Shown piece by piece: positions 1-52,042 of a DNA stretch of 52,042 nucleotides. Source of the DNA: Halovivax asiaticus JCM 14624. Lineage in GTDB: Archaea; Halobacteriota; Halobacteria; Halobacteriales; Natrialbaceae. The stretch covers positions 225,628 to 277,669 of the forward strand of contig NZ_AOIQ01000017.1 of assembly GCF_000337515.1 (NCBI RefSeq), written 5' to 3'. Position 1 is the first letter of the stretch; every line of letters starts with the position of its first letter. The notes beneath the pieces were generated by a model. The model had not been told where the DNA came from, ran no database searches, and was given only the letters and a program-made list of their open reading frames with translations. Position numbers and translations under genes: made by a program.

Positions 1-610
1 CTACATCGAAGACCGACTCGCGAAACAGTCCGTCCGTCTCGCCCATCACGTTCGCCTTATGGACGACGGTGAACGAGTCGGCCGCGGCGTCTGCGAGGTA
101 GCGACAGGCGAACTCGGCGAGCCGTTCCGACGCGGCGCGGGTGGTGAGTCGCGTTCCTGTCGCGACGTGATCACTCAGGCGGTGTTCCAGGCCGGTGTAG
201 ACGCCCTCGGTGTTCTCGCGGAGGAAGACGAGGTCCGTCTCGGGCCGGAGGGCGTCGACCCCCGGATACGCCCGCGCCGGCCGGAGGTTGACGAACGAGT
301 CGACGGCACGCCGAAGCGGGAGGATCACGTCCGCGGCACTTTCGCCCGCAGCGCCGAACAGGGTCGCCTCGGCCGTTTCGACGGCCGCACGGCTCTCCGC
401 GGGCAGCGGCGTTCCCCGCTCGCTCGCGACGTGGTCGCCCGCCTCGTACGTCACGAGGTCGAACCCGATATCGAGGGATTCGAGGACGTCGACCGCGGCC
501 GGCACGACTTCCTGGCCGATGCCGTCGCCCGGGATCACGACGATCGTCTCGTCGTCGGTTCCACCGTTCCTGTCGGAGACGTCCCCGCCGGCGCGCGCTG
601 CATCACTCAT
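1..610 (-). CDS. leuB: 3-isopropylmalate dehydrogenase, partial (C-terminus beyond window)
   Basis: This enzyme oxidatively decarboxylates 3-isopropylmalate to 2-ketoisocaproate with NAD, the third step of leucine synthesis. About 203 N-terminal residues are visible; the rest lies before base 1. Seen directly: the N-terminal PGDGIG motif after a short acidic lead, the substrate-binding segment [23 protein letters not shown], and [16 protein letters not shown], which carries the active-site lysine of the isocitrate/isopropylmalate dehydrogenase family. The ATG at 610 overlaps the leuD stop as ATGA, so translation is probably coupled. It is the last visible gene of the ilv-leu unit. Family identity is very secure; the choice of isopropylmalate over isocitrate rests on the leuCD context. 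Confidence 0.96.
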
Positions 611-1272
611 CGCTCCTCACCCCCGGCGTCGTCAACTGTCCGACCGACGCCGTCGCCGGCCTCGAGGTCGACGTAGGGGAGCGATTCGGCCGTCTCGTGA
701 ACGGTTTCGGGATGCTGGCGCATCAGCGCCGTCGTGTCCCAGTTGCCGTCGACGAGCGCCCGCCGCTGGGCCTCGTCCACCGTGACGTCGAGGACCGTCT
801 CACCGTAAATGACGGCTTCGTCCGCGACGGAGACCGTGACCGGGTCGTCGGGGTTGTTCTCGATCCAGTCCTGCAGCGCCGTGACCGCCTCGTGATCGGC
901 CGTCACGGTCGGGATGCCCAGCCCGAGGCAGTTGCCCGCGAAGATCTCGGCGAAGCTCTCGCCGACGATGGCGTCGATCCCCCAGCGCATGAGTGCCTGC
1001 GGGGCGTGCTCGCGCGAGGAGCCACAGCCGAAGTTGCTGTTGACCACGAGGATCGACGCGCCGGTGAAGCGATCGTCGTTGAACGGGTGCTCGAGGGGGT
1101 CGTCGTTCTCGTCGTATCGCTGGTCGAAGAAGGCGAACTGGCCGAGGCCCTCGAAGGTGATCGCCTTCAGGAAGCGCGCCGGCAGGATCTGATCCGTGTC
1201 GATCTCGTTGCCGCGGATCGGGACGCCGGTGCCGTGAACGCGCTCGACCGGCTCAGGACCAGTGTCGTTCAT
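607..1272 (-). CDS. leuD: 3-isopropylmalate dehydratase small subunit
   Basis: Small swivelling subunit of isopropylmalate isomerase, which works with LeuC in the second step of leucine synthesis. The 221-residue protein shows the typical start [16 protein letters not shown], the central [15 protein letters not shown] motif and [10 protein letters not shown], all hallmarks of LeuD/aconitase swivel domains. The open frame extends further upstream, but the ATG at 1272 overlaps the leuC stop by four bases (ATGA) and starts just before the conserved region, so I chose it. The stop overlaps the leuB start in the same way. A short acidic tail follows the conserved fold. Confidence 0.96.
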
Positions 1273-2687
1273 ACAGCGCCCTCCGGAAGCGTTCGGACGT
1301 CCGTGACCGCGCCGGTCACGGCCGCCGCGGCGACCATCTGCGGGCTCATCAGGACGGTTCGGCCGTCCGGACTGCCCTGGCGGCCGACGAAGTTGCGATT
1401 CGACGAGGAGGCACAGACTTCGTCGCCCTCGAGCTGATCGTCGTTCATCCCTAGACACATCGAACAGCCGGCGCCGCGCCAGTCGAAGCCGGCCTCACGG
1501 AAGACCTCGTCGAGGGCTTCGCGTTCGGCGGCGGCCTTGACTCGCTGGCTGCCGGGGACGACCATCGCGCGGACGTCCGGGTGTACCTCGCGGCCCGACA
1601 CGACGTCGGCCGCGGCCCGCAGGTCGGCCAGGCGCGCGTTCGTACAGGAGCCGAGGAAGGCGACGTCGATCTCGTACCCGGCCATCGTCTCGCCGGGCGT
1701 GACGTCCATGTGGTTCTGGGCCTCGCGGGCGACGTCCTGTTCGTCTTCGGGCAATTCGGCCGGGTCGGGGATCGGCTCGGCGATGCCGACGCCCTGTCCC
1801 GGGGTCGTTCCCCAGGTGACCATCGGGTCGAGCGCCGAGGCGTCGAGCTGGACGACATCGTCGTACGTCGCGTCGGGATCGGAACGGATCGACTCCCAGT
1901 AGGGCTTCAACGACTCGAGTCGGTCCGGATCGTCCGTGAATTCGGGGGTTTTCGCCAGCCACTCGTCGGTGGTCTCGTCCGGGTTGACGTAGCCCGCGCG
2001 GGCGCCGCCTTCGATCGACATGTTGCAGAGGGTCATTCGCCCTTCCATGCCCATCGACTCGACGGCGTCGCCTGCGTACTCGTAGACGTAGCCGACGCCG
2101 CCGTCGGTTCCCAGCTCGCGGATGATCGCCAGGATGGCGTCCTTGGCGGTGACGCCCGGGTTGAGGGTGCCCGTGAGCTCGATCTTGCGCACCCGCTGTT
2201 TCTCCATGGCGACGCAACCGGTCGCGAGCACGTCTCGAATCTGCGAGGTGCCGATGCCGAAGGCGAGCGCCCCGAACGCGCCGTGGGTTGCCGTGTGGGA
2301 GTCGCCGCAGACGACGGTCGTTCCGGGCTGGGTCAGCCCCTGTTCCGGGCCGACGACGTGGACGATGCCCTGTCGCCCCGTCTCCGGGCTCGAAAACTCG
2401 ATCCCGGCGGCGGCGACGTTCGACTCTAGCGCCTGCATCATCTCCTCGGCCGCCTCGTCCGCGAACGGTCGCGACTGGTCGGCCGTCGGGACGATGTGAT
2501 CGACCGTGGCGTACGTGAGCGAGGGGTAGGCCACGTCGTAGCCGCGCTCGTCTAGCATCCCGAACGCCTGGGGGCTCGTGACCTCGTGGACCAGGTGCAG
2601 GCCCACGAACAGCTGGTCCTGCCCGGTCGGCAGGGTCCGCACCCGGTGGGCGTCCCAGACCGCGTCGTAGAGCGTTCCCTCGCTCAT
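1269..2687 (-). CDS. leuC: 3-isopropylmalate dehydratase large subunit
   Basis: Iron-sulfur subunit of isopropylmalate isomerase (472 residues), partner of LeuD. Visible aconitase-family signatures: VVCGDSHTATHGAFGALAFG near residue 130, the cluster cysteine segment FLGSCTNARLADLRAAA, and GAGCSMCLGMN, which supplies the other two cysteines of the [4Fe-4S] cluster. The length is normal for the archaeal/bacterial LeuC type. The ATG at 2687 overlaps the stop of the upstream orf177 as ATGA, and the gene's own stop overlaps the leuD start, so the whole unit appears translationally coupled. Confidence 0.97.
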   Translation of the reverse strand: MSEGTLYDAVWDAHRVRTLPTGQDQLFVGLHLVHEVTSPQAFGMLDERGYDVAYPSLTYATVDHIVPTADQSRPFADEAAEEMMQALESNVAAAGIEFSSPETGRQGIVHVVGPEQGLTQPGTTVVCGDSHTATHGAFGALAFGIGTSQIRDVLATGCVAMEKQRVRKIELTGTLNPGVTAKDAILAIIRELGTDGGVGYVYEYAGDAVESMGMEGRMTLCNMSIEGGARAGYVNPDETTDEWLAKTPEFTDDPDRLESLKPYWESIRSDPDATYDDVVQLDASALDPMVTWGTTPGQGVGIAEPIPDPAELPEDEQDVAREAQNHMDVTPGETMAGYEIDVAFLGSCTNARLADLRAAADVVSGREVHPDVRAMVVPGSQRVKAAAEREALDEVFREAGFDWRGAGCSMCLGMNDDQLEGDEVCASSSNRNFVGRQGSPDGRTVLMSPQMVAAAAVTGAVTDVRTLPEGAV

Positions 2688-3213
2688 TTCGACCGATCGG
2701 TGGTTTCGCTGCCACGGCCGAAGGTCCGCACGTGGCCGTCGACCGGTGACGTGTGGTCTCTGTCCTTTACTCGTCGTCGGGGAGCGTCATCGTCGGTCGC
2801 GGCTGCCTCCGACGTGTCGCCGTCCGCTTCGTCGTTCGGCCGTCGGCCACCGTCCGTTTGCGCCGAGCGCCCCTCGTGGTAGCGATCGAACGTTCGTTCC
2901 GGGCCCTCGACCGGCGAGGTGTGGTCCCTGTCTTTCACGCGTCGGGGGCGCCTTCCGTCGGTGGTTCCATCCGCCCTCGACGCGGTATCCGGTCGGGTAT
3001 CGGCATCGGTCGTGTCTGCGTGTTCGTCTCGGTGCGATCGCGTTCGGCTGGGTTCGGTGTCGTGTTCGGTCATGCTGTCGGTTGGGTGTGCTGGATTCGG
3101 TTCGGAACCGGTCGGTGCGTCGTCGGTGCTCGTCGGGTCCGGTCTGTTCGGTGATCGATCGGCCCCATCAGCTCCGGCGGTGGACTCGACGTGAGCCGGG
3201 CGCTGATTGTCGT

Positions 3214-3217
<4 letters not shown>
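2684..3217 (-). CDS. 177-residue disordered protein with a duplicated DRDHTSPV motif (ilvC-leuC spacer gene)
   Basis: I do not recognise a functional family. The protein is almost entirely polar and low in hydrophobics, so probably disordered, and rich in Asp, Arg, Thr and Ser. Its one ordered-looking element is a 21-residue motif present twice, at about residues 92-112 and 148-168, with core [12 protein letters not shown] followed by (E/D)G..RTF.R. The ATG at 3217 overlaps the ilvC stop and the TGA at 2684 overlaps the leuC start, so it is locked between two biosynthetic genes by ATGA junctions. From memory, unannotated ORFs occur at this place in other haloarchaeal ilv-leu clusters, but I cannot verify that here. 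A regulator or scaffold role is only conjecture. Confidence 0.8.
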
Positions 3218-4491
<1,274 letters not shown>

Positions 4492-4495
4492 ACTT

Positions 4496-5320
4496 TCACT
4501 CAGCCGGTGGCTGTCCCTGTTTCTCCGTTCGGTCCCTCCGTTCCGTCGTCGCGGTTCTCGGGCTGTCTCCGCCCGCTTCGGCCGGTCCGTTTCCCTCGCT
4601 TTGTCCCTCACCGCTCGCGGTGCCTCTGCTCGCTTGATCCGAGGCCTCCCGTCGGGCGGTCTCGCAACCCGGGGCGGGCGCTTCGCCAGGCGTCGTCGGC
4701 ACGTCACCGCGGGCGAGCGCGGTCTGGCCCGTGCGGGCGATCTCGACGATGCCGAACTGCCGGTAGGCGTCGATTGCGGCGTCGACTCGCGACTCGTCGC
4801 CGGTGAGTTCGACGGTGATCGTCTGCGGGTCGGCGGCTATCGTCTCGCCGTCGTACATCTCGGTGATCGCGTGGACTCGTTCTGGCTCGTCGCCGCGGAC
4901 CTTGACGAGGACCAGCTCGCGAGAGACGGTCTCCCCCGAAATCTCGCCCGCGGAGATGACGACGGGGAGCTTCCGGAGCTGTTTTTTGAGCTGATCGACG
5001 CCGGGATCGGTCTCCTCGACGACCATCGTGATCCGGGCGTGGCCCGCGACGGTCGTCGGCCCGACGGTCAGGCTCTCGATGTTGAACTGTCGGCGCGAGA
5101 CCAGGCCGGACACCCGCGCGAGCACGCCCGGTTCGTGTTCGACCAGGGCGGAGACGACCGCCCGGCGCCGGTCGTGTTCGGCCTCGACGACCGGGTCGAT
5201 TCGAATCCCGTCCGTGGTTCGGCGCGACTCGGGATGCGGTCGGTCCGACGGAGCCGGACCGGGCAGTCCGTCGTTCCTCCCGTCTGCGTCGCTTCGAGGT
5301 GGGGAACCCTCGCCGCTCAT
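4496..5320 (-). CDS. ilvN: acetolactate synthase small (regulatory) subunit
   Basis: Regulatory subunit that activates IlvB and confers feedback control by branched-chain amino acids. Residues about 52-125 form an ACT domain ([20 protein letters not shown], then [14 protein letters not shown]). A second ACT-like half follows ([20 protein letters not shown] through [14 protein letters not shown], to about residue 197), the usual two-part IlvN plan. At 274 residues it is longer than typical because of about 45 disordered N-terminal residues and a roughly 70-residue Gly/Ser/Arg/Glu-rich tail. The ATG at 5320 overlaps the ilvB TGA (ATGA); ilvC begins five bases after the stop. Identity is firm, and the tails are the odd feature. 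Confidence 0.95.
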
Positions 5321-7203
5321 AGGTGCTCCTCCGTGAGCGCGAATTGGCCGTTCGCGCCGCCGCTCGGTACCATGGGCAGGACGTTTTCCTCCGGGTCGAT
5401 GTGGCAATCGATCACGGCGGGGCCGTCGTAGTCGAGCGCCGATTCGACGGTATCGGCCACCTCGGCTGGATCGACGATGCGGAAACCGCGTGCTCCGAAG
5501 GCCTCGGCGAGCGTATCGAATGCGGGAACCCAGTCGTACTCCGAGGCCATCCGCCGTCCCTCGAAGAAGGCGTCCTGCCACTGGCGAACCATGCCGATGT
5601 GCTCGTTGTTGAGCACCGCGACCGTGACGTCCAGTTTCTCGCGCACCGCGACGGACAGCTCCTGCATCGTCATGAGGAACGAGCCGTCGCCCTCGAAACA
5701 GACGACGTCGCGGTCAGTCTCGCCCGCCTCGTCCGCGGCAAGTCGCGCCCCGATAGCTGCCGGAAGTCCGTAGCCCATCGTCCCGAGTCCGTGCGACGAG
5801 ACCCAGGTGCGCGGCTCGGCGAACGTCCAGAACTGGGCGGCCCACATCTGGTGCTGGCCGACGCCGGTGGTCACGATCGCGTCGTCGGCCGTCGCCGCAT
5901 CGAACGCCTCCACGACGAACTGCGGTTTCAACGGCCCGTCGTCGCTCGTGGCGTAGGTCAGCGGATACGTCTCCGCCCACTCCGCACACTGCGTGCGCCA
6001 CTCGGCAGCTGCCGGCGGCGACTCGACCGCGGCCGACAACTGTTCGATGACGGCGCCCGCGTCGCCGATCAGCGGATAGTCGGCGTGGACGTTCTTGCTG
6101 ATCTCGGCCGGATCGATGTCGACGTGGATCACCTCGGCCTCGGGCGCGAACGTGTCGATCCCCCCGGTCAGGCGGTCGTCGAACCGTGTCCCCACGGCGA
6201 TCAGGCAATCGGTATGCGTGATCGCCATGTTCGCGTAGCCGGTGCCGTGCATGCCGGCGAACGATAGCGACAGGGCGTCGTCCTCCGGGAACGAACCCAG
6301 TCCCGGCATCGTCGTCGTCACCGGAATCCCGTTCGTGCGCGCGAACGCCGTCGCGACATCGCTCGCATCCGCGGCGACGACGCCACCGCCGAACAGGCAC
6401 ACCGGGCGGTCGGCCGACTCGATCGCCCGAGCCGCTGCGTCGACGGCGTCGGGGTCGGCCTGGGATCGTGATTCGTCGCTTCGGGTCGCTTCGCTTTCGG
6501 CTCGTGTCGTCGATGTTCGTCCGGCTCCACGGCCCGATTCAGTCGCTTCATCGAGTGTGACGTCTTTTGGCAAGTCGACCAGCGTCGGACCGTGTCGATC
6601 CGCGCCGGCGCGTGCGTAGGCCTCCTCGACGGTCGAACCGACCGTCGTCGCGTCGGTCGCGAACGCGTTGTACTTCGTGATCGGCCGAGTGACGCCGATC
6701 GTGTCGGTCTCCTGGAACGCGTCGTTGCCGACGAGGTCGGTCGGGACCTGTCCCGTCAGGGCGACCATCGCGTCGGAATCCATGTCTGCGTCGGCGATGC
6801 CGGTGACGAGGTTGGTCGCACCAGGTCCCGAGGTCGCCAGGCAGACGCCCGGTTTCCCTGCGACGAGGCCGTACGCGTCGGCTGCGTGGGCGGCCGCTTG
6901 CTCGTGGGCCATCGTCACGTGCCGGACCGACGACGCTGCGAGTGCGTCGTACACCGGCATGATCGCTCCGCCCTGAATACCGAAGGCCAGCTCGACGCCG
7001 CTCGCTTCGAGTGCGCGGGCGACGGCGTCGGCGCCGGTCGTGGCATCCCCCAATTCGTTCTCGGTGTCGTCAGTTGCGGGTGGGCCCAGTTCGGTAGCTG
7101 TCTCGTCTCCGGTTGTCGTCGCGTCCGGCGACGAGTCGGGTGCTGTGCCTCGATCTGCGGTGTCGTCTGTGTGGTCTCGATACGTCGTCTTCGTGTCGGT
7201 CAT
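5317..7203 (-). CDS. ilvB: acetolactate synthase large (catalytic) subunit
   Basis: Thiamine-diphosphate enzyme that condenses pyruvate with pyruvate or 2-ketobutyrate, the committed step for valine, isoleucine and (via ketoisovalerate) leucine. At 628 residues it is long: an acidic/Thr-rich lead of about 54 residues precedes the PYR domain (ELAFGIQGGAIMPVYDAL). The catalytic glutamate sits in MAHEQAAAHAADAYG (Glu101). The TPP/Mg motif GDGSF...NN is at about 505-533, and FQETDTIGVTRPITK marks the FAD-binding AHAS type. A second low-complexity linker lies near residues 215-250. An in-frame TGA 15 bases upstream fixes the ATG at 7203. Expression probably starts at the TATA box at 7455-7467 and crosses a long leader with a small ORF. 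Confidence 0.96.
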   Translation of the reverse strand: MTDTKTTYRDHTDDTADRGTAPDSSPDATTTGDETATELGPPATDDTENELGDATTGADAVARALEASGVELAFGIQGGAIMPVYDALAASSVRHVTMAHEQAAAHAADAYGLVAGKPGVCLATSGPGATNLVTGIADADMDSDAMVALTGQVPTDLVGNDAFQETDTIGVTRPITKYNAFATDATTVGSTVEEAYARAGADRHGPTLVDLPKDVTLDEATESGRGAGRTSTTRAESEATRSDESRSQADPDAVDAAARAIESADRPVCLFGGGVVAADASDVATAFARTNGIPVTTTMPGLGSFPEDDALSLSFAGMHGTGYANMAITHTDCLIAVGTRFDDRLTGGIDTFAPEAEVIHVDIDPAEISKNVHADYPLIGDAGAVIEQLSAAVESPPAAAEWRTQCAEWAETYPLTYATSDDGPLKPQFVVEAFDAATADDAIVTTGVGQHQMWAAQFWTFAEPRTWVSSHGLGTMGYGLPAAIGARLAADEAGETDRDVVCFEGDGSFLMTMQELSVAVREKLDVTVAVLNNEHIGMVRQWQDAFFEGRRMASEYDWVPAFDTLAEAFGARGFRIVDPAEVADTVESALDYDGPAVIDCHIDPEENVLPMVPSGGANGQFALTEEHL

Positions 7204-7334
7204 GTGGGCATACTGTCAGTCGCTGCTGCAGGACAATTCGAACGCGAGCCTCGTCGGCACTGGTCGGTGAGAGCGAGGTGCCAGACGGCTGGCTGGCGGT
7301 CGACGATACGTCCGGTCGGGGAAGAGAGGGGTGT

Positions 7335-7354
7335 GTAGGGGACTAGGCCCCTAC
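7335..7354. promoter_or_regulatory. Inverted repeat overlapping the leader-ORF stop (attenuator-like hairpin)
   Basis: A perfect 7-base inverted repeat, GTAGGGG / CCCCTAC, with a 6-base loop. On the minus strand the last codons of the leader ORF (Val-Gly-Ala-stop) run through its 5' arm and loop, so a ribosome there would prevent the hairpin from forming. A weaker pair (GCTCCCG / CGGGAGC at 7386-7392 and 7414-7420) lies further upstream in the same leader. Function is inferred from placement only. Confidence 0.5.
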
Positions 7355-7432
7355 AATAATCGAACCACCGAGAATTGCAGCGACAGCTCCCGTGACCGCA
7401 GCAAAGTCGTGAGCGGGAGCGTTCGGTCGCAC
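7343..7432 (-). CDS. Candidate 29-codon leader peptide or small membrane peptide upstream of ilvB
   Basis: A GTG-started ORF of 29 codons ending in TAG. The C-terminal 19 residues read AAVTGAVAAILGGSIIVGA, a hydrophobic stretch holding seven branched-chain residues (Val, Ile, Leu). Its start lies about 29 bases after the centre of a strong TATA box (7455-7467), as expected for a leaderless haloarchaeal mRNA. Its stop codon falls inside a hairpin, and ilvB begins 139 bases later. The layout resembles a bacterial ilv leader peptide that measures charged Val/Ile/Leu tRNA. The same hydrophobic run could equally be a single-helix membrane peptide. No family is recognised. Confidence 0.5.
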   Translation of the reverse strand: MRPNAPAHDFAAVTGAVAAILGGSIIVGA

Positions 7433-7454
7433 TGTACCCGGTGAGTCGACGGCT

Positions 7455-7467
7455 GATTTTATATATC
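7455..7467 (-). promoter_or_regulatory. TATA box for the ilvB-leu transcript
   Basis: On the minus strand the segment reads AGATATATAAAAT, the clearest TATA element in this GC-rich neighbourhood. A start about 27 bases downstream would fall near 7434, essentially at the GTG of the leader ORF and about 230 bases before ilvB. The 7204-7645 interval otherwise contains only the leader ORF and the two inverted repeats. Confidence 0.65.
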
Positions 7468-7645
7468 TGTCGGCGACTGCAACGATCGCCACAACTCGCC
7501 CTTATGGCCCCCGACAGCCGCGGACTGTCGTCTACCGGGCGCAACGGTCGACGACGGTGCGCCGCGTCGAGCGACCGGCGATATCGCGCCGTCCGCGGAG
7601 CGACCCGCTGGTGATGGGTGGAGCTCACCCGTCTGCGGACGGCCA

Positions 7646-8876
7646 TCAGATGGGTCCCTCGTGAACGCGTGGTCGATCGACGCCCACCTCACGAGCGAAG
7701 CGCTCGACGACGTCCTGTGGGACGTCGCCCTCGGTTGCGCCGTACGATTTGACCCGATCGACCACCTCGCGTACCTGCTCGTCAGTGGGATCGTATCCGG
7801 CCTCTCGCAGGTGCTTGCGGACGCTGTGGGTCCCCGTGTGTTTGCCCAGGACGAACGCGCGTTCGGCGCCGACCATCTCCGGGGTCATCACGCCGGGCTC
7901 GAAGGTCGCCGCGTTCTCGATCACGCCCGCGGCGTGGATGCCGCTCTCGTGGCTGAACGCGTTCTCGCCCACCACCGGCTTGTTCCGGGGGACGTGGACG
8001 TCGCTTCGCTCCTCGACGAGCGAGGAGAGCTCGACGAATCGCGTGGTGTCGATGCCGGTGTCGGTCCCGTAGACCGACTCGATCGCCATCACGACCTCCT
8101 CGGCGGCGGCGTTCCCCGCTCGCTCGCCGATGCCGTTGACCGAGACCTGCGCCTGACTCGCGCCGGCTTCGATGCCGGCGACCGCGTTCGCCGTCGCCAG
8201 GCCGAAGTCGTCGTGACAGTGCACGTCGATCCTCGCGTCGGCGTGGTCGTCGACGAATTCGACGAGGTCGCCCATTCGCGAGGGCGTGCAGACGCCGACG
8301 GTGTCGGGGACGTTGATCCAGTCGGCGCCGGCCGCCGAGGTGGCTGCGACCATTTCGGCCAGGAACGCCGGCTCCGTCCGCGTCGCGTCCATCGGCGAGA
8401 ACATGCACTCGACGCCCGCCTCGGCGACGCGCTCGACCGCTGCGACCGACCGACGTTTGACGTCCTCCCGCGTCGCGTGCATCGAGTCGGCGAGCTGGAC
8501 GTCCGAGGTCGACGCGAATACGTGGACCATATCCACGCCCGCATCGAGTGCCGCCTCGATGTCTTCGTCGACGATTCGCGCGAGGCCGCAGACGGTCGCG
8601 TCACTCGCCTCGGCGATGTCGCGGACCGCCTCGAACTCCGCCCCGGAGTTCACCGGGAACCCCGCCTCGATGACGTGCGTACCCATCTCGTCGAGCATCG
8701 CCGCTATCTCGCGTTTATCGTCGTACGTGAACGAGACGCGTGCCGCTTGCTCACCGTCACGAAGCGTCGTATCGAAAATCTGTACGTCGTCAGCGTTGGC
8801 TGCAGTAGCCGCTTCAGTACCGTCGAAGAACTCGACTCCCCTGCCGGGTGACAGAGGCGCCCTCTGGTGTCGTCAT
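7646..8876 (-). CDS. leuA: 2-isopropylmalate synthase (or citramalate synthase), with an apparent +1 frameshift near the start
   Basis: Condenses acetyl-CoA with 2-ketoisovalerate, the first committed step of leucine synthesis; short archaeal forms can instead make citramalate. Seen: DTTLRDGEQAARVSF with the catalytic Arg-Asp, HCHDDFGLATANAVAG with the metal-binding histidines, NGIGERAGNAA and ENAFSHESGIHAAG. The main frame has no ATG, GTG or TTG upstream of the conserved N-terminus; its first Met at 8698 is inside the domain. The only sensible start is the ATG at 8876, about 31 bases after a TATA box, but it lies one base out of frame. Removing one G from the four-G run at 8838-8841 joins MTTPEGASVTRQ to GVEFFDGTEAAT and yields about 409 residues. 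The alternative is a CTG start at 8854. It lacks the long allosteric domain of bacterial LeuA. Confidence 0.88.
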
Positions 8877-8902
8877 TGCGCCCTGACTGAATGAACGGAT
8901 GG

Positions 8903-8911
8903 CCTTAAATC
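8903..8911 (-). promoter_or_regulatory. TATA box for leuA
   Basis: On the minus strand GATTTAAGG lies about 31 bases before the ATG at 8876, which predicts a start within a few bases of that ATG (leaderless mRNA). This spacing is the main argument that 8876 is the intended leuA start. Confidence 0.6.
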
Positions 8912-9047
8912 TACGGGTCGAACCGAACGTTGCCGGGTCGGTGGCGCTGCAGACCCAGGCCGAGCGAAATTTCGGCGCTGGGCCGGATCGCTGCGGTTCC
9001 CAGCGTAGTGCGGTGATAGACCGGGATCGATGTCTCAGCGCTCGATT

Positions 9048-11486
9048 CTAGTAGGACCCAGGCGGCGTTTTCCGCGAATACGGCGCGGCGAAGAAGCCGT
9101 ACAGCGGTTTCGACGAGCCGACGTACGACGGCTCGAACCAGTTGCCAAGGTCGTCCTTCTTCGTAAACTGGATCCGCATTTCGTTGTCGTCCGGGTAGTT
9201 CGGGTCGTAGACGTAGATTTCGATCGTGTCACCGGATCGCGTGTAGCCGTAGGCCAGCACCTGATGGTTGTTCCCGATCTGATTGAAACCGGTCTTGAGG
9301 GGGTTGCCGTGCGTATCGACGTGAATTAACCCGAGCGGACAGAGGGTGTTGCTGTCGAGGGTCGGTTTGATCTCGTTTTCCCACTCGTCCCGCATCACCT
9401 CGTTTCTGCTTTTCTTCACCTGCCCCCACTTCTTCGTGTTCGCCGAGTTCATCAGCGTCTGGTAGATTCCCGCGCCGAGTGCGTTTCCATCGCCGGGAAC
9501 GAAACTGTCGAACAGCCGCTCCGAGAGGAAGTTGAAAAGCCGCGTGTCCTCCGCCGGCTGGTCACCGTGGACTGGCGAGTTCGGTGGCGACCGCGCGACG
9601 AGGTCGTCGGACCAGGGCGTCACCCCGTGCTCGAAGTAGTCCCGCACCGCGAGTACCATGCCACCGCACATACCGTTCGTGGTATCGCCGATTTCGTCGA
9701 TCGTTCCCAGTCCGAACGGGAGCCTGATCGGCTGGGGGAGCGTGTACTGCCCCGCGGGAAAGTCGTTATCAAACGCGAAGGCACAGTCTTCGACGCTGAA
9801 CCCCTCGACTGCGGTGTCGAGTACCCTGTCGGTTTCGTATCTGGGTGTGCTTCGTCCGGGCCGTGCGATACCGAGGAAGCCCACGGATTCGACGTCGTGT
9901 CTCCCGTCGCTGCCCTCCTCTTCCTGGAGCCTGACGTCGAACCCGTGTGCATCGAGGTTCGTCGTCCGCGTCACGACCTCGTTGTATCCGTTGTACGTCT
10001 GGCACTGGGTGAGAAGCGCCGGTTGTTTGCTGCCGTAATCCGGAACGAACTTCGTGCTGAACCACTGGTGGGTGGCTTGCGTCGTGCCGACGTGGAGGTG
10101 CGACCCGTCCGAGAGTACGTGCGTTCCCGACTCCAGCAAGAGGTAGCCGATGGTCTCTTCGACGTGTCTGCCGTTCAGGTAGTCCCACTCCTCGATCTGG
10201 AGTTCGAAGGATTCGGGGCCGACATTGCGCAGGCGGACGTGAGCCGGCTGTTCGCCGTTGTACGTTTGTATGTCTGCGAACACCACAGGGTCGTCGTACA
10301 CCTCACCACCGTACTTCAGCGTGTGCCAGTACGATTCGTCGTGCTGATCGAACGAAAACGTCCCGGCCCACCCGATGCTGTTCCCGTTCTCGTCTTCGAT
10401 CGGGCCTTCCGGACGGGAGAGGACGCTTATCGTCTCCTCGTTGTGCCGGCGCTCCTCGTTCTGTGAGGCTTCTTCCTCGACCCGTACCTGCCCTCCGGTC
10501 GACGAAATAGCCCGTAACCGCGGTGCAGCCGTATCGGAGCCGTTGAACGTATCGAGATTGGTCAGAACGACCGGGTTCGACGAGGTAATACGCGTCTCGA
10601 AATCGAACGCCGTCCAGTCGTGGTCAACGTCCTGGACCCGACCGAAGCCGACCTCGACGTCGCGACGTGGCGTCGCAACGACGCCGACCGTCTCCTGGAC
10701 GTGTTCGCCACCGCGGGCCGCCTCTTCCTGAAGGCGGACCTCGAGGCCATCGCCGCCCACGTTCCGGTGTCGTGTTACGATTTCGTGGTGACCGTTCTCG
10801 GTCTGCGACCGGCTCACTACGGCGGGGTCGCTGCCGAACGCGGCCGAGAACGTCATCTCCGACCAGTCGTCGTCGGTCGGGACGGTCCGAACCTCGAGCG
10901 GAGTCCCGTCCGAGAGAGGGTTCTCGTCCGGGAGCGTGTGGCTTCCTTGTTCGAGAACGAAGTATCCGACCGTTTCCTCCGTATGTGGGCCGTTATGGGT
11001 ATCCCACTCTTCGATTTGAAACTCGAAGCTATCCGGCTGCACGTTTCGAACCCGTCCGTGACAGGCGTCTTTCCCGCGGTAGGTCATGACCTGCGTGAGC
11101 ACGACCGGATCGTCGTAGCTATCATTCAACTCGATGGTGTGCCAGTGGTCACCGTCCGGCTGTTCCAGATCGATGGCACCGGCCTCCCCGATGTGACGCT
11201 CCGACACGTCCGTGATCGGACCACTCGGCGCTCCGAGAAACCGGATCGAATCGGCCTTGTGCCAGGTCTCTCCGTCCTTCGAGGTCTCCTCCTCGACGAA
11301 CGCCTCAAGACCATCCGCACTGACGTTACGAAGTCGGAGGCCCGCAGTATCTCCTCCGTGGAACGACGCGATCGATCCCACGACGACGGGCTCTCCTGTC
11401 GACTCGAGCTCGGGGACGTCCGCGTTCGTCCAGTCGTCTGTCGCCTCGAAACCGCCTGCCGTGAACGAGTCAGTTCCATCTGTCAC
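9048..11486 (-). CDS. 812-residue protein: six tandem beta-rich (H-type-lectin-like) repeats plus C-terminal cysteine-peptidase-like domain
   Basis: Residues about 33-542 consist of six repeats of about 85-95 residues. Each has a (D/N/Q)PVVL-like strand, a TYNG-like turn, a RLRNV..FE strand, an EE(W/E) segment and an ETVG(Y/F)L ending, resembling the H-type lectin fold. Units 1-3 and 4-6 look like a duplicated triplet; units 1 and 4 are both followed by a P(S/E)GPI(T/E)D spacer. Residues about 590-812 look like a papain/C39-type domain: candidate Cys607 in NGMCGGMV, His741 in GNNHQVLAYGY and Asp761 in YVYDPNYPDD. No signal peptide or membrane segment is visible. The start is a GTG; AT-rich DNA lies upstream. 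It stands alone between leuA and a tRNA-Val with att-like repeats, suggesting an acquired gene. Activity and target are unknown. Confidence 0.85.
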   Translation of the reverse strand: MTDGTDSFTAGGFEATDDWTNADVPELESTGEPVVVGSIASFHGGDTAGLRLRNVSADGLEAFVEEETSKDGETWHKADSIRFLGAPSGPITDVSERHIGEAGAIDLEQPDGDHWHTIELNDSYDDPVVLTQVMTYRGKDACHGRVRNVQPDSFEFQIEEWDTHNGPHTEETVGYFVLEQGSHTLPDENPLSDGTPLEVRTVPTDDDWSEMTFSAAFGSDPAVVSRSQTENGHHEIVTRHRNVGGDGLEVRLQEEAARGGEHVQETVGVVATPRRDVEVGFGRVQDVDHDWTAFDFETRITSSNPVVLTNLDTFNGSDTAAPRLRAISSTGGQVRVEEEASQNEERRHNEETISVLSRPEGPIEDENGNSIGWAGTFSFDQHDESYWHTLKYGGEVYDDPVVFADIQTYNGEQPAHVRLRNVGPESFELQIEEWDYLNGRHVEETIGYLLLESGTHVLSDGSHLHVGTTQATHQWFSTKFVPDYGSKQPALLTQCQTYNGYNEVVTRTTNLDAHGFDVRLQEEEGSDGRHDVESVGFLGIARPGRSTPRYETDRVLDTAVEGFSVEDCAFAFDNDFPAGQYTLPQPIRLPFGLGTIDEIGDTTNGMCGGMVLAVRDYFEHGVTPWSDDLVARSPPNSPVHGDQPAEDTRLFNFLSERLFDSFVPGDGNALGAGIYQTLMNSANTKKWGQVKKSRNEVMRDEWENEIKPTLDSNTLCPLGLIHVDTHGNPLKTGFNQIGNNHQVLAYGYTRSGDTIEIYVYDPNYPDDNEMRIQFTKKDDLGNWFEPSYVGSSKPLYGFFAAPYSRKTPPGSY

Positions 11487-11520
11487 GTTAGAATCCCGTC
11501 CTATTACCGGAAACGTTGCA

Positions 11521-11560
11521 TGAAAAAGTTATCTAATAATATATTATTTGTCTAATTGGA
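11521..11560. promoter_or_regulatory. AT-rich promoter region of the lectin/peptidase-like gene
   Basis: A run rich in A and T with a self-complementary core (AATAATATATTATT around 11536-11549) in otherwise GC-rich DNA. A TATA element here would place the start near 11515, giving a leader of about 30 bases before the GTG at 11486. From here to the tRNA (to about 11760) I see no gene. Confidence 0.4.
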
Positions 11561-11761
11561 GACGATTCTTTGAAACGCAAAGTGACGTATAATCTCCCTC
11601 TCAGTCGGCGATTTCTGCCACCATCATTCTGTAGTAACAGGCCTAGTTGATCGAAATTTGATAGGATGTGGTCCACGGAGGTGCACCTATCGCCGTTTCT
11701 CACCGCGTCCTGCACATCAGCTCCGTCCGGACGACCTCTCCCTCAGCCCGCCGCTCTCGGA

Positions 11762-11804
11762 TTGTTCGCGCCGGCAGAAGTGGGCTCGGGCGGATTCGAA
11801 CCAC
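11762..11804. repeat. Direct repeat copy 1: tRNA-Val 3'-end fragment (att-like)
   Basis: 43 bases matching 11876-11918 with one mismatch. It contains the discriminator, 3' acceptor strand and T-arm of tRNA-Val (24 bases) plus 19 bases of its 3' flank, but no D-arm or anticodon arm, so it is not a second tRNA gene. This is the usual footprint of integrase recombination at a tRNA 3' end. Only about 71 bases separate the two copies. Confidence 0.8.
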
Positions 11805-11875
11805 GCCGTCACCTCACTACGCTCGGTGCCGTCTGATTCGACCCGCCCTTACGTCACGCAGCCGGCGCTCACGAG

Positions 11876-11918
11876 TTGTTCGCGCCGGCGGAAGTGGGCT
11901 CGGGCGGATTCGAACCAC
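11876..11918. repeat. Direct repeat copy 2: 3' end of tRNA-Val and flank (att-like)
   Basis: The intact-gene copy of the repeat at 11762-11804. It overlaps the 3' half of the tRNA-Val gene and its downstream flank. Any element integrated here would lie on the low-coordinate side, where the lectin/peptidase-like gene sits. Confidence 0.8.
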
Positions 11919-11968
11919 CGACCTCGGCCTTGTAAAGGCCACGTCATAACCAGCTAGACCACGAGCCC
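11895..11968 (-). tRNA. tRNA-Val (anticodon UAC)
   Basis: A full cloverleaf reads from the minus strand: acceptor GGGCTCG / CGAGCCC, D-arm around GTCTAGCTGGTTATGAC, anticodon stem TGGCC / GGCCG around the loop TTTACAA (anticodon TAC), T-loop TTCGAAT and discriminator A. No CCA is encoded and no intron is present. A TTATTCG element about 27 bases upstream (near 11995) is a plausible promoter. The 3' end is duplicated nearby. Confidence 0.93.
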
Positions 11969-12154
11969 GTATCCGACCGGTGGTGACGCGTTCGAATAAC
12001 TGTTACCTTCTGCGTCAGTCGGGGGAACGTTGCGCGGAAGCCAGTTGCAGTCCGTCACCGATAATCGACGCGTGGCATCCATCGTGTGCGAGAGTCGGCC
12101 CGACGCAAGATCGAGCAGTACCCGTCCGATCCCTCACTATTTCGATTCGAAGGG

Positions 12155-12163
12155 AATATTTAT
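12155..12163 (+). promoter_or_regulatory. TATA box for the ABC exporter gene
   Basis: AATATTTAT about 30 bases before the ATG at 12190, consistent with a nearly leaderless transcript. The open frame continues upstream to about 11980, but that part is across the promoter and has no conserved sequence. Confidence 0.55.
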
Positions 12164-12189
12164 TGGGCGTGCTCCCGCACGGCGGTGTA

Positions 12190-14133
12190 ATGAGTGTTGA
12201 TTGGGAGGAAGACGATCCCTTCGAGGAACAACGGGACAAGATCGAGAACCCGATGAAGCGGTTGTTCCGCGAATACGGAGCTCGGTACAAGTTCCAGGCG
12301 TTGGTCGGGATCTTCGCAAGTATCTTTGCTCGGTTGCTTGACCTGTTGCCGCCGCTGATGCTCGGCATCGCCATCGACTCGATCTTTCGTGACGGTGGCG
12401 CCGCGTCTTTCTCCGAACAGATACCGCTGGTCGTCCTCCCCGACGGCCTGTTGCCACCGACCCAGGAGGGTCAGTTCTGGTTCACGATCGCGGTGTTGAT
12501 CGGTGCGTTCGGTTTCGGGGCGATCTTCCACTGGTTGCGCAACTGGGGCTTCAATTCCTTCGCACAGAACATCCAGCACGACGTGCGGACGGACACCTAC
12601 GACAAGATGCAGCGGCTGAATATGGACTTCTTCTCCGACAAGCAGACCGGCGAGATGATGTCCATCCTCTCGAACGACGTCAACCGACTGGAGCGATTCC
12701 TCAACGACGGGATGAACTCCCTGTTCCGGATGTCGGTGATGGTCCTGGGGATCGGCGGCTTGCTGCTGTGGATCAACTGGCAACTGGCGCTCGTCGCCTT
12801 GCTGCCGGTGCCGCTGATCGCTGTGTTCACGTACGCCTTCGTCAAGATCATCCAGCCGAAGTACGCCAAGGTCCGCTCGACCGTCGGGAAAGTCAACTCC
12901 CGACTGGAGAACAACCTGGGCGGTATCCAGGTCATCAAGTCCAGCACGACGGAGGACTACGAATCAGATCGCGTCGACGACGTCTCGATGGGCTACTTCG
13001 ACGCGAACTGGGACGCCATCGAGACCCGGATCAAGTTCTTCCCCGGCCTGCGCGTCATCGCCGGTGTCGGGTTCGTCATCACGTTCCTCGTCGGCGGCCT
13101 CTGGGTGTTCAACGGCACGGCACCGGGGCCGTTCACCGGGACGCTGACCGAGGGGAACTTCGTCGTCTTCGTCCTCTACACGCAGCGATTCATCTGGCCC
13201 ATGGCCCAGTTCGGGCAGATCATCAACATGTACCAGCGTGCTCGCGCGTCCTCCGCGCGGATGTTCGGGTTAATGGACGAACCGAGCCGCGTCGAGGAGA
13301 ATCCCGGCGCGACGGAACTCGAGGTGACCGACGGGCACGTCGAGTACAACGACGTTACCTTCAGTTACGACGGCGATGAGACGATCGTCGAGAACGTCGA
13401 CTTCGAGGTCGAAGGCGGCGAAACGCTCGCCCTGGTCGGCCCGACCGGTGCCGGCAAGTCCACGATTCTGAAGCTCCTGCTCCGGATGTACGACATCGAC
13501 GATGGCGAGATCCGGATCGACGGACAGGACCTCCGGGACGTCACCCTCCGAAGCTTGCGAGAGCGGACGGGGTACGTCAGCCAGGACTCGTTCCTGTTCT
13601 ACGGCTCCGTCGAGGAGAACATTTTGTACGGGACCTTCGACGCCACCCGCGACGAGGTGATCGAGGCCGCGAAGATGGCGGAAGCCCACGACTTCATCGA
13701 GAACCTGCCGGAGGGCTACGACACCGAGGTCGGCGAACGCGGCGTCAAGCTTTCGGGCGGCCAGCGCCAGCGCATCTCCATCGCGCGGGCGATCCTCAAG
13801 GATCCGGAGATCCTCATCCTCGACGAGGCGACGAGCGACGTCGACACCGAGACGGAGATGCTCATCCAGCGTTCGATCGACAAACTCGCCGCCGACCGGA
13901 CCACGTTCGCCATCGCTCACCGCCTCTCGACGATCAAAGACGCCGACACTATCGTCGTCCTCGAGGGCGGACAGATCGTCGAACGTGGCACTCACGACGA
14001 CCTCCTCGATAACGGCGGCCTCTACGCGCACCTCTGGGGCGTCCAGGCCGGTGAGATCGACGAACTCCCTCAGGAATTCATCGAACGCGCCCAGCGCCGG
14101 ACCGCTCGAACGGAGTCACAGCAGGACGACTGA
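12190..14133 (+). CDS. ABC-type exporter half-transporter (fused membrane and ATPase domains)
   Basis: A 647-residue ABC exporter of the MsbA/LmrA architecture, expected to work as a dimer in the cell membrane. Residues about 30-340 hold six membrane helices with the coupling segment DTYDKMQRLNMDFFSDKQTGEMMSIL split over two loops. The nucleotide-binding domain follows: Walker A GPTGAGKST (about 417-425), Q-loop YVSQDSFLF, signature LSGGQRQRISIARA (about 520), Walker B ILILDEATSDVD and the H-loop AHRLSTI. All catalytic motifs are intact. The N-terminus is acidic and soluble. Substrate cannot be deduced. It is monocistronic; a T-run at 14209-14216 lies after the stop. Confidence 0.93.
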   Translation: MSVDWEEDDPFEEQRDKIENPMKRLFREYGARYKFQALVGIFASIFARLLDLLPPLMLGIAIDSIFRDGGAASFSEQIPLVVLPDGLLPPTQEGQFWFTIAVLIGAFGFGAIFHWLRNWGFNSFAQNIQHDVRTDTYDKMQRLNMDFFSDKQTGEMMSILSNDVNRLERFLNDGMNSLFRMSVMVLGIGGLLLWINWQLALVALLPVPLIAVFTYAFVKIIQPKYAKVRSTVGKVNSRLENNLGGIQVIKSSTTEDYESDRVDDVSMGYFDANWDAIETRIKFFPGLRVIAGVGFVITFLVGGLWVFNGTAPGPFTGTLTEGNFVVFVLYTQRFIWPMAQFGQIINMYQRARASSARMFGLMDEPSRVEENPGATELEVTDGHVEYNDVTFSYDGDETIVENVDFEVEGGETLALVGPTGAGKSTILKLLLRMYDIDDGEIRIDGQDLRDVTLRSLRERTGYVSQDSFLFYGSVEENILYGTFDATRDEVIEAAKMAEAHDFIENLPEGYDTEVGERGVKLSGGQRQRISIARAILKDPEILILDEATSDVDTETEMLIQRSIDKLAADRTTFAIAHRLSTIKDADTIVVLEGGQIVERGTHDDLLDNGGLYAHLWGVQAGEIDELPQEFIERAQRRTARTESQQDD

Positions 14134-14328
14134 CCGTTCGATTCGATTCCCGGTAGGGCAGTGAATCCCGTCGTCCACCGCCGACCGCACCGTTCGTTAT
14201 CGTCCCTTTCGTTTTTTTGTCCGGTACTCGTCTTTACTGCCGATCGATCTCGACCAGTAGTGGTTGAAGATAGCGACGCGTCCACTTGGATACGAAAGCA
14301 TTTTGTAAGTTTGAAAACTGGTCGTCGT

Positions 14329-14952
14329 ATGGCAGTGCGTACTCCGCTCTTCCGTCCGAGGGCGTACGTCGCAAATCGGACTGGGACGGTCATGTCGGGC
14401 GTCGGCGTGTTCGTGTCGTACGCTGTCCTCGAACTCGTGGCCGTGTTCTTCCTCCTCACACACGTCTTGGACCAGATCACTGGGCTCACCCCTGCCCAGG
14501 AGCGGTTGCTTCAGTCAAGCGTGCCGTCCATGGTCGTGGGCATGGTGATCGGAATCGTCGTGGCCTGGCTAGTCGTCGCCGCAGTGATGCACTTCGGGAG
14601 CGGCGGCGAGCGGACTGTCGGCACGTTCCCCGACGCCCTCGGAATCGCTGGGTGGGCGTACGCACCGGAGATAGTCTTCCTCGTGCCGATGACGGCGAAC
14701 GGGTGGCACCAACTCCAGTCGCTCAGCTTCGACGGCTCGAACCCCGAGCAGCTCCCAATCCAGATGAACGAGGCTGCTGTCCAGCTTACGCCCAACCCGA
14801 TCTCGATGGTCTTTCTCTTCCTCGTTACGGCCTGGAGCGTCTACATCCTCACATACGGGGTCGCCGAGACTCACGACGTGCCTCCGAAAACGGCTGCGCT
14901 GCCGGCGGTCGTCGTCGGTATCGGGTCGATCTTCGCGGCGCTCACAGGCTAA
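14329..14952 (+). CDS. Yip1-domain-like integral membrane protein
   Basis: A 207-residue protein with five likely membrane helices: GVFVSYAVLELVAVFFLLTHV, SMVVGMVIGIVVAWLVVAAVM, GIAGWAYAPEIVFLVPM, ISMVFLFLVTAWSVYILTYG and TAALPAVVVGIGSIFAAL (quoted as consecutive helices). The layout, with an Arg-rich FRPRAYVANRTG start and the AGWAYAPE/W.VYILTYGV segments, fits the Yip1-like proteins common in haloarchaea, whose role is not known. I chose the ATG at 14329 because a TTTGTAAGTTT element lies about 27 bases upstream; the longer open frame from 14161 has no conserved content. Confidence 0.75.
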   Translation: MAVRTPLFRPRAYVANRTGTVMSGVGVFVSYAVLELVAVFFLLTHVLDQITGLTPAQERLLQSSVPSMVVGMVIGIVVAWLVVAAVMHFGSGGERTVGTFPDALGIAGWAYAPEIVFLVPMTANGWHQLQSLSFDGSNPEQLPIQMNEAAVQLTPNPISMVFLFLVTAWSVYILTYGVAETHDVPPKTAALPAVVVGIGSIFAALTG

Positions 14953-15055
14953 GTAGAAGATCAGTTACGTCTGTGTTCGTCGCCTCATGGACGTCGACTC
15001 TCTCCGAGCCCCTCAGCTGACGACGTCACGCCAAGACACCAGTCCGTCGATGTAA

Positions 15056-15400
15056 CTAGAACGACTCCTGTTCTCGCTGTCCGTCCTGTCCCGGCGCACC
15101 CTCGTCCTGGCGATCCTCGCCCGGTGCCGGGGGTGTCCGGTCGCTGTAGTTCTTACGCCCGATCGCTTCGTCGCCGACCATCGTCATGATCGCCTGTCTG
15201 ACCGCGGCCGCCGAGTCGTACCGGTCCTCGTTGAACGGTTCGAGCAGCTCCCGGAACGTCGTCGTCTTCTCTTCCATCTTCACTTCTTCCTCACCGTAGG
15301 CCTCTAGCAGTTCGTCCTGGCTCACGGGATAGTCGTGTTCTTCGAGTTTCGTCCCGAGCTCGCCGAGTTCGACACCCTGTTCGCGATTCTCGTCACTCAT
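15056..15400 (-). CDS. DUF5789-like small haloarchaeal protein
   Basis: A 114-residue acidic protein with the pattern LG.KLEEHDYPVSQDELLEAYG...TFRELL...YDSAAAVRQAIMTMVGDEAIGRKNYSDR, which I recognise from the haloarchaeal DUF5789 family of short proteins of unknown function. The C-terminal 25 residues are a disordered Glu/Gln/Asp/Gly tail. It is monocistronic and transcribed away from the divergent creatininase gene. Function is unknown. Confidence 0.75.
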   Translation of the reverse strand: MSDENREQGVELGELGTKLEEHDYPVSQDELLEAYGEEEVKMEEKTTTFRELLEPFNEDRYDSAAAVRQAIMTMVGDEAIGRKNYSDRTPPAPGEDRQDEGAPGQDGQREQESF

Positions 15401-15546
15401 ACCCGGTCCGTTGGGAGACCGCCGGAAACCCCTTCGCCCTGCCAGCGCGTGTGCACCGCCGAGGTCACTCTACACGAGGTTGCCCCGCCGTCTGAGACGC
15501 GGGCAGAGACGGTGCTTACAAGACCCGACCATCCGTGAGAGCGGAC

Positions 15547-16287
15547 ATGGACCTCGAACGTGCTACGTGGCCGGAGGCGGCCGATCTGGACACCGACCTG
15601 GCCGTCCTCCCCGTCGGCAGCACGGAACAGCACGGCCCCCACGCCCCGCTCGGGACGGATACGCTGGCGGCGACCGCCGTCGCCGAGGCAGGTGTCGAGG
15701 CGTTCGACGGCGAGGTTGCGGTCGCCCCAGCGCTCCCCGTCGGGATCGCCGAAGAGCATCGTCATTTCGCCGGGACACTCTGGCTGGAACCCGATACGTT
15801 CCGCGACGCCGTCCGCGACTGTGTCCGGAGCCTCGCCCACCACGGGTTCGATCGCGTCGTCGTCGTCAACGGGCACGGCGGTAACGTCGACGCCTTGCGG
15901 GAGGTCACCGCCGAGCTCAGTCGTCACGACGACGTCTACGCCGTCGCGTTCACCTGGTTCGAGGCTGTCGGCGACCATTCGGCCGAGATGGGCCACGCGG
16001 GCCCGCTCGAAACGTCGCTCCTCCGGGCGATCGAACCCGACCTCGTCCGCGAGGACAGGGTAGCGTCGGCCCGTGACGGTGCCGCGGACGGCTGGGGCGA
16101 GTGGGTGAGTCACACGAACGTGGCGCACGATTCGGCCGAGTTTACCGAAAACGGCGTCGTCGGCGATCCGACCGACGGCGACGCCGACCGTGGCGAGGAA
16201 CTGCGAGAACTGGCAGCCGAGTCGCTCGCCCGCCTCCTTACCGCCGTCGACACGCGCGAATTCGACGCCTCCTCACCGACACACTAG
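15547..16287 (+). CDS. Creatininase-family metal-dependent amidohydrolase (possibly ArfB-like)
   Basis: A 246-residue enzyme with the metal site of the creatininase family: GSTEQHGPHAPLGTDTLAA (Glu27, His29, Asp38), VVVVNGHGGNVDALREV (His110) and GHAGPLETSLL. In archaea members include ArfB, which deformylates an early riboflavin/F420 pathway intermediate; this is plausible here but not shown by the sequence. A GTG 12 bases upstream is in frame; I prefer the ATG at 15547 because a TTACAAG element lies about 30 bases before it. No operon partner. Confidence 0.82.
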   Translation: MDLERATWPEAADLDTDLAVLPVGSTEQHGPHAPLGTDTLAATAVAEAGVEAFDGEVAVAPALPVGIAEEHRHFAGTLWLEPDTFRDAVRDCVRSLAHHGFDRVVVVNGHGGNVDALREVTAELSRHDDVYAVAFTWFEAVGDHSAEMGHAGPLETSLLRAIEPDLVREDRVASARDGAADGWGEWVSHTNVAHDSAEFTENGVVGDPTDGDADRGEELRELAAESLARLLTAVDTREFDASSPTH

Positions 16288-16311
16288 TGGCTAGGGCCCT
16301 CCAGTCGGAAC

Positions 16312-16716
16312 TCACTCCTCGTCTTCGTCGTCGGCGGATTGGAGGGTGCTTCGCAGTCCCGGGATCGTCTGTGTGAGGTCGCCGACCTGGTCGCCGGCCT
16401 GTTCGATATCGCCGATCGTCGATTCGAGCGTCTCGATCTCGTCGGCGAGGTCCTCGGCGTCGTCGAACGCGTCGGCGCGCTCGCCCATCGTGTACCACTT
16501 CTTGGCGTCACGCAGGTGCTCCTCGGCGTCACCCGTCTCGAGTGCGGACTTCAACCCGTTCAGGGCGCCGAGGACGTTGTCGGCGTCGGTCTCCCAGATC
16601 GCTTCGGCGTCTGGCAGGGCGTCGCGGGCGTCGGCCAGGGAGGATTCGACGTCCTCGCGCATCTCGTTCGCCGCCTCGCCGAACAGGTCGTCGTCGGTGA
16701 GTGAGGCCTGACTCAT
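16312..16716 (-). CDS. DUF5790-like acidic helical protein
   Basis: A 134-residue, strongly acidic, probably all-helical protein. Segments LFGEAANEMREDVE, WETDADNVLGALNGLKSAL, LRDAKKWYTMGERADAF and a final coiled-coil-like part (ETLESTIGDIEQAGDQVGDL) match my memory of the haloarchaeal DUF5790 family, of unknown function. No membrane segment, cysteine or catalytic motif is visible. It converges with the creatininase gene and is separated from mptD by about 150 bases. Confidence 0.75.
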   Translation of the reverse strand: MSQASLTDDDLFGEAANEMREDVESSLADARDALPDAEAIWETDADNVLGALNGLKSALETGDAEEHLRDAKKWYTMGERADAFDDAEDLADEIETLESTIGDIEQAGDQVGDLTQTIPGLRSTLQSADDEDEE

Positions 16717-16863
16717 GCCTGATTGTACGACTTCGCCGGGGTTAAACGATCGCCCGAAAGTGAAAGTGAAAATTGGCCCGTGAGGGTGTCTCCCCCGTCT
16801 GGAACTCCGACCATCGCGTGCTGGTCGAGGTCGCCGTCCCTGTTCCAGATTGTCGAGACGCGG

Positions 16864-17277
16864 TCACCTGTCGTGGTCCGTGTTTCGGTCCTCCCCGCTC
16901 GCGATGTCGACCACGCGCATCAACGGGTAGCCGTCCTCCATCGCCATTTGAGCGGTGACGGTGTGGGCCTCGTAGCCCACGACTATCTCGACGTCGAGGA
17001 AGCGGCCGGTCAACTCGGTGTAGTCAGCGTCCGATTCGTCGAGTTCGGCCTGCAGTGCGTCGGTGTCGACCGCGACGGTCACGGATTCACAGTGTGGCTG
17101 GTTCTCGATCGCGTCTTCCATCGCACGGGCGATGCTGTCGGCGCTCGCGGGCGAGACCGGCGTCCCGGCGAACTGGTGATAGAGCGAGCCGAACTTGATC
17201 CCGGTCTCGAAGCAGGCGACCTCGCTTGGAGTAGGGTCAGCGGTGTCGGACGAGTCCGACGGTGGTGTCTGCGTCAT
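16864..17277 (-). CDS. mptD: Archaeal dihydroneopterin aldolase
   Basis: MptD cleaves dihydroneopterin to hydroxymethyl-dihydropterin and glycolaldehyde, feeding pterin cofactor synthesis (folate type in haloarchaea). The 137-residue protein carries the archaeal family pattern CFETGIKFGSLYHQFAGTPV, AMEDAIENQPHC and FLDVEIVVGYEAHTVTAQM; it is unrelated in sequence to bacterial FolB. A disordered lead of about 18 residues precedes it. The gene is divergent from azf, sharing a 168-base intergenic region. Confident of the family; substrate inferred from it. Confidence 0.85.
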   Translation of the reverse strand: MTQTPPSDSSDTADPTPSEVACFETGIKFGSLYHQFAGTPVSPASADSIARAMEDAIENQPHCESVTVAVDTDALQAELDESDADYTELTGRFLDVEIVVGYEAHTVTAQMAMEDGYPLMRVVDIASGEDRNTDHDR

Positions 17278-17445
17278 GGTGGCCGGTCGCTCGCCGGAAC
17301 AATGGTCGTTCCGATCAACAACACCGGTGCCTTCTGTCGGCGCGATCGCGCCAACTCTACACCGTGGCCGTCATCGGTCCCGGGGCTGTCACCCTTCGTC
17401 CCAGACCGCAAGCTACGTATCTGGGTGGCTCCTTCGGGCGAACGA

Positions 17446-18207
17446 ATGGCACAGTCGGTCCTGTTGACCGGGGCGGCCGGCCGCGTGGGGACGGCGGTCC
17501 TGAGCGATCTCGCCGACGAATACGAGTGGCGACTCCTCGATCGGGATCCGCCGACCGAGGACCTGCCGGGCGAGTTCGTCGTCGCCGACATCACCGACGA
17601 GGACGCCGTCCGCGAGGCGATGGCGGGGATGGACGCGGTGATCCACCTCGCGGGCGACCCGCGTAAGGAGGCTCCGTGGTCGTCGGTCCTGCCGAACAAC
17701 ATCGACGGCACCCGTGTCGTCTACGAGGCCGCCGTCGAGGCGGGCGTGGACACGGTCGCGTTCGCCTCGTCGAACCACGCCGTCGGCCACTACGAGACCG
17801 ACGAACGCACGCCGGAGATGTATCGCGAGGACGACGATTTTCGCCTCGACGGGACGGAACTCCCGCGCCCTGGTAACCTCTACGGCGTTTCGAAGGCCGC
17901 CGGCGAACTCCTCGGGCGCTACTACCACGACGAGCACGACCTCTCGGTTGCCTGCGTCCGTATCGGCAACCTAACGAAAGGTCATCCACCGATCGACTAC
18001 GAACGCGGGCAGGCGATGTGGCTCTCCTATCGCGACTGCGCGCACCTCTTTCAGCGCTGTATCGAGGCCGACTACGGCTACGAGATCGTCTACGGCATCT
18101 CCGACAACGACCGGAAGTACTACTCGATCGAACGCGCTCGGGAAGTGCTCGGTTACGAGCCCCAGGACAACTCCGCGGAGTGGAACGGCGACGAACGAAT
18201 CGCGTAA
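17446..18207 (+). CDS. azf: NAD-dependent glucose-6-phosphate dehydrogenase, Azf type
   Basis: A 253-residue extended short-chain dehydrogenase. The NAD-binding motif GAAGRVG is at residues 8-14, the active-site Tyr146/Lys150 are in LYGVSK, and the conserved blocks AFASSNHAVGHYE, DDDFRLDGTELPRPGNLYG, RIGNLTKGHPPIDYERG and YGISDNDRKYYS closely match what I remember of the Haloferax volcanii archaeal zwischenferment (Azf), which starts the oxidative pentose phosphate pathway. A related uronate dehydrogenase is the alternative, but these blocks favour Azf. The ATG at 17446 opens directly on the Rossmann fold; the longer upstream frame has no conserved sequence. Confidence 0.9.
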   Translation: MAQSVLLTGAAGRVGTAVLSDLADEYEWRLLDRDPPTEDLPGEFVVADITDEDAVREAMAGMDAVIHLAGDPRKEAPWSSVLPNNIDGTRVVYEAAVEAGVDTVAFASSNHAVGHYETDERTPEMYREDDDFRLDGTELPRPGNLYGVSKAAGELLGRYYHDEHDLSVACVRIGNLTKGHPPIDYERGQAMWLSYRDCAHLFQRCIEADYGYEIVYGISDNDRKYYSIERAREVLGYEPQDNSAEWNGDERIA

Positions 18208-18210
18208 TCG

Positions 18211-18459
18211 TCAGGCGGTCCCACGCCAGTAGTCGACGACGCGATACCCGAGGTACAGCGTCGCGTTCAACACGCCGACGAACGCGAACAGGTCGCCGAG
18301 CTGGAACCAGAGTCGCTCGAGGATCCCGAGCTCGGTCAGGCCGTGCGTGAAGAAGGCGCTGATGATTCCCCAGACGAGCAGAATGGCGGCGAGCCGTGCA
18401 CCGTCTTCGATGTACGCCGGGACCGGGAGCGGATCCGGGATGGAGGGCTGGTCTGTCAT
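18211..18459 (-). CDS. Small two-helix membrane protein of unknown function
   Basis: An 82-residue protein with two likely membrane helices (LAAILLVWGIISAFFTHGL and LFAFVGVLNATLYLGYRVVD) after a proline-rich cytosolic start. No family is recognised. It ends three bases from the azf stop on the opposite strand. A run of A/T (TTTTTTAGTTGAGTAATAAATATG) split around 18470-18492 lies upstream and should hold its promoter. Confidence 0.7.
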   Translation of the reverse strand: MTDQPSIPDPLPVPAYIEDGARLAAILLVWGIISAFFTHGLTELGILERLWFQLGDLFAFVGVLNATLYLGYRVVDYWRGTA

Positions 18460-18629
18460 ATCAGGGCTTTTTTAGTTGAGTAATAAATATGTTAAGACTG
18501 TCCGGCCGCTTGGCAGATTGTGTCGTCTTCCCTCGGCCAGTTTCGATCCGTTCTATTACGTCGTGTGACGGTACCCCGTCACGAACCGCCCGCGCCGACG
18601 AGATATCTTACGAAGGGGAAATAGAATAC

Positions 18630-18637
18630 GTTATATT
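18630..18637 (+). promoter_or_regulatory. TATA-like element before the structured segment
   Basis: GTTATATT in otherwise GC-rich sequence. Counting about 27 bases places a start near 18660, exactly where the run GGGGGAGACCC begins the folded segment. No reading frame on the plus strand follows it sensibly, which is why I read it as a promoter for an RNA gene. Confidence 0.45.
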
Positions 18638-18658
18638 CATCGACGACCGAACGACGCC

Positions 18659-18950
18659 TGGGGGAGACCCTGCCTCCGGCGGAAAAAACGCCCGATGGTA
18701 GCGCTCGTCCTCGAAAGTGACGCGGTGTCTCGGGATCCACGACGGCTGCGGCCCAGGACCGGCTGCGGCCGTCGTCCCCGCGGCTACGCGACAACTGATA
18801 GAGGGCGACCGCCCGCCGGGTGATTGAAAGCCCCCCGGAGGCTACGTGCGACGCCGAGGCTCGGCGATACCGCCTCACGGCCGAAGCCGAGCCGAAGAAC
18901 TCGCACGGATTCGACGCGAACGAACGGATCAGTCCTACGCTTCGACGGTT
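18659..18950 (+). ncRNA. Candidate structured non-coding RNA
   Basis: No credible protein frame. Nested complementary segments: GCCTCCGG (18672-18679) with CCGGAGGC (18835-18842); GTAGC (18698-18702) with GCTAC (18783-18787); a 15-pair hairpin 18739-18753 / 18761-18775 with a 7-base loop; and CGTGCGA (18845-18851) with TCGCACG (18901-18907). In the long hairpin two of the 15 pairs are G-U when read from the plus strand and would be A-C mismatches on the minus strand, which argues for plus-strand transcription. A TATA-like box ends 22 bases before the proposed start. I see none of the archaeal RNase P or SRP core motifs. The 3' end is a guess at the T-run near 18949. Confidence 0.5.
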
Positions 18951-19042
18951 TTCATGCCGGTGCACACGCTCGAATAGCGACTACCGTTCGCCGAACATTC
19001 CGCGACGACGCTCTCCGTTTGTCGAATGGTTTCACGCCGGCG

Positions 19043-19669
19043 TTACCGCTCGTCGAACAATCCCTCGACGGCGCTCTCCCGCGCGTCGCGTCGATCGACG
19101 TGTGCGCGGAGCCGCTGCACGATGAGCGGTCGATCCGCCGCGTCTTCGCGCACGAAATCGAACAGCAGTGCGAGGAACGGGCCACCGTCTTGCCCGGCAT
19201 CGAGGTCGGCCAGTGCGTACGCGCCCGCGGTGCCGATCGGTGCATCGTCGTACCCCCACTCCTCGGCGAGGACCTTCGCGGCGATGACCGTCTCTTCGGG
19301 GGTGCAATCGGCCAGGGAAAGTCGTTCACCCTCGTGGGTGAGCGAGAGCGGTTGCCGTCGTTCGATCACTTCGGGGTCGGCCTTGAGCCGTCGTCCGTAT
19401 CGTCTGACGTCGCCGACGTTGCACCCGCGGTACACGTCACCGAACTCCCGCAGATATTCACGCCCGCTTTCGGCGAGGCCGACGGCACCCTCCCAGTTCC
19501 CGCGGTGGGCGTGGTGAACCGCCGCGGTGAACTGGATCAACCCGTGGAGCAACCGCTCGTCGTCGGTTCCGGTCTCGAGATCGAGCCAGTGCGTTTCCCA
19601 CGCGTCGTGGGCTGCGTGGTAGTGACCGTCGTTGTAGACGGCGATGCCGGCCCGGAGCGGCGCTCGCAT
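19043..19669 (-). CDS. DUF309 family protein
   Basis: A 208-residue, probably all-helical cytosolic protein. The N-terminal half contains the DUF309 signature YNDGHYHAAHDAWETHWL followed by LLHGLIQFTAAVHHAHRGNW and AVGLAESGREYLREF. These small helical-bundle proteins are widespread in archaea and bacteria without assigned function. The second half (PLSLTHEGERLSL, ETVIAAKVLAEEWGYD) is the haloarchaeal extension. It follows the TRAM gene by 128 bases on the same strand and could share its transcript. Confidence 0.82.
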   Translation of the reverse strand: MRAPLRAGIAVYNDGHYHAAHDAWETHWLDLETGTDDERLLHGLIQFTAAVHHAHRGNWEGAVGLAESGREYLREFGDVYRGCNVGDVRRYGRRLKADPEVIERRQPLSLTHEGERLSLADCTPEETVIAAKVLAEEWGYDDAPIGTAGAYALADLDAGQDGGPFLALLFDFVREDAADRPLIVQRLRAHVDRRDARESAVEGLFDER

Positions 19670-19797
19670 GGCTCGGCGTTTGCGGTCCGTGGGGAAAAAC
19701 GTCGCGGGGCAGGTGGGGTCGCCGGCTGCACCGATATCGGAAACCGGATTGGCAGGTGTGTCACCACTCGTGGACGGGGTGTCGTCGCGGCGAGTCC

Positions 19798-20295
19798 TCA
19801 GGAGCCCCAGAAGTTCTCGCGGCTGCCAAGCTGCGGGCGATCGGGGCCGGAGTCATCGCGTTCGCGGTCGTCCGTGTCCGCGTCTGCATCATCGTCCTCG
19901 TCCTCGTCTTCGTCCGCGTCGGCGTCGGATTCGTCGTTGTCGCTCTCGTCCTCGTCGGGGTCGAGCGGTAGGCGTTCGACCTCTTCCGCTCGTGCGTGGT
20001 TGCTGTGAACGCGGGAGATCTCGACGCGCGAACGGGCCTTCGGGAGGACACCGTCGACCATCACGATGAAGCCGTCCTCGGTCCGGCCGACGCCGGCGCC
20101 GCTCTCGTGCATGTCGACGATGTCGACGACGACCTCCTCGCCGCTCTTGACGGGCTGGGTTTTGAGTTCGCTTATCGGCTGGTTGTAGTGGTTACACCAC
20201 TCCTTGCCACCCTTGTCGCCGTAGTGCTGACACCCCATGCCAGCGATCCGCTCGGAGAATTGCGGACAGTCGTCGGCGAGTGGACAATCTGCCAT
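19798..20295 (-). CDS. TRAM-domain RNA-binding protein with N-terminal Cys cluster and acidic tail
   Basis: A 165-residue protein in three parts. Residues 1-36 hold Cys4, Cys10, Cys22 and Cys34 (with nearby His24), a possible metal site. Residues about 47-110 form a TRAM beta-barrel (PVKSGEEVVVDIVDMHESG, AGVGRTEDGFIVMVDGVLP, ARAEEV), a fold that binds tRNA/rRNA in modification enzymes. Residues 112-145 are almost pure Asp/Glu/Ala/Ser. Single-TRAM proteins in archaea have been linked to RNA chaperone activity; that is inference here. The start at 20295 opens on the Cys cluster; further upstream codons lie in the divergent promoter region shared with etfB. Confidence 0.85.
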   Translation of the reverse strand: MADCPLADDCPQFSERIAGMGCQHYGDKGGKEWCNHYNQPISELKTQPVKSGEEVVVDIVDMHESGAGVGRTEDGFIVMVDGVLPKARSRVEISRVHSNHARAEEVERLPLDPDEDESDNDESDADADEDEDEDDDADADTDDRERDDSGPDRPQLGSRENFWGS

Positions 20296-20474
20296 ACCCG
20301 CCGTAGCGCCGGCAGCGTTAAACCGCTTGCGTATCGCCCACTGGGTGTGACTGGGGCGAATCCGCCACGCCGACTGGACTGCGGGCTGGCTGGCCGCGTC
20401 TCGCCGGATCAACTACCGACGTGACGAAGCCGGTTTCGAAAGCATTTACGGTCCTGCGGTCGGAGTTCGAGGCG

Positions 20475-21266
20475 ATGAAAATCCTCGTAACGGTCGCGGA
20501 GGTGGCAACCGTCGACGACGAGTTCGAGATCGACGGTACCGAGATCGCCGACCAGTACCTGAACGCCGATCTGAACGAGTGGGACGACTACGCCATCGAG
20601 GAGGCCGTCCAGCTGCAGGAGGGCGGCGTGGCCGACGAAGTCGTTACCGTCACGATCGGCCCCGAAGAGTCCGAACAGACGATCCGACAGGCGCTCGCGA
20701 AGGGTGCCGACCGGGCTATCCGTGTCTGGGACGAGTCACTGGAGGGTGTCGACCTGCTCGACGTTCGCGCGAAGACGGAGATTCTGAAGGCCGTCGTCGC
20801 CGAAGAGGAACCCGATCTGATCCTCTCGGGCGTCCAGACGGGCGACGACAGCTGGATGGCGACCGGCGTCTCCCTCGCCGAGTCGCTCGACTTCCAGTGG
20901 TCGGCCGTCGTCAACGACCTCGACCACGATCTCGAGGACGGTACCGCGTCCGTGCGACGCGAACTCGAGGGTGGCGTCGAGGAGCTCTCCGAGGTCGATC
21001 TCCCGGCCGTGCTGACGATCCAGACCGGGATCAACGAACCGCGCTACGCGAGCCTGCGCGGCATCCGTCAGGCCCAGCGCAAGCCGCTCGACGCGAAGAC
21101 GCTCGACGACATCGGCGTCGATGCGGGCGTCGTCGATGGCAGCCTCGAACTGACGGATATGTACGAACCGGAGTCCGAGAGCGACGCGACGGTCTGGGAG
21201 GGAAGCGCCGAGGAGACCGCGGGCGAGCTGGCTGAGATGCTTCGAGAGAAGGGGGTGACGGCATGA
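20475..21266 (+). CDS. etfB: Electron transfer flavoprotein subunit beta
   Basis: Beta subunit of the FAD/AMP heterodimer that takes electrons from acyl-CoA and similar dehydrogenases. The 263-residue protein starts MKILVTVAEVATVDDEFEID and has the ETF fold landmarks NEWDDYAIEEAVQL, DLILSGVQTGDDSWMATGV (nucleotide loop) and PAVLTIQTGINEPRYASLRGI. The ATG at 20475 matches the normal EtfB start; an in-frame upstream start would add 18 unrelated residues. The stop overlaps the etfA start as ATGA. The quinone oxidoreductase partners (fixC/fixX) are not next to it. Confidence 0.93.
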   Translation: MKILVTVAEVATVDDEFEIDGTEIADQYLNADLNEWDDYAIEEAVQLQEGGVADEVVTVTIGPEESEQTIRQALAKGADRAIRVWDESLEGVDLLDVRAKTEILKAVVAEEEPDLILSGVQTGDDSWMATGVSLAESLDFQWSAVVNDLDHDLEDGTASVRRELEGGVEELSEVDLPAVLTIQTGINEPRYASLRGIRQAQRKPLDAKTLDDIGVDAGVVDGSLELTDMYEPESESDATVWEGSAEETAGELAEMLREKGVTA

Positions 21267-22219
21267 CAGACGTGCTCGCGATCGCGGATCACCGCCGCGG
21301 CGAACTCCGACCGGTGAGCTACGAACTCGCGACGGCGGGACGCGAACTCGCCGACGAGACGGGCGGTGACTTGCACCTGGCCGTCATCAGTGGCGCGGTC
21401 GACGAATTCGGCGAGAAACTCGCCCGCGAGGGCGTCGACGTCGTTCACACCGTCGCAGACGGCGAGGAGTTCAACCACGACGTCTACGTCCAGGCGATCG
21501 AGCAACTCGTGGACACGATCGATCCGCAGTACGTCCTCGTGCCCAACAGCGTCAACGGACTCGATTACGCACCCGCGGTCGCCGGTCGCCTCGACCTGTC
21601 GATCGTGACCGACGTCGTCGACCTCGCCGTCGACGGCGACTCGCTGATCGCGACGCGCGAGATGTACGGTGGCAAGGTCGAAACGACGACGGAACTCGAC
21701 GCCGGCACTGCCCTCGCCACGATCCGAGAAGGCGAGTGGCCCGAAGCCGAAGGCACTGCCGACGCCTCGATCGAGGCCTTCGACGCCGAGATCGACGAGG
21801 ACGCCGTCGGCTCGACGGTCACCGGCTTCGAGGAGGTCGCCGGCGGCGACGTCGACATCAGCGAGGCCGACCTGCTCGTCTCGATCGGCCGCGGGATCGA
21901 AGAGGAGGAGAACCTTGATCTGATTCGCGACCTCGTCGACGCACTCGATGCCACGCTCTCGTCGTCGCGACCGATCGTCGACAACGGCTGGCTCCCCGCG
22001 AACCGCCAGGTCGGCCAGTCCGGGAAGGTCGTCACACCCGACGTCTACATCGCCATCGGCATCTCCGGCGCCGTCCAGCACGTCGCCGGCATGAAGGGTT
22101 CGGACACGATCGTCGCGATCAACACCGACCCCAACGCCCCGATCATGGACATCGCCGATTACGCGATTCACGACGACCTCTTCGACGTCGTGCCGGCGTT
22201 GATCGAAGAGTTCCAGTAG
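21263..22219 (+). CDS. etfA: Electron transfer flavoprotein subunit alpha
   Basis: Alpha subunit (318 residues) that carries the redox FAD. The C-terminal FAD domain is clear: [72 protein letters not shown] (listed as consecutive blocks) and [18 protein letters not shown]. The N-terminal domain begins [19 protein letters not shown]. It is coupled to etfB through the ATGA overlap, so equal synthesis is expected. Confidence 0.94.
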
Positions 22220-22618
22220 GGCGGGATCCGACGTAGTGAGGATCACGAAACAGCGAGCGGGGGCCGGAGCGACGTGCGGGCAGCGAAGAACGGCCCAAAG
22301 CGACGATTTTCTGTGCAGCGAGTTGCGGCTCCTCCGGGCACACGAAGGTGAAATCTGTGGTTCGAACGTCTTCCAGATGTTCGATCGGCGACTGAGTATG
22401 GAGCGCTGATCGTCTGGTCGGCGGCTGCCTCACCAGTGGCCGAGCGCTATCGAATCGACGCTCGGGTGTTGGTTTGATCGGGTAGTTATGCGTGGTCAGA
22501 TTCGTGCTGTTGTTACTAGCCAACGGTTGCCAAGAACGCAAAAGCGTACGAATAAAAATATGTAATGCTATTATCATTCTCCGGAGATATTATAGTGGTA
22601 CTCTGACAACCGGGGGCC
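22220..22618. other. Intergenic region with AT-rich promoter segment
   Basis: About 400 bases between etfA and the lipoprotein gene. I see no protein or RNA gene in the first 300 bases. From 22545 to 22600 the DNA turns AT-rich (AATAAAAATATG, then ATTATAGT at about 22589-22596); the latter is a good TATA box for the ATG at 22619, about 27 bases further on. Confidence 0.6.
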
Positions 22619-23893
22619 ATGGTGGATCGCCACAAGAGACGAACAGTGTTGTCAGGGGTTGCCGTTGGTGCGCTCGGGTCGCTTTCGGGGTGTCTGGACC
22701 GGCTTCCAGGAGTCGGGTCCGGCGAGACCGACGACGGGCCCGGCGGGCTCGGTCGAACGATAAAGATCGGGATGTTGCACTCGCTTACTGGTGACCTGAG
22801 TCACGTCGGCGAGCCGATCCGCAATGCCGGTGAACTGCCGATCACACAGCTAGAGGCTGCCGACGTCGATCTCGAGTTCGACGTCGGGCGGGCCGACGCG
22901 GAGACCTCGCCATCGGTGGGCGTTCGGGAGGCGTTGCGGCTCGTTCAGGAGGGCTATCCGGCGATCAACGGGGCGCTGAGCTCCGACGTGACACTCCAGG
23001 CGACACAACAGGTGTTGATTCCCTACCGGACCGTCAGTTGTTCGCCGGCGAGCACCTCACCGACGATTTCGACGCTGAACGATGGTGGAATGGTCTATCG
23101 GACGGCGGTCTCCGACACGTTCCAGGCGACCGTCCTCGCGGATCGGGCCGCGGCGGAGGGCCACTCGAGCGCCGCGACGTGCTACGTGAACAACGACTAC
23201 GGCTACCAGTTGAGTCGGGCATTCGAGCGTGCATTCGTTCGCGAAAACGGTGGCACCGTCACCGCACAGGTTCCCTTCCAGCAGGCACCCGAAGACGGGT
23301 CGATCTCCTACGCCGACCAACTGTCGGCGGCCCTCGCCGACGATCCGGACGTGATCGTTCTCATCGGGTACGCCAACAGCGGCGCACAACTCCTCCGTGA
23401 CCTGCACGACAGCGAGGCCGATCCCGCGGTGCTGGTGACCGACGGAATGCAAGACGAAAGTCTCCCCGGCCGTGTCGGTGAATCGATCGACCACGTCAGG
23501 GGGACGGCGCCACTTTCGGCGGGGCCCGGGAAGGACTTCTTCGATCGGACGTACGAATCCGAGTACGATGGACCGCCGGATAGTACGCCCTTCAACGCAC
23601 ACAGCTACGACGCGACGGCCGTGCTCTTGCTCGCCAACGCCTACGCCGGGGAGAACGTCGGCGAAACGATCATGGCGTCCATTCCCGCGGTGACCGACGA
23701 GACCGGCGAGCGGATCGGCCCGTCGGACCTGGCGCGCGGGATCGAACTCGCCGCGCAGGGCGATCCTGTCGAGTACGTCGGCGCCTCGAGCGGCGTCAGA
23801 TTCGACGAAAACGGGGATGTCGTCGCGGCGAACTTCTCGTACTGGACCTACGAAGGCAACTCGATTACGCAACTCGATACGGTGGAATACTGA
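22619..23893 (+). CDS. Amino-acid-type periplasmic binding lipoprotein (BasB-like)
   Basis: A 424-residue exported solute-binding protein. The N-terminus KRRTVLSGVAVGALGSLSGC combines a twin-arginine signal with a lipobox, so Cys25 should be lipid-anchored after Tat export. The rest follows the branched-chain amino acid (LivK/Peripla_BP_6) pattern: IKIGMLHSLTGDLSHVGEP, AINGALSSDVTLQAT, TCYVNNDYGYQLSRAFE, PDVIVLIGYANSGAQLLRDL and AHSYDATAVLLLANAY. There are no permease genes beside it; instead its stop overlaps the start of a transducer gene. This matches the Halobacterium BasB/BasT arrangement, in which the binding protein reports amino acids to a chemotaxis receptor. The ligand is inferred. 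Confidence 0.88.
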   Translation: MVDRHKRRTVLSGVAVGALGSLSGCLDRLPGVGSGETDDGPGGLGRTIKIGMLHSLTGDLSHVGEPIRNAGELPITQLEAADVDLEFDVGRADAETSPSVGVREALRLVQEGYPAINGALSSDVTLQATQQVLIPYRTVSCSPASTSPTISTLNDGGMVYRTAVSDTFQATVLADRAAAEGHSSAATCYVNNDYGYQLSRAFERAFVRENGGTVTAQVPFQQAPEDGSISYADQLSAALADDPDVIVLIGYANSGAQLLRDLHDSEADPAVLVTDGMQDESLPGRVGESIDHVRGTAPLSAGPGKDFFDRTYESEYDGPPDSTPFNAHSYDATAVLLLANAYAGENVGETIMASIPAVTDETGERIGPSDLARGIELAAQGDPVEYVGASSGVRFDENGDVVAANFSYWTYEGNSITQLDTVEY

Positions 23894-26277
23894 TGTCTCT
23901 CGGATCACAACTGGTGCCGTCGTTCGTGCGCCGGCGCTACCGAACGAAGTTCGTCATCTCGATTCTGGCCGTCGTCCTCGTCATCGGGCTCGTGGGCGGA
24001 GCCAGTTACGTACAGGCCGAACAAACCGTCGAAGACGAGTCGAACGAGCAACTCGAATCCACGGCACAGCTGCAGGCGGATTCGATCGGCGACTGGGTCG
24101 AAACGATGGGCGTCCAGACTCGAACGATCTCGGCGTCAGCGCCGCTTCGCGATGGGGCTGTACAGGACGTCCAGGCCCATCTCGTCGAGGAGCAGGCGCG
24201 GATGTCTGTCGACGTTCGTGCGATACACTATGTCGATACGGATGACGGGCAGATCGTCACGAGTACCACCCCATCCCAGCGCGGCGTCAGCCTCGGTGCT
24301 ATCGACGAACCCTGGGCGCGCTCGGACATCGAGTCGGAGCTGTCGTTCGACGACGACGTCTGGCATACGGGCGCGTCCTACGAGGACGACGTCCTCGGAG
24401 ATCAGGTCATGGCGTTCGTCAGCCCGGTCAACGAACGCTCGGATCGGGTCGCGGTCGTGATCGGGACGCTCGAATACCAGGTCGAGCAACTCCAACAACC
24501 GTCGTCGGCCGCGACGACGAGTATCGTGGATGCGAGCGGCTCGCCGGTGTTCGAATCGACCGACGGGACCGATCGACCCGCCATCGACACCGACGCGCTC
24601 GACACCGCACTGACGGGACAGACGAACGTCGTCGAGTCGGACGAGACGGTCGCCGCGTACGTTCCGGTCGCCAACAGCGACTGGGTCGCGGTGACGACCG
24701 TGCCGAGAGCCGAGGCCTACGGTGTGGCCAACTCTGTCGGGTGGAACGTTCTCGTTCTGATCGGGTTGAGCCTCCTGTCGCTGGGGGTGATGGGGATGGT
24801 GCTCGGCCGCCAGACGGTCGTCCCGCTCACGCAGCTTCGCAACCGGGCGACGGCGATGGAAGAGGGGAACCTCGACGTCGATCTCGAGACCGACCGGGTC
24901 GACGAGATCGGTCGGCTGTACGACGCGTTCGACAGCATGCGTACGTCGTTGAAAGCCCGGATCGACGAGGCGACGCAGGCTCGTGACGAAGCCGAAGCGG
25001 CCCGCGCCGAAACCCAGGCGATGAACGAACACCTGGAGGCGACGGCCGAACGGTACCAGCAGGTGATGGCCGACTGCGCCGAGGGCGATCTCACCCGGCG
25101 CCTTGAGCCGTCGAGCGAGAACGAGTCGATGAACGAGATCGCCACCGCGTTCAACGACATGGTCGCCGATCTGGAAGAGACGACGGCGCGCGCACAGGCG
25201 TTCTCGAAGATCGTCGCCGAGGCGAGCCAGGACGTCACGGGAAGCGCGGAGGAGGTCAAATCCGCCTCCGCTCAAGTGAGCGAATCCGTCCAGGAGATCT
25301 CTGACGGTGCCGATCGCCAGCACGTGAATCTCCGATCGGTCGCCGGTGAGATGGAGGGTCTCTCGACGACGACCGAGGAGATCGCCGCCTCCTCGAACGA
25401 GGTGGCCGACGTGGCCGAACGAACGGCTACGACGGGTGCCGAGGGTCGCGACGCCGCCCGGGACGCCATCGAGGGAATGCACGAGATCGAGGCGGACTCG
25501 GCCGACGCCGTCGCCGCGATCGAGCAACTCGAAGCCGAGATGGACCAGATCGACGAACTGGTCGAGTTCATCTCGACGGTCGCCAACGAGACCAACATGC
25601 TGGCGCTGAACGCCAACATCGAGGCCTCCCGGAGCGGCAGTGGCGGGGACGCGGGTGACGGCTTCGCGGTCGTCGCCGACGAGGTCAAAGAACTGGCCTC
25701 CGAGACGAAGGAGGCGGCCGAGGACATCGAAGAACGCCTCGGCAGCATCAAGTCCCAGACCGACAGGGCGTCCGCGGAAGTCCAGCAGACTGCCGATCGG
25801 GTGACCGAACAGGTCGACTCCGTCGAGAACGCCGCTGCGGCGCTCGAAGAGATCGCCGAGTACGCCCAGGAGACCAACGACGGCGTCCAGGAGATCTCCG
25901 CCGCGACCGAAGAGCAGGCGGCCTCCACCGAGGAGGTCGTCGCCATGGTCTCGTCGGCGACCGAGATCGCAGAAGAGACCTCGGACGAAGCCCAGCAAGT
26001 CGCTGCTGCGGCCGAAGAACAGACCTCGGCGATCACCGCCGTCAGCCACCGTGCTGACTCGTTGACGTCGCAAGCCGACGAACTCAGCACGGCACTCGAC
26101 GGATTCGACACGGCCGTCGATATCACCGTCGAGGAGGGGGACGCGGTTCCAGCCGAGGCCGACACTGCTGGCGACGGCCAGGTCTTCGAGGAGAGCACGG
26201 ACGAGGGCTGGAGTCCTGCGAACGATGCAGGCGGCGATGGCGATCAGTTCACGTTCGACGATTCGAACACGAACTGA
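23893..26277 (+). CDS. Membrane methyl-accepting transducer (BasT-like)
   Basis: A 794-residue chemoreceptor. Membrane helix 1 is at about 20-38, an external sensor domain at about 40-275, helix 2 at about 281-303 and HAMP from about 304 (MVLGRQTVVPLTQLRNRATA). A second HAMP-like segment (MADCAEGDLTRRLEPSSENE) follows at about 393-440. The long signalling coiled coil has the conserved tip VANETNMLALNANIEASRSG near residue 565 and Glu/Gln/Ala-rich methylation helices, ending with an acidic tail. It overlaps the binding-protein gene by one base (the A of TGATG), so it probably reads ligand-loaded lipoprotein. It should couple to CheA/CheW, which are not in the window. Confidence 0.92.
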   Translation: MSLGSQLVPSFVRRRYRTKFVISILAVVLVIGLVGGASYVQAEQTVEDESNEQLESTAQLQADSIGDWVETMGVQTRTISASAPLRDGAVQDVQAHLVEEQARMSVDVRAIHYVDTDDGQIVTSTTPSQRGVSLGAIDEPWARSDIESELSFDDDVWHTGASYEDDVLGDQVMAFVSPVNERSDRVAVVIGTLEYQVEQLQQPSSAATTSIVDASGSPVFESTDGTDRPAIDTDALDTALTGQTNVVESDETVAAYVPVANSDWVAVTTVPRAEAYGVANSVGWNVLVLIGLSLLSLGVMGMVLGRQTVVPLTQLRNRATAMEEGNLDVDLETDRVDEIGRLYDAFDSMRTSLKARIDEATQARDEAEAARAETQAMNEHLEATAERYQQVMADCAEGDLTRRLEPSSENESMNEIATAFNDMVADLEETTARAQAFSKIVAEASQDVTGSAEEVKSASAQVSESVQEISDGADRQHVNLRSVAGEMEGLSTTTEEIAASSNEVADVAERTATTGAEGRDAARDAIEGMHEIEADSADAVAAIEQLEAEMDQIDELVEFISTVANETNMLALNANIEASRSGSGGDAGDGFAVVADEVKELASETKEAAEDIEERLGSIKSQTDRASAEVQQTADRVTEQVDSVENAAAALEEIAEYAQETNDGVQEISAATEEQAASTEEVVAMVSSATEIAEETSDEAQQVAAAAEEQTSAITAVSHRADSLTSQADELSTALDGFDTAVDITVEEGDAVPAEADTAGDGQVFEESTDEGWSPANDAGGDGDQFTFDDSNTN

Positions 26278-26337
26278 CTGCCGACTGACCCGTTTCGATC
26301 CGTCACGTACTTTTTCGTGTCGCCCCGTTACCCGATA

Positions 26338-27180
26338 ATGGAGCGTCCGGTCCGCCGACAGGCACTGATCGACGACCGGCTCGAAGCGGTCGTCACGGCC
26401 ATCGAGCCCCCCGATCTCCGCGAGCAGGTATCCCGGACGACCCTTGCGGGTGGCAAGCGCGTGCGCCCGACGGTGACGATCCTCTCGTGTGAGTTCGTCG
26501 GCGGCGACTCAGCCGATGCGCTCGACTTCGCCGTCGGTATCGAACTCGTCCACACCGCGTCGCTCGTCGTCGACGACATCATCGATCGGTCGCCGATCCG
26601 CCGCGATGCGCCGAGCGCGTGGAGCGCGTTCGGTCACGGACCCGCGATCGTCGCGAGCGACGGGCTGCTCGGAGAGGCGTTCGATCGCTTTTCGACCGAC
26701 CCGGCGGCCATGCAATCGGTGACCGCGGCGATGGTCGAACTCGGCGAGGGTGAGGCGATGGAACTCGTCTCGACTCCGTCGACGGAGGCGGAGTACATGA
26801 CGCTCGCGCGCCGCAAGACCGGTGCGCTGTTTCGGGCGGCGGCGGAACTCGGTGCGATCGCGGCGGACGGCGACGACGAGACCGTCACGGCCATCGGCGA
26901 GTATGCAGAACGCGTCGGCGTCGCGTTCCAGATTCGCGACGACGTTCTGGACGCGGTTGCCGACCCGGAGACGCTCGGGAAACCGACCGGTCGCGACGCG
27001 TCGCTCGATCGACCGTCGCTGTTACAGGTGACCGACCTCTCTCCGAGTGCGGCGAACCAACGTGCACGTGATCAGGTCGAACTGGCGATCGACGCCCTGG
27101 AGCGGATCGAACCGGTCGATACCGAGGCGGAGGCGTACCTCCGCGAACTCGCCGAGTTCGTCGTCGAACGTGAACAGTGA
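26338..27180 (+). CDS. Polyprenyl synthetase family protein (isoprenoid chain synthase)
   Basis: A 280-residue trans-prenyl diphosphate synthase. The first Asp-rich motif is VHTASLVVDDIID (Asp79, Asp80, Asp83), the second FQIRDDVLD, and the N-terminal GGKRVRP is intact. The expected KPxGxD segment is present as GKPTGRD, but the following Lys is replaced (ASLDRPSLLQV) and the protein is about 60 residues shorter than typical haloarchaeal GGPP synthases, so it may be a paralogue with a different chain length or weak activity. A GTG 21 bases upstream is in frame; I prefer the ATG at 26338, with a GTACTTTTT element about 30 bases before it. Confidence 0.85.
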   Translation: MERPVRRQALIDDRLEAVVTAIEPPDLREQVSRTTLAGGKRVRPTVTILSCEFVGGDSADALDFAVGIELVHTASLVVDDIIDRSPIRRDAPSAWSAFGHGPAIVASDGLLGEAFDRFSTDPAAMQSVTAAMVELGEGEAMELVSTPSTEAEYMTLARRKTGALFRAAAELGAIAADGDDETVTAIGEYAERVGVAFQIRDDVLDAVADPETLGKPTGRDASLDRPSLLQVTDLSPSAANQRARDQVELAIDALERIEPVDTEAEAYLRELAEFVVEREQ

Positions 27181-27230
27181 CGGATCGGGCGTTCAACTGA
27201 CCGGCCCGCTCTCCTCCGGAACTGCTTCGG

Positions 27231-28592
27231 TTATTTCTCCCCGTCTTGCCCGTCATCAACGTCGTCTGGACGGTCCGCTTGACCGGCTCGCCTGACGACG
27301 ACGCGCGTGATGCGATTCTCGTCGACATCGTCGACGGTGAGGGTGGCGTCGTCGAGTTCGAGACTGTCGCCGGGCGCTGGCACTTCGCCCAGTCGTTCGA
27401 GAATCATGCCGCCGACGGTTTCGACCTGTTCGGCTTCGAATGCGGTCCCGAGTCGGTCGTTTACGTGTGCGACGGTGACGCCACCGTCGACCACGTACGT
27501 GTCGTCCGACTGGCGCTCGATGGCCCGCGTGTGCTCGTCGAACCCGTCGCGGAGGTCGCCGACGACGACTTCGACGACGTCTTCGACGGTCACGATCCCC
27601 TCGAAGACGCCCCACTCGTCGACGATCGCGGCCAGCTGGCGTCCTTCGGTCTGGAACTGGGTGAGCAGATCGGTGACGCGAGCCGTTTCGGGGACGACGG
27701 GCAGATCGCGTGCGAGCGATTCGGCCGTCGTCTCGTCGGCCGTGGTTTCGGGTCCCATGACCCGCACGACGTCTTTGGCGTCGACGAAGCCGACGATACG
27801 GTCGGTTCCGTCACCCGTACCGAGCACGGGATACCGGGTGTGACCGATCTCGACGATCTGTGCTCGCATCGACTCGATGTCGTCGGCTGCGTCGAAACTC
27901 GCCACGTCCGGGGCGGGAATCATGATCTCTTTGACGGTGATGTCGTCGAGTTCGAATACGCGGTGAATCATCTCGACTTCGTCCGGATCGAAGTTCCCCT
28001 CGCGACCCGATTGTGAGAGGACGGTGAGTAACTCCGCTTCGGTGAAGGTCTCCTCGCTCTCGGAGGCGGGCGGCACACCGAGCAGACTGGTGAACCCGTT
28101 GGCGGCGCCGTTGAAGACGACGATCCCGGGATAGAGGATATAGTAGCTCACCTTCATCGGGAGGGCGACGAAGAGCGCGATCTGTTCGGTCCGGGCGATG
28201 GCGAACGTCTTGGGGGCGAGTTCGCCGAAGACGACGTGCAAGAACGTGATGAAGGTAAAGGCGAGGGCGAAGGAGACGAGGTGGACGACACCGGTCGGGA
28301 GGACCTCTCCCAGGAGCGGTTCGATCAGCGCCGCGACGGCGGGTTCTCCCGCCCACCCCAATCCGAGCGAGGCGAGCGTGATGCCGAGTTGCGTGACCGC
28401 GAGGTAGTCGTCGAGATTGTCCATCGCCTCCTGCAGGATTCCGGCGCCCGTTCGCCCATCCTCGACGAGCCGGTCGACGACGCTCGGACGGATGCGGACG
28501 AGCGCGAACTCCGCGCCGACGAAGAATCCGTTCACGACGACCAGTGCGAGCGCGACGAAGAGCCGACCGAGTGAGAAGACGATGTCTACCAT
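27231..28592 (-). CDS. CNNM/CorC-type membrane protein (DUF21-CBS-CorC domains), putative ion transport
   Basis: A 453-residue protein of the CNNM/HlyC family, linked in other organisms to Mg2+ or Na+ export. Domain order: a DUF21 membrane domain (residues about 1-190; FVALALVVVNGFFVGAEFAL, VTQLGITLASLGLGWAGEPA, VVFGELAPKTFAI); a CBS pair (about 205-330; VKEIMIPAPDV, YPVLGTGDGTDRIVGFVDAK, LAAIVDEWGVFEGIVTVEDV); and a CorC/HlyC domain (YVVDGGVTVAHVNDRLG, VETVGGMILERLGEVPAPG). The start at 28592 opens directly on the first helix. It converges with the prenyl synthase gene. Confidence 0.92.
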   Translation of the reverse strand: MVDIVFSLGRLFVALALVVVNGFFVGAEFALVRIRPSVVDRLVEDGRTGAGILQEAMDNLDDYLAVTQLGITLASLGLGWAGEPAVAALIEPLLGEVLPTGVVHLVSFALAFTFITFLHVVFGELAPKTFAIARTEQIALFVALPMKVSYYILYPGIVVFNGAANGFTSLLGVPPASESEETFTEAELLTVLSQSGREGNFDPDEVEMIHRVFELDDITVKEIMIPAPDVASFDAADDIESMRAQIVEIGHTRYPVLGTGDGTDRIVGFVDAKDVVRVMGPETTADETTAESLARDLPVVPETARVTDLLTQFQTEGRQLAAIVDEWGVFEGIVTVEDVVEVVVGDLRDGFDEHTRAIERQSDDTYVVDGGVTVAHVNDRLGTAFEAEQVETVGGMILERLGEVPAPGDSLELDDATLTVDDVDENRITRVVVRRAGQADRPDDVDDGQDGEK

Positions 28593-28699
28593 ACAGATCG
28601 CCTCGGCGGTGCCAGAACGTGGTGCATACCGCAAGGGGAGTGGCCGATCGTCGTAATGCTTTCCCTACAGGTGTCCTCAAATGGGTGGTGAATCGGCGG

Positions 28700-29806
28700 T
28701 CACTCGCCGACGTTCACCGTTCGTGGGCTCCCGTCGCGTGAAATCCGCGACTCGACGATCGCGAAGGTGAGCGTACTCAGGATGGCGAGGACGGTGCCAC
28801 CGGTGAGCGCCGTCGCCAGCGCCGCCACGTCGATTTGGTCGACGAAGAACCCGCTGACGGCGTAGAGGACGACGGTCATCGCGACGACGTAGAACGGGGC
28901 GTTGAGGTAGCGCCACTCGAGTCGCTCACCGATGTAGGCGTCGGTGAGTTGCCCGAGACTCGTCGTCAGAGCGGCGGCGCCGAACCACTGGATGGCGCCG
29001 TGGAGGAATGCGGCGGCGCCGATCGGGAGCCCGACCGCTTCCTGGGTGGACCCGAGCGACTCGATCGTTTCGAACCCACTGACTCCGCCAAGGGCGACGA
29101 GGGCGATGGCGACGAGGTACGCGATGATCGTCATCCGGCCCGCGTAGAGCGACCGGCGGAGGCTCGTGGCGACGCCGCCAAGCGAGGCCCCCAATCCCAG
29201 GCCGCTCGAGATGAGGTAGACGCCGAGCAGCGTCGAGACCGATCCGATGACGAGCCCCGGGAAGTCGAGGAGTGCGCCGACGAGCGCGAGCGGATAGATC
29301 AAGAGTAAGATACCGAGTGGAATCAGGATCGTCCCGCGGGTCTCGGGATCTGCCATCACCTGCTTGATCGTGTAGTACATCGACTCCAGATTCTGGGCCT
29401 GCCGGACGACGACCCGGCGGACGCCGTCGACGGGGACGCGTGCACGGATGACGGGGAGAACCGACTCGTCCTGTGCCCCGTCGGTGACGACGACGGTCGT
29501 GACGTCCTCGCCGGTCGAGAGGCTGGCGAGTACCGTATCGACCTCGTCGCCGATCTCTCGACTCGCGCTCACCTCTCCCTCCTCGTTGCCGGTCACGACT
29601 GCGACTTCGACGCTCTCGTCGCGCGCGTCGATCTCGTCGTAGACGTGCAGTCCCTGGAAGATCACGTTCGCGTCGGAGTCCTCGGGATCGGCCGTCGCCA
29701 TGGCGATGGCGGCTTCCTCGACCGGCTCGCGCCCGATGACCGGCGTGGTGAAGCCGGTCTTCCGGCCGAGATCGTCGTCGAGGTCGACACAGAGGACCAG
29801 CAGCAT
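28700..29806 (-). CDS. DUF373 family membrane protein
   Basis: A 368-residue archaeal protein of the DUF373 type. The N-terminal half is soluble: LLVLCVDLDDDLGRKTG, PEDSDANVIFQGLHVYDE, VAVVTGNEEG and VVVTDGAQDESVLPVI. The C-terminal half has about six membrane helices, starting TILIPLGILLLIYPLALVGA. The function of the family is unknown. The ATG at 29806 starts precisely at the conserved MLLVLCVDLDDDLG. Only about 100 bases separate it from the end of the upstream histidine kinase gene on the same strand. Confidence 0.88.
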   Translation of the reverse strand: MLLVLCVDLDDDLGRKTGFTTPVIGREPVEEAAIAMATADPEDSDANVIFQGLHVYDEIDARDESVEVAVVTGNEEGEVSASREIGDEVDTVLASLSTGEDVTTVVVTDGAQDESVLPVIRARVPVDGVRRVVVRQAQNLESMYYTIKQVMADPETRGTILIPLGILLLIYPLALVGALLDFPGLVIGSVSTLLGVYLISSGLGLGASLGGVATSLRRSLYAGRMTIIAYLVAIALVALGGVSGFETIESLGSTQEAVGLPIGAAAFLHGAIQWFGAAALTTSLGQLTDAYIGERLEWRYLNAPFYVVAMTVVLYAVSGFFVDQIDVAALATALTGGTVLAILSTLTFAIVESRISRDGSPRTVNVGE

Positions 29807-29906
29807 CGAGCGAGTGTACGGAAGCCGCCTATATCGGTCTTCGGGGATCGAGCCGCCGGCTGGAGCCGGAGCCGCGGTACCACGCCCCCGGTCCGCCTCC
29901 CTCGAA

Positions 29907-31859
29907 TCACCGCCCCGATCGATCCACTCGCGCCGAGTCGACCCCGCGGAACTCGAACCGTGCGCCACCGGATGCGCTCTCCCCGGCCGTGACGGTCCAC
30001 CCGTGGGCCTCGGCGATCTCGGCGACGATGGCGAGGCCGATACCAGTCCCGTCAGGGTCGGTCGTGACGCCCGCCTCGAAGACGTCCACGTTCGGGAGGC
30101 CGGGCCCGTCGTCCGCGACCAAGAAACCGGAGGGTTCCACCGCGGGGTTCGAATCGCCGTCGATCCACCCAACGGAAATCTCACGGGCAGACTCGGGTTC
30201 GTTCGTGGGGTGTTGCTCGTTGTCGGCCGACACGTTCGCGTGCGAGTCGTGGTCGGTTGCCTGGGTTGCGTTCGGGTCGGTCGCTCCGGTGTCGTCGGCG
30301 ATGCCGTGGTCGACGACGTTGCGAAACAGGTTCGTCAAGAGTTCACAGAGCCTGCTCCGGTCGGCCAACACCGTTCCGGCGACGTCGTGACGGAGCGTAA
30401 CCGGTCCCTCGACGACGGCCCACGCCTCGTCGACGACAGCCCCGAGGTTGACCCGCTCGGGTTCTCCGACGGTTTCGCCCTGTCTGGCGAGCGCCAGGAG
30501 GTCGTCGATCAACGTCTCCATCCGTTCGAGCGCCCACGATATCTCGGTCGTCGAGTCGTGCTCGACGGCGCCTTCGAGCAACTCCGCGTGTCCCTGCGCG
30601 ACGTTGAGAGGATTCCGGAGGTCGTGGCTCACCAGGCTGGCGAACTGCTCGAGTCGGTCGTTCTGTCGCTCCAGTTCTCGCTGGTACCGTCGCTCGTCGG
30701 TGATTTCGCGGAACGCGTTGACGGTCCCCGTGAACTCCCCATCGTCGAGCGGTAACGTGGTCAGCGTCGCCCGGTACGTTCTCGTCTCGCCGTCGGGCGT
30801 GTGGAGTCTCGGCTCGTGGGTAATCTCCGTGACGTCGGTGTCGTCGCTCAGCAGCGTCCGGACGCGCTCGACGTACGAGTCGATCTCTTCGGGGGCGAAG
30901 TAGCCGCGCTCGACCAACGTCTGGAATGACTCGCCGACGATCTCGTCGGCCGATTCCGCGAACGGTGCGACGAACTCGTCGTTCGCCCAGGTGATCGTCC
31001 CCGTTTCGTCGAGGCTGAAGAGACCGATTGGCGCCGTCTCGACGATGGTCCGAAAACGGGCGAGTTCGCGGGTTCGGCGCGTCCGCTCGGAGATATCGCG
31101 AACGACGCCGACCGAGCCGAGGACCCGATCGTCCGTCGTAACCGGCACGATGGTGGCTTCCCCGACGCGCTCGTCGCCGTCAGCCGTTTCGAGGGTGAAT
31201 TCGAAACGGCCCGCCGACTCATCGCTCGACGTGAGGTCGGCGAGGAGTTCGCTTGCTCGCTCGAATTCGGCGCTACCGATGAACCTACTGGCGTGAGCGC
31301 CTACGAGATCGGTCCGGTCGTACCCCGAAAACCGGGCGAGCGCGTCGTTTGCGAGGACGCATCGGCCCGACGAGTCGAGCACGTACATCGGGTCGGCCGC
31401 CAGTTCGACGACCGTCTGATAGCGCCCGAGCCGGGTCGAGTCGGTCGACGTTTGCGTCAGCGGCGGACGCGCCGTACTCGCGTCGACGACGGAACGGAGC
31501 CGCCGGGCCACGAGGGCGGGTTCCCGCTGAACCGTATCGCGCCGGAAGATGTCCGCGGCACCGGCCTCCAGCGGGGAGGTGGTGTCCTCGTCGTGTCCCA
31601 GAACGACGGCGACGGGCGTCTCTTCGGGGACGGCACGGATTCCGGCGTCTCGTCCATCGGCGTCGAGGTCGAGAACGAAACAGTCTGCGACCCGGGTGGC
31701 TGCGTCGTGCTCGACGGTTGCGTCCTTCGGTTCACCGTCGCGGAGCCACTCGACCGATCGGTCGGTGACGGTGATCGGGTGGATAGCCTGCTCGACGATC
31801 GCCTGCGTCTGCCCTTCCGGCGTCGGGCCGACCCAGCACACCCGGATCCGCTCTCGCAT
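29907..31859 (-). CDS. Soluble PAS-PAS histidine kinase with a degenerate receiver-like N-terminus
   Basis: A 650-residue cytosolic sensor kinase (no membrane segment). Residues 1-128 look like a receiver domain (CFVLDLDADGRDAG, TPVAVVLGHDEDTTSPLEAGAADIF split over the fold). PAS domains lie at about 146-258 and 268-390. The phosphoacceptor is His412 in VSHDLRNPLNVAQGHAELL, and the ATPase domain runs from about 500, with N-box LTNLFRNVVDHG, G1 VADDGPGLP and G2 GTGIGLAIV. An unusual 38-residue Asp/Asn/Glu/His-rich insertion (about 521-558) separates the N-box from the following strand. No response regulator gene is adjacent. It is divergent from the radical SAM gene. Confidence 0.92.
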   Translation of the reverse strand: MRERIRVCWVGPTPEGQTQAIVEQAIHPITVTDRSVEWLRDGEPKDATVEHDAATRVADCFVLDLDADGRDAGIRAVPEETPVAVVLGHDEDTTSPLEAGAADIFRRDTVQREPALVARRLRSVVDASTARPPLTQTSTDSTRLGRYQTVVELAADPMYVLDSSGRCVLANDALARFSGYDRTDLVGAHASRFIGSAEFERASELLADLTSSDESAGRFEFTLETADGDERVGEATIVPVTTDDRVLGSVGVVRDISERTRRTRELARFRTIVETAPIGLFSLDETGTITWANDEFVAPFAESADEIVGESFQTLVERGYFAPEEIDSYVERVRTLLSDDTDVTEITHEPRLHTPDGETRTYRATLTTLPLDDGEFTGTVNAFREITDERRYQRELERQNDRLEQFASLVSHDLRNPLNVAQGHAELLEGAVEHDSTTEISWALERMETLIDDLLALARQGETVGEPERVNLGAVVDEAWAVVEGPVTLRHDVAGTVLADRSRLCELLTNLFRNVVDHGIADDTGATDPNATQATDHDSHANVSADNEQHPTNEPESAREISVGWIDGDSNPAVEPSGFLVADDGPGLPNVDVFEAGVTTDPDGTGIGLAIVAEIAEAHGWTVTAGESASGGARFEFRGVDSARVDRSGR

Positions 31860-31951
31860 GCTATTCGGAAAGGGGCGCCCGTCTCAAAAGGTTTCAGGCC
31901 GGAGCCGATGCGTGGTGCTTTTGGCGCCCGGCCCAGTATCGGACGTATCGA

Positions 31952-32947
31952 ATGATCTCGAAGGGCTGTGAGCAGTGCGCGAAGGGCGGCAAGATGGTCA
32001 TGTTCGTCTACGGCTACTGTGACCAGCGCGACTGCTTCTACTGCCCGCTCGGTGAGAATCGAAAGAACGTCACCGACGTCTACGCTAACGAACGGCTCGT
32101 CGAGACCGACGACGACGTCTTGGAAGAGGCCCACCGGATGAACGCCCTCGGGACGTCGATCACCGGTGGCGAACCCCAGGAGGCCCTGGATCGGACCTGC
32201 CACTACCTCTCACTGTTGAAAGACGAATTCGGCGAGGATCACCACACCCACCTCTACACCGGAATTACGGGCGGTCGCGAGAACATGCGCCGCCTCGCCG
32301 AGGCTGGTCTCGACGAGATCCGCTTTCACCCGCCGCTCGAACTGTGGGGCGATCTCCACGGCACCGAGTGGGAGGACATCCTCTACATCGCTCGCGAGGA
32401 GGGACTCACGCCCGCGTTCGAGATCCCCGGCATCCGCCCGGAGCCGGAGTTTCTCGACTTCCTCGACGAGGGCGCCGCCGACTTCTGTAACGTCAACGAG
32501 TTCGAGATGTCCGACGGAAACTATCGCCGAATGCAGGAGGAAGGCTTCGAACTCAAGGAAGATCACATGAGTGCCGTCGACGGCTCTCGCGAGGAGATCC
32601 TCGACGTGATGGGCGACCACGAGCGGGTCTACTTCTGCACGTCGGTCTTCAAGGACGCCGCCCAGCATCGCCGCCGTCTCAAACGTATGGCCCGCCAGAT
32701 CCGTCGCGAGTTCGACGACGTCACCGACGACGGCACCCTCGTCTACGGCAAGACGCGTGCCGATCCCACTCGCTTCGAGGCCCTCGGAGTGCCCACCGAA
32801 TTCTACACGGTGAAGTCGAACCACGTCGAGGTCGCCTGGTGGCTCTTAGAGGAGATGATCGAGGAGGGCGACCTGGACGACGGGGAGATCGTCGAGCAGT
32901 ATCCGACCTACGACGGTCAAGTTGTCGAGCGAACACCGCTAGTCTGA
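31952..32947 (+). CDS. Radical SAM protein with CX4CX2C cluster motif
   Basis: A 331-residue enzyme that should bind a [4Fe-4S] cluster and SAM. The cluster segment GYCDQRDCFYCPLGENRKN gives Cys23-X4-Cys28-X2-Cys31, one residue longer than the canonical CX3CX2C. An extra pair, Cys6/Cys9 (KGCEQCAKGGKM), precedes it. Other radical SAM landmarks: the glycine-rich SITGGEP (SAM amino group), HLYTGITGG, DEIRFHPPLE and AFEIPGIRPEPE. It resembles archaeal radical SAM proteins of the PFL-activase-like group, whose substrates are unknown. Its last eight codons lie in a perfect direct repeat that recurs 125 bases downstream. Confidence 0.88.
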   Translation: MISKGCEQCAKGGKMVMFVYGYCDQRDCFYCPLGENRKNVTDVYANERLVETDDDVLEEAHRMNALGTSITGGEPQEALDRTCHYLSLLKDEFGEDHHTHLYTGITGGRENMRRLAEAGLDEIRFHPPLELWGDLHGTEWEDILYIAREEGLTPAFEIPGIRPEPEFLDFLDEGAADFCNVNEFEMSDGNYRRMQEEGFELKEDHMSAVDGSREEILDVMGDHERVYFCTSVFKDAAQHRRRLKRMARQIRREFDDVTDDGTLVYGKTRADPTRFEALGVPTEFYTVKSNHVEVAWWLLEEMIEEGDLDDGEIVEQYPTYDGQVVERTPLV

Positions 32948-33002
32948 CCGCGAGCGAAGCGAGCGGCATTTTTGGTGCAGATTTTTGGCGGAGTGGATCG
33001 CG
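32921..33002. repeat. 82-base perfect direct repeat, copy 1
   Basis: Begins in the last codons of the radical SAM gene and runs through its stop into an element with CCGCGAGCGAAGCGAGCGG followed by two T5 tracts. It is identical base for base to 33046-33127; the period is 125 bases. Confidence 0.93.
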
Positions 33003-33045
33003 ACCACCGGGAGCGATCCCGACGAGAAAAAGGTGCACGTGCCAG

Positions 33046-33127
33046 GTTGTCGAGCGAACACCGCTAGTCTGACCGCGAGCGAAGCGAGCGGCATTTTTGG
33101 TGCAGATTTTTGGCGGAGTGGATCGCG
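33046..33127. repeat. 82-base perfect direct repeat, copy 2
   Basis: Second copy of the repeat at 32921-33002, carrying a non-functional duplicate of the radical SAM C-terminal codons. It ends about 47 bases before the stop of the convergent HTH protein gene. The T tracts may serve as transcription terminators for the plus-strand gene. Confidence 0.93.
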
Positions 33128-33174
33128 CGAGCGCGGCGTACGACGCCGCGAAAATGCGAACGGGGCGGCCGTCA

Positions 33175-34353
33175 TCACTCGGCCTGCGTGGGATCGACGT
33201 CCGGGAGCGTGATGAGGTTCTCGCGGCCGATCCGGAGTTTCTCGATGTCGTCGTCTTCGTCCATCTGCGAGAGGAGCTGGGACACCTTAGCGTTGGACCA
33301 GCCGGTTTCGTCGACGATGGCGGCCTGCTTCATACGGCCACCGTTCTCCGTGAGCATGTGTGTGACGCGCTCTTCGTCGCTTAGGAGTTCGGGATCGACC
33401 GTGTCGTGATCCTCGTCGGTGACACCCGACTCCGTCGGTTCCGGTGACGGCTCGTCGATCGTGTCGCGTTCGTCGGTGTCGTCAGCTGGATTCACTCCGG
33501 CGAGGATTCCCTGAAGCCGCGTCGTCACTGGCGCAATCGGCGGCCACCAGTCGGGACGTTCACCCTCGTCCCACTCGCCGTTGCGAGTCGACCGGACGTA
33601 CCAGAGTGCCCCACCGCCGACGGCGACCAGTGAGAGGAGGCCGAGGAGCAGCTGCCACGAGTCTTGGATGAAGCCGACGACACCGGTCTGGGAGGAGAAG
33701 ACGATATCGAAGTCCTCCGGAGCGAGTGTCGTCCGCCCGTCCCAGACGATCCGGTTGTTCTCGATACCCTGTGGGGCGGTGACGATGTCGTGTTCGTCCG
33801 GTCCCTCGATGATCAGGCGCTGATGCGGCTCGAGACCGGGGAACCAGGTGGTGCCGGATGCGGTCAGGAACGTCTCCTGCAGACGGAGGTAGTCGCCGTC
33901 GGTTTCGGCGAAGTTCGTCCACGTCACGCTGTAGCGGATGGTGCCGATCTGCGTATCGGGCTCGACCGCGTCCGCATCGTACGCCCCGACTTCGGACGCC
34001 GGTCTGACGACCGACTCGTCCCAGCCGGCGTCTTCGATGTCCATCTGTCGGCCCGTCCCCGCTTCGGCGTGCGGGACGAAGCCTTCGAACCACGAGCGGT
34101 CGAGCCTGACGTCTCGTTCGCCGCTTCTGATTTCTTCGGCGAACACCTCGAACCGCTCGCGATCGGACTCGTTCCGGAGGACGATGTGGTGTTCGACGGT
34201 CCAGCTCGCGTCGCCGTTTTCCAGCAACTCGACTCGTATATCCTGTCGACGGTCGTCCCCGGTACCGTCGTCGAGCGCCGCGACTGGTGCGGGGCCCGCG
34301 GTGAGCAGGAGGGCGACGACGAGGGAGACCAGGAGGGCCGATCGGACCCGCAT
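33175..34353 (-). CDS. Membrane-anchored protein: exported sensor domain, one helix, cytosolic winged HTH
   Basis: A 392-residue one-component-regulator-like protein. Residues 1-26 are a Sec-type signal (ALLVSLVVALLLTAGPAPVA). Residues about 27-235 form a beta-rich external domain (DIRVELLENGDASWTVEHHI, TIRYSVTWTNFAET). Helix about 236-258 (LLLGLLSLVAVGGGALWYV) crosses the membrane, a disordered acidic linker follows, and residues about 325-385 are a MarR/IclR-like wHTH (RVTHMLTENGGRMKQAAIVD, NAKVSQLLSQMDEDDDIEKL). Such proteins recur in haloarchaea; I infer transcription control by an external cue. Target unknown. It is divergent from the secreted-protein gene at 34584. Confidence 0.85.
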   Translation of the reverse strand: MRVRSALLVSLVVALLLTAGPAPVAALDDGTGDDRRQDIRVELLENGDASWTVEHHIVLRNESDRERFEVFAEEIRSGERDVRLDRSWFEGFVPHAEAGTGRQMDIEDAGWDESVVRPASEVGAYDADAVEPDTQIGTIRYSVTWTNFAETDGDYLRLQETFLTASGTTWFPGLEPHQRLIIEGPDEHDIVTAPQGIENNRIVWDGRTTLAPEDFDIVFSSQTGVVGFIQDSWQLLLGLLSLVAVGGGALWYVRSTRNGEWDEGERPDWWPPIAPVTTRLQGILAGVNPADDTDERDTIDEPSPEPTESGVTDEDHDTVDPELLSDEERVTHMLTENGGRMKQAAIVDETGWSNAKVSQLLSQMDEDDDIEKLRIGRENLITLPDVDPTQAE

Positions 34354-34583
34354 TGATGTGTTTCGGTGCGGCCCCGTGTCAAAAAACCCTTTCTATACGT
34401 CCATTTCTCGGATCCGGCTGCGAACCGGCAGGCGGGCGACCAGGCAGGACTGTTCTGCCGATTTCAGCCGGCGGGGCCGGTCTGGGGCGACCGTGTTGCG
34501 ACACGTTCCTTCTCATTTACGCGTTCTGCAAACGAAGAAAAAGACGACTGGTTTTTGTACCTGGGCTCGAAACGACGGAATCG

Positions 34584-35807
34584 ATGAGGAACGCGCTCTC
34601 CGTGGCGATTGCCGCCCTCCTCGTAACCTCTCTCCTCCCACTGGCGTCGGTCGCAGCTGCGCCCGGTAGTGACTCGATCGTCGCGAGCCCGTCGGAAGCG
34701 AACACCGCCGTCGCACAGCAGACGGGCCCAGATGGAACGACTGAACGCCTCGGCCTCGAGGGGTCGGCCACCTCGGCCTATGCCGACCCGTCTCCCGATT
34801 TTGGGACGGCGCTCGCCGCGACTGACGACGAGTTGCGTCGCGAATGGGCCTTCCACGAACTCGAGTACAACTGGGACGACATCCCGGAGAACGAACGCCA
34901 GGACCGGATCGAGGCGTACAACGCCCAAATACTCGACAGGCTCGACGAACTGAAAGCGCGGGAGAGGGCGGCCGTTCGGGCGATGGCTGCCGGCGAGATC
35001 CCCGCCGATCGCGTACTAAGTACGATCGCGAGGAACGATCACGAAGCGGAGATCCTCCGGACGAACGTCGACCGCTTGGAGTCGTACGCGACCAGTCCGC
35101 GCGAATTTGGCTCGATGAGGCGGACGACGAAGGGGGCGATCGCAACACACGAGGGACCGGTCCGGGACGCGGCGTTTCAGATGTTCTCGGCTACGGGACA
35201 GACAAAAATTTTAACACCAATTCTCGTGGAATCTACTGAGTCGGGCGCCCTCGTCTCGTCGGTGACCGATGGGTCGTATCTCCGGGAAGTGAACCGGTAC
35301 GATAACCGGGACCTCTCGCGCCCGAGACAGTTGGAGGGAATCACGGCCGGTACCGACCGGTTAGCCGAACTGTACCCATGGGCGCTTAGTCCGGAGGGCG
35401 ATGCGACCGGCAAGTCCTACGACGAACTCCTTCCGCGCCACCAATTCACGTTCGAAATGTACCACACGCAGGGGCTGCTCCGCGTCCATCTGGATAGCGG
35501 AACGACCGATGTCTTCCGCGAGACGCAGGAACTCGAGCTCGCACGACTACCGATCGAGACGGCCGGGAGCTGGTCCGGAGAGTCAGCGACCGTCGAACTG
35601 AACGTGACACCGCGGGTTGGTCCGATCCAGTTCAACGTCACCGACTCGGAGACGGAGTCGCCACTCGACGCCACCATCCTCGTGGACGGCGAACCGGTAA
35701 CACGGACGGGCGAGGACGGCGCCGCCTGGATCGTTCGGCCACTAGCCGAGTCGGAGATCGCTGTTCAGGTCGACGGCGAGACGATCCCCGTCGAACCCGA
35801 CCCCTGA
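34584..35807 (+). CDS. Secreted haloarchaeal protein of unknown function
   Basis: A 407-residue exported protein. Residues 1-26 are a Sec signal (ALSVAIAALLVTSLLPLASV, cut at AAA). The mature part has a helical segment (about 80-170) with WAFHELEYNWDDIPENERQD and many Glu/Arg residues, suggesting a coiled coil. A mixed region follows, then a C-terminal beta domain (VELNVTPRVGPIQFNVTDSE through IPVEPDP) that looks Ig-like or carboxypeptidase-regulatory-like. There is no C-terminal membrane anchor. A TTTTTGTA element about 30 bases upstream supports the ATG at 34584. A pilin-like gene follows on the same strand. I do not recognise the family with certainty. Confidence 0.8.
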   Translation: MRNALSVAIAALLVTSLLPLASVAAAPGSDSIVASPSEANTAVAQQTGPDGTTERLGLEGSATSAYADPSPDFGTALAATDDELRREWAFHELEYNWDDIPENERQDRIEAYNAQILDRLDELKARERAAVRAMAAGEIPADRVLSTIARNDHEAEILRTNVDRLESYATSPREFGSMRRTTKGAIATHEGPVRDAAFQMFSATGQTKILTPILVESTESGALVSSVTDGSYLREVNRYDNRDLSRPRQLEGITAGTDRLAELYPWALSPEGDATGKSYDELLPRHQFTFEMYHTQGLLRVHLDSGTTDVFRETQELELARLPIETAGSWSGESATVELNVTPRVGPIQFNVTDSETESPLDATILVDGEPVTRTGEDGAAWIVRPLAESEIAVQVDGETIPVEPDP

Positions 35808-35931
35808 GCGCGGCCGGCGGTATCCGTTGCTGACGTCGATTCTTTGTATCATCGAACTTGGAGCATTGCGTCGGCCACGGCGCGACGGTCTCGTCCGCAG
35901 GTTGAAATACGAGGCGGCAGCCAGGGGGCCC

Positions 35932-36423
35932 GTGGTCGGACGCCCTCTCACCGGATGCGCTCGCCTTCGGTCGATATCGCCGGTCGTTGGTGTCATCGCG
36001 CTGGTCGCCCTGACAGTTTGTCTGGGCACCATCGTCGCCGTCGGTGTCGGCTCGGTCGAAATCGGTACCGAGTCGCCAGCGTTCGGCTTCGAGGCCACTG
36101 CCGAGAGTGCAACCGATCGAATCGTCCTCGAACACCAATACGGGGACGAAATCGACGTCTCGACGATCGACGTGGTAGTGACGGTCGACGGCGAGGCGCT
36201 GGCGGTCCAGCCACCGGTCCCGTTCTTTCAGGAAGACGGATTTCGAGGCGGACCGACCGGTCCGTTCAACTCACGGGCGGATTCTCGGTGGGGTGTCGGC
36301 GAGAGAGCGGGGTTCCGACTCGCGTCGACGAACGCGCCGACGATCGATCCGGGGGACGAAATCGTCGTCTCGGTCGAACGAGACGGGACACTGCTCGGGC
36401 AGGCGTCGACGGTTGCCGAGTAG
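35932..36423 (+). CDS. Type IV pilin-like / archaellin-N-domain protein
   Basis: A 163-residue protein with the haloarchaeal pilin N-terminus: a short basic lead (GCARLRS) before ISPVVGVIALVALTVCLGTI, the pattern that the PibD prepilin peptidase cuts ahead of the hydrophobic assembly helix. A beta-rich domain with a typical RIVLEHQYGDEIDVSTIDVV segment follows, then AGFRLASTNAPTIDPGDEIV. The in-frame GTG at 35932 gives a normal pilin lead and lies about 27 bases after GAAATACGA; longer starts (TTG 35827) would add 35 non-conserved residues. It probably forms or caps a surface filament; no assembly genes are nearby. Confidence 0.82.
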   Translation: MVGRPLTGCARLRSISPVVGVIALVALTVCLGTIVAVGVGSVEIGTESPAFGFEATAESATDRIVLEHQYGDEIDVSTIDVVVTVDGEALAVQPPVPFFQEDGFRGGPTGPFNSRADSRWGVGERAGFRLASTNAPTIDPGDEIVVSVERDGTLLGQASTVAE

Positions 36424-36467
36424 TAGTGGGCGGCTTTTCTCCACGATACGCTTGGCCTCGTCGACCG

Positions 36468-37088
36468 TCACTCCGGCGCGCGCCCGACGGTGGTGATGGC
36501 GACCTCGGGGTCGTAGCTCGGCCCCATCAGGACGTGTTCGACATCCTCGAACCCGGCCTTGGTGAACATGCGATCGGCGTCGGCCTCGTCGTAGAAGAGC
36601 ATGATGGCGTCGGCGAGTTTCTGGGTGATCGTGTGGTCGGGGTAGTTCGGCCCGACGACGAGCACCTGGCCGCCCGGGACGAGGACCCGCCGGATCTCGC
36701 GGAGGGTTCGCACCGGCTGGGGCCAGTACTCGATCGACCCCGACGACCAGACGATATCGAAGGTGTTCGAGGCGAACGGCAGGCGTTCGGCGTCGCCGAG
36801 GTGAAAGTCGACGGGCCCGCGTTTGCCAAACTTGCCGTAGGCCTGCTGGAGCTGGTGGGGGCTCTGATCCAGCGCGACGACGCGATCGACGTGTTCGAGG
36901 AGGCCCTCGGTTCCGAACCCGGTCCCGCAGCCGACGTCTAAGACCCGCGGTTCGTCGTCGAAGTCGAGCAAGTCGAGCGCCTCCGTGCGCATCTCCTCGT
37001 TCCAGATGAACGGGTTCACCCGGTCGTAGACCCGCGAGAGGTACTTGTAGAAGAACCGCGCGCGAGCTTTGTTCTCCAGAATTCCCAT
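36468..37088 (-). CDS. SAM-dependent methyltransferase (MPBQ/UbiE-like)
   Basis: A 206-residue class I methyltransferase. Motif I is VLDVGCGTGFGTEGLLEHV, followed by VVALDQSPHQLQQA, GDAERLPFASNTFDIVWSSG and VLVPGGQVLVVGPNYPDH. The lead FFYKYLSRVYDRVNPFIWNEEMR, given here as two blocks FFYKYLSRVYDRV and NPFIWNEEMR, resembles plant MPBQ/MSBQ methyltransferases that methylate quinone rings, so a role in menaquinone modification is possible. That is inference; the substrate is not shown. It converges with the pilin-like gene and is divergent from the ATP synthase operon. Confidence 0.85.
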   Translation of the reverse strand: MGILENKARARFFYKYLSRVYDRVNPFIWNEEMRTEALDLLDFDDEPRVLDVGCGTGFGTEGLLEHVDRVVALDQSPHQLQQAYGKFGKRGPVDFHLGDAERLPFASNTFDIVWSSGSIEYWPQPVRTLREIRRVLVPGGQVLVVGPNYPDHTITQKLADAIMLFYDEADADRMFTKAGFEDVEHVLMGPSYDPEVAITTVGRAPE

Positions 37089-37286
37089 TACCAGCTACTG
37101 CTGTGGCGACCGCAATATGTCTGCTGATCGGTGCCAATCCAGGCCATGGGTCAACGCTGCTCGGTCGATCCCCGTCGAAGACGGCTGAACGGGCGGTACC
37201 ATCGGGTACCGGCCCCTGCTCGGTCGTCGCGGATCGGTCGTCCGCTGCGTCGGCGATTGGCCCGGGCCAATGTGGTTTCGCAACTA

Positions 37287-37295
37287 CCTTATACG
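37287..37295 (+). promoter_or_regulatory. TATA box for the ATP synthase operon
   Basis: CTTATACGG about 35 bases before the atpH ATG at 37326, predicting a leader of under 12 bases. The remaining 200 bases back to the methyltransferase gene hold nothing else I can identify. Confidence 0.55.
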
Positions 37296-37325
37296 GCGCC
37301 CCGCCAAAATCCGCACGATTCGACT

Positions 37326-37658
37326 ATGCCGAGGCCAGAGGTTCTCGAACGGATACAGTCGGCGGAGACAGAAGCCGACGAGATCGTCTCCGAGGCGGCC
37401 GGAGACAGGGACGAACGCATCGCCGAGGCCCGGGAGCGCGCCGAGGAGATCCGCTCCGAAGCCGAGACCGAGGCTCGAGAAACCAAAGAGGCGCGTCTCG
37501 AGGAGGCCAGGAACGAGATCGACGCCGAGTGCGAGCGAATCCTCCGCGAGGGCGAGGCCGAACGCGAGGCTCTCGCCGACAGCGCGCGCGAGCAGGTCGA
37601 CGAGGTGACCGACTACGTCGTGAGCCTGCTCCAGGAGGAAGTCGATGTTCAGGCCTGA
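37326..37658 (+). CDS. atpH: A-type ATP synthase subunit H
   Basis: A 110-residue, almost entirely charged helical protein (Glu/Arg/Ala heptads such as RIAEARERAEEIRSEAETEA), the peripheral stalk coiled coil that pairs with subunit E. Its C-terminus VDEVTDYVVSLLQEEVDVQA is the more hydrophobic contact end. First gene of the operon; it overlaps atpI by 14 bases in another frame. Name follows from shape and from position before atpI. Confidence 0.88.
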   Translation: MPRPEVLERIQSAETEADEIVSEAAGDRDERIAEARERAEEIRSEAETEARETKEARLEEARNEIDAECERILREGEAEREALADSAREQVDEVTDYVVSLLQEEVDVQA

Positions 37659-39957
37659 ACGGATGGCGAAAGTCTCGGTGACGGGTGCGCGGGCAGTCAT
37701 GCCCGACGTCATCGAGACGCTGCACGAACTCGGCCTCGTCCACCTCTCGGACTACGACGGTTCCTGGGACGGGTTCGACAACGGTGATCCGATCGAGGGG
37801 GCCGAGGAAGCCTCCGAGAAGCTCGTCACGGTTCGAGCCCTCGAAAGCACGCTCGACGTGACGGCCGAGGACGTTGCGCCCCAGTCGACGCTGCCGGACG
37901 ACTGGGAGACGAAACTGGCGGACCTTCGCGACCGCGTCAACGAACTCGACGACGAGGGAAGCGCGCTTCGCGACGAACGGCGCGAGGTCGCCGATCGTAT
38001 CGACCGCCTCGCACCCTTCGCCGCCCTCGGCATCGATCTCGACTTACTCTCCGGGTACGAGAGCATCGATCTCGTCGTCGGCGAGGGCGATCGAGCGGAG
38101 ATCGAAGCCGAACTCGAGTCGGCCGCAGAGATCCGCGCGTTCGAGACGTTCGCCACCGACGGCGTCGTCGCGATCGCCGCAGCACCGGCGACCGACGACG
38201 CGCCCACCGAGGCCGACACCCGCGGGCTCGTCGCCGACGCGCTCGTCAGCGTCGAGTTCACGAACTACGAGGTGCCCGACGTCGACGAGACGCCGGCGGC
38301 GTACCTCGAAGACCTCGAGACACGCCGCGACGAACTCGATCGCCGGCTCACCGAGATCGAGACCGAACTCGCAGACCTCGCGACCGATCGCGGTCCGTTC
38401 CTTCGGCGTGTCGAGCGCGAGCTCACGGTCGACGTCGATCGCGCCGAGGCGCCACTTCGCTTCGCCACGACCGAGCACGCGTTCGTCGCCGAGGGCTGGA
38501 TCCCGGCCGAACGATTCGACGCCTTCGAGGCCTCGCTTCGCAACGCGGCCGGCGAGAGCGTCGAGATCGAGGAACTCGAGATCGCCGACTACGAAGAACA
38601 CGCCCACGCCCACGGCGACGCGCACGAGGTGGGTGACTCCGACGAGAAAGATCGCGCGGAAACCGGCGACCGAGAGACGCAGTCGCCGGAGTCGGCGGCC
38701 GAGGAGGAACCGGAACCGGCCAAAGCCACAGACGGCGGGACGACGGTCTCCGGCGCGTCCGGCGCGGTGACCATGGACGAAGATCCGCCGGTCGTGATGG
38801 ACAACCTCACGCCGGCGAAGCCGTTCGAGATGATGGTCAAGATGGTCGGCCAGCCCAAGTACAGCGAGCTGGATCCGACCTTCCTCGTCTTCCTCACGTA
38901 CCCGATCGCGTTCGGGTTCATGATCGGTGACATCGGCTACGGGCTGCTCTATATGGCCCTCGGCTACGGGCTCTGGAAGGGCATGGACTCGAGTGCCGGC
39001 AAAGCGCTCGGGACGATCGGTATCTGGGCCGGCGCCTTCACCGCCATCTTCGGCTACCTGTACGGCGAACTGTTCGGCACGCACCTCTCGTACCTCGGCA
39101 TCGAGGGATTCCCGCTCATGGAATCGCTCGCGAAGGGGCTCCAGTCCTCGGAGTGGGCCCTGTTCTGGATCGTGATCAGCCTCGTGTTCGGCCTGATCCA
39201 CCTGAACCTTGGCTTGCTCATGGGCTTCGTCAACGAACTCAAACACGGCCTGAAGGCGGCCCTCTACGAGAAGTTCTCGTGGATCCTCGGGATGAACGGC
39301 CTGTTCATCTGGATCTTCTCCCACCAGGACGCCGGGAGCTTCGATCACGGCGTGGGATTCCTGCCGGGAGACATGACCTTCGGTAGCATGAAGCCCACGT
39401 TCCTCGCAGGGGCGACTAACGAGGCCGTCCTCTACGACTACCTCGGTTTCGCCGGGTTCCCCGAACTCGTCGGTATCCTCGGCTTGATCGCGATGTTCGT
39501 CGGCCTCGTGATGGTCGGCATCGGCGAGGGAGCGACCGGCCTCGTCGAATCGCCGGCCTGGATGTTCGGGCACGTCCTCTCGTACCTCCGATTGACTGCG
39601 GTGTTGCTCGCGAAGGCAGGAATGGCATTCGCGGTCAACCTGCTCGTCTGGGGTGGCTACTCCGACGGCCACGGCCACACGGTCTTCAACCTCCCGACGT
39701 ACGACGTCTCGGGCTACGAGATGGAGTTCGTCGGCCTGATCCACCTCGGTGACGGCCCACTGATCTCGGCTATCGCGATCGTGGCCGGCATCCTGGTCCT
39801 GATCTTCGGGCACGTCCTCGTGTTGATCCTCGGGATCACTTCGGCGGGCATTCAGATGCTCCGCCTCGAGTGGGTCGAGTTCTACCAGAAGTTCTACGAG
39901 GGCGGCGGCGAGGAGTACGAGCCGTTCGGGCGTGACGTCGGCCAGACGGCCGACTGA
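37645..39957 (+). CDS. atpI: A-type ATP synthase subunit I (a)
   Basis: The 770-residue membrane stator subunit that forms the ion half-channels. The N-terminal 310 residues are the soluble coiled-coil arm. The C-terminal part (from about 400) has the membrane helices, including FMIGDIGYGLLYMALGYGLW and the segment SYLRLTAVLLAKAGMAFAVN, whose arginine is the essential channel residue of the family. Between them, residues about 317-383 are a His/Asp/Glu-rich disordered insert (HAHAHGDAHEVGDSDEKD), longer than in non-halophilic homologues. An ATG 18 bases downstream (MAKVSVTG) is an alternative start. Confidence 0.94.
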   Translation: MFRPERMAKVSVTGARAVMPDVIETLHELGLVHLSDYDGSWDGFDNGDPIEGAEEASEKLVTVRALESTLDVTAEDVAPQSTLPDDWETKLADLRDRVNELDDEGSALRDERREVADRIDRLAPFAALGIDLDLLSGYESIDLVVGEGDRAEIEAELESAAEIRAFETFATDGVVAIAAAPATDDAPTEADTRGLVADALVSVEFTNYEVPDVDETPAAYLEDLETRRDELDRRLTEIETELADLATDRGPFLRRVERELTVDVDRAEAPLRFATTEHAFVAEGWIPAERFDAFEASLRNAAGESVEIEELEIADYEEHAHAHGDAHEVGDSDEKDRAETGDRETQSPESAAEEEPEPAKATDGGTTVSGASGAVTMDEDPPVVMDNLTPAKPFEMMVKMVGQPKYSELDPTFLVFLTYPIAFGFMIGDIGYGLLYMALGYGLWKGMDSSAGKALGTIGIWAGAFTAIFGYLYGELFGTHLSYLGIEGFPLMESLAKGLQSSEWALFWIVISLVFGLIHLNLGLLMGFVNELKHGLKAALYEKFSWILGMNGLFIWIFSHQDAGSFDHGVGFLPGDMTFGSMKPTFLAGATNEAVLYDYLGFAGFPELVGILGLIAMFVGLVMVGIGEGATGLVESPAWMFGHVLSYLRLTAVLLAKAGMAFAVNLLVWGGYSDGHGHTVFNLPTYDVSGYEMEFVGLIHLGDGPLISAIAIVAGILVLIFGHVLVLILGITSAGIQMLRLEWVEFYQKFYEGGGEEYEPFGRDVGQTAD

Positions 39958-40059
39958 ACCCGGTCTCACTGCCCGCTCGTTTCGCGTCTGTCACCGACGC
40001 TCACAGCGGTCAAATTCTCCCGAAATCGGGCCACCCAGCTTTTAGCGGTATCGATTTCT

Positions 40060-40075
40060 TTCGAGGGATTTATGG
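40060..40075 (+). promoter_or_regulatory. Possible internal promoter before atpK
   Basis: Between atpI and atpK lie 178 bases, the only large gap in the run from atpH to atpB. It contains GGATTTATGG (around 40065-40074), a fair TATA element, with about 60 bases left before the atpK ATG. Extra transcription of the ring subunit would suit its high copy number. Placement is suggestive only. Confidence 0.35.
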
Positions 40076-40135
40076 GGTGTGCAGAGCCAGGTACGACTGT
40101 TCACAGCCAACTGAACGTGCGGACTTCATCCAATC

Positions 40136-40420
40136 ATGATCGAAAACGTACCCGACCTACTCGACACGGCACTGCAGACGACCGAAGCGGCGACCAACGA
40201 AGCTGACGTCGAAGTGGCCTCGTACATGGCCGCTGCGGCGGCGGCGATCGGTGTCGGGCTCGCGGCGCTCGCCTCCGGCTACGCAGAGCGAGGCATCGGC
40301 GCTGCGGCCGTCGGCGCGATCGCCGAGGACCGTGACATGCTCGCGCCCGGCATTCTGCTGACAGTCCTGCCGGAGACGCTCGTCATTTTCTCCATCGTCG
40401 TCATCTTCCTGGTCCAGTAA
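40136..40420 (+). CDS. atpK: A-type ATP synthase subunit K (c-ring proteolipid)
   Basis: A 94-residue hairpin proteolipid. A polar N-terminus of about 27 residues is followed by helix 1 (YMAAAAAAIGVGLAALASGY), the polar loop AERGIGAAAVGAIAEDRDM and helix 2 with the ion-binding carboxylate Glu80 in LLTVLPETLVIFSIVVIFL. It is the simple two-helix form, so the ring should carry one carboxylate per hairpin. A 16-base gap to atpE follows. Confidence 0.93.
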   Translation: MIENVPDLLDTALQTTEAATNEADVEVASYMAAAAAAIGVGLAALASGYAERGIGAAAVGAIAEDRDMLAPGILLTVLPETLVIFSIVVIFLVQ

Positions 40421-40436
40421 GCGACCACCTCTCACA

Positions 40437-41018
40437 ATGAGTTTGGATACTGTCGTAGCGGATATTCGAGAGGAAGCCCACGCGCGTGCGGAGGAACTCC
40501 GCGAAGAGGCCGAGACTCGCGCCGACGAGATCGTCGCCGACGCCGAGGACGACGCTGCGGAGATCCGCGAGCAGGCCGAACGGGAGGCCGACCGCGAGAT
40601 CGAGCAGCTGCGCGAACAGCGCCTCTCCAGTGCGCAACTCGAGGCCAAGCAGGAGCGTCTCGAGGCGCGCCGCGACGTGCTGGGCGACGTTCGCGAGGCC
40701 GTCGAGGAGGAGCTTACCTCCCTCGACGGTGACACTCGCGAGGAACTCACCCGAACGCTGCTTTCGGCTGCAAGCGACGAGTTCGAGGCCGGTGACGACG
40801 TGCGCGTCTACGGTCGTGCCGGAGATCAGGAGCTCCTGGAATCCATCGTCGACGACTACGACGGCTACGAGGTGGCCGGCGAGTACGACTGCCTCGGCGG
40901 CGTCGTCGTCGAAAGCGAGGGATCGCGAGTCCGGGTCAACAACACGTTCGACTCGGTCCTCGCAGACGTCTGGGAGGACAATCTCCGCGAAATCAGCGAG
41001 CAACTGTTCGAGCAATGA
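40437..41018 (+). CDS. atpE: A-type ATP synthase subunit E
   Basis: A 193-residue peripheral stalk subunit. The first 90 residues are a charged coiled coil (EEAHARAEELREEAETRADE, EIEQLREQRLSSAQLEAKQE) that pairs with AtpH. The C-terminal globular half has VRVYGRAGDQELLESIVDDY, YDCLGGVVVESEGSRVRVNN and TFDSVLADVWEDNLREIS, the typical head that caps subunit B. It overlaps atpC by four bases (ATGA). Confidence 0.93.
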   Translation: MSLDTVVADIREEAHARAEELREEAETRADEIVADAEDDAAEIREQAEREADREIEQLREQRLSSAQLEAKQERLEARRDVLGDVREAVEEELTSLDGDTREELTRTLLSAASDEFEAGDDVRVYGRAGDQELLESIVDDYDGYEVAGEYDCLGGVVVESEGSRVRVNNTFDSVLADVWEDNLREISEQLFEQ

Positions 41019-42067
41019 GTGCAGGTGCCTCGAATCCGGAGTTCGTCAACGCACGCGTCCGGTCACGCAGAGCGACGCTGTTCGCCGACGAAGACTACCG
41101 GAAGCTGATCCGGATGGGGCCGAGCGGTATCGCGCGGTTCATGGAAGAGCGCGAGTACGAAGACGAGATCAACGAACTCGGCGCACGCTTTTCGGGCGTC
41201 GACCTGATCGAGTACGCCCTCAATCGCAACCTCGCGAAACACTTCGACGACCTGCTCGACTGGTCGGAGGGGCGGCTGTACGACCTGATCGCCCGGTATC
41301 TGCGCAAGTTCGACGTCTGGAACGTCAAGACGGTTATTCGGGGCATCTACACGGACACGCCGGCCGAGGAGATCCGCACGGATCTCATCCGCGCCGGCGA
41401 GCTCGACGACGCCCTGCTCGACCGACTCGTCGACGCCGGCGAGATCGAAGACGTGATCGAACTGTTGAACCGGACGATCTTCTACGAGCCGCTGTCGGCC
41501 GCGTTCGAGGTCTACGAGGAGTCCGGTACGCTCGTTCCGCTCGAGAACGCCCTCGACCGGACGTTCTACGAGCGCCTGCTGGCCGACCTCGGTCGCCCGC
41601 AGGAGGGGCCCGAAGCGATGTACGTCGAGTTCCTGCAGGCCGAGATCGACTTCCGGAACGCCCGGAACGCGCTCAGGCTCGCCCGAAGTGGAGCCGACCT
41701 CGATCCGTCGGCGTTCTACATCGAGGGCGGTACCCTGTTCACCGAGTCGGAACTGAACCGACTGGTGAACGATCGCGACGAACTCGTCACACACATCACC
41801 GAGGATCGGACGTACGGTGACCGCCTGTCGACCGCACTCGATCAACTGCGCGAGGCCGACAGCCTCATCCAGTTCGAGCACGCCCTCGACGCGGCGCTGC
41901 TCGAGTACTCGGACCGACTCTCGAGCATCTACCCGGTGTCGGTATCGGCGGTGCTCTCGTACATCCTCGCGAAAGAACGAGAGGTCGAGAACATCCGCGC
42001 CATCGCGCGCGGTCGCGAAGTCGGCCTCTCCGAAGCGGAGATCGAAGACGAACTGGTGGTCCTATGA
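41015..42067 (+). CDS. atpC: A-type ATP synthase subunit C
   Basis: A 350-residue, nearly all-helical central stalk protein (homologue of V-ATPase subunit d) that sits on the K ring as a socket for D/F. Segments typical of the family include NARVRSRRATLFADEDYRKL, YLRKFDVWNVKTVIRGIYT and VLSYILAKEREVENIRAIAR. ATGA overlaps join it to both atpE and atpF. Confidence 0.93.
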   Translation: MSAGASNPEFVNARVRSRRATLFADEDYRKLIRMGPSGIARFMEEREYEDEINELGARFSGVDLIEYALNRNLAKHFDDLLDWSEGRLYDLIARYLRKFDVWNVKTVIRGIYTDTPAEEIRTDLIRAGELDDALLDRLVDAGEIEDVIELLNRTIFYEPLSAAFEVYEESGTLVPLENALDRTFYERLLADLGRPQEGPEAMYVEFLQAEIDFRNARNALRLARSGADLDPSAFYIEGGTLFTESELNRLVNDRDELVTHITEDRTYGDRLSTALDQLREADSLIQFEHALDAALLEYSDRLSSIYPVSVSAVLSYILAKEREVENIRAIARGREVGLSEAEIEDELVVL

Positions 42068-42387
42068 GCCAGGAAATCGCCGTCGTCGGCAGCCCGGAGT
42101 TTACGACTGGATTCCGACTCGCCGGCGTCAGACGGTTCGAAAACGTGGCCGACGACGACAAGGACGACGAACTCGACGACGCGGCCGAGCGAGTTCTCGA
42201 CGACGGTGTCGGTATCGTCGTCATGCACGACGACGACGTCGAGCACCTCTCGCGGGGCGTCCGCGAGCGCGTCGAAACGAGTGTCGAACCCGTCGTCGTC
42301 ACGATCGGCAGCGGTACCGGCGGCAGCGGACTGCGCGAGCAGATCAAACGCGCGATCGGGATCGACCTGATGGAGGAAGAAGACTAG
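42064..42387 (+). CDS. atpF: A-type ATP synthase subunit F
   Basis: A 107-residue central rotor subunit with a Rossmann-like N-terminal part ([20 protein letters not shown]), [20 protein letters not shown] and the final PVVVTIGSG...[12 protein letters not shown] helix that contacts D and the catalytic head. Its length is normal. It overlaps atpC as ATGA; atpA starts one base after its stop. Confidence 0.93.
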
Positions 42388-42388
42388 T

Positions 42389-44152
<1,764 letters not shown>

Positions 44153-44153
44153 C

Positions 44154-45581
44154 ATGAAGGAGTACCAGACGATCACGGAGGTCAGCGGACCGCTGGTCTT
44201 CGCCGAGGTCGACGAAGCCGTCGGCTACGACGAGATGGTCGAGATCGAGACGCCCGCCGGCGAGACGCTGCGCGGGCAGGTCTTGGAGTCGAGCGAAGGG
44301 CTCGTCGCGATCCAGGTGTTCGAGGGGACCGAGGGGATCGACCGCAACGCGTCGGTCCGCTTCCTCGGCGAGACCATGAAGATGCCCGTCACCGAGGATC
44401 TCCTCGGACGGGTGTTAGACGGCTCCGGGAACCCGATCGACGGAGGACCGGAAATCGTTCCGGACGAACGGCAGGACATCGTCGGCGAGGCGATCAATCC
44501 CTACTCCCGGGAGTACCCGGAAGCGTTCATCCAGACCGGTGTCTCCGGTATCGACGGCATGAACACGCTCGTGCGCGGCCAGAAGCTCCCGATCTTCTCG
44601 GGCTCCGGCCTGCCGCACAACGATCTGGCGCTGCAGATCGCGCGCCAGGCCTCTGTTCCGGAAGAAGACGAGGAAAGTGACGACGGAGACGACGATGGCT
44701 CCGAGTTCGCGGTGATCTTCGGTGCGATGGGGATCACGCAGGAAGAGGCCAACGAGTTCATGGAAGACTTCGAGCGCACCGGCGCGCTGGAGCGCTCGGT
44801 CGTCTTCATGAACCTCGCGGACGACCCCGCCGTCGAGCGGACGGTCACGCCGCGACTGGCGCTGACGACCGCCGAGTACCTCGCGTTCGAGAAGGACTAC
44901 CACGTCCTGGTCATCCTCACCGACATGACCAACTACTGTGAGGCGCTGCGCGAGATCGGCGCCGCACGCGAGGAGGTCCCGGGTCGCCGTGGCTACCCCG
45001 GATACATGTACACCGACCTGGCCCAGCTCTACGAGCGGGCGGGTCGGATCGAGGGCCAGGAGGGGTCGGTCACGCAGATTCCGATCCTGACGATGCCATC
45101 CGACGACATCACCCACCCGATCCCGGACCTGACCGGCTACATCACGGAGGGTCAGATCATCGTCGACCGATCCCTGAACAGTCAGGGTGTCGAGCCGCCG
45201 ATCGACGTTCTGCCGTCCCTGTCCCGTCTGATGGACGACGGGATCGGCGAGGGCCTCACCCGTGGGGATCACGGCGACGTCTCCGACCAGCTCTACGCCG
45301 CGTACGCGGAGGGTGAGGACCTGCGCGACCTCGTGAACATCGTCGGTCGCGAAGCGCTCTCCGAGCGTGACAACAAGTACCTCGACTTCGCCGAGCGGTT
45401 CGAAGCGGAGTTCATCCAGCAGGGCTTCGACACCAACCGGACGATCGAGGAGACGCTCGGCGTCGGCTGGAAGCTCCTCTCGATGCTCCCGAAGTCGGAA
45501 CTCAACCGCGTCGACGAGGAGTTCATCGACCAGTACTACATCGAAGACGAGAGCGAGACGGTCGAAGCGTCCGCGGACTGA
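44154..45581 (+). CDS. atpB: A-type ATP synthase subunit B
   Basis: The 475-residue non-catalytic head subunit. It shows [20 protein letters not shown], the degenerate nucleotide loop [20 protein letters not shown] in place of a P-loop, [40 protein letters not shown] and [20 protein letters not shown]. Residues about 168-184 are an acidic insert ([15 protein letters not shown]) in a surface loop, a likely salt adaptation. It is the last gene of the tight run; atpD lies about 670 bases further on. Confidence 0.97.
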
Positions 45582-45666
45582 TCGCTCGCGGCTTTCCGTT
45601 CTGCTGTCGGTTTCGAACGCGTTGGACCGATGCGTCGCTAGTCTCGAACGGTTGCTATCAGTTCAA

Positions 45667-45888
45667 TCAGTCCCAGCCGACACCATCGTCGCGTTCGTCA
45701 TTCGGCCGATCGTCCGGTGACCCTTCCTTCGTTCCGCGTCCGCCCTGTTCGATCGCGCGCCGTTCGGCCTCCCCCCGGTCCATCACTGGCGGATCGGCGG
45801 TTTCTCTCTCGATCAGCCACCAGAGACAGAGGAACGCGGCGAGCGAAACGAAGAGAAAGGCGACCAGCGTCGCGGCTACCATATACAT
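45667..45888 (-). CDS. Small single-helix membrane protein inside the ATP synthase locus
   Basis: A 73-residue protein: one membrane helix (MVAATLVAFLFVSLAAFLCL) followed by an acidic/basic cytosolic tail ending DGVGWD. It lies opposite to the atp genes between atpB and atpD. Starts at 45888 (MYMVAATL) or 45882 are both possible; an AAGTATTTG element about 27 bases before 45888 supports the first. No family is recognised. The placement may mean nothing more than a convenient gap. Confidence 0.65.
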   Translation of the reverse strand: MYMVAATLVAFLFVSLAAFLCLWWLIERETADPPVMDRGEAERRAIEQGGRGTKEGSPDDRPNDERDDGVGWD

Positions 45889-45906
45889 ACGTGTCAACTC
45901 GACCGG

Positions 45907-45918
45907 CAAATACTTTGT
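45907..45918. promoter_or_regulatory. Shared TATA region for divergent genes
   Basis: GGCAAATACTTT reads as a TATA element on both strands (AAATACTTT forward, AAGTATTTG reverse). It sits about 29 bases from the ATG at 45941 on the plus strand and about 25 bases from the ATG at 45888 on the minus strand, so two leaderless transcripts may start from overlapping pre-initiation sites. Confidence 0.45.
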
Positions 45919-45940
45919 TCTCTGGTGAGAACTGGCGGCT

Positions 45941-46144
45941 ATGGAGGACGGAGAACGCGGCTGTCCGAAGTGCGGGCACACGAAGACGGAGACGGACAAG
46001 ATCTCGACGACGGGTGGTGGGCTCTCCAAGATGTTCGACATCCAGAATCGAAGTTTCCAGGTCGTCAGTTGCACCAATTGCGGCTACTCGGAGCTGTACC
46101 GAAACCAGTCTTCGGGTAATATGATCGATCTGTTTCTGGGGTAA
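45941..46144 (+). CDS. DUF2082-like zinc-ribbon nucleic-acid-binding protein
   Basis: A 67-residue zinc ribbon with knuckles CPKC (Cys8, Cys11) and CTNC (Cys44, Cys47) around ISTTGGGLSKMFDIQNRSFQ, the pattern of the DUF2082 family of small predicted nucleic-acid-binding proteins. The family role is unknown. It precedes atpD by about 110 bases and shares its promoter region with the divergent small membrane protein. Confidence 0.82.
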   Translation: MEDGERGCPKCGHTKTETDKISTTGGGLSKMFDIQNRSFQVVSCTNCGYSELYRNQSSGNMIDLFLG

Positions 46145-46252
46145 GTCGGCGTTGGTGTCGGGTGGTTCCGGACGCGGTCGGACGTCGTCGCTGGCCCGTC
46201 TCCGGCACATCTGAAAACAGTTATCCGCTTGGGTGCGAAAGGTCTCGGTAAG

Positions 46253-46957
46253 ATGGCCACCGACGTCAAACCGACCCGCAAGGAGTTGATGGCGATCGAG
46301 GATCGCATCGAACTCTCAGAGCGGGGCCACGGCACGCTAGAGCAGAAGCGCGACGGCCTCATCATGGAGTTCATGGACATCCTCGATCGCGCGCAGGACG
46401 TCCGGGGCGAACTCACTTCGGACTACGAGGAGGCCCAGCGGACGATCAACATGGCCCGTGCGATGGAGGGCGACGTCGCGGTACGCGGTGCCGCCGCGGC
46501 GCTGCAGGAACACCCCGAGATCACCACCGAGTCGAAGAACATCATGGGTGTCGTCGTCCCGCAGATCGAGTCCTCGCGCGTCTCGAAGAGTCTGGACCAG
46601 CGCGGCTACGGGCTCATGGGCACCTCGGCCCGTATCGACGAGGCCGCCGAGGCCTACGAAGACCTCTTAGAGAGCATCATCCTCGCCGCCGAAGTCGAGA
46701 CGGCGATGAAGAAGATGTTAGAGGAGATCGAGACCACGAAACGTCGTGTCAACGCTCTCGAGTTCAAACTGCTTCCCGACCTCTACGAGAGCGAGGAGTA
46801 CATCGAGCAGAAACTCGAAGAGCAAGAACGCGAGGAGATCTTCCGCATGAAGAAGATCAAAGACAAGAAAGAGGCCGAAGAAGCGGAGGCCGCTGCCGAG
46901 GAAACCGATCCGTTCGTCGACGCCGACGTCCAGGAATCCGTCGCCGGCGGCGACTGA
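46253..46957 (+). CDS. atpD: A-type ATP synthase subunit D
   Basis: The central rotor shaft, 234 residues of long helices: [40 protein letters not shown], the conserved tip region around [19 protein letters not shown] and [20 protein letters not shown]. An acidic tail ([16 protein letters not shown]) follows. A GTG 24 bases upstream is in frame; the ATG at 46253 matches the family start. It is separated from atpB by two small genes, so it probably has its own promoter. Confidence 0.94.
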
Positions 46958-46992
46958 GTTCGCACGACTCGCGTCCCCGATTTTTCTCTTCT

Positions 46993-47382
46993 ATGGATTG
47001 CCCGTGTACCGTCGACCCAGTCGTCTTCACCGTCACCGAGTCACTTCGGGCGTGTGCGCCTGACGAGGCGGCTGTGGCGGCGATCTGCCCTCGCTGTCTG
47101 ACCGTCGCTGCAGTTCCGGACGCGTCGTCGCCCGAGCCCGATTTCTCCCGGATCAGTGTGGCTTTCCCGGACGGTGAGGGTGCTATCGCGCTTGCGCTCG
47201 CGCTGGGACTCCTGGATTCGCTGGCGCTGAACCGGTCGGCGATCGAATCGGCGCTAGATGCCGCCGAGCGGGCTGGCACCGACACGCTGCTGGTGATCGA
47301 TCGGCTGATCGACGATCCTGACGTGGAGCCGGCGATCGATCTGGAGCGCCGTCGGGACAAACTCGAGAGTCTCCTGTACTGA
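46993..47382 (+). CDS. DUF6276-like small protein
   Basis: A 129-residue protein with an N-terminal CPC (Cys3, Cys5) and a later CPRC, a possible zinc site, followed by EPDFSRISVAFPDGEGAIAL, ALGLLDSLALNRSAIESALD, TDTLLVIDRLIDDP and LERRRDKLESLL. This pattern matches what I remember as the haloarchaeal DUF6276 family, function unknown. It starts 35 bases after atpD and may be read through from it. Confidence 0.78.
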   Translation: MDCPCTVDPVVFTVTESLRACAPDEAAVAAICPRCLTVAAVPDASSPEPDFSRISVAFPDGEGAIALALALGLLDSLALNRSAIESALDAAERAGTDTLLVIDRLIDDPDVEPAIDLERRRDKLESLLY

Positions 47383-47395
47383 CCCGCGGGGTCGA

Positions 47396-49231
47396 TCAGC
47401 GCCCGTCGAGGAATTCGTCGAGGATCTTCCGTTCAGCCGTGCGGACGTGCTGATGGAAGGTTGCGGGGCTGATATCGAGCGTCTCGGCCACGTCTTCGCC
47501 GGAACTGTCGCGCGGCCACTCGAAGAAGCCGGCGTAGTACCCGGCTTTCAGGGCCGCCAGCTGGCGCTCGGTGAGCGCCGATTCGAGGACCGACGAGACG
47601 TCGTCTTCGGTCAGGCGCCGTTTCGTCTTCTGGCGTCTGGTTACCGGTTCGATGCCAGGGTAATTGTCGCGAAGGCCAGCGATCAGGCGGGACACGTCGG
47701 CGCCAGGCGGGAGGTGAACGCGGGTAAACAGGTCGCCATCGACGAGCTGCACGTCGTCGACGTAGCCGCCGTTGGCGGCGACGACGGAGGGGATCGGTGC
47801 GTTCGCGAGTGTGATTTCGAAACTCGCCTCGTCGCCATCGGTCGAGATAACCTCGTAGGACTCGTACTGGGGCGTTTCGTCGGCGTCTACGAGTGCTTCG
47901 ACGGCGGCCAGACCGCCGTCACTGGCGGTTCCGTAGAGGACGTACGAATCGTCGCCGACGGGGACCGTCTGGTGGAACTCGGCCGTGCCTGATGGGGAGT
48001 GACTCAGTCCGAGTGTCTCGAAGAAATCTCGACACTGTAGGCCGATTTCGATAATGTCGTCGCTCATCATCGCCCGTTTGCGTTCCGCGGCGGAGATGGC
48101 GTGGCCGACGGTCTCGCCCAGTTGGCCGATGACTGCTCGTTCGTCCTCGTCGAAGGCGTCGTCTCGGTCGGTGTAGAGACAGAGCAAGCCGTACAGCGTC
48201 GATTCGTGGCAGATCGGGATCGCGACACAGCCCGAAAAGCCGTGTCGAGCGGCGACCTCCCGCCAGGGTTCGAACGTGGGGTCCGCCTGGACGTTGGGGC
48301 AGGTCTGGACCTCTCTCGTTCGGACGGCGCGGGCGGCGGGTCCCTGTCCGAGGGGCGATTCCGGATCGGTGGAGATCGTCACTTCGTCGGCGTAGCCGTC
48401 GAAACCGCGTTCGATGCGCGGCTGTAGTTCCGATCCCGTCGGGTCTACTTCGGCGATGCAGGCACCGGCGTAGGCGTCCGACTGGACGAGTTTGGTACAG
48501 ACCGCGTCTTCGATCTCGTCTCGCGTCGACCCTTCGAGCGCAGCGGCGGTCACGTCGCTAACGATATCGTGAAGATCGTTCAAGATCGCCAGCCGTTCTT
48601 GCTGGCGGGCGAGCGTCTCCTCACGAGCGTTTCGATCACGGTCGTCTCGGACGATTCCGACGGCACCCAGAAGTGCACCCGCGTCGTCGGTCCACACGCC
48701 GAACGCCGTCGTGACGGGGACCGTCGTTCCGTCGACGCGCTCCAGTTCGAATTCGAGCGAGAGGTCGGTCGTCGTCGTTTCGTCCTCGGTCGCGCGGAGC
48801 CGGGCGTCGAGTTGTGTCGTGACGTTTCCGGGGCCGATCGACGACAGTGGCCGTCCCTGAACCTCCTCGCGGTCGGAGCCCAGGAGGGCGGTGAACGCGT
48901 CGTTGACCGCGACGAGCGTACCGTCGGCGTCGATCTCGAAGACTGGCTCGCCGATTACCTCGACGACACGCCGGGCCAGCGAGCCGGTTGCCTCGAACGG
49001 CCCTCGATCGTTGGTGGATCGCTCCCACCAGAGCCGTTTACCGCCGTCGATCGATTTCGAATCGAGGACGCCCGCTTTGGCGAGCGCCGCCAACTGATCG
49101 GCGACGACCGTCGGATCGCGACCGACCGCGTCGGCGACTTCACCCGTCGAGAGCGGCTCACCGGGTCCGGCCGACGAAAACACCGCTCGAACGTCGGTGT
49201 CTCCATTTTCCTCGCCAGCCGGTGATGACAT
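47396..49231 (-). CDS. Bacterio-opsin-activator-like regulator (wHTH-PAS-GAF-Bat-HTH_10)
   Basis: A 611-residue cytosolic transcription regulator. Domain order: an N-terminal winged helix (PLSTGEVADAVGRDPTVVAD); PAS (VVEVIGEPVFEIDADGTLVA and on); GAF (ICHESTLYGLLCLYTDRDDA, GETVGHAISAAERKRAMMSD); the Bat-type beta domain (SYEVISTDGDEASFEITLAN); and a C-terminal HTH_10 (LTERQLAALKAGYYAGFFEW, ISPATFHQHVRTAERKILDE). The last block is the hallmark of this haloarchaeal family, whose founder activates bacterio-opsin genes. The signal and target genes here are unknown. The ATG at 49231 has CTTAAAC about 27 bases upstream; an in-frame start 75 bases earlier lies before that element. Confidence 0.9.
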   Translation of the reverse strand: MSSPAGEENGDTDVRAVFSSAGPGEPLSTGEVADAVGRDPTVVADQLAALAKAGVLDSKSIDGGKRLWWERSTNDRGPFEATGSLARRVVEVIGEPVFEIDADGTLVAVNDAFTALLGSDREEVQGRPLSSIGPGNVTTQLDARLRATEDETTTTDLSLEFELERVDGTTVPVTTAFGVWTDDAGALLGAVGIVRDDRDRNAREETLARQQERLAILNDLHDIVSDVTAAALEGSTRDEIEDAVCTKLVQSDAYAGACIAEVDPTGSELQPRIERGFDGYADEVTISTDPESPLGQGPAARAVRTREVQTCPNVQADPTFEPWREVAARHGFSGCVAIPICHESTLYGLLCLYTDRDDAFDEDERAVIGQLGETVGHAISAAERKRAMMSDDIIEIGLQCRDFFETLGLSHSPSGTAEFHQTVPVGDDSYVLYGTASDGGLAAVEALVDADETPQYESYEVISTDGDEASFEITLANAPIPSVVAANGGYVDDVQLVDGDLFTRVHLPPGADVSRLIAGLRDNYPGIEPVTRRQKTKRRLTEDDVSSVLESALTERQLAALKAGYYAGFFEWPRDSSGEDVAETLDISPATFHQHVRTAERKILDEFLDGR

Positions 49232-49486
49232 ATGACCATCGTATACGGTCACGGGTTTAAGAATTCCGTCGGCGGCGTCGGCCGTGTCGCTGTCTTCGGC
49301 ACCCATCTGCAGCTGGTCGTGAGCGAACAGGGGGCGGTGGGCGGAGCACTCGCGAGAATCGAGAGCGGGCGATGATCGATCGGACGATTATACCAAGGTG
49401 CCGGAACGGTCGACCGTGACGAGATGGATGGACGGACGAACCGAGAGCGGTCGATGGGCGGTAGGAACGACGGGGTAATGGGGCTC

Positions 49487-50746
49487 TTAGACGCCGGTCG
49501 AGTACCGGAGGATGCCGGCAAAGCCGCCGAAGGCATCGTAGAGTTGCTCGCCTTTCTCGAAGTCCGTCGAGATGAACTTCGTCTCCGTGCCGCGCTGTTC
49601 GGCGATCTCGATCAGGTGTTCGATCGCGTCCTCGCGTTCGGCGTCGTCGGCGTCCACTTCCGTCCCACACTCGCTACAAGTGTGATCGGTTGTCGATTTG
49701 CGCCGGTCGACGACCTCGCGGTCGGTGGTGCCACAGTCGGGACACTCGTAACTGATGACGTCCTTGCGGAGGTCCTCGCTGATCAGGAGCCGTTCGACGG
49801 AGCCCATCACCAGATTTCGCCGGGTCTGTTCGAACCCGTAGGTGGCCAGCTCGCCGGCGTTGAGTTCCTCGAAGAAGGTCTCCATCTGGCGCTTGTCTTT
49901 CATTACCTCCGCGTCGGCCAGCGCGTCCTGGGCGTTGTCGACGAGTTCGCGGAGCCCCGACTCGTCGGTGTAGGAGACGTCGAACTTGCCAATGACGGAG
50001 TCTTGCAACTCGTGGTGGAGGTAGTCGCCGTCCAAGAACTCCTCTTTGGTGGGCGAGGGGCCGCCGACGAGGATACCTTCGATCTCGTGGCGTTCGGGGA
50101 CGAAGAGGTCGTTCGCCATGCCCGCGACCTCCTGATAGAAGTTGTCGATCGCCTCGAGTCGGAGGCGGGCGAATCGCTGGGCCGACTGGCCCCCTTTGCG
50201 CTGTTTCCCGGGGACGAGCGAGGAGGCGGACTTGACCGGCTCGATTCGCTTGCCCTTCAGCCAGCCGACGTTCGCTTCCCGCCGATCGAGGACGACCAGG
50301 CCGTACAACCCCTGGTCGGCCAGCATATTATCGAGCGGTTCGGTGAGAAAGTCCGAGTCACAGTGATAGCGGAAGGATTCGACCGGCTGGGGCGGTCCCT
50401 CCAGGACCTGGGTGACCATCTCGGTCCGGCCGCCGCCGGAGTCGACGGCCCCCGAGAACAGGACCATCCCGTTGTCAGGGGGATAGGTATCGTAGTACTT
50501 GAGGCGGTCTTTGATGCTCGTCAACGCGTCCTGGACGTTCGTCCGAGTCTGCTTGGACTTGATGTTCGAGGCCTCGGAGTGCTCCTGGGTGACGTGTGCG
50601 ACGACGTCACTGATCTGGCGATCGTCGGGGACGTAGATCGTTACGAGCTGGGTCCCCGACCCCTCGTAATTTTTGAGGTCCTCGATCACCTTCCGGAACT
50701 CGTATTTCTTCCGGTCGGTTTGGCCCTCGGCTCCCTCGCTACTCAT
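49487..50746 (-). CDS. prf1: Peptide chain release factor 1, archaeal (aRF1)
   Basis: Recognises all three stop codons and triggers peptide release with aIF/EF-type GTPase help. The 419-residue protein has the NIKS motif at residues 61-64 (EASNIKSKQTR), the YxCxxxF stop-decoding motif as YHCDSDF (127-133), the catalytic GGQ at 185-187 (KGGQSAQRFARLRLEAIDNF) and a C-terminal domain with two zinc-knuckle pairs (CPDCG and CSECG). All key residues are present. It is monocistronic and divergent from the MinD-like gene. Confidence 0.96.
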   Translation of the reverse strand: MSSEGAEGQTDRKKYEFRKVIEDLKNYEGSGTQLVTIYVPDDRQISDVVAHVTQEHSEASNIKSKQTRTNVQDALTSIKDRLKYYDTYPPDNGMVLFSGAVDSGGGRTEMVTQVLEGPPQPVESFRYHCDSDFLTEPLDNMLADQGLYGLVVLDRREANVGWLKGKRIEPVKSASSLVPGKQRKGGQSAQRFARLRLEAIDNFYQEVAGMANDLFVPERHEIEGILVGGPSPTKEEFLDGDYLHHELQDSVIGKFDVSYTDESGLRELVDNAQDALADAEVMKDKRQMETFFEELNAGELATYGFEQTRRNLVMGSVERLLISEDLRKDVISYECPDCGTTDREVVDRRKSTTDHTCSECGTEVDADDAEREDAIEHLIEIAEQRGTETKFISTDFEKGEQLYDAFGGFAGILRYSTGV

Positions 50747-50843
50747 TGTCCAAACGAAACGGAGCGAGGGCTAAGTACCTGTTGACACGATAAGCGCCCG
50801 TATCGGCGGCCAGCGTCTGCCGCCCGTCGGACGGGTTGCCACG

Positions 50844-50852
50844 ATTTAAGGT
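50844..50852 (+). promoter_or_regulatory. TATA box for the MinD-like gene
   Basis: GATTTAAGG, the same sequence as the leuA TATA element, lies about 28 bases before the in-frame GTG at 50876 and 34 before the ATG at 50882. It predicts a transcript starting at or next to the GTG. Confidence 0.55.
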
Positions 50853-50881
50853 GATCCCGGCCCACTGATTCGATAGTGACC

Positions 50882-51712
50882 ATGCCCCAGGAGACGGTGT
50901 ACGCCATCGCGAGCGGGAAGGGTGGCGTCGGGAAGACGACCACGACGGTAAACCTCGGGACTGCCCTCGCGCAGGCGGGTGAACAGGTCGCGATCGTCGA
51001 CGCAGACCTGGGGATGGCGAATCTGGCCGGATTCGTCAGTCTCTCTCCCGGCTCGGCGACGCTTCACGACGTGCTCTCGGGCGAGGCGTCGATCGAGGAC
51101 GCGACCTACCGGCTCGCGGCAAACATCGTCGGGGTGCCAAGCGGCAACGAACTCGCCGACTACGCCGAGACGGAACCCGACGGCCTGGGCGAGGTCGTCG
51201 AGACCCTCCGTGATCGCGTGGACTACGTCCTCATCGACGTGGGCGCCGGCGTGAGCCACGAATCGGTCCTCCCGCTCGGGCTCGCGGACGCCGTCGTCCT
51301 CGTCGCGACGCCGGAACCCGCCGCGGTACAGGACGTCTCGCGGACGATCGAACTCGTCGACCGGGTCGACGGTGAGGTCGCCGGCCTCCTCGTCACGCGG
51401 ACTCACCCGTCCGGTGACGTCTCCCCAGAAACCATCGCCGAGAAACTGGGCGTCGCGGAACTCGGTTCGATTCCGGAAGATAGGGCGGTGAGAGCAAGCG
51501 TCTACGCGGGCACACCGCTCGTCGTCCACGCTCCCGAGAGTGACGCAGCGGTCGCCTACCGCGAGTTTGCCACGACGTTGACCGGCGTCGAGAGTGCCGG
51601 GCCGTCGGCGGACGACGCGGCGGCGGATGATTCCTCGACAGCCGACTCGGAAGACACTGCCTCCCACGGCGACGTCTCGAGTGCGATTACCGACGCCGAA
51701 CCCGACGCCTAA
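50882..51712 (+). CDS. MinD/ParA-family ATPase
   Basis: A 276-residue deviant-Walker ATPase: ASGKGGVGKTTTTVNLGTAL at the start, the switch segment VDADLGMANLAGFVSL, DYVLIDVGAGVSHESVLPLG and VATPEPAAVQDVSRTIELVD. Haloarchaea carry several MinD paralogues that position archaella and chemoreceptor arrays or act elsewhere; which one this is cannot be told. The C-terminal 45 residues are an acidic Ala/Asp/Ser tail instead of the amphipathic membrane helix of bacterial MinD, so direct membrane binding is doubtful. An in-frame GTG at 50876 would add two residues. Confidence 0.88.
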   Translation: MPQETVYAIASGKGGVGKTTTTVNLGTALAQAGEQVAIVDADLGMANLAGFVSLSPGSATLHDVLSGEASIEDATYRLAANIVGVPSGNELADYAETEPDGLGEVVETLRDRVDYVLIDVGAGVSHESVLPLGLADAVVLVATPEPAAVQDVSRTIELVDRVDGEVAGLLVTRTHPSGDVSPETIAEKLGVAELGSIPEDRAVRASVYAGTPLVVHAPESDAAVAYREFATTLTGVESAGPSADDAAADDSSTADSEDTASHGDVSSAITDAEPDA

Positions 51713-51743
51713 GCCCGTCTCCGCTCGACCGTAGCAGGCCTAA

Positions 51744-51761
51744 ACAATTTGGGGAAATTGT
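51744..51761. promoter_or_regulatory. Perfect palindrome upstream of the HTH gene (operator candidate)
   Basis: ACAATTT-GGGG-AAATTGT, a 7-base perfect inverted repeat with a 4-base spacer, AT-rich in a GC-rich setting. It lies 28-46 bases before the ATG at 51790, where the TATA box and BRE should be, so a bound dimer would block or guide initiation. Autoregulation by the downstream HTH protein is an inference. Confidence 0.55.
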
Positions 51762-51789
51762 CATACGCCTTCAGCCGGAGCAATTGGAT

Positions 51790-52042
51790 ATGGCTACCCC
51801 CATCGACACAACCGAGGCCTGTGAACTTCTCTCGGACCCCATCCGGCGGTCGGTGCTCGAACTGTTCCGCGACCGGGCGGTCTGGCCGATCGACGAGCTT
51901 GCGGCCGAACTCTCCGATCGAGACGGTGTGGCACCGTCGGCGGCTGGCTCGTCGGCGACCGCCGAACGGACGCAGATCGAACTCGTCCACAATCACATCC
52001 CGCGGCTCGTCGACCACGGCGTCCTGGAGTGGGACAGCCGGT
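51790..52042 (+). CDS. HTH-domain regulator (DUF7344/ArsR-like), partial
   Basis: The first 84 residues are visible; the gene runs off the window. ACELLSDPIRRSVLELFRDR through AVWPIDELAAELSD and IELVHNHIPRLVDHGVLEWD is the winged-helix pattern of the haloarchaeal HTH family often called DUF7344, similar to ArsR repressors. The region between the recognition elements is an Ala/Ser/Gly-rich loop. It is preceded by a perfect palindrome at its promoter. Confidence 0.78.
   Translation, partial: MATPIDTTEACELLSDPIRRSVLELFRDRAVWPIDELAAELSDRDGVAPSAAGSSATAERTQIELVHNHIPRLVDHGVLEWDSR

What the first reader, a model, noticed from the sequence alone, without database searches (positions are those of the whole stretch)
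7335..7467. Attenuator-like leader of the ilv-leu operon: leaderless GTG mini-ORF ending in a hairpin
From a strong TATA box the predicted start falls within a few bases of a GTG that opens a 29-codon ORF. Its last 17 codons include seven Val/Ile/Leu, and its last codons and TAG run through one arm and the loop of a perfect 7-bp hairpin. ilvB starts 139 bases later. In bacteria such peptides control ilv operons by attenuation; a translation-coupled equivalent in haloarchaea would be notable. The hydrophobic run could alternatively be a small membrane protein.
Basis: partly seen in the sequence, partly recalled or inferred. Interest (0 to 1): 0.7.

Follow-up and report, generated by a model that had tools for sequence, protein, structure and literature searches.

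The report
Haloarchaeal amino-acid-sensing leader before ilvB
Just ahead of the genes for making isoleucine, valine and leucine, nearly all salt-loving archaea carry a tiny gene whose last codons are isoleucine and valine and run straight into an RNA hairpin, so a ribosome starved of those amino acids would stop on the hairpin: the layout of a bacterial-style attenuator, for which no archaeal precedent was found.

Summary
On the minus strand, TATA (7466-7459), a leaderless GTG mini-ORF (7432-7343; VRPNAPAHDFAAVTGAVAAILGGSIIVGA*) and the hairpin GTAGGGG-CCTAGT-CCCCTAC (7354-7335) precede ilvB (7203). The element occurs upstream of ilvB in 167 of 175 haloarchaeal loci examined (155 distinct leaders). 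Of the other eight, two are truncated, two carry a degenerate form, and in four ilvB abuts an upstream gene. The TATA-preceded ATG is in frame with the motif 126:1:1. Codon -1 is Ile in 153/155 leaders (Val, Leu once each). The next codon is the rare GTA in all, even where the hairpin does not fully pair it (89/155). The stop lies in the hairpin loop in 142/155. The rest of the peptide shows no amino-acid constraint. A G-free, U-enriched tract follows the hairpin. pheS in the same organisms has a matching Phe-codon leader (GFGFFFAR*). I read this as ribosome-mediated attenuation sensing Ile/Val-tRNA charging. Translation of the leader and its coupling to the hairpin are well supported by comparative evidence. 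Transcription termination as the read-out is inferred. No Rfam family matches, and I found no paper describing it. Next door, leuA2 carries a class-wide out-of-frame start.

The parts
7459..7466 (-). TATA box ATATATAA of the leader promoter
   Evidence: Sequence. In the 88 leaders with a clear TATA 8-mer, its start lies 28-39 nt (mode 33-34) before the in-frame start codon; here 34 nt.
7343..7432 (-). Leader mini-ORF, GTG start, 29 codons, TAG stop: VRPNAPAHDFAAVTGAVAAILGGSIIVGA*
   Evidence: Conserved reading frame in 155 distinct leaders; no in-frame stop in the last 20 codons before the motif in any of them.
7352..7360 (-). Regulatory codons ATT ATT GTA (Ile Ile Val); the last two are the class-wide conserved pair
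   Evidence: codon -1 Ile 153/155 (otherwise Val or Leu), codon 0 GTA 155/155. ATT and GTA are 7.5% and 4.4% of Ile and Val codons in window genes.
7335..7354 (-). Hairpin GTAGGGG-CCTAGT-CCCCTAC; the stop codon lies in the loop
   Evidence: GGGG:CCCC stem in all 155 distinct leaders.
7322..7339 (-). G-free, pyrimidine-rich, U-enriched tract, overlapping the end of the 3' arm (CCTACACACCCCTCTCTT)
   Evidence: Class-wide G 3.1% against 25% background and T 42% against 12%.
7204..7342 (-). 139-nt untranslated stretch between leader stop and ilvB
   Evidence: In relatives the motif lies 55-301 nt (median 151) from the ilvB ATG, and a TATA-like 8-mer in between occurs in only 4 of 136.
5317..7203 (-). 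ilvB, acetohydroxyacid synthase large subunit (followed by ilvN and ilvC)
   Evidence: Pfam TPP_enzyme N/M/C; ilvN ACT_AHAS_ss and ilvC KARI downstream.

Best explanation
This is the leader of a ribosome-mediated attenuator controlling ilvB(NC...). A ribosome loads directly on the leaderless 5' end and translates the mini-ORF while RNA polymerase is still close. If Ile-tRNA or Val-tRNA is short, the ribosome stops on AUU/GUA. Its front edge then covers the GGGG arm, the hairpin cannot form, and transcription continues into ilvB. If both are plentiful, the ribosome runs on to the stop codon in the loop and leaves. The GGGG:CCCC hairpin forms, the G-free U-enriched tract behind it is exposed, and transcription stops early, intrinsically or with the archaeal factor FttA/aCPSF1. 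Shown by comparison: the ORF, its frame, the Ile/Val codons, the stop placement, the hairpin and the tract are all under selection. Inferred: translation in the cell, stalling, and above all termination rather than mRNA decay as the read-out.
For: Found in 167 of 175 ilvB loci. Start codon in frame 126:1:1, and 45:0:1 in 55 divergent cluster representatives. Codon -1 is Ile 153, Val 1, Leu 1; GTA is invariant although not fully paired in 89/155; the stop is at +9 or +12 in 142/155. Ile/Leu/Val make up 12.5% of codons -16..-9, 37% of -8..-5 and 68% of -4..0, i.e. they are concentrated where a stalled ribosome would cover the 5' arm (the footprint is general knowledge). The N-terminal part shows no codon-position bias, as expected when the peptide itself has no function. 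Hairpin in all distinct leaders; U-enriched, G-poor tract (p about 1e-10 in cluster representatives). No second TATA before ilvB. Where ilvB abuts an upstream gene the leader is missing (L172-L175). Matched amino acid elsewhere: pheS leaders end GFGFFFAR*, the own genome included; the same scan finds no cognate leaders before trpC, hisG or tyrS. Hairpins terminate transcription in vivo in Haloferax (59% in a reporter; PMC7237163), and transcription-translation coupling in haloarchaea is supported (PMC8576121).
Against: No expression, ribosome or 3'-end data for this leader could be examined. The tract after the hairpin is not a classical U run in GC-rich species (maximum T-run usually 2; 4-5 in 15 leaders). 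No conserved antiterminator was found. GTAGGGG is conserved at nucleotide level beyond what the hairpin requires, which an RNA- or DNA-binding protein could also explain. Two tiny-genome relatives have Phe or Ser at codon -1 (L170, L171).
Confidence: 0.72

Rival explanations
1. Translation-dependent control of mRNA decay or processing. The same codon sensor decides whether the hairpin and C/U-rich tract are exposed to a nuclease, but full-length transcription is constant.
For: All evidence for the codon sensor applies equally. FttA/aCPSF1 is itself a ribonuclease that prefers U-rich RNA (PMC11616081). The tract lacks a strong U run.
Against: The hairpin + U-enriched tract order resembles a terminator, and hairpins are known to terminate in Haloferax (PMC7237163).
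Confidence: 0.15
2. Nascent-peptide arrest. The C-terminal IVG[AV] peptide stalls the ribosome, possibly with Ile or Val as ligand, as in TnaC-type regulation.
For: Short conserved C-terminus just before the stop; stop position constrained.
Against: Only about four residues are conserved, and no constraint shows upstream. The synonymous codon GTA is fixed, which an arrest peptide does not require. Two relatives read VFVGA and VSVGA. The pheS leader has an unrelated peptide rich in the cognate amino acid.
Confidence: 0.06
3. Operator or RNA-protein binding site. GTAGGGG...CCCC binds a regulator of ilvB and the ORF is incidental.
For: GTAGGGG is strictly conserved, beyond pairing needs; a partial palindrome.
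Against: The frame linkage 126:1:1 and the in-loop stop codon cannot be incidental. Distance from the start codon to the motif varies from 45 to 156 nt. The two arms are unequally conserved. Conservation is asymmetric, with a G-free tract on one side only.
Confidence: 0.05
4. A functional small membrane protein encoded upstream of ilvB.
For: Hydrophobic C-terminal half in the window's own peptide.
Against: Hydrophobicity is not general (e.g. MTVRASLSARVRTVDTSALAPIRIVGAF*). Sequence and length drift freely. The C-terminus is dictated by a hairpin.
Confidence: 0.02

Closest known systems
Ribosome-mediated transcription attenuators of bacterial ilv operons (enterobacterial ilvGMEDA/ivbL leaders, from general knowledge; Corynebacterium ilvBNC, PMC10272879 and PMC11857589)
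   Same: Leader peptide with branched-chain amino acid codons, RNA hairpin, upstream of ilvB; the ribosome's position is expected to decide RNA folding.
   Different: Archaeal and leaderless; one compact hairpin that itself contains the last codons and the stop; no antiterminator seen; no canonical U run; only one or two invariant regulatory codons (AUY GUA) instead of long runs; different RNA polymerase and termination machinery.
E. coli pheST attenuator (pheM leader; from general knowledge)
   Same: A Phe-codon-rich mini-ORF upstream of Phe-tRNA synthetase genes, matching the haloarchaeal GFGFFFAR* leaders found here.
   Different: Archaeal version is leaderless and is followed by another conserved structure (CGGTGGA...GAAACCG); mechanism untested.
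uORFs in long 5'-UTRs of Haloferax volcanii (Babski et al. 2016, PMC4983044, Table 2)
   Same: Mapped transcripts with 15-31 codon uORFs, including one of 26 codons before pheS.
   Different: Not interpreted as attenuators; the ilvB leader is not in that list, whose length window (150-250 nt 5'-UTR, up to 31 codons) it may just miss.
TnaC-type, Rho-dependent attenuation (general knowledge)
   Same: C-rich, G-poor tract directly after a leader stop codon; a stalled ribosome could mask it.
   Different: No Rho in archaea; the candidate factor is FttA/aCPSF1, which prefers U-rich RNA (PMC11616081).

Membership tests
Ribosome-mediated amino-acid attenuator | Short ORF between promoter and first structural gene | tested here: met
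   155 distinct leaders, frame 126:1:1
Ribosome-mediated amino-acid attenuator | Regulatory codons for the pathway's own products at a fixed place | tested here: met
   Ile/Val at codons -1 and 0; 68% Ile/Leu/Val in codons -4..0 against 12.5% further upstream
Ribosome-mediated amino-acid attenuator | RNA hairpin whose formation depends on ribosome position | tested here: inconclusive
   Hairpin arm overlaps the regulatory codons and the stop is in the loop; dependence on the ribosome itself not tested
Ribosome-mediated amino-acid attenuator | Terminator: hairpin followed by a U run | tested here: inconclusive
   U-enriched (42% against 12%) and G-free tract, but U runs of 4-5 in only 15 of 155 leaders
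Ribosome-mediated amino-acid attenuator | Mutually exclusive antiterminator structure | tested here: inconclusive
   None conserved across families was seen; within the genus a GCUCCC/GGGAGC stem lies in the ORF
Ribosome-mediated amino-acid attenuator | Derepression when the amino acid is limiting | not testable with these tools
   Needs expression data
Any Rfam RNA family (T-box, riboswitch, ilvB motifs) | Match to a covariance model | tested here: not met
   No relevant match at E up to 1 or 0.5
Conserved small protein | Purifying selection on amino-acid sequence | tested here: not met
   Substitutions at codon positions 1/2/3 are 84/92/99 in 47 disjoint close pairs

The most novel reading that the evidence does not exclude
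Haloarchaea as a class use bacterial-style, ribosome-mediated attenuation on leaderless mRNAs (ilvB by Ile/Val, pheS by Phe, and possibly leuA2 by a frameshift-type variant) with a compact single-hairpin design linked to archaeal termination. This would be the first such system described in Archaea.
Probability: 0.6. Interest if true: 0.9.

Novelty: new variant of a known kind. Interest (0 to 1): 0.82.

Why it matters
Attenuation by translating ribosomes is a textbook bacterial mechanism. I found no description of it in Archaea, whose RNA polymerase and termination factor are eukaryote-like. A class-wide conserved, compact leader in genetically tractable haloarchaea makes transcription-translation coupling and FttA-dependent termination in Archaea directly testable with a natural regulatory element. 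It also explains why ilvB is preceded by a long untranslated stretch in organisms that mostly use leaderless mRNAs, and it gives a recipe for finding more such leaders, as pheS shows.

Tried and rejected
Rfam search of the locus and of relatives: nothing relevant. Search for further copies of the motif in the own genome: one unrelated match only, so this is not a regulon-wide operator. Cognate leaders before trpC (Trp), hisG (His) and tyrS (Tyr): none by the same scan, which served as a negative control. Other Halobacteriota (methanogens and others, 20 loci): no equivalent motif before ilvB; chance ATYGTAGG matches only. Single-sequence folding of the whole leader gives only a weak excess of stability (z -1.9 for 251 nt, -0.2 for 141 nt), so folding energy alone would have missed it. 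T-box for the pheS leader: GGTGGA resembles a T-box core, but the similarity does not persist across relatives and Rfam finds none. DNA operator and small-protein readings were rejected for the reasons given under the rivals. The positions GTAGGGG and CCCC were part of the search anchor, so their invariance is partly by construction; the fair statement is that 167 of the 175 ilvB loci, or of 173 not truncated, contain it exactly.

Full report
What is there. The leader lies on the minus strand. TATA (ATATATAA, 7466-7459) is followed 34 nt later by GTG (7432), a 29-codon ORF ending IIVGA* (TAG 7345-7343), and the hairpin GTAGGGG-CCTAGT-CCCCTAC (7354-7335) whose loop holds the stop. ilvB starts at 7203 and is followed by ilvN and ilvC; a leuA-type gene lies upstream on the same strand. 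The window's genome shares its family label with genomes whose contigs match Natrialbaceae records.

Conservation. I collected 175 loci carrying ilvB from named haloarchaea and from 100 related genomes. The exact motif GTAGGGG-loop-CCCC, preceded by an open mini-ORF, is upstream of ilvB in 167 of them (155 distinct leaders, 55 clusters at 70% identity). The remaining eight are informative. Two are truncated contigs (L023, L060). Two small-genome relatives have a degenerate version with rearranged but still pairable stems (L170 ...AVQVFVGA*, L171 ...AVQVSVGA*). In four, ilvB directly abuts an upstream gene and no leader exists (L172-L175, read from the sequence). Twenty loci from other Halobacteriota show no equivalent.

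It is an ORF, not just a motif. Among ATGs preceded by an AT-rich box at the right distance, 126 are in frame with the motif against 1 and 1 in the other frames, and 45 against 1 in cluster representatives. ORF length runs from 19 to 55 codons, always in frame. In the 88 leaders with a clear TATA 8-mer, the in-frame start codon lies 28-39 nt (mode 33-34) after its start, as for leaderless transcripts. The stop codon follows GTA at +9 (68), +12 (74), +18 (2) or +24 (11), i.e. mostly inside the hairpin loop.

What is conserved inside it. The last codons are xx-Ile-Val-Gly-Ala/Val. Codon -1 is Ile in 153 leaders and Val and Leu in one each, so even the exceptions are branched-chain residues. Codon 0 is GTA in all, although GTA is 4.4% of Val codons in window genes and is not fully paired in 89 of 155 hairpins. 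Ile/Leu/Val rise from 12.5% of codons -16..-9 through 37% to 68% of codons -4..0. Upstream of this the peptide drifts without constraint: 84/92/99 substitutions at codon positions 1/2/3. This is how an attenuator leader should behave, and not how a small protein or a long arrest peptide should.

The RNA. GGGG:CCCC is present in all 155 distinct leaders, extended inwards or outwards differently by lineage. Position 7 pairs with its partner (C-G or U-A) in 112 leaders against 84 expected after shuffling, maximum 96. Mean folding energy of the 24-nt core is -12.7 against -3.9 kcal/mol for shuffles. Directly behind it comes an 18-nt stretch almost without G (3.1% against 25%) and enriched in U at +27..+32 (42% against 12%); both hold in cluster representatives at p about 1e-10. 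U runs of 4-5 occur in 15 leaders, including several of the lowest-GC lineages such as Haloquadratum walsbyi (ATTTTTCACC) and Halonotius (CTTTTTATCC). There is no conserved TATA between hairpin and ilvB (4 of 136), so ilvB depends on the leader promoter as far as sequence shows. The spacing from motif to ilvB (55-301 nt, median 151) argues against direct masking of the ilvB start.

Mechanism. A ribosome whose A site is empty at AUU or GUA would cover the GGGG arm (footprint from general knowledge); one that reaches the stop leaves and lets the hairpin fold. Hairpins terminate transcription in Haloferax (59% in a reporter; [quoted passage not shown] I therefore favour attenuation with termination as read-out. 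The codon-sensing half is strongly supported by comparison; the termination half is inferred, and nuclease exposure is the main rival.

A second case. If codons are sensed, other leaders should carry other codons. Upstream of pheS many haloarchaea, the own genome included (G000:C17 about 111037-111126), have a leaderless mini-ORF ending GF[GAD]F[FV]F..*, the same principle as the E. coli pheST leader. Babski et al. mapped a long 5'-UTR with a 26-codon uORF before H. volcanii pheS without assigning this role (PMC4983044). The same scan gave nothing before trpC, hisG and tyrS.

Novelty. No Rfam family matches. Ten full-text searches of the open library found no description of an archaeal amino-acid attenuator or of this leader; subscription literature was not searchable. 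The element works like a bacterial attenuator. I class it as a new variant of that kind rather than a proven member, since terminator, antiterminator and regulation remain untested.

Noticed in passing
window 8876-8814 and 8836-7646, minus strand (leuA2-type gene); L363-L367: The 2-isopropylmalate synthase gene upstream of ilvB has its TATA-preceded ATG out of frame with the enzyme. In 77 of 77 distinct haloarchaeal gene heads the ATG is in the offset frame (mini-ORF ...RVLPGH...* or ...RVLRR*), and 69 of 77 have no ATG/GTG/TTG in the enzyme frame within 100 nt upstream; 5 of 5 genomes of the own genus show it. Pfeiffer and Dyall-Smith 2021 (PMC8305020) flagged the start of HVO_1510 as a problem, mentioned an in-frame CTG or ribosomal slippage and leucine control as speculation, and report peptides upstream of Met-93. 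The class-wide pattern here favours a programmed +1 frameshift or an overlapping leader ORF.
   Followed up: partly
G000:C17:111037-111126 (L313) and pheS loci L223-L252, L314-L332: Phe-codon leader peptide (own genome ...TGFAFFFAR*) upstream of pheS, followed by a conserved CGGTGGA ... GAAACCG structure. The N-terminus (MASEP/MTSES) is also conserved, unlike in the ilvB leader.
   Followed up: partly
window 9048-11486, minus strand: 812-residue ORF with recurring segments (by eye, H-type-lectin-like) and no Pfam match; function unknown.
   Followed up: no
L170, L171 (small-genome family f2): Degenerate ilvB leaders with Phe or Ser at the otherwise invariant Ile codon and changed but still pairable stems; a natural test of which positions matter.
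   Followed up: partly
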